Shown here piece after piece: positions 1-64,000 of a stretch of 64,000 bases of DNA (positions within the stretch are counted from its first letter, which is position 1; the number at the start of each line of letters is the position of its first letter). Made by a program: the position numbers and the translations under genes. The notes under the pieces were generated by a model. The model saw only the letters and a program-made list of their open reading frames with translations, was not told the origin of the DNA and searched no databases. Source of the DNA: Planoprotostelium fungivorum (Eukaryota > Evosea > Variosea > Cavosteliida > Cavosteliaceae); assembly GCA_003024175.1 (NCBI GenBank), contig MDYQ01000004.1, positions 124,001-188,000 on the forward strand, in the 5' to 3' direction.

Positions 1-1405
1 ATGGTTTTGATCTGACTCGAGCTTAGATCAGCTACCAGGGAGGCCATGAGGCTATAAATAGCCTTCTCTAAATTTGCCGCCAAAAGGTTCGAATCGTCGT
101 CTCCCACGTGTTTCGCCTGGGTGAGAATTACCCTCGTCTACAACGATGTAGATGAATCCCACCTTGACGTCCTTGACCAATTTGTGTGCCCTCTCAAAGT
201 TGAGCTGCACCGTCGTCCAACTTCGCGGATCGCGGATCGCAAATTCCAGCATGTTCGTCCACTCGTACTTCTCTTCCTCGTTTCGAGCCGAGAAGAGGAT
301 CTGGAAAGGTCAGCGAAATTTCCGATCACGTCGAAACCATCTGGCTCGTTGTAGTCTCACCTGTTGCTTCTGCATCTGGGTTCTCTCTGAACTGGGATTA
401 ATTGCCACCGTCTTGTTTGCTTTGAGGAGGTCAGCCTGGGAAATTTCAGATCTTTTTCGGGGAAAAGTCGGTATCACGGTCTGATCGAACACGGGTGATG
501 GTGTCGGAGAGGGTGGAGCATCCGGATCTTTCGTAGCGGACGTCATATCTACAACGAGTCAGTCCCAATTTATCATTCCCGCCAAATCCTCACCTCGCAG
601 GGACTGCTTGCCGGATTTGGGATCCTTTGTCAAGTTGGTATGAGAAGTTGAAATCTTCTTCAACTTGAAAAGGGGGTTCATCAGGGACGTCAGGGACGAC
701 TGAGTCTGCCGCCGGTAAATTTCCGGGAACTTTCCATCTACAACGCACCTCGGTTCCCTTCGGTGAAGAAGGTACCTTCTTCGTGGGATCCTCTTCTGGC
801 TTCTTGCTGGGTGTCTGTGGTACAGCGAAGTCCGTTGTAGATGAGCTGACGGGAGGGCCTGCAGTGTCAGAATGTTGTGTGAAGAATGCAGGTTCACCTG
901 GCCAAGTAGCGCTGTTTCGGTTGGTGTTGGGGATATAGACACTACTGCTCGAGTCGGTGTTGATCGCGGCGACGGCTCCGGGGGGGAAATGTTCGATCAA
1001 CTGAGACGCGTGAGACGTGGGATGAGATGATGGATGTTCACTTCGAATCGTGATGTCGATGTGGAGTTGGTGATCTCTCGATTGACGCGACAGAAGCGAA
1101 GATCAAATTGAGATACGGACAGTTCGGACAGTGTCGGTTCACTTCGGGCGGGCTATAGAGGATGAGAAGATGGAATGGAAATCACATCACAAATGTTCGA
1201 GAGCGAGGAGAGACAGAACGGATGAAGGAGAGGGACTCACCGGTTTCTTGTCGAAGTAATAGAGAGTGGAGCCTTTGACGTGTACCCATACTCTCTCCCA
1301 TTTTCCGTCCAGGGTCTTCATTTTGAGATGACCTCCTTTCCATTTCGAGCTGTTCATGGATGAGATGGAATGATAAGCCCGACAGATGCACCTGATACTA
1401 TCCAT
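1..1405 (-). CDS. PH-domain protein with interrupted PH fold, 3' end outside window
   Basis: The gene reads right to left and runs off the left edge, so its C-terminus is missing. The first exon contains a typical PH start around 1250-1357: a KWKGGHLKMK strand, then GKWERVWVHV and LYYFDKKP. The next exon continues with strands (DLRFCRV, RFEVNI). A Pro/Ser/Thr-rich stretch of roughly 200 residues follows (about 310-1000). The closing PH strand and helix (ILFSARNEEEKYEWTNMLEFAI) are then encoded near 230-300. The PH fold therefore seems to be split by a disordered insert. PH domains bind phosphoinositides or proteins at membranes. Introns are short, for example about 39 nt near 870-910, and one near 120-165 carries a CTACAACG-type palindrome. 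Start choice is uncertain: ATG at 1405 or 1357. The family beyond PH is not recognised. Confidence 0.6.
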
Positions 1406-2130
1406 GATTATTGAAGCATACGTCAGATGGAGACGCTGCGGTGTTGATTGTTCTGATCGTGCGGAGTCAGTCTCTATATTACGGATATAATAGAAGATAA
1501 AGATAAGAGATATGCAATGTGAAACCATGTTTGCATTCGATAGAAACAGACGGACATTTGAATTCTTCATATTTGACGTTCATTCTCCTCTTCTATCGCC
1601 CACTATGATTTCCTTCTAATGGAGTCGCAACACGAATGATGAGGCTGCCACAAACAGAACTCACCCTCTTCTCAGAGATCCTCTTTCGTCCCTCGTCGAG
1701 CTCTGGCTTAGTCTGGATGCAACTGCCGCTAAATAAATGTTCACAACAATCCAAATCTTTTTGTGTTCCTTGCATTCACACCTTTATCCGCGTTTGGACT
1801 CGATAGGGCGCGGCCTTCCCTGGTTCCTTCAGCCACTCCTTACACAACCCGCGAGCGTATTAGCTAGCTTGTGTTTCGCGGACAACAGCTAACGAACCTG
1901 GAAGTTACGGTGTAGCCATAGTGTGTGCGTCTGTTTTTGATGGCGTTGATCACAGGCATCGTGATGGGTCAGTCACTGAGGGCAGGGAGAATTGCGTGAG
2001 GTTGCTTTAGCGCGAACCACCACCGAAAAGAGCGGAAATTGCAATTTTGAAAATAATGGAATTGATTGTAGAATTTATGGTGATTCAGATGTGATCTCAT
2101 TCGACACATCTCCATTCTTACGCTTGGCAA
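1406..2130. other. Intergenic stretch between divergent genes
   Basis: This holds the presumed promoters of the leftward PH gene and the rightward EMC7 gene. Short open frames occur (for example 1593-1775 on the minus strand), but none has a recognisable motif or a convincing splice structure. I see no RNA gene here. Confidence 0.4.
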
Positions 2131-3057
2131 TGAGATTCTGCTTGGTACTCCTTGCTATATTGTCAATTGTCACGGCTGAACCGTGAGCGACATCGCGTGT
2201 CCTCATCGTAATCGAAACTCAGATTCAAATTTGAGGGAAGACTCGTCGATCACTCAGCACCACGACCAAATCCTCTTCCAGGTCTACTATTTTATTTCGA
2301 CCTTGTGTTCTGATAGCTCTGAAATAGGTTCTAATGATGTTACGTTGAGACTACGCGGACAAAAGGGCACATATTCTACCCTCTGTAGAAAGGACGGCTC
2401 CTTTGCCATGTGACGATCCGTTTTCGATCTGTCCATATCATGTACTCACTTGGCGACAGATCAGATGTTGCCCCCGGGGCTTACCTCTTCGAAGTGTCTT
2501 CCACTGATCTCATCTACCCTCAGGTGCATCATCTAACCCGATATCGATGCATTCTATCCAAATGATGTTTCTGATGTCTCCTGCAGTTACGAGTGGAAGT
2601 GTCAGGAAAAGGACAGATGAGAATATCCAGAGGAGAGGACAACACTCAAACCATTCCCCACCCTCTCAGAATCACAGCCGAGGGCAGAGCCGATTATTTC
2701 ACACCTAGAGAAGGTTTCGAGGTGCTGTCTCTCTTTGCATCTTCCATCACATCATCATCGTATCGTCATCGCATACGATTCCATCATCATCGACATCGCG
2801 TCGTCTTTGTCTTCCACTCCCAAGTCAACATCACACTCCACCTCTCACTTGTACATCAGGTCATGTCTCTGTTGAAGAACCCGATGATGCTCATGATGGG
2901 CGTCACGCTGGGCATGACTTGGGTGGTTCCCAAGATCATGGGAAGTTTAGACGAAGAAGCTCTCGAAGAGTTACAAGGTGGAGCCAATCGACAGCAATTG
3001 GAGGAACCACCCACATGGGAACCACCCACACTGAGACCCACCATCACCAACCATTAA
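2131..3057 (+). CDS. EMC7: ER membrane protein complex subunit 7 (EMC7-like)
   Basis: EMC7 is a subunit of the ER membrane complex that inserts transmembrane segments. The ATG at 2131 opens a hydrophobic signal peptide (FCLVLLAILSIVTAEP). After splicing come a beta-sandwich region (FKFEGRLVDHSAPRPNP, then TLRLRGQKGTYSTLCRKDGSF, then AYLFEVSSTDLIYPQ) and a KGQMRISRGEDNTQ / HPLRITAEGRADYFTPREGF segment. The C-terminal membrane anchor has the family's Met-rich signature (LLKNPMMLMMGVTLGM and VVPKIMGSLDEE). This matches the order signal peptide, DUF2012 beta-sandwich, 'NPMxxMM' anchor known for EMC7. There are about five short introns. The stop is TAA at 3055-3057. It converges on the RasGEF-V4R gene. 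Confidence 0.88.
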
Positions 3058-3087
3058 ACTCTTCTCTCTCTCTTCTATCGTACGACT

Positions 3088-3190
3088 GTACGATCGGTTT
3101 TAAGGTTTAAAGACGACGTTCTACAAGACCATCGTACATTGCTCCTCCACGTACGGTCGGTTTTAAGGTTTAAAGACGACGTTCTACAAG
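3088..3190. repeat. Two direct copies of a 40-bp unit
   Basis: The unit starts GTACGATCGGTTTTAAGG at 3088-3127 and recurs almost unchanged at 3151-3190 (period 63 bp), ending in GACGACGTTCTACAAG both times. It lies between the stops of two convergent genes, so it may sit in overlapping 3' UTRs or act in transcript end formation. That role is inference. Confidence 0.85.
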
Positions 3191-3212
3191 GCCGCCGTGT
3201 ATTTCAATCGTT

Positions 3213-6200
3213 TCATTCGACTTTGACTTCGCCGGCTGAACGGATGAGAGTGATACCCATGAGGTCACTTGGCTTGTAGCCACTCTCCCCCGCAGCGACG
3301 ATCTTCTTCACTTCCTCTTCGATGGTCGCCGGAGGTGCCACCACGAAGCTGCAAGCGCCCGCTCCGTTTCTCCTGCAAGAGACCTGTGCGACATTTAGAC
3401 GTGATGATGAGTTTGTGATGACGGGGTTGTGTGATGATGATGATGATCATGTTGCTAAGTTTGTGTTGATGAGTTGATGAGTCGATGATGATGATGATGA
3501 GCTTGTGATGGTGATCACCTCGATACATTCGACGTGAGTACCGAAAGCATCGGACATCCAACCCGAAATGTAACCCGCCGTCAATATACAAGTCGGTGAT
3601 TGAATGGAAGTGGCAGTATTCGCCTTCATCGTCTTTCCGGATGCCACCCACACCTTCTCTCATCAATCTCTCGTCACATCGACGATGTCACGATCACATC
3701 AACATCACATCGACGATTAGACGATTCATCACCTCGGCCTCGAAGCTGTTGACGAGATTGCATCTGACGCAGATGTGTTCCAATTTCTTTTGAGGTGAAG
3801 TTCTGATGGAAGTGTCTGGGTAGGGCTGTATGCTCATCTTACCCCAACCGGTACTTCTCATGGCGTAACTCAAGAAGAAGACCTGGCGAGTTGTAGACGA
3901 GCTCCAGATTTCAGTGGAATTTCACCTTCTTGTACGGCTCCATGGTGAGGTCTGATGATGTGATGTTACGTACCCCTGCGTAACCTAGATTGTAGCCCAA
4001 CTTGTTCATCATGCTGGCGGCAAACAAAGCTGCCTCTTGCTTACGTTCGGCACCGAAAATCTGATGAAATTTCACCGTCTATAACGAGACAATATCTCAC
4101 CCGCTCGAAATGCTCGACGTACTCTACGGACACGGAAGATCCTCTTACGAACACGTATCTCTGCTCTTCACTCTTTTCGAAGCTGACGATACCGAGATTG
4201 GGTTCACATTGGAGTCCTCCGTACAATTGGTTGCTCAACTGTGAAAAGTTTAGAGATCATCGTCATGATGATGATCTCGATGATGTGATCGTGATGTGTT
4301 CAGAGGATGTGATGATGTGATGATGATGAGATGATCCAGCACCTCCTGACAGCTCGTCTCTACCATCGGAATGCGTTCGAAGACCACGTCCGAGGTCATC
4401 TGAGAGTTGGTCTACCGTCGTTTAATTCGGACAACTACAACTAGCCTCCTCACCTTGAACAAATTGGACTTTTTCAATTTCGCCAGACCCTGCTGCAGCA
4501 CTCCCGCGTCTGATGATGACGTCATCACCTCTGTAAAGATCACGTGACTCACTCTTTTTCTCCGATTTTTCAAACAAGAGAGGTTGGGGTATCCAAATGG
4601 CTTCCTTTTGAGCAGCCGTCAGACCAAGAAAATCCGAATATTTCCCGACTATGCCTTCCATTCTCTCTGGCGTTGTAGATACGTATTGACACGGCTTGTC
4701 CGTTCCCTTACCACAGAAGATCTCGCACGTTTCGATGCGTGATCCTGTGAAATTTCAGTGAAATTCCGAATTTTCCTCGAAACATACCGTAGCACACGGT
4801 GGTCCACCCTGCCAGATAACCACAGAACTGCGTACAATTTCTGAACTTCTGTGCACTGTCCACAGAATACTGCTGGAGGTGCAAGTAAAAATTCTCCTTA
4901 CTCAGATCACCATCCAACAGCTCCATGCGGTCCCACCCTGATGACGTCATCACACGTCATCACCACTGTATCTCTCACCTTCGTATGCGGTGAATATGAG
5001 GCCAGATATGAGTAGATCCTGCTCTGTCTCTACCTTGATGTCTTTCTTGTATGTCCTGATGTCGTTCTCTCCTACGGTATGCCAGAAGTGATATCTCGTC
5101 TTGACGGTGGAGGGATCTGTACGATATCATTGGGGGTTGTAGATGGATATCTACTGACCTTCGGCTCCTGTTCCGGTGGCGTCAGAGAGAGTGTCGCTGT
5201 TGAGAAGGATCGTTCTGTGATTGGCCGTGTGAATGGTTCCCTACAATTCTCTCAGTCTCGTTGTAGAATGCATGTCCATATGAGAGTGAATCGATACGTG
5301 AAAAAATAAAACACACGGAGGACGATTGTAGATGAATGACTCACCTTCAGGATGTGCATCTTCGTTGCCTCATTGTAGAATGCACTGGCGGCCTACCTTT
5401 GTCAACATAGAAATCTCGATGAAATATCACCTGTTCCATGCGCGTGAAGTTGGGCTGCAGTTCGTCCTTCCTTACGTAATGTGAAATTTCCTTCTTGACT
5501 CTCCTGTGTCTTCTGGGTGTACCACTCATCGAATCTCTCCTCGTCTTGGCAATGATATATTCCTCTTGTATGGAGATCGATCTACAACGCTCAGTTGACA
5601 TTTTGGCGGGAAAACCTCACTTGCGGTGGTTGTTGTTGTTACCACTTCGACCCGACACGTCAGATTCCACGGAGATCTACCAGAAATCTCAGTGAATTTA
5701 CAAATTACGTATCATCACCTCAGATCTAGAGTCCGTGAGGGATCCCGTCTCTTCCGTCTACAACGATCAACATCATGACATCTCACGTGACATCTCACCT
5801 CAGGTACAGCGTTGTACAGTACTTGAGGCTCACACTGCAGAGATTTCTCATACAATTCTTCTTCGTTGTTGATTAGAGTCGTCACCCTGAGAAAGCCCAA
5901 CACCTGCTGAGGCTGTGATGTCATCAGTTCCCGCCAGAATTTTCTCGGAATATCTCACGTCTACGTTGTACCCCTCATAGTGGTCGACTTGTTTCTCTTG
6001 GATGTAAGACATCCTCTTCTTAATCAATCGTAAGAGGCTAGCGTCCACTTGACCGTTCACGATGGTTTCGTTCTCGTTCAAAAAGGTGAAATCACGCATG
6101 AGAACTCCTGAAGGATGTCATCTACAACGTTGTAGATGAGCGGACTCACCGATGTAAGGGACGACGGCACCCTTTCTCGTGGCCATATCTTCTTGGTACA

Positions 6201-8010
6201 ATCTAAAGTTGGATGCTGGACTCATCAGATCGTCCAAATACTTGTAGTCCATCCTCGCTCTCTCCGAGATGGCATTCCACATGCCTGAGGAGGGTGAATA
6301 AAATAGAATAAAATCATTTTCCACCTTTTAATCTCTGCACGGCGAAATTGTTGAGGCCGGATATGATAGCGAGACAGGAGTCGTAGTTACCCAGCATCTC
6401 ACATTTCTATGTGGGTGTCAATATGCAAGACTCTAACGACATCTCACCTTGGCAACGCGTATCATACGCTCCGCAATTTCGAGTTGGACGCTCTTGTTTA
6501 ATTCGGTTACAATCTCCGTAGTCACCCACGAGCTCAACTACAACGAGCCAGAGTCAGTCGTCATGATGCATGGGAGACGATGGACGATGAGATCTCACAT
6601 GGTTGAACTTTTGGATGAGGAGATCGAGAGAAGAAGGTGTCTCCTCCTTCTGTTTGGGCAAGTGACGATTCCAACCTGATTTAGACAAGAAATCGATCGG
6701 GTTCAAGTTGATGAAGGCAGCAGACATGTCCAAAGTGAGTGAGAGGGCGACGAGTTCAGTCGGTTGCTTGACAAAGGACAGAACCTGAAGAGAGTGAATA
6801 TAGAAGGTGAGATGGATGAGATGGTGATTACCTCCGACTTTTCGATGTTGGACAGGATGTATTGGGTGGCTTCGTCGCTCATCTTGTCTGAAGAATTGGA
6901 TGACAAGAGTGAGTCCGAGGATGAGCTGATTGTCGGGGTGGTCTGATGGGGTCAATTGACACCATGCGATTCGATGGCTCACAGTAGTCAATTTGAATGA
7001 TATCTTCTGGACTTTACGGCTGTATGAGAACTTCTTATCCCGGAGGAAGTAGAGCTGGATCATATCGTTAATTCATTACATTAGAAGATGAGCCCACCCG
7101 AATGGATAGGAGTTGGAACTGTCTCTTTCGGTATGTCTTGTCCTCCAATGTGCCGCAGCATGGTGGTCTTTCGAAGAGTTCGAGGATGCGAAGTCTTTCC
7201 TTCTTTCTTGGAAAGTCGATGAAGAAGAACTTGTCCATCCATCGATAGAGAAAGTCGGCTGCTCTATTCAACGTAAAAATGAGATCCGATGCATTCAATA
7301 CAAACCCATCGCAGGCGGAGACACCACTCGTTAGACTCCTGTTGATGCCCTGTGAGCTGATGGGTGGTCAATCATTGAAATCATCTCTGCACCGATCTCA
7401 CTGTTCCTCCCAGATGTTTAACAATTGAACAGGAGACAGGAACCGTCTATATGTGATCAAGAAGAGGTTTATCTCGTCTGAGCTCTCATATCAGTCAACC
7501 TGACACATGTTGCCAAACACGCACCGACTCTCAGTGGATGATGACCCGCTATCGCCTGCCTCGCCCACACCTCAGCCGCAATGTCTGTCTCTCCCATGCT
7601 CTCTGCACGTCTCATGTGTGAACTTTGTCTCTGTGTGGTAGGAACAACAGGCACTCTTCTTCTGAACCCTTGGAGTGACACCCGTGAAACTTTCTCCCGA
7701 AATTCGACGCTCAGGTGCCCATGGAGGAATCGATATTGAGAGAATTTAGAAGATAGAGACGCTCACCCACAGGTGCTTCGTCCTTCAGAGTTGAAATCAG
7801 ATGATTTCCCCGCAGGTTTATAGTTTATTGTTCGTGTGTTGTCCATCGANTGAAGGTGCCCATGGAGGAATCGATATTGAGAGAATTTAGAAGATAGAGA
7901 CACTCACCCATAGGTTCGACCTCCTTCAGAATTGAAATCAGGTGATTTTCCTGCGCAGTTTTATAGTTTATTGTTCGTGCCTTGTCGCTCGATCGATCGT
8001 TGAGATCCAT
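3213..8010 (-). CDS. RasGEF protein with C-terminal V4R domains
   Basis: This is a multi-exon gene. From ATG 8010, the N-terminal exon is followed near 7380-7690 by a RasGEF_N region (INLFLITYRRFLSPVQLLNIW, then FLYRWMDKFFFIDFPRKKERL). The catalytic CDC25-type RasGEF domain spans about 5790-7060: LDMSAAFINLNPIDFL, VTELNKSVQLEIAERMI, CLAIISGLNNFAVQRLKG, YKYLDDLMSPASNFRLYQ and YIGVLMRDFTFLNENE. It ends with LYEKSLQCEPQ. RasGEFs load Ras with GTP. A linker (about 5100-5720) leads to two V4R-like modules: FCGYLAGWTTVCYG with CGKGTDKPCQYVSTTP, and AGYISGWMSDAFGTHVECIEV with RRNGAGACSFVVAPP. V4R domains are small-molecule sensor folds. Consecutive exons join in frame across the junction, which supports one fused gene; two adjacent genes remain possible. 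The stop is TGA at 3213. Confidence 0.72.
5601..5614 (-). repeat. Intronic TTTTCCCGCCAAAA motif
   Basis: An exact copy on the minus strand lies about 4 nt inside the donor GTGAGG of a roughly 39-nt RasGEF-V4R intron that ends in GTTGTAG. The same 14-mer recurs in three FIG4 introns. It resembles an E2F/DP binding site. Confidence 0.8.
6119..6138. repeat. Intronic 20-nt perfect palindrome
   Basis: CATCTACAACGTTGTAGATG is perfectly self-complementary. It lies inside a roughly 43-nt intron between the RasGEF exons encoding YIG and VLMRDFTF. See the intron palindrome finding. Confidence 0.9.
7713..7991. repeat. Tandem duplication of exon 1/intron 1, next to an ambiguous base
   Basis: Two adjacent copies of about 130-140 bp start AGGTGCCCATGGAGGAATCG at 7713 and 7854 (period 141 bp), with scattered substitutions. 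The minus strand of each copy encodes a version of the first-exon sequence (RTINYK) followed by the same intron. The N at 7850 is at the junction. This could be a genuine tandem duplication or two haplotypes joined by the assembler. Confidence 0.8.
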
Positions 8011-8169
8011 CGCATATTGTTTCCAACAGCCCGACAGAACTCATCTCGTTTGGATCGTCATCAGGCGCACATGCAGTGATCTCCTAAACCCGGTGACGTT
8101 CACGAATCCACCGCTTGGATGTGCTCAAGTGGGCTGTAAAGAACAATTATTCTGTCAGAGATGACACAG

Positions 8170-8412
8170 TCATCCCAGCAGGAAGGTCGATCGAGATGAT
8201 GGAATGGCTGAGAGTGTAAGGAAAGAGCGTTGAGAGAGACTGAAAGAGTGAACGATACACAGAGTGGCGTCCACGAAAGACATTAGGAAGAGAAGAGGAA
8301 GTCGTGTCATGATCAACAATACACGCGGGTCGTACTTACGTTCCCTCTTCAACATCATCTCGTCGACCTCACTGGCGTGTTGAGCTTCTGTTTCCCCCTC
8401 AATAGGAGCCAT
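8170..8412 (-). CDS. Very small hypothetical protein
   Basis: ATG 8412 opens an acidic frame (MAPIEGETEAQHASEVDEMM). A GTAAGT donor at about 8338 and a CTCTCAG acceptor about 130 nt on would join it to IPSSRSTFLLG and a TGA at 8170, giving a protein of about 36 residues. The unspliced frame would give 80 residues with a hydrophobic middle. I do not recognise a family. Clean splice signals and a position just upstream of a divergent gene make it plausible but unproven. Confidence 0.35.
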   Translation of the reverse strand: MAPIEGETEAQHASEVDEMMLKRERKYDPRVLLIMTRLPLLFLMSFVDATLCIVHSFSLSQRSFLTLSAIPSSRSTFLLG

Positions 8413-8554
8413 TGTCTGTATTCCATATGTCCATACATCGGGCTTAACGCGCGCAAACTCGTCCTCTTACCGCGACGCTCGGCATAACCGTTTATGTTTT
8501 CAGACATCTGTCAACGAAAGTTCAAGACACGATTTCCATTCCCATCTGAACACG

Positions 8555-8992
8555 ATGAAGGCAGCCCTCATCGTCCTCTCCATCTTCTTGGTGATTGTCC
8601 ATGCAGACAATTTCGAGTCTCAGGTTCAGCTCTACTCCAGCAACGGATCTTCAGTGGTCATTACGAACAATTGGGGTCTGCACTTGGGAACTGATCAAGC
8701 CAACACCTTCACCGCCGTCATCACGGCTGACGGAGAACTCTATCTTAGAGGAAGCGACAAGTACTCGAATGCATATGTAACTGCGGCCGGAACTACGGGC
8801 AGCGGTCTGCAGCTAGGACCTCAACAGACATCCGTCTTCACTACATTTCAGCTCGGATTACAGAATGGTTACACAACATTGTACTCCGTCTCTGCCAAGC
8901 AATACGTTAGAGCCACCCCAGATGGAGTTCTATCCGCCGATGGAGGAGATACTGCAGGAGATAACGCTCTCTTCACTCTGAAGATGCTGTAA
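8555..8992 (+). CDS. Secreted 145-aa protein, possible beta-trefoil fold
   Basis: This is an intronless frame. The N-terminus is a signal peptide (MKAALIVLSIFLVIVHA, cleavage likely after HA). The mature part of about 128 residues has no cysteine pattern and is rich in Gly/Ser/Thr. It contains spaced turns of the type LHLGTDQANTFTAVITADGELYL and ends with YVRATPDGVLSADGG..NALFTL. That last pattern resembles fascin/actin-crosslinker beta-trefoil strands ('YL.A..DG.v.a....g..e.F'). Trefoil assignment is inference from pattern only. Likely an exported or lumenal protein. Confidence 0.7.
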   Translation: MKAALIVLSIFLVIVHADNFESQVQLYSSNGSSVVITNNWGLHLGTDQANTFTAVITADGELYLRGSDKYSNAYVTAAGTTGSGLQLGPQQTSVFTTFQLGLQNGYTTLYSVSAKQYVRATPDGVLSADGGDTAGDNALFTLKML

Positions 8993-9145
8993 TGCTATCT
9001 GAATACAATCCTGTATCATCATCAGAAAATGGTGAAATTCGTGTTTCTTCCGTAGAGGTCACATTTCAATAATTCGAAGAAGAATCTATGGACTTCTTTG
9101 TCCCACCCTCGTTGTAATAATCATTCAAACTCATTCACATCACTG

Positions 9146-9851
9146 ATGACATCATCAGTCGTTGAGCTGTGCATCGGCTCAGAAGTAAGATCCATTCCAA
9201 CTGTTGATGCAAACTAACACATACAGACGTTTTCTATAGAGCGATCTATCATCGAGTCCAACGGTCCAAACCTCTTCACAGCACTGCTGTACAATGAATC
9301 TGAGAATCGTTTCAAGGTCATCAGAGACGAGGATGGTAGGATCCGAATCAATCGCAGTCCAACCTTCTTTCCCTTCATAAAGAAATGGATGGAGAGCGGG
9401 CAGGTGATGTAACGCCCACCACCTTTACTCAGCGACACAGATCGATCTCCTCACAAATTGGTACCGCGATCACATCAGAGAAGATGCAGACTTTTACGGT
9501 CTGGATCACATGATTCGTGCATTAGATCAACAACCAACAGAAGACGACTCACAGCTCTTCAAGCCACGACACGATGGAGCTTATTATCCGTCCACATGCC
9601 CATGTTCTGGACCTCAGTGCACGTGTGATAAGATCATCTTTGGACAAGATGGAGGAATCAATGGATCCAATTTCACCGTCTGGCGTTACTGCTGTGGAGG
9701 CGTCATGGTGAAGACAGGGACGAAAGAGTTGTATCGCATGTTCCAACACCCCACACGTGGAAACATCTACTTGGAAGATAGAACGACCTTCGAAGTGAAG
9801 AACATGATGTTCGTCCCCATCATCGAGATGATCCGAAGAATAAAGATGTAA
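9146..9851 (+). CDS. KCTD-type BTB (T1) domain protein
   Basis: The start MTSSVVELCIGSE is followed by a 42-nt intron, then TFSIERSIIESNGPNLFTALLY, ENRFKVIRDEDGRIRINRSP and FFPFIKKWMESGQ. A second short intron leads to IDLLTNWYRDHIREDADFYGLDHMIRALDQ. This is the potassium-channel-tetramerisation (T1/BTB) layout: 'v.l.vGg..F', 'dg.i.idR.p..F..il.ylr.g', 'E.a.fy.l..l'. KCTD proteins often act as Cullin-3 adaptors. The C-terminal half has a Cys cluster (STCPCSGPQCTCDKI, WRYCCGGVM) not typical of KCTDs, perhaps a metal site. The stop is TAA at 9849-9851. Confidence 0.75.
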
Positions 9852-9909
9852 GCGATCTGTCTGACTTTGACGAAGAGCGATCGATACCACACGTTTATTC
9901 TACAAAACT

Positions 9910-12900
9910 CTACTTGTCCTTCTCCTTCAGACGATTCTGAAAGGCTAAAATGTCCTCCAGAGTCCACAGAGACTTGCCCAATTGATCCTCCTATTCACTG
10001 CGTCAGTCTCTCATCTCTCATCACATGCGTATCCATAGAATAGATGAATAGATTGAATGAAAGAGAATAATTGTATGATGAATAGAAGGATGAGTCTACC
10101 CTCGTATAAGGCTGAGCCATCTCTTTGAGAAACTGCTTGGCGACACCTACTGCCAACTCCGTAGAGAGATTTAGATTCGTCTGTGGTAACGCATCTGCGA
10201 TCCACACGGGAAGCTTCTTGAACTTATCCGCTCGACTGTACCTCTGCCCCCGGTCAGCCGTCTACAACGTTGTAGATCTCACTTTATCTGCGAATATCAT
10301 GAGACCGTAATCCGTCTTTCCTCGAATGACTCTGCCGACACACTGTGCTGCTGTTCTCATCGCATCAAAAGTGAGAAATTCTCCCTCTCTGATCTGATAA
10401 TTATCCCTCAGATATTCCAGGCGCGCTCTACAACGATCAGATGACGTCATTGGCAGGTTGTAGATGGATGGTATCACCTCAATATCTTACTCTGCGTGTT
10501 GACGTACGGAATTCCGAATAAAATGACGGCCCTCCCGTACTGATGATCGAAATCGATACCCTCGGATACCTATACCGTCGTCATCTACAACGATGTAGAT
10601 GGAGCCCCACCTTTCCTCTGGCCACGGAGAACAACACGGCACCCCTCCCAGAATTACAAGCCTTTCTGTACGAATCGAGAGCAACAGCAGTCTCCACTGG
10701 ATCTGGTGTCTCTACAAACAACAACTTGTTCACCTGTCACCCTTCAGAAACGTTTCGATCCTACGTAGTGTACGTATCGTACGTATCGTACGTATCGTAC
10801 GTATTGTACGTCGGATGTTACGTACCAGTATGGTGTTGAGAATGTCCATGTCGTTCCACATCGAGACGATGTCCTCCATGTAACCGTAAGAGGGGAAGAA
10901 GCAGACGATGCCGTCTGGAACGCAAGCGGAGAGATCTACAACGAGATTTCCGAAATTTCGGACGACGGCGGGATCTCTCCTGACGTCGAAGGCGGAAGAC
11001 ATGGCCAACTGATCTCGTGTCATCGGGTGTCTTCACTCATGCGTGCGATCGCACGGAGATCATGATGTCCGTGCGATCGCATGACCCCACGATCGTCATC
11101 ACGATGATCGGATGGTAATGATCACGAGATGATGATCACCTGATCGTTTCCCTTGGTAACCACCATGGGACAAACAGATTTCCTAGACAGAGTCATGGGA
11201 AAGCGATCTGTGATAACTGGTTTGATGTTCAAGATCTTGCTGTACATGTCCAGAGGTGAAATCGTTCCCGAAGTGATGACCACATTGCTACCTCACGTCA
11301 GTTCCATCTTCCATCTACAACGCGACTTGATCGTAGATCTCACCGAAATTTCTCTAACACGGGGCGGAGGGCAAGAGAAGCATCTAAGCAGGAGAATTGT
11401 AGAGTGGCATCCTGCTCTCCCGTCCAATAATTGTTTTCAAACGGGTCGATGATGATGATGAAACCTGTAACCGTCATACAATGTCTCGTTGTAGATGGAG
11501 ATCACCTCCTTTGGAGTAGGTAGAGACGAGGGTGGCGAAATCGGCGACGATTCCGAGGGGGACGTATTGATCGATATCAGGTAACTCTAACGTGTACAAC
11601 AGCGACGCCAAACGGCCCGAACAGAAAGTCAACATCCTCGGCTCGATCGTCGTCGCCTAAGTCAACTTCAGTATTTTCCCGGAAATCTTCATCTACAACG
11701 GTGTAGACGGTCACCTGGTAGACGCCGTTGAGAAAAGAGATGGGGAATTCGGATACGGCCTGAGAGACTCGAATTCTCGTCTTGATGTATTCTACAACTC
11801 TCTGCATGAGGCCGAGAAAATGCTCGGCTTTCCTGATGTTCCCAGGAACGACCTCCTGAGCCACATCGTTCGGCAGAACGGGGTCTGTCTCTCGTCAACG
11901 TAGGTCACGTGACTCCATACGTACCCGCACGTAACTCCTCGGCCCTCGTGCAGTTGTGGAGGTGGGAGCGCGCCAGACCCTCTACGAGGTTGTCGTATTC
12001 TCTCTTCAGCCTCCCTGCATCTTTCTCTCTCACTCTGTGAAGAGTGAGATGAAAGAGAAAGATGAGATGGAATCACTCTTTGATGTGGTTCTTCAGTTTG
12101 TTTAGATTTCTCGTGCTGGCTTCCAAGGTAGATCGTGTGATGTTGACACTAAGTGCATCGATACAAGCGTTATCTGAGGGGAGTCAGATGGGTCACGTGA
12201 CACGTACGATACGTATGCGTACGATCTACGCGCGGACATCATCGTCCGCTCATGTGAAACGATCACGTCACATCACGTCCGTGATGATGAGGAATGAAGA
12301 TGGACATCTCACCGATGTTGTGAGCTTCATCAAAAACGACGATGCAATTGTTGCTGAACTCTTTCGTGACCAAATCTGAAATTTTTGGATCGATGATGTA
12401 ACTGTAAGAGAAGACGATGATGTCGGCAAAGTCGACAGAGTGTCTGGCCACAAAGTAAGGACACCACCCGTTCTTCCTTCCGAAATCTCTGAGATCAGAT
12501 ATGGTGTAGATACCCTCCAACAGTGCATCCTGAATCGATCAGGAGAGAATAAAATAGGATGAAAATGGATTTATACATTTTTCAAAGTGGAGTGGAAATA
12601 TTTTTTCATAAAAAAAGAAAGATGGAGGCGATGATGATGCATCACCTTTCCCTTCGAAGTAAATCCTTCAAAGTAGTCACACAAATCCACTCTGGGATCA
12701 TCCTTAGCCATATCTCTGACCCAAGAGGCAGTCAGATTTCTACACTTGGAATCCGTGACCTGTCACACATCACTCCACCATCTTGCACGTGACATCATCG
12801 TCTCACCTTTGGATCTTTCTCTTCTGATACGGTGGGGTGGACGCACAAGTTTCTTCGTGAAGTGAGACCGATACAGAGGACCTTGGGTGCAGATGGTCCA

Positions 12901-13340
12901 TATTCTTGGTTTCGGTATGCAATCACTCTCCTCGCCTCTTCTAACGCCTGATGTCGTTAACGTCCATGATGGAAAAGGTGGGGCAGGTGATGAGCTCACC
13001 TTTTCGATCTCTGGGACCGTTCGAGTGCAATAGACAAACTTTCCCATCTCGGGGTGAGCGAGCTTGTATGAAGTGATGAAAGACAGTAGAGTCACAGTCT
13101 TTCCTGTTCCAGAAGGCATCTCCAACACACACGAGCCTTTCCCTGAAGAAGATTGAGAAATCGATTGGACTCGACGTTTGAGCATCTCACCTGCATCCAA
13201 TGCCTGCTTTAAACGAACCATGTAGTTGTACTGTTCAGGGTAGATGTAGGAATATGGGAAATAGACATCGAGCTCTTCGATCTTGAAACTGACCTATGCA
13301 TTCAGTACGTGAATTTCAAAGTATGTGAATCTCACATCAT
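9910..13340 (-). CDS. ERCC2: TFIIH helicase XPD/ERCC2/Rad3 homologue
   Basis: XPD is a 5'-3' DNA helicase of TFIIH, acting in nucleotide excision repair and transcription. The N-terminus reads [21 protein letters not shown]. Walker A is [15 protein letters not shown], followed by [13 protein letters not shown]. Iron-sulphur cysteines appear in [20 protein letters not shown]. The DEAH box is [12 protein letters not shown]. Helicase motif VI is [21 protein letters not shown] minus its last residue in other species' spacing. The C-terminus is [18 protein letters not shown] then [20 protein letters not shown]. The first coding exon seems to hold only ATGAT (13336-13340), joined across an intron to TTTCAAGATC, which restores the conserved start. 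Several introns carry CTACAACG-type palindromes. The stop is TAG at 9910. Confidence 0.93.
10261..10276. repeat. Intronic palindrome TCTACAACGTTGTAGA
   Basis: A perfect palindrome in a roughly 39-nt XPD intron that separates MIFADK from [12 protein letters not shown], close to the GTGAG donor. It is the same element as at 6119. Confidence 0.9.
10582..10601. repeat. Intronic near-palindrome CATCTACAACGATGTAGATG
   Basis: A 20-nt near-perfect inverted repeat (a mismatch only at the centre) in a roughly 43-nt XPD intron. A closely similar copy lies in the PH gene intron at 137-153. Confidence 0.85.
10770..10811. repeat. GTACGTATC tandem repeat in an XPD intron
   Basis: Four to five units of GTACGTATC, with a diverged last unit, occupy most of one XPD intron. 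The unit contains the palindrome GTAC/TACGTA and on the minus strand repeats a GTACGTA donor-like sequence. Replication slippage could create it. Confidence 0.85.
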
Positions 13341-13521
13341 GGTTGGATCTGGGGGGGTGATGATCTATGTGATGTGAAATTGGGCTCAATGGCCATCTAC
13401 AATGAGACTTTGTCAAATATGTACAATTTTAGAATTGAGAAGGTCTAAGGGCAATCGTCCACTCATATCGCGGAAAATAACATTTGCTGTACCAAAGCCA
13501 CGCCACAAGTTGTGGTGAAGT

Positions 13522-13957
13522 TTGTCACGACTTGTTGTAGAGCGTGTCACTGGTGATCCATCGATCGTATCATCGGACAGCGAGAGCATCACGATGGAAG
13601 ATTTGCCACCACCGAAACCGGTAGTTCCTTCTGATGCCAATATCCGTGCTCATCCCACAGATACCAAGATGATTTTGGTCCGCTCTGTTGCCGATCCCTC
13701 TGTCGTCTGGGAGTGTGCCAGGTAACCTCATCCGTCCGTCCACCTCTGAATATGTCTGATGATGCGTTCACAGATACTGTCCTCACAACAAGGTTGACCT
13801 CTTGGCACGTGGAATGGTCAGATTGAGTGAGGATGGGAAGTCTAAGACAGTTCTCATCTGTCCATCTCATTATTGGAGATACATTTTGGACGATGGTGGA
13901 GCCACGACCGACGATTACGCGACTGTCAAGTCGTGCAGGAAGGAATTCGAATGGTAA
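13522..13957 (+). CDS. Small Rieske-like iron-sulphur protein
   Basis: After splicing a roughly 50-nt intron (from GTAACC near 13722), the product reads MILVRSVADPSVVWECAR-YCPHNKVDLLARGM, then KTVLICPSHYWRYILDDGG. The two ligand pairs of a Rieske [2Fe-2S] cluster are visible: C-P-H and C-P-S-H, about 35 residues apart, followed by the usual aromatic and Gly-rich turn. The protein is about 130 residues, near the size of free-standing Rieske ferredoxins. The start could be 13522 or a later Met (MEDLPPP). The downstream end is less sure, because the TAA at 13955 overlaps a possible GTAACG donor. An electron-transfer role is inferred from the family. Confidence 0.68.
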
Positions 13958-14342
13958 CGTATCACCCAAACCGTCATCATGTACATGCACTGGAGCCTCG
14001 CTTGGATAAAGGCATTCGGTTTCATAGGATGAGCCGAATGGTCTTCACGAGCACTCTTTGATCAGTCTCGAAAATATGATTCATCACTAGAACGGATTAC
14101 AGCCCGATATTTGGAGCTCCTCTACCAAGCTTGATGGAAGATATAGGACAAAGACTCCGTTAGAGGTCTATTCGTTCATCCACATGTGATCTCTTGAACG
14201 ATGCTGATATAAGCGATATAGTGCGATAGACTGAATGAATTTCGTGGGAGGTGCTATCATCCACATTGAGATGTGGAGAACGCAGACGAATCGGATCTCT
14301 ATATCGAGAATCCTCACGAGAGCAATCGAACAATTCATCGAC

Positions 14343-14924
14343 ATGATCAGGCCACAATTTCTCCTCCTGCTCGTCATCTCATCTCGCGCCGCCATCATCG
14401 TCTATTCGTGGGAGAATGCAGATTGTACCGGTCCTCTCGTAACCGCCACCGCCCACGCCCTCCATGCATGCATCCCATCCCATACCGATCCCAATCAATC
14501 ATCGCGATTCTACATCGCCGGGGCCACCAGCCGGTCCACATTCTATTCTGGTTCCCCCAACTGCACCGGAACAGAAGTGACCAACGAGACGAACGACCTC
14601 GAACGGTGCATCGATGGAAAGAGATGGACAGTGGGAGATCGTCTCGATCCGATGCCAGGAAGAGACGCACAAGTCATGCAGGCCTTCTATGGTGGAGACT
14701 GCACAGGATGGCTAGGTTGGGTGACGGTCAACTATCGCGACGGATGCTGGGAGAGTGCAGCGTGTGCAGAATCGTATTCTACGTACTACGCTTGCGGTAA
14801 TGAGACACTGCAGATGAATTTTCCAGAAGAGAAAATGGACGTAGAATCTGGAGCGGCAACATCAACACTCTCTTTTTGGATGATGATGACAGCATTCATC
14901 GTGCTGAGCTTGTACATAAAATGA
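14343..14924 (+). CDS. Secreted Cys-rich protein with GPI-anchor-like tail
   Basis: An intronless frame of 193 residues from ATG 14343; an in-frame upstream Met at 14235 is less likely because the signal peptide follows the later Met. MIRPQFLLLLVISSRAAIIV looks like a signal peptide. The ectodomain has repeated aromatic-x-CTG units (WENADCTGPL, FYSGSPNCTGTE, FYGGDCTGW) and other cysteines (HACIPS, ERCIDGK, DGCWESAACAES), suggesting disulphides. Several N-x-S/T sites are present. The C-terminus is a small-residue patch (ESGAATSTLS) followed by a hydrophobic stretch ending LSLYIK, as in GPI-anchored proteins. I do not recognise a named family. Confidence 0.7.
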   Translation: MIRPQFLLLLVISSRAAIIVYSWENADCTGPLVTATAHALHACIPSHTDPNQSSRFYIAGATSRSTFYSGSPNCTGTEVTNETNDLERCIDGKRWTVGDRLDPMPGRDAQVMQAFYGGDCTGWLGWVTVNYRDGCWESAACAESYSTYYACGNETLQMNFPEEKMDVESGAATSTLSFWMMMTAFIVLSLYIK

Positions 14925-15106
14925 TTGTGAACACATTCACATACTTGTCACGTTGTAGTGTAGGGAAATTTCGTCCAATTATCAATACATTGTCCTCCTC
15001 ACTCCTGTCACGATGTCAGCAAGAGCGGCTCCCATTTCCAAACGAAGAGGAGAAGGAGACTTCCCCTGTATTTGGCATACCTTGGCAGCATTCTCTCCCG
15101 ATCATC

Positions 15107-15859
15107 ATGAACAGAAGCGTCTGTCTTCTCTTGGCTCTATTGGGTCTCACCCTCTTCGTTTCCGCACAGAACTGTGGCTGCCCCAGTGGCATGGTGACGA
15201 TATGAGATGCACATCAGATCTCTGACATTAAGAACGTAGTGCTGCTCTCAGTGGGGATACTGTGGAACATCTGGAGAGTGAGTAGCCTCTTTATCACACT
15301 GATTTTAACATGATTGTAGTTACTGCGGCTCAGGATGCCGTGAGAACTGTGGTAGCTCTGGAGGATCTTCCTCTGGAGGCAGCAGCGGTGGTAGCAGCAG
15401 CGGTGGCGGTGGAGACAGTGAGACGCCGTCATAATGGATCATCCTAAGACTTGCAGCCTTCTCCGGTGACGCCACATACTTCGACCCCGGACTCGGTGCC
15501 TGTGGAACTTACGCCAGCGGCTCCGATTACATTGCCGCTCTGGTGAGGATCCTCCCTTCGACTCCCTTCTAAATGGCATGCAGAATGCACCTCAATGGGG
15601 AGCCGATCCCGGAGGCAACCCCAACAGAAACACCAACTGCGGAAGAACTGCCGTAGTCAGTGGACCCAAGGGCTCCGTCACCGTAAAAATCCAGGTGATT
15701 CATCATCCTCACGGCACGATCCATCATGGAATTAACGGATGAAATCAGGACAAGTGCCCTCCATGCAAGAGCGGAGATCTCGATCTCAGCCCCTCTGCCT
15801 TCGACAGGATTGCCGACCGATCCCAAGGAAGAGTCCACATCACATGGAAATGGGCTTGA
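15107..15859 (+). CDS. Secreted hevein/RlpA-like protein 1 (chitin-binding, expansin-like)
   Basis: Order: signal peptide (CLLLALLGLTLFVSA); hevein-type chitin-binding domain (QNCGCPSGM, CCSQWGYCGTSGDYC, GCRENC); Gly/Ser linker; double-psi beta-barrel domain (ATYFDPGLGACGTY, DYIAALNAPQWGADPGG, NCGRTAVV, DKCPPCKSGDLDLS, FDRIADRSQGRVHITWKWA). The barrel has the G-A-C-G and H-x-T-W features of RlpA/expansin/barwin-like proteins. Known relatives loosen or bind polysaccharide walls, so action on fungal or microbial walls outside the cell is inferred. Five introns were placed; two of them (15418-15456 in the linker and 15695-15748 before DKCPPC) are absent from the neighbouring paralogue. The stop is TGA at 15857-15859. 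Confidence 0.85.
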
Positions 15860-16089
15860 TCAACATCAACCGTGGAATAAACACGATGTAACAGAATCAT
15901 ATTGTATCATACACGATTACAAAGGAGGGTCATTGAGTGGCGTATGTGGTGCATCCATCCATCAGGATGCTTCTTGACGAAGTGTCGTGAGAAATGGTGG
16001 TTGCTGTTTCACATTCAGAATTGTCAACGGAATTGTCATCGGGCGTTGTATAACCCGATAACCACGATTCATTCTCTCGAGCCGCAACC

Positions 16090-16758
16090 ATGGCTAAACT
16101 CATCTTCGGGCTCCTCTTCCTCTTAGGATTTACTCTCTGCGTTCTCTCTCAGAACTGCGGATGTGATAGTGGAATGGTACGTATCGTATGTCCAATCGCG
16201 TGCTGATTGACTTCTCACAGTGCTGCTCCCAATGGGGATACTGTGGAAACACTGACGAGTGAGACATTTAGATGAATGAATTTCAGACGACTGACCTCCT
16301 TTAGCTATTGTGGATCTGGATGCCAACAGAACTGCAACGGAGGCAACAATGGAGGTGACAACAGCAACAATGGAGGAAACAATGGAGGCAACGATGGAGG
16401 CAATGGCGGAAATGGAGATGGAACCTACTTCGACCCCGGACTCGGTGCCTGTGGAACTTACGCCAGCGGCTCCGATTACATTGCCGCTCTGGTGAGGCGT
16501 CGCCACGAGCCCATCTCAAGCTGATCGAATGTCCAGAATGCACCTCAATGGGGAGCCGATCCGAACGGAAACCCCAACAACAACCCCAACTGTGGAAGAA
16601 AGGCCGTCGTAACTGGACCATTGGGATCGGTGACAGTCACCATTCAGGACAAGTGCCCTCCATGCAAGAGCGGAGATCTCGATCTCAGCCCCGCCGCCTT
16701 CAACCAGATTGGAGATCCCCAACAAGGACGTATCCACATCACCTGGCACTGGGCTTAA
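16090..16758 (+). CDS. Secreted hevein/RlpA-like protein 2, tandem paralogue
   Basis: Same layout as its upstream neighbour: signal peptide (KLIFGLLFLLGFTLCVLS), chitin-binding domain (QNCGCDSGM, CCSQWGYCGNTDDYC), then an Asn/Gly linker (GGNNGGDNSNNGG type) instead of Gly/Ser, and the beta-barrel domain ending RIHITWHWA. Three introns share positions with paralogue 1, and two are missing. A block of 72 identical bases is shared (15477-15548 and 16426-16497) and includes the start of an intron, so the pair is recent or gene-converted. An AATAAA follows the TAA stop directly. It converges on the LRR receptor gene. Confidence 0.87.
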
Positions 16759-16845
16759 AATAAACATAGATTTATACCATCATACGAAACGCAGCTTCTC
16801 ATCATCATGGTGATGTGTTTATTTCTGTACAAACTTGTGTTCTAT

Positions 16846-19800
16846 TCAGGCAGATGATCGAGCGAGGATCTTTGTGATCTCGATGCGATCTGTCTCTGAT
16901 AACTCGCACGTCATCAGTTCCGCTGTTTCTTTTAGCACCCGAAATCGAGCTTCGTAGATCTTGTTCGTGTCGCTGGAGACTTCCAATTCAAATTTGGAAA
17001 TCTAATGAAGCATCAGCCATCGTTCATGTCGGACGACAGTTCACCTCTGTGCTTCTCAATAGACGTATACGTCTTCGAATGCTCTCTGGTATCAATCTCT
17101 TGGACAGTGAATATAAGATGAGACCTCCGGTGATGGCAACGAAGATAACGTTGACCAGGAAGAGAATCCATTGCACCAGCTGATTCCCCACCCCGGGAAA
17201 TCCGATCCTCTCCTCTAAAACGGAGATGATGTAGCTGATGGTGATGATCGACAGTGATGCAAGCTCCAGGTAGTTGTCCGTCTGGTGTGCAAAGGGTGTG
17301 AGAGCCACTTGAACTACAAGACTGATGACACAATTGATGATGGTGAGGGCAGACAATTGTGGAGATTCCGCTTCTACCATGGCTGTGATGACGGCGAAGG
17401 ATAGTCTCCGATAGATGAAATAGACCTCGATGTAATATCTCTTAGGACGATAGCAGAGATAAAGGACACCCAGTTGTTGAGATATCCAATGTTCGCCTGT
17501 CGCATCTTCAGAGAGGAGCACGGCACATGACGTCATCACCGAGTGGTCCCGTGGGTCGATAGCGCCTCAAAAAGAAGAATAGAAGTGCGATGAGACCAAA
17601 CGAGAAGAAGATACAGAGAACGACGGAGGCAGCGAGAGCCGAACGATACGATGAACCGCTGCAAGGCAGATACAGAGCATCGTTCAGATACTGCTGCTCT
17701 GATATGGGGTCTCTCACGCAGTTGTAAATGGAGAAGATCTACAACGCTCAGACCTCATCCACCAAAGTCGTGGCTCACCTTCACAGTGACGGGGAAGTAC
17801 AACAATTTTAAGGTGTACACTCCGAGTCTGAAGGCCCAGCTACGGACGCGTTCGAATATGTGAACATTTTTCTCTTGTCTGTATCTCCTTCTGATGAAGA
17901 ACGTGGACACCGTGACCACCAGTAGCACCAAGAAGATGACGTACAGAGGCGTAGTTACGACCACCAAGTATTTGTAGAAGTAGGTGAAACTCTGATTGTA
18001 ACATTCGAAGCCCATCATCCTGCGAATGGTTATTCCTGACCGTGGCGATCATCTTGTGGATGATGACGATGACGATGATCATGATACATGTGCGAGTGAA
18101 CATCTCACCTGAAGAAACTAGTGCTGTAGATGGCAGACAGAAAACCAGTGTTATCGCTGATAGGAAAGAATCCATTGCTCAACAGATAACCAGTAGTCTG
18201 CATGTAAAAGACCAGGATGGTTACCGTCGATCGATTCCAGCTCTCCGCTTGAACTACAGCCACATAGATGAGAAGAGCCGAGCCTGGTTCCTCTTCAGTT
18301 CCAATCCATCGAGATCATCCTCACCCATTAAGACGAAGCCGACGATAGATAGGTAGAATAAATAGTGCCGGCAGGGCAAACATTGATTGCCGCTGTGAAA
18401 GTACTTGTCCTCACAGTCGGAGCACAATCTCCCGGTGTACCCGATATCACAGTGAAAGTTGGCCGAACCATCAGGATTACAAGGGTTACCATTGAGGGAA
18501 GTGTCTCTGCATTTGACAACGGCCCTGACATCGCTCGAAGATGGAAGAGGAAAATACCCGGGCTGGATGATGACAGAGTTATTCTGGCCTGCGATCGTGT
18601 GAGAAACGTACGGTACGTCGGATAATCACCCCCCGGACAATATGAATTCTGCGGACAAGAGTGACATTCTCCGTCGCGGAGTACGTACCCTGGTGTACAT
18701 CTACAGAACGTGTAGTTGTAGTAAGACGCATCGATGTGAACTTCAATCGTCTGGAATTTTCCATCGATCCAAGGGCACAAGGCATGTCTGTCTTCCTCTG
18801 GCAATTGACCCACTTGAAAATCGTACTTTTCATCGTCAATGACTCAATCGAGATGTCTTCTCGTTCACCTTCAGGAAAGAGGGGAGCTCAGATCTGTTGC
18901 CGCTCGCCATGAGACGGTTCCCCTCGTAATTGATGTATGTTAATTGAGGTGCCAGGGCTAATTCTTCAGGTATGGGCCCAGAGATCTGGTTGTAAGAATA
19001 ATCCAGGTAGTTAATAGTTGCCACGATCTGCCTGATGTGAATATCGAATAAACTCATCCTCTCTTGTATGAAAGATCTGACCCACCGTATCGAGTATAGC
19101 CATATGTCCTTCTAACTCATTGTGAGACAGGTCCAAAGTCATCAGAGCCGTGGCGCTGTAGGATAAGAGAGCATTGCAAGATCCCGTCAGATTGCAGTGA
19201 CTGCAGATGACCGACTGCAGCGTCGTCGTGCCTTGTGCGAACAGGCTGTTCCAATCCACGAAATCTTGATGGAATGGATTGAAAGACATGTTGACGTGCT
19301 GAATGGAATTGAGGATGCTGTCGGGCCACCAGCCGTAGAGACCGCATTGAGACATCTTGATGGTCGTTAGACTCGGAGCGTTGAAATAGGGAATGGCTGG
19401 GACGATCAGTCAGACTCATAATAATGTACGTCGTCATCATGATGGTGAAGTGTTACCTGAATTGAACGGGTTGTTCGAAGCATCAAATGTCTTTAGAACT
19501 GTGGATACAACAGATGATAGATGGTCGAATAGATTGTAGCTGATGTCCAGATTACCCGCGGAGGTGAAGATAGAAGTGGGAACTTTACCGTGAAATCGAT
19601 TCCCTCGGATGATGAAAGTGGCTGATCGCATGAGCGACGTCATGCTTTCCGTGTAACTCACGAATGAAAGGCACTCCAAGGAAATCTGCCTCTTGCAATT
19701 CCCCCGACAGCTGATTTGAAGAGAAGTCGACGTATTGGTAGGAGCTGTTGCCTCTCTGAGGCAAGCCACCCGTGAATCGATTGGAAGATAGACCCAAGTA

Positions 19801-21001
19801 AGATATCTGAGGGAGAGCAAATGCATCGGCCGGTAAACTTCCGTTCAGCATGTTCCTGTCTAAGAGGAGAGTGCGAAGCCCCACCGCAGTTGAAGCAGAA
19901 GGGATACTTCCTACAAACTCGTTGTCTTGCACGGCGATCAGCCACAATGAGGCTGAGACCAGCGTGAGTCGTAACGTGATGAGAGGGAAGACTCACGCAG
20001 TTGAAAGAGGGAGGGAGGTAACTGCCCGAAGAGTTTGTTGGAGTCCATGCGGAGTACGATGAGCCGGCTGAGGCTAGAGAAGACATTGGGAAGATTTCCA
20101 TTGATGCCAGAGTTGGGGAATGATAGAAGATACAGCTCGGTGAGCCTTCCTATGGCGCTGGAGAAGAAGCCACCCAGCTGGACTCCTACGCCGAAGATAT
20201 CTCGCGGTGTCTAACGAGAAGAGTGAGTAGGTGATGAATGCGATGGAGAGGCGTACCGACAGAGAATTGATCTCTCCGAACATGTTGCATGTGATGGAGT
20301 TGTCTCGATATGGAATGAGGCAGGGATCTTGAGATGCATCGCCTTTCAGAAAAGCCCACCATGGACTCGATCGATTCCACGCTCCACTTGCATCGATCGA
20401 CGGCAAGATCTGGGATAATGCATCTTTTGAATTATCTGACATGGGTGTAGAGTACATCGATGCGGTCAAGTTAGCGTTTAGGTATCTCTTCAATATATCT
20501 CCGACAGCGTGAGATACAACGGTGCTGAATTGGGTCACCATCGATCGTCCGATACGGACACCTTCTCACCTTGGAATGAAGACGTTCTTGACATTCAGTC
20601 CGGAAGACTGAGCCAATAGGACGGGATCTTCTCCGTTGACCGGTGCTCGGTTCACTAAGATCACCCCCATCGCACCTGATTTCGTCTTCAACACCTTGAC
20701 ATCCATGGCATGTCTTACCTCCCAATTGTGCGTAGTATGTCTTGATAGGAAAGAGGCAAGACCCTCGATCGAGCATCACGATGGAACCAGACCATGTTCC
20801 ATTAGACGGTACAGTGCAGGCGGTTCCTCCAAAGACGACGGGAAGCTGTGACAAACCAGGGTATATAGGTGGTAAAGGACCATAAGCTACTGTAGGTAGG
20901 CTATCATACACACCTGATGCAGCTGCTGGTGAGTGGATCACCAGTGCAGCCGCCCAGCCGATGACCAAAGAGGCTATCAGAACTACACGTGTAGGTCTCA
21001 T
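16846..21001 (-). CDS. Large membrane receptor: PA domain, LRRs, Cys-rich stalk, multiple TM
   Basis: ATG 21001 starts a signal peptide (VVLIASLVIGWAAALVIHSP). A protease-associated (PA) domain follows (LPVVFGGTACTVPSNGTW, SIVMLDRGSCLFPIKTYYAQ). Next come an LRR cap (PCLIPYRDNSITCNMFGEI) and a run of leucine-rich repeats (LRTLLLDRNMLNGSLP, ISYLGLSSNRFTGGLP, LTYINYEGNRL). A Cys-rich GCC2/GCC3-like stalk follows (FCRCTPGYVLRDGECHSCP, YCPGG, CDIGYTGRLCSDCEDKYF). The last third (16850-18360) has several hydrophobic helices (YLVVVTTPLYVIFLVLLVV, ALAASVVLCIFFSFGLIALL, WILFLVNVIFVAITGGLI) and a short cytoplasmic tail. This resembles amoebozoan LRR/TRP-like membrane proteins. The ligand is unknown. 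Many introns; the stop is TGA at 16846. Confidence 0.75.
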
Positions 21002-21379
21002 CGTGCTGCTGTTTTAGAGGCTGATTTCCTGTTGTCCAGAGATCTGCAGAGTGCTCGTCAAGCTTCATCTATCGCTGTTGCCAAGCGACGTTTGTCAGCC
21101 CGTGGGCGTTCCACAAACAGAACAAAACCTACTTCTGCGAAGCTGTACTGCTTTCGGTGCACAGAATTAAGCTCAGGACAGCTTGAGTGATCTGTAACGA
21201 GCTCAAACTTAGCTCTTAGTACACGTAGCCGCAAGTTTTGAGCGCAGGAGGTGTCTTGGTGCTGATCGTCTGACGATGAGGCCTTCCGAGCGTTGGAGGA
21301 AGCCGAGCCCATCAATTCTGAGGTTACGGGACATTCCACAAAAAAGGCCCAGAAAGCGAACACGAGCACGGCCCAGACG

Positions 21380-22191
21380 ATGGAAGTCACACCAAATTGG
21401 AAAGATCTCTGTGAACGGCTAACCATCAACGGTCAAACGGTCTCTTTTGCTTGCAGTATAGCACGTTGTGATTAACGATTGGGTTAGATTCTGAAATGGG
21501 ATGAAAAGTTGAAGAGTCTATACGGAGAACCTCAAAGATTCTATCACACATTGGATCACATTGCAGAGATGTTACGATTTGCAATTGAGAATGAGTTGGA
21601 CGATAGAACCTCAGTTGAGCTCGCTATATGGTTTCACGAGTGAGTCGAGATTGTTGCCACATCATCCAATATAGGAACAGCGCGATATACGATCCTAAAT
21701 CGGCGGACAATGAAGAGAAGAGTCAATATCTATTCGAACAGTTCGCAAACGAAGTCTCACTGGTGAATCACCTCAGCAGCATCAGAATCAAGGTTGACTC
21801 TCCACAGAGTCCTGCACAGACACACAAAGTCAGCCAATTCATCTTGGCCACAAAGACACACAAGCTACCCGACGACATGAAAGATGATGTCGACCTGCAG
21901 CTCTTCTTGGACTTCGATTTGGGTGTTTTAGGTAGAGAAGGAGACAGATACGATGAATACAGTGGTTGCATCCGAAGAGAATACATCCATGTCCCAACAC
22001 TTCTATACATAAACGGCAGATGCAAGGTCCTGACTTCACTGAGAGGGGGTAAGCAGGAGTGGCTCGTTGTAGATTGAAACATCACAGGCAATATATATTT
22101 CACCCCTACATTTCGTGACAAATACGAAGAGAAAGCTAAATCGAACATGATGAGAGAGATGGAGGACTTGAAAGCTGGCAAAATCACATAA
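21380..22191 (+). CDS. HD-domain metal-dependent phosphohydrolase-like protein
   Basis: The start MEVTPNWKDLCERLTINGQT joins through a roughly 47-nt intron to ILKWDEKLKSLYGEPQRFYH. TLDHIAEMLRFAIE and VELAIWFHD/E then follow, with AIYDPKSADNEEKSQ after a second intron. The 'Y.EPqR.YHtl.Hi' motif and 'la.WFHDaVYdp...DNEe.Sa' are the signature of a predicted HD-superfamily metal-dependent phosphohydrolase family. The C-terminus reads NIYFTPTFRDKYEEKAKSNM after a 38-nt intron ending in TCACAG that contains GTTGTAG. At the exon 2/3 junction the metal-binding Asp may be replaced, depending on the exact splice site. The substrate is unknown. It is divergent from the LRR receptor, with about 380 bp between the starts. 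Confidence 0.78.
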
Positions 22192-22223
22192 AGTCATTTC
22201 CATCACCGATGATTGACGACATC

Positions 22224-23315
22224 TCAATTCAAAATCTTTTTAACCAAGTCTTTCACCGTGCCACTGTAATTCCTCTTCACTACCTTCCTTCGTGAAGGGC
22301 TCTTCAGCTCGCGATGAGAACTCAGCCACTCGTGTTCTAAGACGTCTAAAATACCAAGTCTGGTATCCTCTTCCACCGTGAGACAGCCACCCAAAAGAGA
22401 GGTCATTGAGATGGATGCCCCATGGATGGGTGTCCACTGTCCTCTGAGAACGTGTTCTATCTGTTGGTTGTTGTCGTCTCCCGCCCAAGGTATCTGAAGA
22501 GGTTGAGTCGATCACATTGGATGGTGATGTGATGTGATGATGTAGAAAGATGCTTACCGAACCAGTCAACATGCAGTAGAGGAGAACGCCGAGAGCCCAG
22601 ACGTCTGTCTTTGGCCCCAGATACTCTCTTCCCAACATGAGCTCAGGTGCGGCGTAGAAGATGGAGCCGCACGGGGTCTTGAGTGCCTTCTTCTCGTTCC
22701 ACTCGGCAGCCATACCGAAGTCGATCAACTTACATGTTCCATCCTTCGAGACGACTATGTTCTCCAACTTGATGTCTCTGATGATTGAATCAACATGGGA
22801 AAGATGTTAATCAAACCTTCACCTGTGAACGAAACCGTTTTCGTGCATATATTTGATAGCAGAGGCGATCTGCGTGATGATGCGGGCTGCCTGAGAGAAA
22901 TTAGACGATGCATGATGAAGTGAGCCGTCACCGTTTGTTCTGAGACCTTCGCATCGGGGTAGTCATCAAGCGTGTCGAGGAGGTCTTTTCCTTCCACATA
23001 TTCTAAAACCAAACATGTGAGACTCTCTGATTCGATGACATCCAACACTTTGACGATGTGTGGATGGTCGATCTTCGAGTGTATGGAGATCTCCTTCTTG
23101 ATGAGGCTCAGTCTCTCGGAATCTAGCTGGTCGTGAGACATCAGCTGAACCGGATTAGAGGTACGAAAATCACCGTATGTTCTCACCTTCAGAGCAACCT
23201 TCTGTCCCGTTGTCTTATGAACCCCTAACTTGACATTGGCATACCCCCCCGTGCCAATGGTGCGCCCAATTCGGTAGTCACCAATGTTCTTCTCATTTTC
23301 GCGTGATTCGACCAT
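22224..23315 (-). CDS. Ser/Thr protein kinase, CAMK/AMPK-like
   Basis: The product is nearly all kinase domain. The glycine loop is IGRTIGTGGYANVKLG, the lysine lies in KVALKV, helix C in IKKEISIHSKIDHPHIVKVL, the hinge is LVLEYVEGKDL. The catalytic loop is VHRDIKLENIVV, then LIDFGMAAEW, GSIFYAAPELMLG and VWALGVLLYCMLTG. All catalytic residues (K, E, HRD, DFG, APE) are present, so an active kinase is expected. The C-terminal extension after subdomain XI is short (KNYSGTVKDLVKKILN type). About five short introns. Target and pathway cannot be told from sequence. Confidence 0.88.
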
Positions 23316-23840
23316 GTTCTTCGTGTTTGTCTTTGTATCGTGCGTGGTATTGGTCTATGGTACTCGTGGCTGTGTGGCGCAGACGCCTCTTGGCTTGTGG
23401 CCTCTCAGGGTTCACCAGGAAGGCCCGCAAACACGGAAAATATCATCTCCTGTCGCATTAAATCGACAGAAGCACAGAGATCCTGTTGAATTTCAGATAC
23501 GATGTGCTATGGCTGTCACCAGACGAGGTCCAAGGGTTCCTTTGCCCCGGCCACAACCATGTCTTTGCGAAATGAGAAGAGCATGTAAGCGTGCGGCGAT
23601 CAACCGAAAGGGTGATGAGATGAAAACTACGGCAGGTGAGAGGTGCAAGTTGGATCCAACAGAAATGGAGGATCTGTACCTGTTGTGATGACTAGATGTG
23701 AGACTGGCCAACGTACCGTTGTATCAAGAAGAACGTCACGGTTAAGGTTACTCGTGAATGGCTTCCGTGTAATTACTAGGTTGTAGATGGTCATCCCATT
23801 TCGGGGCCAATTTTCCCATTTTCTGACGACATCAGAGGAC
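23316..23840. other. Intergenic stretch between divergent kinase and peptidase genes
   Basis: Probable bidirectional promoter region. A 59-codon frame on the plus strand (from MAVTRRGPRVPLPRPQPCL near 23509 to TGA at about 23688) is basic and proline-rich; I cannot support it as a gene. No RNA gene seen. Confidence 0.4.
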
Positions 23841-26800
23841 ATGGTGTTAACTTACGAGACAGAACCCAGCGACATAGAGCACGTGACGTCTGAGACGATT
23901 CAGGTACCCACCATCGTCTAATTGTTCAATCGTCACTGATATCGCTCAGAGCGTTCGAAACCTCTTCGATCAAATATTGAATGTAAAAGACGGTTCATGG
24001 TTGGATGTCTTTGGACGATTCTCCGATGTGAGCCTTGTACGCTCCCACCCATTCACATTCACAGGGACTCGCCAAGATCCACAACCGTCTGTGGCTGAGT
24101 GAGCTCATGGTACGCGTGGGAGCTAAACCCGAGACACGAAAGGCATACGCGGAATCATCTTCCAAATTGAAGCAACTGAGGACACAGACGTTCGCAGACC
24201 CCTCTTTCTATTCCGTCCTCTCTTCTCATCGACACCTCAGGGCACCAGCTGAAGAGGGTGAGTCATTGGATGTTGACGATGAGCTCATTCATGTCAGGTT
24301 ACAATCCGAATGAAGATCTCAAATTCATGAAGGATGTCCTCTTACAATTCGAGCGAAACGGTTGTTCTCTCCCAACCGAAAAATTAGAAGCTTACAGGAA
24401 GGTCTGTAATCATCACCCTCACCTCTCCACCGTATCACAATGTCATCAGCATCGTTATCAAATCTCACATCACGATAGTTGTCTTCTCGTCTATCTGATG
24501 TAGAGGGTCAATTCAATCGTGCTGTTGGTGAGGACCTATCCCACATCATCGTAAAGAGGGAGGACCTTGTGGGCCTCAGCGAGGACTTCATAGAAAATCT
24601 GAAGAGAGTCGACGGAGGGGAAGGAGACGAGAGGATCGTCACTATGAAATATCCAGACGTACTACCTGGTGAGATCAGACGATCACCATCATCGTATGAG
24701 ACGAACATCATCTGATGCATGCGTTCAGTGCTGAAGAAGGCGAAGAAGGAAGAGACGAGAAGGAGAGCTAGAGCTTGCATGGACAACCGTGCAGGTTTCG
24801 ATAACATGAAGGTGACTCGTCATCACACCGAGGACAATTAGATCCATACCTTTCATTCCCTTCATCTTCTCTGAACGACAGACAGAAATTGAAAGAGGCC
24901 ATTCTATTGAGAGGAGGTGAAGTGTAGTGTGATGACGTGGCATGACGTGTGACAGAGATCGCTCGAGTGTTAGGTTACAAGAGCTGGGCTGAGTACAGAT
25001 TGGAAGTGAAACTACCCCGTACGCCAGAGAGGGTGGGAGGATGTCACCATGACAGTCGTTGAGACGTCGTAGGTCGTGGAATTTTCGGAGCAGCTCGCGG
25101 AGAAATTGAAGAGTTTATCCGAGAAGGAGATGAAAGTACTGCTGGACATCAAGAGGGAAGACAAGGAGAAGGAGGGAGAGAAATTTGACGGAAAACTCCA
25201 CGGTTGGGACTCCTCCTTCTACATGAACAAGTTTCTGGTGGGATACGTACGCTACGTACGTAAGATGACGTCGGGCAGGAGAGAGACTACGGACTCGATG
25301 AAGAGCAAATTCGTGGATATTTCCCGATCGATCACGTGACCAAAGAGATCCTGTCTACCTACGAGACGCTATTGGGTCTCAAATTTACCGAATTGACTCA
25401 GAAGCATCCGGAGGCCCTGTGGGACGAATCTGTCAAACTGTACAGAGTCGAGGAGAAGAGCGATGGAGAATTCGTGGGACATTTCTACCTGGTGAGATTC
25501 TTTCAGTCTTCTCAGAAAAACTGAAGAAGAGTAGGATCTCATACCGAGAGATGGTAAATACTCTCACGTGAGTACAAACGTTGACGTCTTTTATTTCATT
25601 TTATCCTCACACTACAACCAGGCATGCGCTTACCCGGTCATCGACGGCTTGACCTTCTTCCACGATGGTCCATCTACAACGAGACAACACCCCATCGCCG
25701 TCATGATCGCAAATTTCACTCGACCAACGGCCTCCAAACCTTCTCTCCTCAATCACTCCGAGATCAAGACCTACTGCCACGAATTTGGTCACGTGATATC
25801 GTACGTACCCTACGCACCCCACTCACCCCCATAGGTCATGCACAACATCTGCTCGAAAGTGAGACACTCTGAAAACACTTGGCTGTTTGCTGGCATGGAT
25901 TTCATCGAATGTCCGTCTCAGATGATGGAAAATTTCATCTGGCAGAAGGATGTCTTGAAGAGGTGGGGAGAAGAGGTGGAAGAAGAGCTGACGAGAAGGA
26001 GGATATCGAAGCATTATGAGAGGGGAGAGCCGATGAGTGATGGACTGATCGACAAGATCATCGCGTCGAAGAATGTGGGGATTGGTATGTCGAAACTGCA
26101 ACAGGTGATGCGACGATCATCACCTCATCGTGCGATCGCGATCATCACGATCATCACATGGGACGTCACGACCATCATCATCGATCTCATCATCAAACGT
26201 TCGTGATGTCTACCGTCTCATCGCGAACCATCACGAAGACGATCGCTCATGATGACAGGCCTTCATGGGACTATACGACATCAAGATCCACTCTCTAGAC
26301 ACGGATTCTCTCTTCCCTCCCAACGATGACGGCTCCTCTCTCAGCGATCTCTGGGTGATATCTCATGCGATATCGTACGTAAGATTGACTTCGATAGAAC
26401 TCGATGAAATTTCAGATGACAGGGATGGAGGCCGTCCCGGGGACACATTACGTCTCTTCTTGGCTTCATTTGTGTTCGGACTATGATGCAGGCTACTACA
26501 GTAAGAGCGTAATGGAACGTACCTCGTGACGTCACCCAGGTTACCTGTGGAGTGAAGTCTTCTCTTCGGACCTCTTCTCTCGATTCCAGGCAGAAGGTGA
26601 AATTATTTCGTATTTTATTTCATTTTATTTACGGAGGACAAGGGATACTATCGCCAAAGGTGGGAGAGGACTACAGGAGGCTCGTCTTACAGGTGAGAGA
26701 CGTGAAGAACGACACGCGTCACTCATCGTCTATATCGTGTCGATGTGGAGATGACTTGTAACTGAAGAGTACAGCCCGCTGCATCTGAGGATGGAATGAA

Positions 26801-26870
26801 ATTACTGGGAGATTTTCTAGGCAGGGCACCCAACCAAGAGAGTTTCTTGAAATCTCTCGGGCTCAATTGA
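23841..26870 (+). CDS. Thimet oligopeptidase-like M3 metallopeptidase
   Basis: M3 peptidases cut short peptides using zinc. The zinc site CHEFGHVMHNI is present (HExxH), interrupted after GH by a roughly 42-nt intron beginning GTGATATCG. It is followed by the second-ligand region FIECPSQMMENFIW. Upstream is the conserved VREDYGLDEEQI-like segment and FPIDHVTKEILSTYETLLGL, then GHFYLDLIPRDGKYSHACAY. Downstream are NVGIGMSKLQQAFMGLYDI, PGTHYVSSWLHL and GYYSYLWSEVFSSDLF. The end is FLGRAPNQESFLKSLGLN, as in thimet oligopeptidase/neurolysin. The start MVLTYETEPSDIEHV has no obvious targeting peptide, so the product is probably cytosolic. More than twelve introns, several made of ATGATC/GTACGT palindromes. 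Confidence 0.9.
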
Positions 26871-26927
26871 TCCTTCACATCATGAAGATATAAAGAACTT
26901 TTCTGTTCGTGTTCACAATCTCTCATC

Positions 26928-27534
26928 GTGCCTCACGAGATGGCTTTCATGAGTTGGAAAATGATGATATCCTCTAAAGATATCAAAAAGGTCGGAACAT
27001 CCCCGGAGAAACCTGTCACGTATCAAAATAAACACATCATCGTTTCAAGCATGTACTTTCCAGAACCACATGATACAAATGACGATTCAATGGGCGTGAA
27101 GAGGAAAACGTGAGAAATGATCGCAGTAGCATGTTCTGATATGATTCCCATGCAGGAACCAAATCAACGAGCAGAGAGGTAGAAAACAAATCAGCCAACA
27201 GATAGAAGCATTGAAGAGCCTCCTTCCAGAATGTAATTCTGTGGTTACTACCAAGGTCTTCATATTAGAATGTGCCGTAAACAATCTACGAAGGTTGAGA
27301 GACAGCGTCCAACAGATAGAAAACAACGTAGAAGCCTTGAGAAAATACAACGACTCACTCAGAGCTCAACTACGGTACATGAATCAACCACCACCATCGC
27401 AGCAACAGCAGCAACAGAGAGAGAGCGAATCTGAGGTGCTATCCTTCCCATCGTGCGACTTCCATTTTGGAGATCAGAAGGATCTATCCCTCTCATTCTT
27501 CTTCGTCTTCGATGCAAAGAGAGGAACATCATAA
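26928..27534 (+). CDS. bHLH transcription factor
   Basis: After one intron (about 27110-27155) the product contains VKRKTRNQINEQRGRKQISQ, QIEALKSLLPECNSV, then TTKVFILECAVNNLRRLRD. This is a basic helix-loop-helix: a basic stretch with the E-box-reading Glu, amphipathic helix 1 ending in L-K-S-L-L-P, a short loop, and helix 2 starting T-T-K. A coiled-coil-like stretch and a poly-Gln run (SQQQQQQRE) follow. The usual first-position His of the basic region is replaced by Asn, and the E-R-x-R-R motif reads E-Q-R-G-R-K, so DNA preference may differ. The protein is about 185 residues. The start Met at 26928 is the first of several. Confidence 0.78.
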
Positions 27535-27781
27535 CAAAAACGAAAGAACATGTACAAACAACACCAGTATCACGACAACTACTTCTAAGCTTTACTCTGA
27601 AAGATGAAGAGACACAATATATCCTCGTGCTCTTTTATACATTTCTCTCTGCCTCTCATGTTCAAAATTGTTTGTCGTTCAGTCTCCGTTCTGATCGACG
27701 CCGATGGGGTGTTCCATCACAGGCACCCCTCTCGTTGGATGTAGTTGTCTTTCCTCTCAGTTCATGTTGTGAGCTTTGCAT

Positions 27782-28739
27782 CTACTTGAGTATCTCGACA
27801 CCAGCTCTTCTGGCGGGATCGATCGTCATCAGTTTGGAGAGGATCCTTCTCATGTCTTCCGAGATGCGGACGCCGTCGGCCTTGGCTGGAATGTCCACAC
27901 ATTGGTTCTCGATGACGTCTCCCAGCTCTTCGGTGGCGTATGGGAAGGCTCCATAGAGGAGGGCGAAGGTGGTAACGCCGAGGGCCCATGCGTCTGTCTT
28001 TGATGCTTCGATGGACTTCTGCAGCACGAACTCGGGGGCCATATATTCCATGCTGCCGCACAGGTCGCGAGTGGCCATCTCCTTTCCGTCGACGCTATCG
28101 ATGAAAGAGGCCAAGCCGAAGTCGATGATGGTTCCTCTATCTTGGTCGTCGATCATGATCTGAGAGAAAATGAGAAAGAGGCAGGAGGAGTCATCCTCAC
28201 GTTCTCGAGCTTGATGTCTCTGTGTGCGACGCCTCTTCGGTGACATTCGGAGAGAGCATGTGCCACACGTGACATGATCTTGCGAACGCGGAGCTCTGGT
28301 AATGGTCTATAGTTTCGCGACTCCAGCAGCTGGAAGAGATCGATGCCGAGGATTCTATCGAAGACCAGGCACTGCCCAACGTCAGCAATTTTTCGACAAT
28401 ATAATTCACCGTTTCTTGATTGTTTCTGAAGTGGCCTCTGAAGGGGCAGATACCTCTCACGCCGCTGACGATGCTGTTCGCCTTGATTTCGTTGTCGATT
28501 CTGTGTGCGTTCGTCTGGTTTCCCACGACCTTTATGGCAACTGGTTGCTGCGTATCACTATCCAATGCAACAAAGACCTGTCCATAAGATCCCGTGCCCA
28601 GCACTGCACTCAATTGGTAGCGTTGCTGTTGCTCCTGAGCGTGCATGTCTTCTTCACTCGCTGAATTGTGCTGTGTTGCGATATTTCTGTTTCGCAAGTC
28701 GCCCAGATGTGCAAATGATAGACGATCTGAGATCCACAT
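27782..28739 (-). CDS. Ser/Thr protein kinase, paralogue of the one at 45639
   Basis: The kinase domain runs from YQLSAVLGTGSYGQVFVALD and PVAIKVVG, through NEIKANSIVSGVRGICPFRG, CHRRGVAHRDIKLENIM, TIIDFGLASF and GSMEYMAPEFVL, to GVTTFALLYGAFPYAT. It ends at DPARRAGVEILK. HRD, DFG and APE motifs are intact. It stops almost at the end of the domain, with no C-terminal extension. The intron before CLVFDRI and the one inside KLEN|IM are at the same places as in the 45639 gene. The start could be 28739 or MHAQEQQQRY at 28646. The divergent helix C region (NEIKANS) is shared by both genes. Substrate unknown. Confidence 0.85.
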
Positions 28740-29278
28740 CTGCGGAAGTTCCTAAACCCAGATATCTTGACAATTCAACCCACCCACACCTCGTTCTATG
28801 ACCGAGTTCAGAGAAAGAGAGTTCGTCCACCTTCATCACATAGGGGTGGACTTCGCAGAACTAACGTGAAAATGTAGCACGATGCCTCCACGCAGCCTAT
28901 GCGTAGTATTTAGAAGTACAGATATAGATTGCTAACTGTGTTGTGTCTCGTGCCTCAGATAGAGTCAGGCGACAAGTATCATCATGAGGCGGAGTACATC
29001 GTCTACGAATCCAAGACGGAATCGTGATACGAAGACGGAAGAGAAGGAACGGGAGCGTCCGTGTAGCTATGCGACGCGACTGATTCAGATACAAAAGGGA
29101 AGATCACAGAATGCACTGAGACCAAACACAGAAAATGAGAGCAAGCAGCTTTCGAACATTTGATTGCCCCAAACTTTCAACTTGAAATGGAATGCTCCCG
29201 CGGGGGTTCGGAAAGATGACGAAAGCTGATGTCACAGGAAACAATCACACACTGGAAGTCAGAGACACAGAACAGACC
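28740..29278. other. Intergenic stretch upstream of GST
   Basis: Divergent promoter region between a kinase and the GST gene. A 59-codon plus-strand frame at 28984-29163 (MRRSTSSTNPRRNRDTK...) is very basic and hydrophilic. It could be a small peptide gene or an upstream frame in the GST leader; nothing further supports it. Confidence 0.35.
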
Positions 29279-30035
29279 ATGGCACAGGAGAAACCAACAC
29301 TGACATACGTAGGCTCTTAGAAGACCGCTGTGTTTCGTATCATTGATGATGTGCAGTTCGCTCGAAGAGGTCTGGGGGAAATGCCTAGACTCATTTTGGT
29401 TGAGTCTGGAATCGAATGGACAGACAATCGAGTCGACACAATCGACGATCTGAAGGCGAGTGGTAAACTACCATACGGACAGGTGGGGATCATGATTATG
29501 GATTGTCGTCGTTGATCGCATCAGGTGCCACTACTTGAATACCCTGATGGGTTCTCCATCTCCCAGAGTGGAGCGATCGTGAGGCACATTGCACGTCAGC
29601 ACGGTCTTTACGGAAAAAACGACAAAGAGGCCGCGGAGGCTGACATGGTCTTCGATGGAGCTAATGATCTCAGGCTACACTCTCGTGCCACCATCGGTAA
29701 CGTGAGTCAATCATCCTCCTCCCGTGATCTCTCAGCACATCGTCGTTGATCCATTATCACAGGACACTCTTCGTGAGAAGTTCATCTCTGAAGTCCTGCC
29801 CAAATGGCTTGGTTTCTTTGAAGCTCATCTCAAGAAGAACGGCAGCAGCTATTTCGTTGGACACGACATCACATTCGCCGACATCGCCGTGTATAATACC
29901 TTCTATAACATGCAGATATTGATTCCAGCTGCAAAGCTGGAAGGCTTTCCTCTTTGCCAGAAGCATTTTGAAAGCATCGCTTCTCGACCCAGAATCGCTG
30001 AATACCTGAAGAGCCGCCCTTACACTGCCACGTAA
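29279..30035 (+). CDS. Glutathione S-transferase, sigma-like
   Basis: GSTs conjugate glutathione to electrophiles; sigma forms can also make prostaglandin D. The start MAQEKPTLTY is joined by a roughly 50-nt intron to FARRGLGEMPRLILVESGIEW, the usual thioredoxin-fold start 'LtYf..RGrgE..R'. The catalytic Tyr is at the splice junction. The GSH-binding turn is YGQVPLLEYPDGFSISQSGA, followed by IVRHIARQHGLYG. The helical domain has WLGFFEAHLKKNGSSYFVGH and ITFADIAVYN, and the end is YLKSRPYTAT. Size, about 205 residues, is typical. The four introns are all short. Confidence 0.9.
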
Positions 30036-30113
30036 CCTTTCACAATGGAGCGACGATGTGTTGAGGGAGGGATCACATCATGCAATGATCGAATCGAAAT
30101 ACAAGTTTTTCGT

Positions 30114-31259
30114 TTAGAATTGACCCTTTGTCCATTTCTCGTACGCTTTTCTCTTCATCTCTGCTTCTCTCGCGTACATCTGCCTCATGGCTGCCTTCTG
30201 TCTCTTGGTGAAGGCATCATCACCCGGTCTGTCTTGGAAGTCTTCATCTTTGTCGATTCCTGTTCTCTTCGTCACGTTCCATCCTCTAAATCATCATCAT
30301 CACCTTCGTCACTGTTGTAATCATCATCGTGTCCTCTCCGTCTCTCGTTCTTCTTTTGTGATCCTTTCTTCCTTCCTTGTCTTCTCTCTTCCTCTGAGCT
30401 GCAAGAGTCTGAATCATCTTCTGAACTGCTCGTTCTCTTTTTTCTGCTGTGTCTACTCTTTCGTGGTGGCGCGCTGAAAGGCGTTTCTACCGTTTCGGAG
30501 GGTCTTTCACCTTCTATACGATGAGTGATGTTGTTGATGACGTCACTACATCACCATCCAATGCATCCAGGTGCACATCATCTGCCGTCTGTTGGAGTAT
30601 CCTCTGTATTTGGTCTTCTTCAGACATCTATCGAACGCCACTTCAGTGTTCGATGTATGCAATGGAGGATTTCACCTCATCCACACCAATGATCTGCGTC
30701 AGATCTTGTTTCTTCCTTGACATGGTGGGTCGACCCATCAACTTCTCAAGACGATCGTGAAGTTCATCTTCGGTGACTTTCTTCGATGTCGATTGTGCAG
30801 CGGGAGGATCGTTCTCTTTCAATTTACGAAGTCTGTTTTCTAAGTCTCTGAGTCCGGTTCAGTCGAGGTTATCTGAGACGTCACACACGCGAAAGATGGA
30901 TCATGTTCTACCCCTTCGACTTCGTCTAATAAGCTCTGTTCTGAATGTTTCTGGGATGTCTTCGTTTGTCGCTCGATCTGATCCACACGCGACTCATATT
31001 CGCTGATCTTCAACTTCATTATTGTCCTCAGATTTGCATCTAAATCATCGTCTAGAAGGGTCAAAGTCTGTCGATATTCGCGTCGTTCACCCAATGCGTG
31101 GCGAAAGAGATCAATCGATTGTTTGTATAGAGGAAGAGCGTCGTCACTCATTCCCAACGCATCCAACTGGCAAGCCTGATTGACATACTTTAAGCCTTCA
31201 TTCACTTTGTCCATGGTCTTGGTCAATGTGATGTGATGTGGAACATTCGTTTGGGCCAC
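30114..31259 (-). CDS. MIT-domain protein with charged C-terminus
   Basis: The N-terminal region (VNEGLKYVNQACQLDALGMS, DDALPLYKQSIDLFRHAL) has the A-x-x-x-D...A-x-x-Y-x-x-A/S pattern of a MIT three-helix domain, which binds ESCRT-III tails. A helical segment follows, then KKVTEDELHDRLEKLMGRPT and a Ser/Asp/Glu/Arg-rich low-complexity stretch (RKKRTSSSEDDSDSCSSEEE). It ends AFTKRQKAAMRQMYAREAEM...EKWTKGQF. No AAA, spectrin or calpain domain follows, so this is neither Vps4 nor spastin. Exon joins near 30300 and 30520 rest on splice signals alone. A role in endosomal sorting is inferred from MIT only. Confidence 0.6.
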
Positions 31260-31444
31260 TGCTCAAATTCTTTGAAACAATTTTCACTGATGATGACCCA
31301 GATGCTGGTGGGGACATCACCACGTGGTTGATCTCGTGACTCTCTGTGTGGAAGATGAACCTGACGTTCTCTTTCGATTTATATTCGTAGGTCCATATTT
31401 ACAATCCAGGTCTATCGATCGGCGATGCATTGGTCGGTTTTCCT

Positions 31445-32134
31445 TCACAGTAGAGTACACTTATCTTTCCTTCTCTTCATCTTCTTTTCTGTCTCTGGTG
31501 TGATGGTGTCGTCGAGCTGTTTGGCCAGGTCCAAGAACAACTCATCGATGCCGTGTCCAGTCTTCGCAGAGCACTCGAAGAAGCTTACGTTCAATGTCTT
31601 TGCCAACTTCTCTCCATCATCTCGTGACACTTCCCGTATGTCGGTCGCATCACATTTGTTGCCGCACAAAACGGCGGGCACCTGACTTCGAATGAGAATG
31701 CATTGTCTAGCGATCGATGACTTCATACGTTGTCGGCGTCTTTCACCAAAAGGAGTTGTCGGTGAACGGCTTTGATCTCTTCGAGAGATGATTCAGACGT
31801 GACGGAATAGACCAGGACGAAACCTTTCCCGCTCTTCATGTAAACGTCTTTCAATGATGTGAACTGTTCAGTTCCAGCCGTATCTGTGGGAATTCATACA
31901 TCGGAGGGTGTTTTTAGCTCACCTAGGATGTCTAATGTGATTTGTCTTCCAGTGATTTGTACATACTTTGAATACTGATCTTCGATGGTGGGATCATATC
32001 GTGAAAGGAAGACTGCTCGGATATACCTGACTACCATCGCACTCTTGCCTTTTGGGAGTGTCAGCATTCTTCACACCGAGACCTCACCGACCGACTCCAC
32101 CAGCTCCAAAGACGATGACCTTGTATCCTCTCAT
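31445..32134 (-). CDS. Ras-family small GTPase with CAAX box
   Basis: The start MRGYKVIVFGAGGVG is split by an intron inside the P-loop; GKSAMVVRYIRAVFLSRYDP follows, then TIEDQY (switch I). Switch II is DTAGTEQFTSLKDVYMKSG. The guanine-specificity motif reads LCGNKCD (N-K-x-D) and the last motif is ECSAKTG. The tail is basic and ends CTLL, a CAAX box whose last Leu favours geranylgeranylation, so the protein should be membrane-anchored. The first residues are short, as in Rap/Ras. The Gly-rich loop starts G-A-G-G-V-G, as in wild-type Ras. A window neighbour is a RhoGAP protein, but the two are not obviously linked. Confidence 0.9.
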
Positions 32135-32314
32135 CGAAAGAAGGCGATGGCTGCTGTCTCCTGTCGAATGCCGCCACCTGAAAATCCAATCGCCATTCGC
32201 CGAATAGGTTCAGAAGATGGCCAACAGATGACATCTTCCTCCAAACACATCACGACATCCTGCGTCCTCTATGCACCTCATCTTCCTTCATTCTCCACCC
32301 CTCGATCAAAACAT

Positions 32315-35300
32315 CTATTCACTTGTCTCATGTTTTCCGTGGTGTCGACCCAGTCTCTGTCTCCTGGCCTCTTCGTTGGCCGTTGCCATTCTCTTAGACC
32401 TCCTCCATCGATTCTTCGCTCCCACTCGGGGTGAGCCCGTGATGGGAGATCCAGAATTCCGATTCGGTCCTATGGACTGGTCCAATTCCAACTGCCTCTT
32501 CAGCCAGGCCGGCGCTTCTACAACGCGTCAGCTTCATTCAAATGAAATGACGTACCTCCTGGAGGGGAGTTAGAGACTGGAGAATTCTTGGAAAGGTCAG
32601 ACGTCGACTGAAACTTCTTGATCGAAATCGGCTCTGAATTCTCCACGGAATTTTCGTCAAACTTTTCTTGAGAATTCTCGTAATTTTCGCGAGAATCTTC
32701 CGCGAGATTTTCTCGAGATTTTGAATTGGCCCTGATTGTACTCAAGCTCGCATCACTTCCGCCCAAATCATAAGACATGGCAGTTCTAACTAATGCCTTC
32801 CTTGGAAGAGGCGGGGGAGGTTTGTCTGCACCGTCTCTCCTTCTCAGCGTGGTGGACACGGGGGGAGAGGGGGACATGTTGTGAGACCTCCACGTCAGTG
32901 TCTTCGAGCTCTCGTCTTCTTCTGGTTCTTCCTGTCAGAGTGTCAGCTATCTACACGTCTCTCGCGGTAACATCACTGCAGATTCAATTGATGCAACGAA
33001 ATCCATCGTATGGATACAAACCGTGAAATAGTGGAAATGTTTCGTATACATGAACATTTTACAACTGAATCAACTCACTTCTTCTGAATCGTAATTGATG
33101 GAGATACCAAAGACACAGACTGACTTATCAAAGCCTCCCGTCCAGGCCTTCCAGCAGTGTCTCTCCTCATCGTGAACGAAGGTGACGCTGCTCACTTTGT
33201 CGCCGTGATAATCAGATATCCTGTGGAGGGGTTGCGTACTCTGCGTGACATCAATCTACACAGTTGTAGACGGTGGATCACCTGATCGTTCCAGATGCAG
33301 AGGGTACAGTCTGAGCCACAAGTCCATACGTAATCTCCGAAATTGACTACGAAATTTACGGTTCCCTCGTGGCCTGACAATTTCCTGATCATCTCGAATT
33401 TCTTCGACATTTCAGGTTCAAGTTGAAAGATGTGTGCGTCTCACCTGGTTGTAGATGCTGACACCATCTACACCTCCAGCCCACACTTCTCTCTTGTACC
33501 TGATCGATCAGCATCGTGATGACGTGTGGTGACGTCACACCTCGTCAATGTATTCACCGGCTTACCCCCCTCCACTTGAATCTTTTTTATCACTTCTCTG
33601 GTCTATTCGATGTTCAGTACATTATTTTGGATGACGTCACTATGACGTCATGTTCCCATAGATTCTCCATCACCTTCGTGGAGCACACAGTGAGTTCTAA
33701 CTCTCGATTCGACGTAATGCACCAGATCTGCTCGTTCGTGTAATCCAGACACATGTCTCTGACCATCCCCTTCATCTGTATCTCCGCCAGCTGTACGTAC
33801 TGTACGTACGTCAGTCTGAATCGTTCGACGTGGAAATTTCACTTGTCTGGGATCCAAGATGCGAATCTTGTGGTCTTCTCCCACCCACACTTCTTCGTCG
33901 ACTTCAGTCAGACAGAAACATGGATAATTGATTTCTGTCACTAGCTCTTTGCTCTCTTGGTTCCACACCTGAATATCATCGTGAATCATTTCGATCGATT
34001 GAAGATATCGACAATCGAAGAGGAGATGATGATGATCATGATGATCATCGTGATCGTGATGCATCCTGATGTGATGAGAGATTGACGAGGAATACCTTGA
34101 TGTTCGAAGGTGAACCGGTCCAAACTGTCGGTGAATTTGCATTGTTGACGTCGCTCATGCACAACAAGATCGCCTGACCCGAAGAAAATGTCTGATTCAA
34201 TTGGTACGTCTGTGTACGATCAGCATCCATCTACAACGGAAGAGGATATTCGTGATACAGTGATCATGATGATGATGATCGTCAAACGATGTGATCACGA
34301 AGATGATGCGATGTGATCTCACTTGTGAATCGATGACACTGATGTTTCCAGCAGTGTCTGTCGTCCATATTTCCTTCTGTTGATAACCAGGAATCATGTG
34401 TTGAACCGATTTCTTGAAATATTGTAATTTCTGAAACCAAGTGACCCACTACAACTCGTCAGTCTCCTCGCCCCGTGATATCTCACCGAGATATCAGCTC
34501 GGAAGCATTCCTGCGTTCGTTCAGTGAATTGACCATCTACAACGAGACGATCACCGGAAAAATGTCTTCCGCGTTCTGGATCATGAAGCTGACGATGTCG
34601 TTGATGTTCTGTGCATCGGAGAGGTCCATTTTACCATCAGATCTCCATAGTAGATTTGGACCAACTGTCGTGGCCAAATTCACATGGTCCATCTGAGAAT
34701 GTGAGAATTCGAAGAAAAATCGAGGAAGTTTCGAGGAAAAGGATGTGAATGTTCTGTGAGAATTCTCACCTTGTTGATTTTGCTGTTGATGGATACGCGA
34801 TAGAGGAAAGTGATGAGAGCCTTCAAGAGGGAGAGATTGGCTGGAGGAAGCGTCTGAATCAATGATCGGATTTCCTTCAACTTTTCGGCATCGTACATCT
34901 CTAATGGAAGATCAATGATGGCGATGGAATCATCAGAGTGTGTGATGATGTATGTGAGATCGCGGCTGTACTGACCGTGAGCGAGCAGCCAACGATCGTA
35001 ATTGGAAGAGATCAATAATGGTTCGGGTAACTGTCTGAGATATAACTTCAGCATCGCGGCCACATCGTATGCGGCCTTCCTCTCAGCGACGAAATCAATC
35101 TGTCATCCGATTCAACCGATGATCGTGATCGATCGCGAAATCACCTCCTCGCCGTTATCCAATCGAGCTTTCATCTGATTAACACTCTAATGGTTCACGT
35201 TAGAACGAACGATTCGAGCTCCATCACATCGTTACCTCTTGGCCGGCTGATATACGAAAGATTCCTTCTTCTCCCATACCTTCGTTTTGTGAATTTTGGG

Positions 35301-35603
35301 GATAATGCTTCGATGATCACCGTTCAGTACGAGACTCCGTATTGCTTGATATACGAAATGTGGTACCCCATCCAGTTGCGGATGCTTGTTGCCATCGTAC
35401 TTGACGAGTTCAGCCAATGGCGAACCAAAGACCTTCATTTGATGTTGCTCGTGCAATGCTGCGATAAACTTGTGTTTCCCTCGTTCTCCCGACACGGAAG
35501 CGAGTTGTGCGTTTATTCGCATTATTTTTTCTCTGAAGTGCTTCGTGCCCTTCTCCAAAGCCCATGCAGACCCTCTGTCCCATCTATGGTTTATCGACGC
35601 GGT
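32315..35603 (-). CDS. RhoGAP protein with C-terminal WD40 propeller
   Basis: The 5' exon (from about 35603, start codon not resolved) encodes a basic helical stretch (LEKGTKHFREKIMRINAQLA). It is followed by the RhoGAP domain: KVFGSPLAELVKYDG, AAMLKLYLRQLPEPLLISSN, PANLSLLKALITFLYRVS. RhoGAPs speed GTP hydrolysis by Rho/Rac. WD-type blades follow: EIWTTDTAGNISVIDSQ, TVWTGSPSNIKVW, EEVWVGEDHKIRILD, EVWAGGVDGVSIYNQ, DYVWTCGSDCTLCIWND, HCWKAWTGGFDKSVCVF. The C-terminus is a Ser/Pro/Glu-rich tail with KPPPPLPRK, a candidate SH3 ligand. The last intron ends in GCGTTGTAG, and the TAG stop is at 32315. The RhoGAP-then-WD order is less common than RhoGAP with SH3 or PH. Confidence 0.78.
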
Positions 35604-36299
35604 GCGATCTATATTTAGTTGTTGTGCAGCGAATGGAAGTCGTGATAGCTGGTGGAATCACTCCGAAAGGCAGATACAAAATCTCAGTCGCTGCGATGGT
35701 AGATCGTTCTTCGTTTGGTTGTGGATTAGCGTTCTTTCCTACACTAACCCTCTGAGTTGTTCCACAGTTCGTTCAAGTGACACCTTCGCAGCCAAAATAT
35801 ACGAAAATCGTCTGTTCTTAAGTCTAATTGTATAGAATGCGCGCGCAAAAAATTTTCATTTTTCAAAAAGGGCCCCGGCGCGCGGATAACGCTGCCCCAA
35901 CCGCATGGACCCTCCTCTTTCCGCCTCGACTTGTCTTAGATCAAGGCACGAGCAATAGGGTATGAGTATATCTATCTATGTATCCTCCTTCCTACCTTCT
36001 AGAATGCTCTTCCATTTTCCATCGATCCTCCCTCTCGAGACTCTCAACCTATGCCAATCGACTAGTAAGATCCATTGACTCATATACATCCATTCTTTTC
36101 CTCGATCCACATCCATTTATCATCTCGATTATATGGGTGATCATGTACTCACACTGACCTTTCAGAGTGTCTATAACTCTTTCTAATGCTACGGCAGGTG
36201 TCTCCGGGCCGTTCGGAAGGCGGAGGTTGTTATTCGGAGACCCACAATTTTTCGCTATCAACTTCACGGTCACCTGACTCTGCGGGCACCTCAGGAAGC
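35604..36299. other. Intergenic stretch with U2 promoter region
   Basis: It probably holds the 5' end of the RhoGAP gene and the U2 snRNA promoter. A GC-rich patch (GGGCCCCGGCGCGCGG) lies near 35870. TTAGATCAAGG at about 35937 repeats a stretch of U2 exon 1; this may be chance. No convincing gene was seen. Confidence 0.4.
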
Positions 36300-36562
36300 A
36301 TCTTCTCGGCTTTTTAAAGCTTAGATCAAGGTACGGTTGCGATTTCTCTTCACCATAACACATCATCATCACTCATCAGGATTTCTGACTCGAAAACAGT
36401 GTAGTATCTGTTCTTATCAGTTTAGTCGACTGATAGCCCTGGGTACTCCAGGGCATCCGACTAAATTAATTTTTCTCTCGGGTGAGAGGGTCAACACCGG
36501 AGCTTGCGAAGGTGCCTCTTACAAGGATGAATTCAGCATTGCACTGAAGCTGACTTTCGTCC
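36300..36562 (+). ncRNA. U2 spliceosomal snRNA gene, interrupted by a GT-AG intron
   Basis: U2 pairs with the intron branch site in the spliceosome. Exon 1 (36300-36330) ends GCTTAGATCAAG, and exon 2 starts TGTAGTATCTGTTC at 36400. Joined, these give over 30 consecutive bases matching canonical U2 from AGATCAAG through the branch-recognition GTAGTA to TTATCAGTTTA. Downstream are stem IIa (TATCAG with CTGATA), stem IIb (GCCCTGGG / TCCAGGGC), an Sm-like site (AATTTTTC near 36469), a stem III region, and a closing stem IV (GGATGAA with TTTCGTCC) enclosing CATTGCA. Mature length is about 194 nt, close to the usual 185-195. The ends are estimated from the structure. Confidence 0.93.
36331..36399 (+). 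other. Spliceosomal-type intron inside U2 snRNA
   Basis: A 69-nt insert starts GTACGG and ends AAACAG, with a branch-like CTGAC about 15 nt before the 3' end. Size and ends match the mRNA introns of neighbouring genes. It splits U2 between the positions equal to human nt 31 and 32, one base before GTAGTA. Confidence 0.88.
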
Positions 36563-37394
36563 ACCGTTCAAATAATCAAAAGATACGAAAATGTAAGATA
36601 ATTGTCTGGAAACACAAACAACGAGGAAAATCACTCGTAGTGCAAAAAGTGGGTGATGATCGAGGTGAAGTAATCGGCGATCAGAGACGTGATCACACCG
36701 GAAAAGGGACCGATCGAAGGTGAGAACGGGACAACATAGATCAAGGGCTGGGTGGATACCAATGGATCCATCCTCTTATTTCCAATCGATCGGTGAGCAA
36801 TAGATGTGATGCAGCCTCAATCTCATATTCTGCTGAAAAAAGACGTTCACCCTCCCTTATTCGTTATCTGCTGTTGTTGGAATGAGAGATGAATGTGTCT
36901 GTCTGCGCTGTTCCTTAACACGAAGGTAGAATTGTATCCTCTTCCTATCAAATGATCCTCTGTAACATGCTGAGTTGGGGGTGCTGCTGTGGATGAATTG
37001 TGACCCTGCGCGAACAAGTTTGCCCGCTCTGTGGACGTAAACCTTCGAAATCACTCGGCGCATCGTGGTGGACGACGAGCTTCAACCGAGACTCCACGCA
37101 GTGTTTCACGTCGGACTAATTCCGCGAACGGTGGAGTCTGTATCCACCTGATCCTGCCGTTGCATGGTAGTAAAGTGGAGGGTAGAACTGTACTAGCGAT
37201 CATACATGGATGTTCCCTGCAGCACGCCTGCTTCAGTCAGCATCATTCTTCCACCTCTTCTTGCTGCAAATCGAAGTCAATCCTCAACCATCTAGCACGT
37301 GGGAAGTGGTCATCATCCCGTGATGGAGACCTCACGATAGGCAAAATCCATATCACAGATCATTTTATGTACATCTCATCAGCTCCCCTCGATT
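36563..37394. other. Intergenic stretch downstream of U2
   Basis: Open frames on both strands (for example 37031-37525 plus, 36857-37063 minus) show no motif or codon pattern I can support. TAGATCAAGG recurs near 36737. I see no further snRNA. Confidence 0.35.
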
Positions 37395-39622
37395 CTATTC
37401 TCCTTCTCTCCTGGCCGCCCTGTGTGCTTCCTCAAACACGTTGTCCAAATCGAGACTCTTTCCCATATTCCTCGCTTCTTCTGAACGTACCGCTTCGCCC
37501 AACAGATGCAAGAAGATCTGCATGACCCGGGGTGAAGGATGTCCGTAGATTTTCTTCTCCATCCAATGAGGTGTGATCTTTTCAAAGTGAACGATGTCTT
37601 CTAATCTTTCCACGATATCTGGGACCTGATGAAAGAGATTGACGAGGCGAATGCGATTCGGGAGGAAGTGAAAGTCTGGCCGCCACATGTTCTGAAGAGA
37701 GTGAGTGAGAGGTGAAGGTGAGGATCACACCTGTCTCTTCAGGGCGGCTTCTATCTCGGCGGTGCTGATGCGTGAAGGTACTTTGGAACTCAAGTGACTG
37801 CGGCAGTATTTGAAGAAGAGGAGGAAGTGTCGCATTTGTGTACCTGCGAGAGGTTGGGATGATGGGCGTGGTGATCGATGCTGATGATTGATGTGATGAA
37901 TGTGATCAGGAATGTGATGATGATACACACAATCCGGTGGAATAGCCTGTAACTGTGATTCTGAGAGGGGAGGTATACTCGTTCGTTTCTGAAAATCATC
38001 ATCTTCCATGATGGTGTCAAGACCCACCTTTTCAATTCTCCTCTTCTTCTCTTCTCTTCCTCTCTCCTTCTCTTCCTCTTTTTTCCTCTTACCGTTCTTC
38101 TCCTTCATCTCTCTCCTCTCCTCTGGTTTCTTCTCTTCTGTTCCCTTCTTTTCTTTCTTCTCCTTCTCTACTTTCTTCTCCTTCTCTTTCTTCTCCTTCT
38201 CTACTTTCTTCTCCATACCATCCTTTGTCTCTTTCCTCTCCTGCCTCTGATCCTCCCTCCTATCCTCTCTCTTCTTTTTCTCTTTCCTAACTGTCTTCTC
38301 TCCTTCCTTTCTCCTCTTGTCTTCCTTCTCTCTCTTCTCCCTCGTCTCCTCCTCTTTCCTCTTGTTCTCTTCCCTCTCTCTCTTTTCCTTCATCACTTCT
38401 TCCTTCGTCTTCCTCTCTTCCTTTCTCTTCCTCTCTTCCTTCTCTCTCTTCTCCTTCATCTCTTGTTGCTTCCTCTTCTCTTCTCTGTTCTTCTCCTTCA
38501 TCTCTTCCTTCCTCTTCTCCTCCCTCTTCTTCTCTTCGCTCTTCTTCCTCTCCAACTCCTTCTCTCTCTTCTCTTCCTCTTCTCTCTCCCTCTCTTCCCT
38601 CTCCTTCTCTTCTCTCTCTTCCATCCTGCCCAGCATCTCCACCTCTCCCCACATGATTTCCACACACTCTTTCGTCAATCTCTTCTCCCCGTCCAACGAT
38701 TCCAGTTTCTCTTTGAGAGAAGAGAAGAAGAGGTGCAACGTCTTTGTTGAGGGATGCACGATGGTGATGCGATCGAGCCACGAGACGGTGATCTGTCGGC
38801 AGTGGCTGACGTCTTCGAGCCGCTCGATGATGTCGGGGAGCTGATCTAAGACGCGGATCATGCGCATGTTGCTGTTGATCAGATTTTGGTAAGGTTTGAT
38901 CCAGACGTTCTGAGAAGTGGTGAGGTGATGATCGAGAGAAGATGGATGATGATGATGGAGAGAAGGATCACCTCTTCCTTTAGAGTGGCTTCGATGTCTT
39001 TCAGCGGGAAGCTTCCTGTTGAAGGCATGTGCCGACGGTAGAATTTTAAGAATCCGATGAGATGTCCCAAGGGGGTGGCACGGATATCCCTGTGTTCGGG
39101 TTTCGGTGATGTGTTCGACATCTCAACGTGATGATGTCCATTCTGATGATCAGATCAGACACTGTTGTTACGCACAGACAACATACCGCGGATGGAATTT
39201 CGTGAAGACGTTGGTCTTCGTTGGTCCCGCGATGAAGATCATCAGATGATTCATCATCGGAGGAACAGACGGAAGTTGTCTCTTGCGAAGAAGACCCTAC
39301 AGAAACGACGTCGTTGTCTCTCGTATCACGGTCTCGATAGGCCAATTGGTCTTGACCATTCGAACAAATCGCCTACAGATGTTAGAGCTGACGACGAACG
39401 TGATTTCGATCGAGATGTGAACATCATCTTCACCTCTTCGATCAGATTCAACAGTTCGTGTATCTGTGGCAGGTATGATATGTCGATATGATGGTGAGCT
39501 CCTTCATCAACAACCTCTTTGAGATGAATGAACCACTATCCATTCCTTCAGTGATTATTCGAAGGAATATTACGTGATCTCACTTCTATGGCGGTGCGGC
39601 GGGGATTAATCATTCCGAATAG
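37395..39622 (-). CDS. Unknown protein: two copies of a novel domain around a charged helix
   Basis: I recognise no family. Upstream exons (near 39180-39622, start unresolved) read DALFGMINPRRTAIEWFIHL and HIDISYLPQIHELLNLIEE, then an acidic Ser-rich linker. A unit of about 105 residues follows: LGHLIGFLKFYRRHMPSTG, DIEATLKEENVWIKPYQNL, LDQLPDIIERLEDVSHCRQI, SWLDRITIVHPSTKTLHLFF. After about 190 residues of almost pure Glu/Lys/Arg (38050-38640), probably a single long helix, the unit recurs: MRHFLLFFKYCRSHLSSK, EIEAALKRQNMWRPDF, FHQVPDIVERLEDIVHFEKI, HWMEKKIYGHPSPRVMQIFL. The copies align end to end, so this is an internal duplication. The stop is TAG at 37395. Confidence 0.72.
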
Positions 39623-40108
39623 AGCATCGTCCGTCTTCCCTGAACTTCAGAAATCGAGGCTTCGATGACCTGAAAAGATCCTCTCGTTGATCACAACAGA
39701 TGTACGCTATGTGAGACACAAAAATCGCACACAAAAATTCGCAAAATTAGGACGATCACATACCACCACTTCATCACGTTGTGTTTATGTACTATTGCCA
39801 CTGAGGAAAGGTCGACCTCGTCTTCGCGCAGCCTCAGTGATGTGAGGTAGACGCCCTCTTTCGTGGGACAAAGTGGCAGAATTTATCAAGTCGAATGACT
39901 GATCGCCACGGCTACGGACTCAACGATCATCACAGACATCATGCACATAATCATCCCTGTCTCACGTGCTTCGCGGATCTCAGTCTTTACCTTACTTCTG
40001 TTCTGGACGTGCATTCATATTGAGATGTCGAATGATACACGCCTCCACATCTATCCATCGCACATCTGTTCGTGATGAAACATGAAGACACAGAGTCACA
40101 ACCCTCTA
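39623..40108. other. Intergenic stretch
   Basis: It may hold the 5' exons of the leftward duplicated-domain gene: an ATGAAGTGGTG followed by a GTATGT donor occurs near 39760, but the frame does not join cleanly. No RNA gene or repeat recognised. Confidence 0.3.
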
Positions 40109-40910
40109 TTAAAAACCTCGCGTTGATGATGACTTCTCCAGCGCCTTACGATCCATCTTCTTTTGGATGGCAACCTTCATGGCAATTTTGACTCGATCTG
40201 CCCTCTCTTTCGTTCGAAATGAGACGAGCTCGAGGTTGTTCTGAAGAGGTGCCTTTCGGTTAGACGGTCCCTGTCCCTTTGGCCAGTCATATGTGATCAT
40301 CACATGGCAATTATCTTCGGCATACTGGTGCATGGCGATCTTGTTAAGCTTGAATGTAAAATAGGGAACGTTCTTTCTGGATTTGAAGATGGAAGAGTTC
40401 TTATAGACGAGCAGCTGTAAAATGTGAGATGTACATCTAGGAAGATGCAAAATCACCTCCTCTGAAGTGACCAAGAGACGACCTGTGGCAGCTTGTGCGT
40501 GTTTGTCGGTGAAAGAGATGTCGAACTCGGTTTCGACTTCGTATAATTCCACTCCTCTATAATCTTGTTTGTCCAACTGCTTTCCATCAACATCGAAGAA
40601 ACACAATGCTTTTCCTCTCCACCTGTGCCAAGCGTTCCGCTATGCTACCCGTATCTCTCGTGTTACCGAGAGCACCTTCGATCTTTCTATCAACGTAGGG
40701 ATTGGCCAAAGAGGGTGATCTCTCTCGGATGGGTGCATTGGCATAATCCTCCTCCTCGCCGGGTCTGGCAAGTGCTGGAGATGAACACGATCGGTTCATA
40801 TGGGTTCTATTGCGGACCAAAGGTGAAAAGACATTATCTCTCTCTGCGGAGCGAGCGTGGTGGCTCATAACAGGTGATTCGAGTTGAATGAGATCTCCAG
40901 TCGGAATCAT
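40109..40910 (-). CDS. PH-like-fold protein of unknown family
   Basis: ATG 40910 starts a Ser/Arg-rich N-terminal region (SRSCSSPALARPGEEEDYAN type). Then come LGNTRDTGSIAERLAQVER, a probable 28-nt intron (GTGTTTC...AAGCAG), DYRGVELYEVETEFDISFTD, ATGRLLVTSEE, a second intron, LLVYKNSSIFKSRKNVPYFTF, KLNKIAMHQYAEDNCHVMI, and a basic helix (ERADRVKIAMKVAIQKKMD). Strand pattern and final helix suggest a PH/GRAM/pICln-like superfold, in which 'GRLlvTseeLlvY' forms the first hairpin. I cannot choose among these families. About 200 residues; the TAA stop is at 40109. Confidence 0.55.
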
Positions 40911-41418
40911 GTTCTATATGTTCGTTGGTTTCGTTTGCGTAGTACGTTTAGAGGAGATACGGTGAGACGATGCTCGTTGATGATGTTTCGTTGGGGTTTT
41001 GTGGCAGGCGCAGTTCGATCACCTTAAATGCGCCTTTGAGAAATACCGAGGAATTCTCACTCTTTTCGCCCTCTTTACCTCTCTGCATGTCACACTATCT
41101 TCATCCAGTTATAAATGATAGCCAGGCAACAGCCGCACTGCGCAATCCGTATACGAATTGGTTAGTATACTAGAGTACTTATCGCCTCCTCTAAGATGGA
41201 TTTTTCTCCGTCAGCCGTGTTGGCTTGTTCGGTTCCAAGTGGAGGCTCCATTGCCATCTCGAACTTCTAACCTCGGTCGATTCAACCTTTGTCCCTCGAC
41301 GAACAAACGATCAATTCTCCCAGAATCTTTCGCTCTACTTGGAATCATGATCGTCACATCATCCAGTGAGAATCGTTGAACGTTTTATTTACATCCGGTC
41401 CATATTATGTACAATCCT
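40911..41418. other. Intergenic stretch
   Basis: Upstream of the PH-like gene and downstream of the ankyrin gene, both leftward. GGATGTAAATAAAAC on the minus strand near 41387 can serve as the ankyrin gene's polyadenylation region. Plus-strand frames (40970-41173, 41158-41379) lack support. Confidence 0.4.
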
Positions 41419-44199
41419 TCACTCTGAAGGTTTCGCGATCATCTTCTGCGTCTCCTCTTGGCATCCTTGACACGGATTCATCGGTATCTGTCCGTCGTCA
41501 GCCTCCCTCTTCTCATGCGTCGGTGACTTTGTCTCTCACCTCCCAGTTCTTTCTTATGGTCTTTGTCTTTCGTCTGCGATTCGGATTGCTGCAGACGATG
41601 AATGGAGCGGAGTGGAGGGTCTGCTTGACGCAGACGCGGCTGCCAGATGGGTCGATGGCTTCACCGGTGATGTGAAAGTAGATGACCACGGGGGAGTTAC
41701 CGGTGAGTCTGTCCTTCTTCGTCTGTCGATCGAATGAGTCTCATGCGATGGTGATGTGATGATAATGATGATGATTCTGAAGAGTGATGATCGTGATGAT
41801 CACCATGAAGATGAGAGGGGGCAGAGTGAACTGTCTCTCTTCGGGGAAGAACTCGAGATTCTCGCTCCCTTCGATGCAGTCGGGCAGCTCGACTTCCACC
41901 GTCACCTTGCGGAACCTCAGCTTGCATTCACATTGGTTTCCGATGATGACATCTTTGCTCCCGTCGACCAAGTGGATACGGCGTGAGGACCTGACGTTAC
42001 GTCACGTTACGTCCCACGAAAAGTCGATGAAATCTCACGTGGTGTAAGATGCCCTCTGTAGGACCTGCAGGGGTGCAGAACAGAAGCGGAAGTGTGCGGT
42101 TATCACGTTGACCGTCTCCGTCGTTGGCTTTGGGGGTATAGACAGGGTAGAGGGCTCCACGAGTTCTCCACGAATTTCCTCCGTATGTTTCTCGGCAACC
42201 TGGATAGGCTCCTCCGCTTCTTCTCCTTCAGATTGTGTGCTGTACGAGTCGACCAGGTTCTGAATACATCAGTGATGACGTCACGTGACGTGGCACACCT
42301 CTTTTCTATCTCTCTGTTGGCTGAGTTGTATGGCCCAGTAGATGCTGGCGTTTGGGTTGCTTCCTCTGTCCAGTAACAGCTTCACCATCGGTGCGTCGTT
42401 GTTGAAGGAGGCGCAGAAATAAGGTAAGTCCTCGCAGAATGCGATGTCGACGCGGAAGAAGTCGACGAGCCTACCGCGGTGAGAAGTTTCCGGGAAAATT
42501 ATCTCACCTGGCTGCGATCTGTAGATCCTTGTGACAGACTGCCGATAAGAAGGCTGGTTGTAGATCGACCGTAGGTACCGAGAGAATAAAATCCAAGATA
42601 TTCATGCATATGTCCCTCGACATTTCTATACAGAGAGCAGCACAAGCGGCCAACACCCTGGGAGACAGTTGACGATGGAATTTCTGTGACATTTCACCTC
42701 TTGTCTTGAGCGATGAGAGTGGATGTGAGGATATGCGTTGTAGATGGAGAGCACAATGTATGTGTGAGCTCTTGTGCCCTCTCAGTGATCTTCCTTCCAA
42801 AGTAGATGCGAACGAAATCGGCACACAACTTCTTCAGCGATCCCTCTACTCGTCTTTAAAACGAAATAAAACAGAATAAAACTCACTCTCGGGGAATCCT
42901 GACCAACCCTTCGCCAATCTTCCCATCGTATCGTCACTCTCTCCCTCTTGTATTTCATCTACAACGTTGTAGACGGATACAAATGACATCGACTCACATC
43001 TACCGATGATACTGATCTTCTCTTCTCTCATGATTCCAGCGGACCACGATCTAACGTGACGTGAGATTTTCACGTCTCTTACCGTGAACCTTCGCGTGAC
43101 TTACCGAAATGAATCGTCGGGTGGATAGAAGGTCGTCTTTCTCGAGCAATAATCAAAGGAAGGAGACTGGAATACGTAACCGTGCGTACCCTCTGGTGTA
43201 CTCAGGGTGCACCGCAACAGCATGTAGAAGGGACCCGTGTAACCGTGTGCTTTCACCTTTGACACGTCAATCGAGTCCGGAAAATTGCGGAAGAATGTTT
43301 TACCTCGCGCATCGCCATGAAATTAGACAGAGATATGGTGTCACATTTCGGTGAAACGGCCCAGCTGCAGATACCGGTCGCCCCTTTCGAATTTCGAAAT
43401 TCAAAGAATTCGACGTGCAGGATCTTCACCCCGACCGATGCCATCAGATCGATCTGCATCCGTCATCACATCGTCCATCGAAATCTCATGCGACATCGAG
43501 AAGAGAGAGGTTCGACTCTCGATGTGATGGAGGATGGACGTGTGGATGATGATCATCACCTCCAGTCTTGCATCGTTTGATTTGGGACGAAAGAAGGAGC
43601 GATAAGGATGTTGTTCGGTCGTGTAGAATTGAGGTTTCGCTGTGGAGAATTCGATCAACGGTTTAGACACGGGATGGGCTCTGATTGGATCATGTCAATC
43701 ACGTTGCATTTCACATGGAGATGGTGAACGTACCGAAGAACGAGGCACGTGTTGGAAAGTTCAGAGTCTATATCTTCCTCTTCTTCAGTGATCGCAGGTT
43801 TGGCTGATTCATCGGTGGTCGTAGCGGCAGGAATCGGCTCGTCTGGTGGAGAAGATGTGGGCTCTCTCACTATCTGGTTACCCGCTGCCTTTACAAAATC
43901 CACGAAGTTAGCTGAGTTGTTTGAGGATGGACGAATGGAAAAATGTGATCACCCGCATCTTCATCTTCTAAAGGAGCCTTGGTCGACGGCTGCTCGAGTC
44001 GAGGATATTTTGGAGGGGGTTGATACGCTGGAGGATAGATCATCTGAGAAGATGGGAATTGCTGTTGCATTGCTCGCCAGTCTGGAGCATACGAAGGATG
44101 GTAGTATCGGTGCTCGAACTCTACGTGTCTCATTCCAGGGTCCATTGGGCTAATTCGGTCCGGTGGACCAGGCAAGACAGTCCAATGACGTTGATTCAC
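41419..44199 (-). CDS. Multidomain protein with ankyrin repeats flanked by unknown beta-rich regions
   Basis: ATG 44199 begins a Pro/Gln/Tyr-rich region (YHPSYAPDWRAMQQQFPSSQ). An acidic stretch follows (ITEEEEDIDSELS), then a beta-rich region (VSKPLIEFSTAKPQFYTTEQ, MASVGVKILHVEFFEFRNSK, GPFYMLLRCTLSTPEGTHGY, FQSPSFDYCSRKTTFYPPDD). Ankyrin-like repeats occupy about 42390-42700 (LQPAFLSAVCHKDLQIAARL, LPYFCASFNNDAPMVKLLLD, RGSNPNASIYWAI). The C-terminal part is again beta-rich (CKLRFRKVTVEVELPDCIEG, TGNSPVVIYFHITGEAIDPS, KQTLHSAPFIVCSNPNRRRK). Its Arg/Lys-rich end recalls Ig-fold DNA-binding factors, but I recognise no family. About ten introns; one (42958 region) ends in the CTACAACGTTGTAG palindrome. 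Confidence 0.6.
42958..42973. repeat. Intronic palindrome TCTACAACGTTGTAGA
   Basis: Here the palindrome's GTTGTAG is itself the 3' splice site: a 39-nt intron starting GTGAGTCGATG and ending at this TAG keeps the ankyrin gene's frame open (IIGR to YEIQEGESDDT). Confidence 0.85.
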
Positions 44200-44694
44200 T
44201 GTTAAAACATCGTTAGAATTTTTATAGAGACCATTTGGTCGTCAGACAGAGCCATTTTTTCCATATGTGATTGCGTCCTCAAAGACGGATGATCGCAAGT
44301 GATTATCACCTTTGATAGAGAAGGATAGTTTGCTTATCGACGTTTAGCCTTCAGAGGGTCTTACTGATGTCTCTGTCGCAATTTTTTCTCGAGCGCCAAA
44401 ACCTTTTGGAAAAACGGTTTACGGAACACAACACACCAGCATCATGGTCACCGAATGATAATCAACATACACCATATCGACATCGAAAATACACGTTTTA
44501 TAGCTAGTCATAATGAAATAGACCTGTACAGATGGATGCTGGCGCCATCACAATCGGGTGCTGGGACCTCTTCTGTCTCGAACAAAGTGAAATGTGTTGG
44601 ATAGTACCGTCTCTTTACCTCTCTCTCCAGAGTCCAACTCGTAATCGATCTCGAATCGGAGGCATACCTTGGCATGCAGCATGGAAGACTTGAT
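44200..44694. other. Intergenic stretch, AT-rich
   Basis: Promoter region of the ankyrin gene and 3' flank of the hypothetical gene at 44695. It has runs of T/A and no supported gene or RNA. A longer version of the downstream gene could extend into 44615-44694. Confidence 0.35.
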
Positions 44695-45123
44695 CTAAAT
44701 GGACATTAGACGTCCATAACAATCCACACTTCTCACGAGAAAATGCAAGGGTGGTGTTCGAATGCATGGCACGAACGTAAACTCCTTTCCATGTAGCCCA
44801 GCCAGTTGATCCTGCTCCATCGCAGACAGCGGAGACCCTTGTTCGTCCGCCAATCGACATGACACTGACCACTTTTTTAAACGTCCAAACAGTCGAGAAT
44901 CCTTCATCTTGTTACCTCCTGTTCCACACCTCCCTCTCACCTTGTGGACACAGATGGCTGGCTTCGGTTGAATGTATCTCGTCTCTCTCTCGTACGACTT
45001 CCTCTGTAGCGCTCTCAGTGGCTCTAAGAGCCGAAAATGATGTGTCTCTGAGAGGATGTCCTCTTCTTTTGCAGCGATCATGAACTCCATCGCGTCCATT
45101 TGTGCGACGCAGACTTCTTTCAT
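44695..45123 (-). CDS. Hypothetical protein
   Basis: From ATG 45123: MKEVCVAQMDAMEFMIAAKE, EEDILSETHHFRLLEPLRAL, QRKSYERETRYIQPKPAICV, then either a 33-nt intron (GTGAGAGGG...AACAAG) or in-frame read-through, and DSRLFGRLKKWSVSCRLADE. Because 33 is a multiple of three, both forms stay open, so the segment could be a retained intron. The stop is TAG at 44695. A second frame ending at 44615 (AFSREKCGLLWTSNVHLDQV) may be the true last exon. No family recognised. Confidence 0.4.
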   Translation of the reverse strand: MKEVCVAQMDAMEFMIAAKEEDILSETHHFRLLEPLRALQRKSYERETRYIQPKPAICVHKVRGRCGTGGNKMKDSRLFGRLKKWSVSCRLADEQGSPLSAMEQDQLAGLHGKEFTFVPCIRTPPLHFLVRSVDCYGRLMSI

Positions 45124-45638
45124 CCAAAGACTTTCCAACCACTAGACATCATCTCCCAGCTTCATCGCGTGATCCCGATCTGTGAAACACTGAATTCTCT
45201 CGTTCCGCCGCACGCTCACGCCTTCGACTGTCCTTGAGTCTTTTTGGCAGTTCTAATTGGCTTCTCTTTCTCCCCCGCATGCCGCGGATAACCCCATGTG
45301 ACTGGAGAAGGGGGAATGGAAGGAGAAAGTACCATACTGTACGTGGGGTGATAACGAAAACTCGGTGAAGCGTCAGACCGATAAAAGCCAGCCGTGATTA
45401 AAATGCGTTAACGGTGACTCCTAACGTGTTCCGACTGTTTTGATCGTCAGATGGTTGCCCGTAGTGAGTCGTGCCCCTACGAGATGTCTGAGGTTGTGCT
45501 TATCTCGTATGATCTCTGGCAGGTTGCAGAGCATTTTCTGGACCCGCTCTTTCCTTATCGAACGATAAGGAGTACTCACCTCACGTGAACCTGCCAGAGG
45601 GGGAGGACAAGCAGGAGATCAAAAGCACGAGCACCACA
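45124..45638. other. Intergenic stretch between divergent genes
   Basis: Presumed promoters of the hypothetical gene (left) and the kinase (right). No open frame of note, RNA gene or repeat seen. Confidence 0.4.
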
Positions 45639-46506
45639 ATGACTACACCACACGCACACATGCACCTAGAAGCGGTGTTAGGATCAGGTTCGAACGCTGT
45701 GGTCTACGAAGCCAGAGATGCAACGGGGAAGGTTATGGCCGTGAAGAGGATCGATCATTCTCCTCGTAACCGACGCGTTCAGAATGAGATCAGAGCCAAT
45801 CAGATGATGAGTGGAGTCCAAGGCGTATGCCCATATAGAGGATACCAGAAGTTTGAAAAGTCAACGGTGAGGGATCCATCGGAAGACGCATCCATGGCTG
45901 ACTGGCTTTAGTGTCTCTTGTTCGATAAGATCTATGGAAAGGACATGTTTAGTGTCTTAGAACACAGAAAGTTCACACCTCTCCCCGAGAGAAGAGTTCG
46001 AAAAATGATGTCGACCATCGCTGGTGCTCTCGCAGAGTGTCATCGACGTGGAATCGCTCACAGGGACGTCAAACTCGAGAACGTAAGTCTCCCGCTCTCA
46101 CACCCCCCACACGTTCTCATCCTCTATACAGATCATGCTCGACGAAGAAGACAATGCTTTTCTCATCGACTTTGGTCTCGTGTCTTTCCTTCACACCAAC
46201 TCCAATGGCTTGGAGAATCCGACATCAGATATCTGTGGAAGTGCAGAATACTCAGCACCCGAGATCCTTCGCTCTGGACCTGTGAACGCCACGTCTTTGG
46301 ACGCATGGTCACTGGGCGTGACTGCCTTCGCCCTTCTGTACGGTGCATTCCCATACAGCATCGGCGATCTGGAAGACATACTCCTCTACGAGCAACACGT
46401 GCACGTACCTGAGTCGGGGAGGGTATCGGAAGACATGAGAGAGAGGTTGACGAGACTTTTGTGGGTGGACCCAAAGAAGAGAGCTGGAGTCGAGATTTTG
46501 ATGTAA
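45639..46506 (+). CDS. Ser/Thr protein kinase, paralogue of the one at 27782
   Basis: ATG 45639 (MTTPHAHMHLEAVLGSGSNA) leads straight into the glycine loop. VMAVKRID carries the catalytic Lys. Then NEIRANQMMSGVQGVCPYRG, CLLFDKIYGKDMFSVL, CHRRGIAHRDVKLENIM, FLIDFGLVSF, CGSAEYSAPEILRSG, WSLGVTAFALLYGAFPYSIG, and an end at DPKKRAGVEILM. HRD, DFG and APE motifs are complete. Introns split ST|CLLF and KLEN|IM exactly as in the 27782 gene. The two proteins share the same odd N-lobe (NEI.AN..SGV.G.CP.RG) and stop at the same residue, so they are duplicates that moved apart by about 17 kb and face opposite ways. Confidence 0.86.
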
Positions 46507-46923
46507 ATAACCTGTATATAAATCGAATCGCGATAGACATCTCCTCTGTTGTTGTCATTCGAGATGATCGCTGTATCTCACACACGCTCGTCCTCGCCAT
46601 GTTGTGTCATCACAGGCTCCCATCGGTCTGAATCACAAAGTGAACAAGGAGACTGAATTGGAACAGAAATAACGATGAAATTCTGCATTCTGTATTTCAT
46701 GCAACGGTATGATGCTGTGGTTAGACGTGGGCTGTGAGTCACAGAGGCACAGACGTCAGTGAAGTGAATTCAGATACCATCAGAACACAGACGGGTGGAA
46801 GAGGGAGAAGCTTTCGAAGTTGCTGCCGGAATAAAAAGTTCCCGTGCGGAAGCTTCAGAACATCATCAACAATGGAAAGAGCACAACATAATTCAACGAG
46901 CACAAAAGCGAACAACCGAACAA
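46507..46923. other. Intergenic stretch between kinase and pirin
   Basis: Holds the kinase 3' flank and the pirin promoter. No gene, RNA or repeat supported. Confidence 0.4.
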
Positions 46924-47845
46924 CATGTCTAAATTAACTGTAAGAAGATCTTCCGAGCGTGGACACGCCGATCATGGTGAGACATTTAGATAGCCGATTC
47001 GATGTGGTGTATTGATGGATGTTTAGGATGGCTGAACTCTTATCACACATTCTCCTTCGCTATGTATTACGACTCGAAATACGATCAATTTGGAACTCTC
47101 AGAGTCATCAACGAAGACAGAGTGAGTGGGGGCAAAGGTTTTGGAACCCATCCACACAAAAACTTTGAGATATTCTCTTATGTCTTAGCTGGGACCATCG
47201 AGCACAGAGATGGAATGGGAAACAGAGAGGTGATATCGTATTGGAGGAAACCTGATCACTGACGAGCCCACTATAGATTCTCAAAAGAGGTGATGTCCAA
47301 TTCACGAGTGCTGGCGCCGGTATCAGTCACAGCGAATACAATCATGATCCAAAACTCCCCCTCTACTTCCTTCAGATCTGGGTCCAGCCCGATCAGAAGA
47401 ATTTGAAGCCTGAGTATCAGATGAAAACCTTCTCCGAAGAGAAGAAGAGAGGACAGCTATTGAGAATATTGACACCCAAGGTGAGACGATCTTCACGTAA
47501 CATTCATCTTCTAATGCAGACAATCAGGCACAAGCAACACAGTACCCAGACACCATCACCATCAATCAAGACATGCACGTCTTCGCGTCCATCTTGTCCA
47601 AGTCACAGACCGTCCATCACAAGTGAGTCCGACTGCGACATCACCTTCTCATTCTTCACAGCTTCCCGAGTGGAAGACAAGGATACATCCATCTCGCCAT
47701 GCACGATGGTGGCTCAAAGATCAACGTCAACGGCCAAGACCTCTCATCTGGAGATGGACTCTTCATCACCAACACGGACACCATCACCATCACGTCTACG
47801 GGCGAAGAAGACGCAGAATTCCTCCTCTTCGACATGAAACAATGA
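46924..47845 (+). CDS. PIR: Pirin-family cupin protein
   Basis: Pirins are iron-binding double-cupin proteins with quercetinase-like or nuclear redox-sensor roles. [18 protein letters not shown] joins [80 protein letters not shown] and AGISHSEYN. The iron ligands H-x-H-x4-E and the later H are present. The C-terminal cupin is present ([49 protein letters not shown]). It ends EFLLFDMKQ. Length is about 240 residues, normal for bacterial-type YhhW/pirin. Four introns of about 45-60 nt. The TGA stop lies 83 bp from the convergent JmjC gene's stop. Confidence 0.92.
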
Positions 47846-47928
47846 TAAAGAGTATAGAATGGAAGAGAGAGCTCTATAGACGAGAGATGGTGTCGTCGAT
47901 GATGTGACATCGTGCAATTCATGTGCTT

Positions 47929-49365
47929 TTATTTCCTCCCTCGAGTGGCATAGCCTCTCTCTTTCGCCTTCTCTATCGACTTCTCCATGAATCTGTAATA
48001 ACACCAGTTGCCCGAGAACTGCATGTTGTACCCTGCATCATCACATCAGATCTCATCTCATTCATCTCCATCACAGTAGTTGATGGCAATCGTCCTTCCC
48101 GTTTCGTCTCCTCTCTGTGCCACCTGTCATCGTCACATGTGATCTCGTCTACATGATGTCTCCGTCTCACCTTGTGAAACCACAGGGAGGGAAGGTATAG
48201 AACTTCTCCTTCTTTCACTTCGCATTGAACGGGGTGTGCGTACTGTCCAACATGAGAAAAAGTCATGCGATCACGTGGTCACTCTGAACAATGGATACGC
48301 TTCGAGGTCTGCAGAGTCCGGGTCGACTGGAATCTGCTGAATTTGAATTTCGAATCTTCGATTTTGGCGGGAAGCTCACCCACGGGATCTCTTCCCTCGG
48401 CTCGTCCTCCTTGATTCGAAATTTCCCAGAATCTTCGCGGGAATATCTGGCCCCAATGAATCGATCTACGTAAAGAAAGGGCAGGTCCCTTCAGAAGTTT
48501 AGACATGCACGAGTCTTCATCATGAAACATCATCTCTCACGTCGGTGGCAACAGAGTGAACGTCTTCGTTCCCTTGACGACCGCATAGATGTTCTCGTAA
48601 AAGTCTTTGTGAAGAGATGACACCGACCGATCCTCTCCCATCCAAAAGTTGACTGAAATTTGCATCACGTCGATGAGTGATGGAGGTGTGCGATGGAAGA
48701 TGATGCACGCGATGGAGTTGATCACCTACGTCGGGTGATGCCCCGAAAGCTTGACTGGCCCATTCTAACTCATCATCGATGTCATCAGAGAGACGCTGGA
48801 ACTCAGACTGAAAGTTTCCGTTCTGATATTCTCGTCACCTCTATCGCTCGACACGTGACTGATTCACCTGATGTTGAACGTAGTAGATGGCTTCATCTTC
48901 TCCTCCTCCTCTCTTCTCGTGAAGATCGAGGAATTCACCAAAGGTTACATTGATCTCTTGAGGTTTGACAAAGTATTTGTCGTCCACGACGGCATCTCCA
49001 TAACCATTGGGTGTCACCTATCATCACATGAGTACATCTTTGTAATTAGTGGGATCACATCGACAGTGACTGGTTCAGAACCCATTCTCTCTCGAAGATA
49101 ATCGTTTGTCCAACGGTACAGGGCTGGCCAATGTGATATGGCATCTGATCCTCTATTTACAGGATCCTTTCACAATCGTAACAGAATCACCTGTGATGAT
49201 CACGGGTCGATTCTGCGAGACATACGATCGATAGAACTCCAAAGGATCTGGACAACTGATCCTCTCCACGTAACTGACGGCATACAGATCCGTAGATTCT
49301 TCAGATAGGGTGATAAACGGTTCGATGTCATCATCACCGATCGCCTGTGATCGCTCCCTTTCCAT
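47929..49365 (-). CDS. JmjC/cupin-8 protein, JMJD7-like
   Basis: JMJD7-type enzymes are iron and 2-oxoglutarate dioxygenases that hydroxylate proteins. The start is [20 protein letters not shown], then [53 protein letters not shown] and [20 protein letters not shown] follow, with the iron motif H-K-D. Later segments are [20 protein letters not shown], then [20 protein letters not shown] and YNMQF, with the second His in W-F-H. These match the JMJD7 layout. The end is GYATRGRK and a TAA at 47929. About eight introns, one with a CCCGCCAAAA motif at its 5' end. Confidence 0.9.
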
Positions 49366-49464
49366 TCGCCTATTTCATTCTTTTATTCAGATTTTTTCCA
49401 GTTTACACAGCCACACACGATACATCATGAGGTTCTATAGAGATGCAGATGCACTTTGACTTTA

Positions 49465-50336
49465 TCAATTAGATTGAACGACAGACGGAGGTACACGGAC
49501 TCCTCGATACGTCTGGATCATCTTTTCGATCACCAACTTTTCATCTCTAAAGTTCTCGTGTGCCATTCCAGGGAAGACAACAGCTGCTTCTCCTTCGAAG
49601 GAAGTCATATCCATACCTCCAGGTAGGTGGCTGCTCTCTCATGAATAAAATACATCACGTATGGAAAGAGACGGAAGATGATCATTACCTGATGAAACCG
49701 AGTTCTTCTGTGGGTAACTCGATTGTCTTGTAGATAGGTGCCTCTACGACCCTCTCAAAGATGGGTTGGGTCCTCTGGATGAGAGTGGGTTGGACAACGT
49801 CTTTGTGGAGGACCTATATGGATTAGAGGTTGCCACAGGCTGTGTATATCACCTTCGTGACTTGTTGGATGACGGACTTCTTTATGGTCTCGTGGACAAT
49901 GGAAGGGAGAACTTCCTCTGAGTGTCTGGCTCCTTCGATGATAGTCGTGGGTACTACTTCAAGAGAAGGTAAGGGCTCTCTGTTTGAGGTGAATATCTGA
50001 TGGAGAGATGGTCACACTGACGCTAATTGGACGATGGTGGGTCTGTGTTCAGCTGGGAGTCGAACTTGAGTGACAGTGGTTGGCTTCACTTCGGTTTCCT
50101 TCAGAGGTGCAGTGATCTGTATGATCTGATGGACAGAGTCAGATTGAAAGAGTCACAGGACCTGACTGACCTCCTTCTGTTCTCTCTCTCGATGAATGAT
50201 AGGCTGAATCTCCTCCTTCTCTAACTGCCTCTCGTCAACCATTAGACCACCTCTCAACTATGCTCACCTTTTGGATGTGATGGTGAACAACGACGGGCTT
50301 CTCGACCCTCTCTCTCTTGATATGTTCAGTTGTCAT
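49465..50336 (-). CDS. Hydrophilic stress-type protein with HIQ..IHRER repeats
   Basis: The start MTTEHIKRERVEKPVVVHHH is followed by IQKLEKEEIQPIIHREREQK, TTIIEGARHSEEVLPSIVHE, TIKKSVIQQVTKVLHKDVVQ, and PTLIQRTQPIFERVVEAPIY. The recurring H-I-Q-P-I-I-H-R-E-R-E-Q / V-x-P-x-I-x-x-R pattern is that of a hydrophilic fungal/protist group often annotated as 'allergen' or LEA-like. These are believed to be disordered, stress-linked proteins; the function is not established. There is no signal peptide. Introns are short. The TGA stop is at 49465. The end reads MIQTYRGVRVPPSVVQSN. Confidence 0.6.
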
Positions 50337-50630
50337 CTTGTCAAGTGTATCGTGGTTTCGTAAGACGTGATCGTGTGATGTTGCGTGTTAGATGTTGTGG
50401 ATATCTTGGTGAGGGAACACGAAACGGAGAAATTCCATCCAGTTTTTCCGGATGAACCTTGGTGTCAGAATGAGAAGAGAAGTAGTAGTAAGAGCCGTTA
50501 CAAATAAATCGAATTCTTTTATGTCAATGATGAACCATCAGGTCGTGTCTTTCTTTGTTCCTCCTCTCCTTCGAGTCTCCATCAGCGTCGTTGCTGAGAT
50601 GTCGGTGTTTCATCCATGTTCCATCTTTGA

Positions 50631-50879
50631 TCATTCGACCTCATTCTCCAAGCAGACCAAGTTCTGAATGGCTATCGTCTCCAAAGCAGACAGCTGAAGA
50701 CCGACATCCGATATCGGTGCGGTAGGTATCATCATCTCTCTGACTCTCTTCGTGTGTCTCCTGAGTGCCTCGACGGCGATCTTCCTCTTTCCATTGGCAA
50801 CGGTCGTCGTCTCCTCCTTACAGATAGTCTTTTGCTGAGACACGATGCTCTTGTACAAGTTGAAGCTGAGGAGAGGCAT
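50631..50879 (-). CDS. Small hypothetical protein, 82 aa
   Basis: An intronless frame from ATG 50879: MPLLSFNLYKSIVSQQKTIC, KEETTTVANGKRKIAVEALR, RHTKRVREMMIPTAPISDVG, LQLSALETIAIQNLVCLENE, VE. It is basic in the middle, with no signal peptide and no motif I recognise. It lies between the stress-type gene and a 0.9-kb gap. Support is only an intact start-to-stop frame. Confidence 0.4.
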   Translation of the reverse strand: MPLLSFNLYKSIVSQQKTICKEETTTVANGKRKIAVEALRRHTKRVREMMIPTAPISDVGLQLSALETIAIQNLVCLENEVE

Positions 50880-51811
50880 GGTGAGGGTGAGTCGACAATC
50901 TTAAAATGACCGTTTACCCCTGATTTGCGTTACGCGAAGGGAATACGCAGGAATCTCCCGATTGCCTCCCGTCACTGGAGGATAGAGGTGAAATCTCCGG
51001 AGCTGCCCAAAATTGTGTCAAACAATGGACGTCCAACGTGTGGAGCTTACTGAATCCTGACGCATTCTCCGGTGAAAAGAGGTTGCAGGGGGGTTAGCGG
51101 AGTCGGGGTTTCGCACGGACCTTTAGAACTCCTTCGAGCAGTGTTGTACTCCGGTCGACACATTTTGATCACGTCGACTGCCGCAAGGACAACGTCTTGT
51201 TGTTCACCCTATTACTTTTACATCCTCCTCTGCGGTGTCCTGAAGGCTAACCGAATATGGATGAGCACGGGTACCGAACAGAACCTCGATCAGCGTTAAG
51301 GTATAATTTAATTCTGTATCGGGCACATCGATTTCCATCTTCCTGTTCTCTTAGATGAGCTCTTGATGTGCACTCCCCTACGGCACCTCATCAAAACAAA
51401 GTTTCGCAACTCTTCAGGGTGAACGTAAAGAGAATATGACAGAACTTGCACTGAGCTTTATAGACTGGAGTATGACACATTTTTTTGTGTGGGCGGATAG
51501 GAATATCGCATCTCAGTACCTTTACTTTCCCGTATCAGGAGCACTGGCAATCCTCACAACTTCCTCATATGCCTCTGTGGAACATCCACATGTGATCCAG
51601 TGACCGTCTCATATACGGTAAATCTATCATCTTAAAGTGAGACATCCTGCCAAACGGGGCCCTTTCGTTACGGCTGCCGCTTCGAACTTTCTTCTCAACC
51701 GACGCAAGTTAGGAACACAAGCGGGTCACGCTACTAGCAGACAAAAACCATTCTATTTGCGCACCTACGAGACCAGCATCATCGAGTAGATGCTTCCGCG
51801 GCATCCTTCAG
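50880..51811. other. Gene-poor stretch of 0.9 kb
   Basis: The longest gap in the window. I looked for spliceosomal, SRP, RNase P and U3 hallmarks on both strands and found none convincing. It may hold promoters for genes on both sides or an unrecognised RNA. Plus frame 51072-51299 lacks support. Confidence 0.35.
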
Positions 51812-52888
51812 ATGCAGCAGCTCACCTCTAAATACGAACTCCTATTGCAGGGAGGCGACATAGAGTGGGAGGTCAAAGAGTGGAATTTGTTGGTGGAGAC
51901 CATCTTACACGATGTTCAATCCCGTGTGCCTCCTTCAAACTCTTACTCGACCTCTCGAATTCTCATCTATCGTGAGCTAACAGGAAACACGCCAACAACT
52001 GATCTCATACAGGAGAGAGTGATACCGTGGAAGACTTTCAGCCTGTGTGCTTTTTATACCGTGGGAGGTTTCTGCCATCAGGAGAGACAGACGGTTTAGT
52101 ATGGAAGCCCAGTAGAGGAGCCGTGATGGTAGGCGGAACGTTATGGAGGAGGTACCACTACGCAACGTTCAAAGGAGAAAAATTCAAAAGGCAAGTGAGT
52201 GGAACATACATTGCGATCATATGTTCTAAAACTGAGGAAGGTCTCTTTCCTGAATCCAGAGTCAGAGTGGTGTATTGTAGAATACGCGAAGACCAACTCA
52301 TCGACGACCGTCATACGTTTGTCTGAACTGAAGATCCTCCCCGACTGCGACTTTCGACTCATCGTGACGATGGTAGCTCGCAACCTGATAGATGGTAAAT
52401 TACCAGCCAAAGCAGTGCCACCGGTGGCCCCACCCCCTTCAAGTCTCGTGAGTATCAGGATGACAGGATCATGTTGACACGATCGAGGGACTCTTCTTCC
52501 ATCCACATCCTGAAGAGAGGCAAAAATTAACGCCCTCCCCTCCAATCATGAACCACGTGGTATCACCCATCATAAACACATCGCCCACCGTTCCTGATCG
52601 ACCGATGCACATGTTCCCTGAAGTCTTCGTCAACGATCCGTTCATGCAGCACAGGAACAACGGATACCATCCTGTATCGATTATACACCCAACAAGGTCT
52701 GATCAACACAGAGCGCGTGAGACGACATCGATGACCGAATGACCACTCACGATCATGTAGTGTCAGTCCTCTCCTTGGAGCTGAAAGAAGCTCTGAGGCT
52801 GGCTCACTTCTATAATCAGAAGGTGATCCAATTGAACGAAGAATACCTTCGGTTGTTGAACCATTTCCATACGCCTGAGAACGAATAA
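51812..52888 (+). CDS. Hypothetical protein, about 250 aa
   Basis: Exons join in frame through four short introns. The product reads MQQLTSKYELLLQGGDIEWE, VKEWNLLVETILHDVQSRVP, ESDTVEDFQPVCFLYRGRFL, GLVWKPSRGAVMVGGTLWRR, YHYATFKGEKFKRQSEWCIV, EYAKTNSSTTVIRLSELKIL, PDCDFRLIVTMVARNLIDGK. Then a Pro-rich linker (AKAVPPVAPPPSSL), HVVSPIINTSPTVPDRPMHM, and a C-terminal helix (SLELKEALRLAHFYNQKVIQ, LNEEYLRLLNHFHTPENE). The middle part alternates beta-strands and may be an Ig-like or Rel-like sandwich; I cannot name a family. AATAAA overlaps the TAA stop at 52886-52888. Confidence 0.55.
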
Positions 52889-52913
52889 AAGAAGTGAAAT
52901 GTGAATTTTTTCG

Positions 52914-55900
52914 ATGCCATCATCTACAACGCATTTCCGACGGTTGAGGACATCACATCACCATCTGGAGATGTTTGTCGATGGAGATGGAAAGGATGTA
53001 TCGTTTCTGAAAGCAGACGACCCTCTTCGGCTCAAATCAGAGGGAATACCTGCCACGGAGGTGATGCACTCATCATCGATTTTCTGCAACTGTTGTCGAA
53101 CTCGTAAATCAGCTCGCGATCTGACGATTCTATTTAGGATGAACCTAGGGGCGAATTTGTTCCCTTCCCTCATGATTATCTGTTTCAGATCAATGTCTAC
53201 GAGACCAAGACGGTGATTCACATCATCACTTTCCATTCATTTCTAATCGTAACCAGAGATTCCTTCTCGTTGGTTTCAACTGTTTCAAAGATCGATTCAG
53301 AGTCTTACAGATCGATCGGACGTATGCCACACAACTTCGATTGGTCGAAGACCCATCTTTATACACACAGGTATCTTCTTCAACTTGCTTCTCGTCAAAC
53401 CACATCTCACCATGCACAGAGTGAACTGGAACAACTATTGCACATGTACGGGGAGGGAAACAAATCGACCGGTGGAATCAAGAAGACCTGCGTGGCGTTC
53501 GGTCTCATCGGTGTGCCACTCATCTCACACATGCATATCACATTCATCCATCATCTTCCAACTCATCCCCTTCCCATCTCCCTTCATCTCATTCGAAACA
53601 GGTTTCGTACGTTTCTTACAGGGCTACTTCATGGTGCTCATCACCGGACGAAGAAAAGTGAGAAACCGTCTTCCCCTCCCCCTCTTACGTACCCTGTAGG
53701 TTGGAGAGATCTCCGGGCATTTCATCTACGGCATAGAAGATACGACTCAGATCTACATTCCATCCGTGAAGCCCACCACCTCTACTTCGAACGAGGCTTT
53801 CGATGAGGTCAAATATCGCAACCTCTTCTTTGGTCTGGACCTCAAGAAGGATTTCTACTTCAGTTACACGTACGATCTCACGCGTACCCTCCAGTACAGC
53901 ATGATGAATCATCACACGACGTCGGGGAACAAGTATGATCCCAAGTACGTCTGGAACTTTTATCTCTTGAAGAGGTTGAGGAAGTTGAGCGCCAAGAACG
54001 GTGGCTCGGTGTGGTTGCTGCCCATCATCCACGGTTTCTACTCCCAATCGGGTGATTTTACACATCTGTATATAGATACATCGACATCTGATGCATTCTG
54101 CTCCAACGATGAGATGGAAGGATGAAATAGTACGATATCATGAAGAGATGGCTGATGTGTCGTAGCGATATCTATTTACGGAAAGACGATCGATTTGATT
54201 CTCATCGCTCGCCGCTCGCGTCAATTCGCCGGCACCCGATTCCTCAAGAGAGGAATCAACGAAGAAGGTGGCTCGTTGTAGATGGAATCACCTCACAATT
54301 CATCGATCGACAGGTTACGTGGCCAACGACGTGGAGTCGGAGCAGATCGTCGTCTACAACCAGTCACCCATGTTCAATTATTCGGATTTATTGTCCCAAT
54401 CGAAAAAGACGAGGAAGAACGAATCCACCTCCCACTTTTCTTCTTTTGTACAGGCGAGTCTCAAATATCTTCCCGCCAAAATCGAACCGCGCGATGCGAT
54501 TCGCATCTCTGAGATCCCCCGCATCACTGTAATTCTGACGCGAGCGAAGGTCAGAGGATCCATCCCCCTCTATTGGAGTCAGGACAATAGTAACTTAGCT
54601 CCCAAGCCTCCAGTCATCAGTGCGTACTCATCGCGTGATGACGTATCGTGACGTCATACAGTTCAGAAGAGGGATCCCTTCTACGCCAGCACCATCCTTC
54701 ACTTTTCCCGCCTTTTCCGTCGGTACGGTCACAAGGTCGTCGTACTCAACATCGTCAAGGTGAATTTTGTTTTCCCGCCAAAAATTCTGACGAGAAGTGA
54801 AAGCAAGAAGAGAAGCAACCGAGAGAGACGATATTGGGCAACGAATGGGCTGATGCGATTGATTTCCTCAACACACTCCTGCCCGAAGACAAGCAGATCA
54901 CCCACATCGCCTTCGACATCAGGAGATGTCACAAGACGTAACTCGAAATTTCACGGTGACAAAAGATTGACTCGTTGTAGATTGAAGGCGGGGATGATGG
55001 AGGAGATGGAGAAGATAGCCCAGGAGACGATCGCTATGACGGGATTTTATCACAGTGGGAAGAAATTGTACAGAACGGTCAGGCGTGAGTCCCAAAGGTG
55101 AGAGACATCCATTTTCCCGCCAAAACTGTACGGTAAAATTGAGACACGGTACAGCGGGAGTAAACCGTACACGACCGAATGGGTGCAGAGGGGTGAGAAT
55201 GAAATTTCGGTGGAATCTGAGCCACTACACAGGTGTAGTTCGAATGAATTGCGTCGACAGTTTAGATCGAACCAATACCGGACAATTTTGCATCGGAAAA
55301 GCCGCCCTGGGCCATCAGGTACTCCATTTTCCCGCCAAAATACTCTTCGAAACATCGAAATCTCCTCGAAATCTCCCTCACAACTGTACAGTTGTACGCT
55401 CTGGGCATCACGGAGGATGTTCACTTGGATTTGGACAGTGACATTGTAGAGCTTCTGATCGGTATGTATGAATCTCACGGTAACCACTTGGCTCTACAAT
55501 ACGCTGGGTCAGAATTAGTCAACACCATCAAGACATACAGGGCGGGAAACATCGTCACCCACTCGAGGTAAGATATCACACGTGATATCGTACGTGACGT
55601 CACACTGGATATAGTACGATGTCATACGTGATGTCATACTGAGATATCGTAATGACATCGAGTAGAGATCTCCTTACTACGGTGAAGAGGTATTACAGTA
55701 ACTCCTTCACTGACGCTGAGAAACAACACGCGATCAATCTATTTTTAGGCCACTTTGTACCTTACCACCAGCCCGTACGTATCTCACTCATGACATCTCA
55801 TCGCCGAGTCATGACGTCGCACTCGACGGTCGTGATGTCGTACGTAAGATTGACGGGCGTAGATGTCGCTGTGGGATCTAGAGTCAGATTATCACCTGCA

Positions 55901-56743
55901 TCACCAGACGAATCGTAAAGAGGACATGCTGCTCAGGTGAGCCTTCCATCTACAACGTTGTAGATTGACGTAAATCAGCAACACGAAATGGTGGGAGGCA
56001 CCTCTACAATCCTTCGATCAAGACATCTCCGTCAAATCCATCAAGGTCAAAGACGTAAGTCGAGAGTTCAGTCTCGTTGTAGATTGATCAAGTGGCAGGT
56101 TGTAGACGCCATCGATCGATTTTTCGCGGAATATTATCCCGCGGAGAAGATGACGTCATTCGACGTCACGCTGAACCTTCCCTTCAAATGGCCTTACGTC
56201 TATCGCATCTATCCCCCCTCTTCTACTGCACACAGTGACTCTTACTACAACGACGGACCACCCAGGTGACCGACATAGGTGGTGACGTGGAATGACATCA
56301 TCAGCCGTCAGAATTCGAACGGGAAGCTCGGCAAGAAGAAGACTTCCGTCGTACCTTCGAAGAAGCGGGCGACTCAGGTGATTTATTCTATTTTATTCAT
56401 TTCTTTTGGGACTGAAGGGTGAGAAGGAGATCGCCGTGGAAGAGACGAAGGAGGAGAAAGATCGGAGAAAAGTCTTTGAAAGTTATTTGGAACTTTCTGT
56501 CGTCACCAGCCCTCCCACGGCCCCAGAGGTGGCTCGATTTGAAATGGAATATTCTGACACTTACAGTTGACCTTCTACAACGTTGTAGTGGATGGACTGC
56601 CCCCCCTGCGAGACGACACGAACGAAGAGGCACAGGCCAAGTTCTATCAGGATTACGTCGATGAGCTGTCCAACATCGACAACCCGACAGAAGCAGCCGC
56701 TGATTTTTATACGGATTATCTTCTTCAGGCCGATACCTTCTGA
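52914..56743 (+). CDS. FIG4: FIG4/SAC3-like phosphoinositide phosphatase
   Basis: FIG4 removes the 5-phosphate of PI(3,5)P2 and works with Fab1/PIKfyve and Vac14 on endosomes. The N-terminal SAC region reads [46 protein letters not shown], then [60 protein letters not shown]. The catalytic motif is [17 protein letters not shown] (C-x5-R kept; second Cys of the usual C-x-D-C-L is Ser). Conserved later segments include [60 protein letters not shown]. It ends with an acidic tail ([20 protein letters not shown]). About 20 introns, three with TTTTCCCGCCAAAA and one with the CTACAACG palindrome. The stop is TGA at 56741-56743. Confidence 0.9.
54770..54783 (+). repeat. Intronic TTTTCCCGCCAAAA motif
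   Basis: An exact 14-mer about 10 nt after a GTGAAT donor in a FIG4 intron that follows VVVLNIVK. Confidence 0.85.
55112..55125 (+). repeat. Intronic TTTTCCCGCCAAAA motif
   Basis: An exact 14-mer in the FIG4 intron just before the exon with the catalytic [12 protein letters not shown]. It lies downstream of a GTGAG donor. Confidence 0.85.
55327..55340 (+). repeat. Intronic TTTTCCCGCCAAAA motif
   Basis: An exact 14-mer a few nt after the GTACTCC donor of the FIG4 intron that follows GKAALGHQ. Confidence 0.85.
55948..55965. repeat. Intronic palindrome ATCTACAACGTTGTAGAT
   Basis: A perfect 18-nt palindrome in a 42-nt FIG4 intron (GTGAGCC to AATCAG) before the exon [15 protein letters not shown]. 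Here the splice site lies 15-20 nt beyond the palindrome, so the element is not simply the acceptor. Confidence 0.88.
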
Positions 56744-57437
56744 TGTCTGTGGATGATGCCCATCTGCGGATGGAAGACGAATAAAAGATGCAGATGATAC
56801 ATGGATTGCATTACAGAGAGGGTTCTGACAGACGTTGCCCACTGCTGAGTCGGACGGTATAGAAGGTGCCGGACAGAGGTTGATTGAACGGGTCTTCAAT
56901 GCTGCTGTAGAACTGACCTCGTGTCCCCACGCCACGAGCAGCGGCACTCATTCGAGAGAGGACCTCTGCTCTTTCACACGGAGGATGCAGATAATCGGAC
57001 GGACTTGCATGATTGTCGATCAGCCCGAACGAACTGATGGTGGTGAGTGGTGACAGAGAAAGATGGACGGAATCTCTCACTTCTTTCTGGGTCGAATTGT
57101 TGTGTCCATCGTGTGCCCTCTATTGGTTCCTGCGATTCTCTGCCCTTTTCATAAAGAAAACGTTATGGATACCTTACGTAGAGAGACAGGAACATGTGAA
57201 ATCTCGCACGCCGCACCGCCTTCAGACACCACAGAACGTTCTAGAGACAAGTTTATCTTGGAGTATTATAGAGAGATAGAGCAAGATTACTTAATACGAA
57301 CTCTTCTGAGAACATGTGGGCGTTTGATCGTGCGACTGTGAGTTGGATGATGTCAAGTACGATGTAGAAGATGCAATGAATTTGCTAATGTACGAAATGG
57401 TTCGTGTTCATTGTACAAAAGGATGTCTTGTAGCCCA
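56744..57437. other. Intergenic stretch with one small minus-strand frame
   Basis: GAATAAAAG near 56778 fits FIG4 polyadenylation. A 46-codon minus frame (56811-56951, MSAAARGVGTRGQFYSSIED, PFNQPLSGTFYTVRLSSGQR, LSEPSL) looks protein-like and may be a tiny gene or the last exon of a leftward gene whose upstream exons I cannot trace. Plus frames near 57063-57341 are unsupported. Confidence 0.35.
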
Positions 57438-57661
57438 TTAGTTCCTCTTCTTCAATTGTGCGAACATCTGACCACATTGCTACAGATGTCAGAATAGACC
57501 TCTGAGAGTATAGAAGATTGCGGTCATAATATCTTCACCTTGCATTTACCTCCGGTGGCGAGTTTCATTGCGCACGAAGAGCAGTAGACAATGTGATCAC
57601 AACCGACAGGTGAATATGTCGCTGTATTATTTTTGCAGGCGAGGCATTGATCGTCGACCAT
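57438..57661 (-). CDS. Mini RING-finger protein
   Basis: From ATG 57661: MVDDQCLACKNNTATYSPVG, CDHIVYCSSCAMKLATGGKC, then, across a roughly 60-nt intron ending CATCTGTAG, KQCGQMFAQLKKRN and a TAA. The order C-x2-C, C-x-H, C-x2-C, C-x2-C is a C3HC4 RING of the type found at the C-terminus of IAP/MGRN-like ubiquitin ligases (GC.H...C..Ca..l). Only about 54 residues are coded, so this is either a free RING or the last exons of a longer gene. Its start is 99 bp from the divergent TFIIIC90 start, which argues for a free RING. Confidence 0.6.
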
Positions 57662-57759
57662 TGTGTGTGGTGATGTTGTGTTCGTGTCACGTGATGGATT
57701 GTCACAGCTCGGCCTACAAGCGGTCAATTTTCAAATCTGATCAGATCAACGTTCTCAAG

Positions 57760-60700
57760 ATGATGGATGGGAGTGATGACGAGGAGGAAGAGATAGTCAT
57801 CAATTATGCTCAGGTGTCAGTATTTGTCTTGGTTTGGCTCACATCATACAGTTACCTGTGGCAGATGTGCCGCTAGCTCAGCGTCCAATCTTGGAATCAT
57901 CGAGTTTACCTTCTCCTTCTGTATGGACGATCGATACTTTAGAGGTGTGAGATTGTTACTGGTCAAATGTGTATCATTCTCAGTGTAATCAATCAGATCG
58001 GTTTGGCCCCTATCTATCCGAACGCCATCGTGTCTTCAGAAGGAAAAGACTTGGTAACTCTGAATAATCAAGTGGCAACCGTCTTTGTATGTTGATACGT
58101 GTCATCTGCGTTCTATTGATGATAGTCTAGGAAATCACTTCGATCGGATATCCAAGAGAACCGATCAGTTCAGATGAGAAACGATTTGTATACAGTCAAG
58201 GTGTTATCACTTCCCAACATCATGATTCCAATTTATCCTCCGAATAGCTATCGCATCCATTTTATCCTTTTCGATTGAATCTCATCATCATATCATCTCA
58301 CATTGTCATTTGCAGTCGAGGCGCCGTACCCTTCAGAGATGCCACAGACGGGTGCTTCCGTCAACTTCTTTCGATCGGCTTGCTTCTCTCCTCTCGGTTG
58401 TGCCACTGATGGAGGGTGTGTCTCTTAACTCTCTAAGATCTCTAACATCCATGTGACATCTCATGCATGACAGATCGCTGTTGGTCTTACTGCAAGACAA
58501 CTACCAAGTGACAGTGCACGCTCCTTCACAAGGCTCTTGGGTTCCATTTATAGATCTAGGTGATCTATTGATGGAGCACCACAGGAAGAACTCTTTCAAA
58601 GAGGACGACGAAGAGGTGAAGAGGTGAAGTGTCGTTGAAACATCTCATGTCATTGTAGACGACCGATCCGGACGAGTACGCGAGGAGGGTGGATCTCACT
58701 GGGACACTGTGTGAGTGCAGCGTCTCAAATTTTTGTGCCGTCTCATTCTTTCGTGCCGTCTCAATCGATCGTGCCCTTCTCACGCTACGAAGGTGTTGCG
58801 TGGTCTCCAATGGTAAAGAGCCCAACGAGTGATCACCTCGTCTCTTACCTCGCCCTCGGTGGTAGATCGGATCTGTCCATCTGGGTCTTCCATCCCTCCA
58901 AGTGAGAATCTTGCCCCATTTTTCCGGGAAAAGTTGATGAAATTTCAGGCGGGAATTCGAGATGGTGTCTTGCTTCGAAGCGCACGACAGTTGGACGAAT
59001 CACATGGTGTGGTCGCTGCGTGATGATGCAGGTCACGATGAGAAAAATTCGAAATTACATTTGTATACCGGCTGCACGGACGGCAGGTGATATCGATCAT
59101 CTACAACGAGACAACTGACGTTTGAAGTGTGAAGAAATGGAGTTTAGAATACGACGAGGGTGATGCCGTATACACCATGGAGTTGAAATCGACTCTGTGC
59201 AAGCCAGACAAGAGAAGCGTTCACCTTTTAGCCTATTCACAGGTGAGGCTGAAATCAGGCTCTTCTAAAGATAGACAGTCTCACCGCTGCTTGGCCATCG
59301 CAAAAGTGAGCTCGATTTGGATTTATTCTTTTTCTACGGAGAAGATGTACAAGAGATCTGTAGCCCACGGGAGTCCGATCACTGGTGGGACCGAATGTTT
59401 GTGCCACTGGACTGAAGAGTAGCAAGGGGTCTGCTGGATGAAGGACGAGCCGATACTCTTCACTTGCTCTTCAGACGGTGAGACGTGCATCTACAACGCT
59501 CGAATAGTATTCTGTCACATGAGATGACGATCACGATGGTGATCGCGATCACCATGATGAACATGAGATGATGAACATGAGATGACGATCACGCTGATGA
59601 TGACACGAAGGTCACCTCTTTTCCTGGGATTTCGATGAGGAATCCAACGAAAACATCAAGAAGAGAAGAAACGTCAGCAAATCAACCGATGGATACTTCG
59701 GCATCGTCCTCAGCCACAACGACCTCTTCATCTGGTCCATCGAAAGGTGAACACTCCATTTCGACTCGAAAACTGAGCGTAGAAGAATGCCCACGAAGAA
59801 AGATTCGATGTACGAGAGAAGGAAGCCTTATGCACGCGTCAATATCCATCCATTAGATGGATACGAGTGCACGTTAGAAGATCAGACGGGAGGTGATGCC
59901 GATCGTGACGATGATCACGATGATCGCGATGCACGAGCTGATGATGTCGTCAGCTTATCGCGATTACGTTGACGTATCCGACATCACGAAAGCTTGCGAA
60001 AAGGCGGGAAAATCGAGGACACTCGATCTGATCGAGACTCTACATCAGCTGTACAACGACGAAGGGTGAGTTTTCTTCGAGATTTCACTTCTGACGTACA
60101 ACAGAGAGGGAGACGGTAAGAGGTGTGGTCCACTGAGATTGGCTACGTACTTGTCCAAGTGGCTTGGTGAATCCACAAAAGATATGGAATTCGAATTACG
60201 CAGGCAGCACGTCTACAAATGCTTAACAAAGAGCCGCGAACACGAGGGGGAGCTGAGTGAGTCGATTCGGCTCGTTGTAGTCTGACGTGACCCTCACAGG
60301 AGAGAGAGAGAAGCAATCACTTTTGATCATGGCCGATTGGGTCGTAGAGAACAAGTGAGGCGATGAAACAAGTAAGGGACTGAGAGAGGAAAGGAAAAAA
60401 ATGTCTTCCGCTATGCTGGAGGCGGCGTCGAGCGTCTACAAACGTGTAGATCGTAACGACCTCACCGCGTCAGACACCGTTCCTCCACCGCGTGACCACT
60501 GTCCGTATTGTGAAGCAGAGGTTTGTGATCACCTCACCACCTCCATCACATGCACATCTTGACATCGGATCACACACATCACACACATCACACGATACAC
60601 ATCACATCTCATGCGCATCATACTCGCATCCCATCACATTTACATCACATGATACACATCACATCACATCACATTACGTTCCATCACATCTCCCCAACAC

Positions 60701-60981
60701 AATCACAGGTATCTCTCACGGATAGCAACAACTTTCTCTGCCCCAACGGCCACTCTCTCACCCGCTGCCGTCGAACCTTTCTCGTCATCGACACGGCCGA
60801 TGTGTGGAATTGCACGTGCAACAGCGAGTCCCTCATGCTGGAAGGAGAAGCCGAGAAAGGTATAGAAGGCAAGTTCCCTTGGCTGGAAGGAGAGAGGAAC
60901 GTGTGTCCCTCGTGTGGCTCTGCCCTCTTCGCCTTATCCTTCAAGAGTCACGTGACAAAGGTGGAAACCACAACGACATAA
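57760..60981 (+). CDS. GTF3C4: TFIIIC 90-kDa subunit (GTF3C4)-like protein
   Basis: TFIIIC recruits TFIIIB and RNA polymerase III to tRNA genes. The N-terminus is acidic (MMDGSDDEEEEIVINYAQ). WD-like segments follow (LPVADVPLAQRPILESSSL, EITSIGYPREPISSDEKRF, MPQTGASVNFFRSACFSPLG, SLLLVLLQDNYQVTVHAPSQ, YEGVAWSPM, YLALGGRSDLSIWVFHP). The C-terminus carries the zf-TFIIIC pattern: CPYCEAE, LCPNGHSLTRCRRTFLVID, VWNCTCN, NVCPSCGSALFALSF. This combination of propeller and 'C-x2-C ... C-x-N/G-H-x3-R-C' zinc finger is specific to TFIIIC90. About fifteen introns, one (60500-60710) rich in CACATCACA. Two tRNA genes lie about 1 kb downstream, probably a coincidence. Confidence 0.78.
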
Positions 60982-61298
60982 AGTCTCGTAGTACGCCCCA
61001 GCGAATCTTCTTGGCGCGAAGTCGTGCGGTAATTAGCTTGCCGTGGATACGACCGTCAGGGTGACAAGAGACCGAGAGAGTAGTCCAACGTGCACGTAAG
61101 TAGGTTACGCAGGGTGTTCACAGTCACACGGCTCAACGTGGGGGCGTAACCGCGAAATATCGACGATAAGTCGATGCGTGCCCACCGCTGTTCCTATGCC
61201 GAGCAAAATACGAAGAAATCTGATCCACCTTGTGATTTGCACACCCGCACGCCCGCACAGGAAGGGAATGGATCATTATATCACCACACACGAACTAC
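60982..61298. other. Intergenic stretch upstream of homeodomain gene
   Basis: Promoter region. It contains CTTGGCGCGAAG near 61011, similar to an E2F site. No gene or RNA recognised. Confidence 0.35.
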
Positions 61299-61639
61299 AT
61301 GGACGTCTCACTACTATTATCCAACGATGCCCATCAGCCCATCGTCGTAGGCAGGATCTTCTTCTACGATGAAGAATTCCGAATCACTCGACCAGGTGAG
61401 ACATCTCATCTCGAAGCGATCCTGATGTCGTTGGAACAGAGTGCAAGAGGTTCCAAAAGTTCACCGAGCAACAACAAGCGGAATTGAATCGAGTGTGGAC
61501 GAGAACTGCCTATCCAAATTACAGAGAGAGGGAGATCCTGGCACAGAAACTGGGCACGAGCGTTAGAAAGATCCAGATATGGTTCCAGAACAAGAGAGCT
61601 CGGTCGAATGTCATGACCTCTGTAGCAATAAATCAATAA
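61299..61639 (+). CDS. Small homeodomain protein, about 97 aa
   Basis: ATG 61299 (MDVSLLLSNDAHQPIVVGRI, FFYDEEFRITRP), one roughly 44-nt intron, then ECKRFQKFTEQQQAELNRVW, TRTAYPNYREREILAQKLGT, SVRKIQIWFQNKRARSNVMT and SVAINQ. Helix 3 has the invariant W-F-Q-N-K-R, with Q at position 50, and helix 1 has the usual F..Q...L...W. Spacing between helices is normal (non-TALE). Almost the whole protein is the homeodomain, with a short N-terminal arm and no other domain. A DNA-binding regulator is expected. Confidence 0.85.
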
Positions 61640-61822
61640 TTAGAATCGAAATCACACCGTTTCATTTCAGAATGACTTCCAAACTAGCACCAACGCTACA
61701 TTCACGCTGCATCGTCAAGATCGGCCTGTGACAACAAGCTGGGCACACGAGGGGTAGTCACAGATATAGGCAAGCGGAATAAACCACCTCCACCGCTGGT
61801 TAAACAAAAGTCGCAATACCAA

Positions 61823-61895
61823 GGTTTCGTGGTGTAGTTGGTTATCACGCATGCTTCACACGCATGAGGTCCCCGGTTCGATCCCGGGCGGAACC
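61823..61895 (+). tRNA. tRNA-Val (anticodon CAC)
   Basis: The 73-nt cloverleaf is complete: acceptor GGTTTCG/CGGAACC, D-arm GTGTAGTTGGTTATCAC, anticodon stem CATGC/GCATG with loop TTCACAC, T-arm CCCGGTTCGATCCCGGG. No intron, no encoded CCA. A TTTT run just after the gene can end Pol III transcription. Confidence 0.96.
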
Positions 61896-62109
61896 ATTTT
61901 GATAATCTGTTTTCATGTATAATTATCCTCAGGATAAAAGGTATTTATTTTGATTTCCAAATACTCAACCACGTTTGTTGGACCGCGGTCAAGAATGTCT
62001 TCAACAGAAAGCTCAAGGTAAGAGAGAGGAAAGGAATGGCCACACTCAGAAAAAATTATACTGCACTATTATATATATATAACAATAGCTTGGATTTGTA
62101 AAAAATGAT

Positions 62110-62182
62110 GGTTCCGCCCGGGATCGAACCGGGGACCTCATGCGTGTGAAGCATGCGTGATAACCAACTACACCACGAAACC
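62110..62182 (-). tRNA. tRNA-Val (anticodon CAC), identical second copy
   Basis: It is identical over all 73 nt to the copy at 61823 but on the other strand; the two point toward each other with 214 bp between them. A run of six T follows within 10 nt (a Pol III terminator). Both share ACCAA just upstream. Confidence 0.96.
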
Positions 62183-62294
62183 TTGGTGCCTGATCGATGC
62201 ACTTTCTCATAGAATTATCTAAAAACCACCTCATATTATCTTATCCGAATCCCTTCTTCGATCAGTAGTAAAACAGGACGCTGCCTTCGTTTCT

Positions 62295-63970
62295 TTATCG
62301 ATCCTCTTGTAAAACTGCGTAAATCGTCTTCTCTTTCTTCTCCTTCAGATACAAGTACAGCGGATAACCCAGCGTCAGTATCTGTGTCACCAGTTGAAAC
62401 GTGTTGAGTGGAAGCCAATTGCCTTCAAAGACAGTGACGGTGAGAGAGACGAACAACGACTGTGATATCCCCACGAGACCGACAATGAATTGTAGCAACC
62501 CGAATAACTTTCCAAACGATTCGAAGCCGAATCTGCACACAAAGAGTCAGATGCGTGTCGATGATGTTGATGAACGATGATAATGAAGAGTGAAGACTCA
62601 CTTTTCGATCGTAAAGTCTGCGATGAGAGCGTAGTAATAAGCCCTCAGGATGGCAAACAGACAGAAATTGAACACTTGGACTCCCAAGTGTGGAATGAAT
62701 TGGATGATAGCGTTGATGGTGAGCAGGAGAGTCAGTGCGAAGAATCCACGGTAGGAGGGCAGGTATTTGAGTGTGACGCCGACGACAGGGCCGACTAGGA
62801 AACCCAATGGAAGGATGAACCCGAAGACTTCAGCGAGGCGGAGTCCTGCGATCACGATCAGATGAGGTTCGATGATGATCAGGTACGATGATGACGATGG
62901 ATTACCTTCTTCTTCTCCCAATTTACCGACCCATTGTACTTCCGTCGTTCCCAGGTAAGTGTTCAGCCACGTCATGTTCACACAGTTGTACAGCACCAGA
63001 CCGATGTACACGGGAGATTTCATCTGAAAACAGTCAGACGTGGAGTTACCCTCGCGGTCACCTGTTTCCACGCGGCAGCCCACGAGCCTTTCACCAACAT
63101 CTCTTGTGACTTTCTGATGTTCTTCATCTCCTCCTCTTCCTTCTCTTGCACCTTGTTGGGCCAGAAGGGAATGCTGATGGCGATGACGAGTGGCACGATA
63201 TTATAGATGAGAAACAGAGTCCCCAATTTGACGCTCGTGTGATCGACCACCACCTGATTCGAAATCAGCTGAGTGATGATGTGAATGTCTTCACCTTGAA
63301 TAATGCGAAGACAAGGATACTGGCGTCGAACGCAGAATTGTAGAGGGCCACGAGGATGTGACCTGCAGATGCGGGAAAGAATCTGCATGGTGTCAGACGA
63401 TGTTGCATTATCTCCAGAGATCACCTGGTAGAGCGGATGAGAGAGAGGAAGATGCAGGGAACGGCCAATCCCATGAGTATATAAGCCACGAACAATAACA
63501 ACCCGATCTCTACATCACGTGAGCGACTCGTCTGATGTAGAGATCTCACTCGAGAAATAAGCGCCAGCGAAAGTAGTGCAACCCAGAGCGAGAATGACAC
63601 ACCCAGTCAAGGACGTCTTCTTCTCGTCCCAGTAATCTAATAACATGCCCATGGGCAGCCCTGCCACGGTGGTTGTCGTCACTCCGACCGTGAAGACGAG
63701 ATTCAACAGTGATACCTGTTGATGTCAGGGTAAAATGGAAGGTGGCGCACCTGCTCTGGGCATAATCGATGTTCCTCATTTCTGTCACTATCAGGCGGAC
63801 ACCTCTCTGAGAAGAAGCCCTCTTCTTCTATCAAAACTTGAAGGGGTGTCCATCCTGCATACGAATCATCTCGCTATCCGTCTAGCCGACCTACCGTACA
63901 GAATGCCAGTTGACAGGAAACATATCAGGACGAGGAAAATACTCCAAAGCCACAACTCGATCTTCTTCAT
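62295..63970 (-). CDS. MFS transporter, SLC43-like
   Basis: ATG 63970 starts MKKIELWLWSIFLVLICFLS (TM1), then TGILYGWTPLQVLIEEEGFF, CPPDSD, EQVSLLNLVFTVGVTTTTVA (TM2), GLPMGMLLDYWDEKKTSLTG (MFS loop 2-3 with D-x-x-x-x-K/R), CVILALGCTTFAGAYFSSE (TM3) and further helices. A hydrophilic central loop follows, then LGTLFLIYNIVPLVIAISIP, IIVIAGLRLAEVFGFILPLG, RAYYYALIADFTI, ESFGKLFGLLQFIVGLVGIS and QLVTQILTLGYPLYLYLKEK. The 'GW.pLq.ll..eG.f' N-terminus is typical of SLC43 (large neutral amino acid) carriers and fungal relatives. Substrate is inferred only. The TAA stop is at 62295. Confidence 0.78.
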
Positions 63971-64000
63971 CTGTCTTTGGCAGATCTGCGATGATGTCCC

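Follow-up and report, generated by a model that had tools for sequence, protein, structure and literature searches.

The window analysed here, i.e., the whole stretch of 64,000 nt corresponding to C387:124001-188000, carries at positions 36300-36569 a gene for the U2 snRNA that is split by a 69-nt insert with the marks of a U2-type spliceosomal intron. The gene is one of nine U2 copies (class B) that are interrupted at one and the same site, and the genome holds six further copies that are intact. As judged from the comparison of these copies, class B very probably represents functional U2 genes that require splicing, with a U2-type intron after nucleotide 31 in all nine. The original prediction had described a U2 gene broken at 36330/36331 by 69 nt, and this description is borne out both by the Rfam U2 model (RF00004) and by the sequence itself; the start of the gene at 36300 also stands, while its end has to be moved from 36562 to a place near 36569.

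Structure of the split gene and its relatives in the genome

The features of the locus are given below with their positions in the window and their strand.

35838..36650, +: unit of about 0.85 kb common to class B loci (blastn of the window against the U2 loci, alignment)
35852..35871, +: distal element ATTTTCATTTTTCAAAAAGG, 448 nt before U2
36241..36248, +: CCCACAAT, DUSE-type promoter box, beginning 59 nt before U2
36300..36330, +: U2 exon 1, 31 nt, with the U6-pairing strand CTTCTCG; identical in 9/9 class B places
36331..36399, +: U2-type spliceosomal intron, 69 nt (site shared by 9/9 class B copies, conservation of splice positions, matrix scores)
36385..36389, +: branch motif CTGAC with the branch A at 36388, after which 11 nt remain to the intron end
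36400..36569, +: U2 exon 2, 170 nt, with branch recognition, stems IIa, IIb, III and IV and the Sm site (RF00004, class B alignment, stem check)
36401..36406, +: GUAGUA, the branch-site recognition sequence of U2, read from the sequence
36468..36475, +: AATTTTTC, Sm-like site, read from the sequence
36577..36583, +: CAAAAGA, 3'-box-like element past the mature end; AAAAGA recurs at U2 copies

The unspliced window gives a single match to RF00004, at 36368-36569 (85.3 bits, E 2.1e-15), which passes the curated cut-off of 46 bits, as does exon 2 alone with 81.1 bits. In this match of the unspliced DNA exon 2 is fitted and the model positions 1-31 are forced onto letters of the intron, which could be taken to mean that the 69 nt are kept in the RNA, either as an internal expansion or with an alternative 5' domain that starts inside the insert. 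Such a retention is hardly credible, however: the forced part yields only about 4 bits (85.3 vs 81.1), the true, canonical 5' domain ATCTTCTCGGCTTTTTAAAGCTTAGATCAAG lies directly upstream of the insert with the promoter box at the right distance, and the letters that are conserved inside the insert are the splice positions.

Without the 69 nt, the gene in the window reads GCTTAGATCAAG followed directly by TGTAGTATCTGTTCTTATCAG, and the joined exons of class B run GATCAAG and then TGTAGTATCTG. The expectation that removal of the insert restores a canonical U2 is thus upheld by the unbroken 19-mer across the junction, AGATCAAGTGTAGTATCTG, which occurs six times elsewhere in the genome, in the six intact copies, with none for the reversed control. 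The insertion point follows U2 nucleotide 31 and lies exactly one nucleotide before GUAGUA (exon 2 starts as U-GUAGUA), in agreement with the predicted position next to the branch-recognition sequence. The insert begins with the donor GTACGG and ends in AAACAG (acceptor CAG), and these ends, together with the branch-like motif CTGAC, were likewise confirmed and are by comparison the marks of a U2-type spliceosomal intron. As for the predicted folding of the remainder, stems IIa, IIb, III and IV were checked, and the Sm-like site is read in the sequence. The strand CTTCTCG of exon 1 finds its complement, CGAGAAG, in the U6 gene L023.

A search of the whole assembly (36.86 Mb in 471 contigs) with RF00004 gave at least 15 U2 matches, of which 14 pass the cut-off and one is partial; all 15 are contained in the 14 regions that were fetched. 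Nine of these are class B copies, with introns of 65, 68 and, seven times, 69 nt. The other six, namely L009-L013 and L020, which is more diverged, were found intact by an exact search for the unbroken junction (reversed control 0), which answers the proposal to look in the assembly for other uninterrupted copies. Split copies are located on contigs C23, C90, C94, C120, C387, and C451, and intact ones on C27, C123, and C234. A genome-wide search with the class B exon 1 pattern, allowing up to three mismatches, returned only the nine class B places, where it has to be noted that this pattern cannot match the intact copies, which are one base shorter there. Locus L019 (C387:109800-112500) contains two class B copies 322 nt apart, representing either a tandem pair or an assembly join; the first of them is broken off at an assembly N, and the exon counts do not include it.

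The two classes can also be compared as RNAs. Against RF00004, exon 2 taken by itself reaches 81.1 bits for the class B copy of the window and 58.9 bits for the intact class A copy L011, where the stretch started one base later. Stems IIa, IIb, III, and IV are kept in both classes (stem III as checked without L020), the pairing is preserved where the classes differ by two-sided changes, at a single pair each in stems IIb and III, and the U6-complementary strand is present in both. Judged by its sequence, class B is therefore not the degenerate class.

The unit of about 0.85 kb that is common to the class B loci varies slightly in its limits among copies, two of which align in two pieces, while the five close intact copies have flanks that are unlike one another beyond the promoter box (mean mismatch 0.55 over 150 nt). 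From this shared unit, and from the unlike flanks of the intact copies, it follows that class B has probably spread by duplication of an intron-bearing unit.

Conservation of the exons and of the splice signals

Among the eight complete class B copies, none of the 31 columns of exon 1 and only 4 of the 170 columns of exon 2 are variable. The intron, by comparison, has 40 variable columns out of 77, the 150 nt upstream have 103 out of 162, and the 60 nt downstream have 34 out of 60. Expressed as mean pairwise mismatch, the values are 0.000 for exon 1 and 0.009 for exon 2, against 0.27 for the intron, 0.30 upstream, and 0.26 downstream. Near-invariant exons around a drifting intron argue for selection on the joined RNA, a pattern that gene conversion alone would hardly produce.

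The intron itself is not uniformly variable. The nine class B introns represent seven distinct sequences, across which the first 8 and the last 18 positions were compared. Of the eight positions expected to be critical for splicing (+1, +2, +5, the C, T, and A of the branch motif, and the A and G at the intron end), seven are invariant, as opposed to 0 of the 18 others (Fisher p 1.2e-5, which is indicative only, since the rows share descent), and the sole exception is +2, owing to a GC donor in L021. Eight of the introns are accordingly GT-AG and one is GC-AG, and all nine have G at +5 and a CTRAY motif with 11 nt left to the intron end. These comparisons suggest that the class B introns are under selection at their splice positions.

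This pattern bears on the alternative in which class B is an amplified family of pseudogenes and all working U2 is derived from the six intact copies. The presence of intact copies would agree with that, as would the sharing of about 0.85 kb among class B units, which is what duplicated non-functional DNA might show, and the class B copy in L019 that is broken off at an N. A pseudogene family would, however, be expected to drift evenly, and the divergence per site is 0.000 and 0.009 in the exons against 0.26-0.30 in intron and flanks; the splice positions, the promoter box, and the 3' box are retained; and class B is closer to the Rfam consensus than class A. The original prediction had regarded an intact U2 locus elsewhere, together with a lack of spliced RNA from this copy, as the sign of a pseudogene; intact loci do exist, but the comparison of the copies argues against pseudogene status, and we consider it improbable.

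The U2 introns were also compared with the genome's own introns, using as a reference 30 Ras-family loci that were mapped by splice-aware alignment with knowledge of the reading frame and of GT/GC..AG, and with no knowledge of the branch. This yielded 99 introns, of which 90 distinct ones from 27 loci were used for the splice matrices; the long reading frames of the window itself had proved too short to serve as a gene set. One Ras-family GTPase gene, at 31514-32049 on the minus strand of the window and about 4 kb from U2 (locus L083), has three short introns mapped. The mapped introns have a median length of 47.5 nt (35-151), their commonest donor is GTGAGT (25 of 90), and 54 of the 90 have CTNAY 9-25 nt before the end (CTRAY in 33), at a median distance of 11. 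On the matrices, of which the one for the branch was built from CTNAY introns only and thus favors that motif, the nine U2 introns fall at percentiles 79, 30, 62, 62, 61, 61, 61, 9, and 32 of the 90. All nine U2 donors score under the mapped-intron mean, that of the GC-AG copy far under it (0.3 vs 7.7), and the length of 65-69 nt exceeds the median. As a null set served 2353 GT/GC..AG pairs of 65, 68, or 69 nt taken from both strands of the window, with true introns left in; 0.25% of them reach the score of the U2 intron in the window, and 4.7% that of the GC-AG copy. On these grounds the U2 introns appear to resemble the genome's own introns, though with weaker donors and a length above the median.

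Promoters, flanking elements and other snRNA genes

The promoter box CCCACAAT occurs once in the window, counting both strands, and is located 58-60 nt upstream in 15/15 U2 copies. A broader version of the box, CCA[CT]AAT, precedes 15 of the 16 U1, U4, U5, and U6 genes by 58-64 nt, the exception being the variant U4 gene L046. For dictyostelids, PMC7919456 describes DUSE (Dictyostelium upstream sequence element) at about 60 nt from the start, and the box found here fits DUSE by its similar distance of about 60 nt upstream. An amoeba as the host, as hinted at in the original prediction, is made plausible by this DUSE-type promoter. On the other side of the gene, AAAAGA follows 8-9 nt past the mature end in 13 of the 14 complete U2 copies (it is absent at L020), and it is found downstream of 12 of the 15 U1, U4, and U5 genes.

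Further upstream, the distal element ATTTTCATTTTTCAAAAAGG, with up to one mismatch, has seven places in the genome, all of them 0.38-0.45 kb before a class B U2 gene (reversed control 0), and a search of the 611 nt from 35700 to 36310 against Rfam, with E up to 1, gave no match. At about 0.1 kb before the class B U2 genes (36183-36197 in the window), and upstream of the promoter box, there is a CTAAY motif whose A is followed by 11 nt that end in CAG, with GT coming next; this arrangement, which has the geometry of an acceptor, is present in 7/7 aligned class B copies. A U2-like piece, CTTAGATCAAGGCACG, was observed at 35935-35950 in the window (equalled by 2 of 200 shuffles), in L021 a 17-mer identical to part of exon 2 lies about 494 nt before U2 (0 of 200 shuffles as good), and L015 has a near match to U2 upstream (5 of 200 shuffles as good), with nothing beyond chance in the other 4 of 7 copies. 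These pieces are perhaps the remains of an older tandem U2.

No introns were seen in the six U1, three U4, and six U5 genes or in the main U6 gene, all of which match their models end to end and have about the length of the model. The U6 gene L023 is directly followed by a second, weaker U6-like match, L024 (95.1 and 63 bits; C74:56400-56602 for the two together). The U1 genes (L032-L037) come in two forms, with ATACTCACCTG in four of the six and ATACTTACCTG in two. The ATACTCACCTG form would pair with GTGAGT donors, and the mapped introns have G at +3 in 65 of 90 cases; U1 and the donor consensus may have changed together. An unrelated observation in the window concerns two facing tRNA genes, at 61818-61897 and 62108-62187, which form an inverted pair of 80 bp with 100% identity.

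The existence of two types of U1 and U4, and the fact that no contig holds both U2 classes, would fit an assembly that combines a species with split U2 and another with intact U2, in which case the circularity of a U2 that is needed for its own production would be real in one of them. Against this, the PRP8 domain PF10596 was matched once, as was an 18S pattern allowing up to two mismatches, the scores of five U5 genes agree and that of the sixth comes close, and the two classes use one promoter box at the same distance and are alike in G+C (0.438-0.490). A weaker point is that GTGAGT exceeds GTAAGT on both kinds of contigs (e.g., 46:12 in the window, 15:1 and 16:2 on contigs with intact copies), since GTGAGT in the window barely exceeds its reversed control (46 vs 41) and the low count is that of GTAAGT (12 vs 45). 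A mixture of two species is unlikely, and that it accounts for the split and intact copies strikes us as very improbable.

Proposed mechanism, origin and known systems

In the model that we favor, in which class B genes are functional and require splicing, they would be transcribed from the DUSE-type promoter as an intron-bearing pre-U2, from which the ordinary spliceosome would remove the 65-69 nt, and the joined RNA would then enter a canonical U2 snRNP. The spliceosome could start with the U2 of the six intact copies, with class B constituting a splicing-dependent share of the U2 pool. The original prediction held that a working spliceosome would strictly need spliced U2 in order to make U2, which is not supported, six uninterrupted copies being present in one assembly; as these need no splicing, they relieve the circularity, and for the same reason class B need not be essential. 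Sequence differences between the two classes fall in stems IIb and III and near the Sm site. A more far-reaching proposal, that the class B share of the pool reports the splicing capacity (through the weak donors) while the intact copies set a floor, giving two distinct U2 snRNPs whose ratio tracks growth or the life-cycle stage, is doubtful.

As to origin, the intron would most likely have entered one ancestor of class B, following which the unit spread by duplication; alternatively, it may have been lost from the intact copies instead of being gained in class B. When the intron was used as a query against the genome (E up to 0.001), the six matches were all class B U2, and no source intron was found outside the class B loci in this search, which also missed three of the nine class B introns. 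An origin by reverse splicing into U2, as had been suggested from the place of the insertion, is possible. Introns that interrupt spliceosomal RNAs are of interest for the question of how introns are gained, e.g., by reverse splicing near the catalytic center, and for that of how a machine may depend on its own product.

Takahashi et al. are said to have described in 1993, for Rhodotorula hasegawae, which is a basidiomycete yeast, a U2 intron that is about 60 nt long and directly follows the branch-recognition sequence. The present case is like that of R. hasegawae in having an mRNA-type intron inside a U2 snRNA gene, and differs from it, if the reported site is right, in that the intron is one nucleotide upstream of GUAGUA, is found in nine copies next to six intact paralogues, and belongs probably to an amoeba. 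Taken with the Rhodotorula intron, which reportedly lies on the other side of the branch-recognition element, the present one suggests that insertion at this spot happened twice, in lineages far apart. PMC2586383 cites Takahashi et al. for an intron of the mRNA type in U2 of this yeast. According to PMC5832005, a study of fungi, U3 and U6 are the small structured RNAs in which an intron is known to be frequent. The fungal U6 introns (PMC5832005, citing Canzler et al. 2016) are likewise spliceosomal introns in an RNA of the spliceosome, the difference being that there U6 is split, whereas here U2 is split and the U6 gene uninterrupted. Those of the fungal U3 snoRNA genes (PMC5832005) are ordinary spliceosomal introns as well, located close to the 5' end of an RNA that is capped and structured; U3, however, stands outside the spliceosome, so that its intron exerts no feedback on splicing, unlike that of U2 here. 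Utopia, described in PMC4640811 as a retrotransposon lineage that inserts into U2 genes, including those of Acanthamoeba, is comparable in that DNA is inserted at a specific place of U2, and differs in being a retrotransposon as opposed to an insert of 65-69 nt with splice signals; as a candidate for the insert it was rejected because of this small size.

In the part of the open-licence literature that was covered, no report of a U2 intron in amoebae or elsewhere outside fungi was found. What appears to be new in comparison with the known systems is, from the sequence evidence, another insertion site in U2, a host that is probably outside the fungi, and a multi-copy split class beside intact paralogues. 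Split and intact U2 are thereby brought together in one genome, with a copy number that is enough to show selection on splicing and with sequence differences between classes A and B that make class-specific tests feasible.
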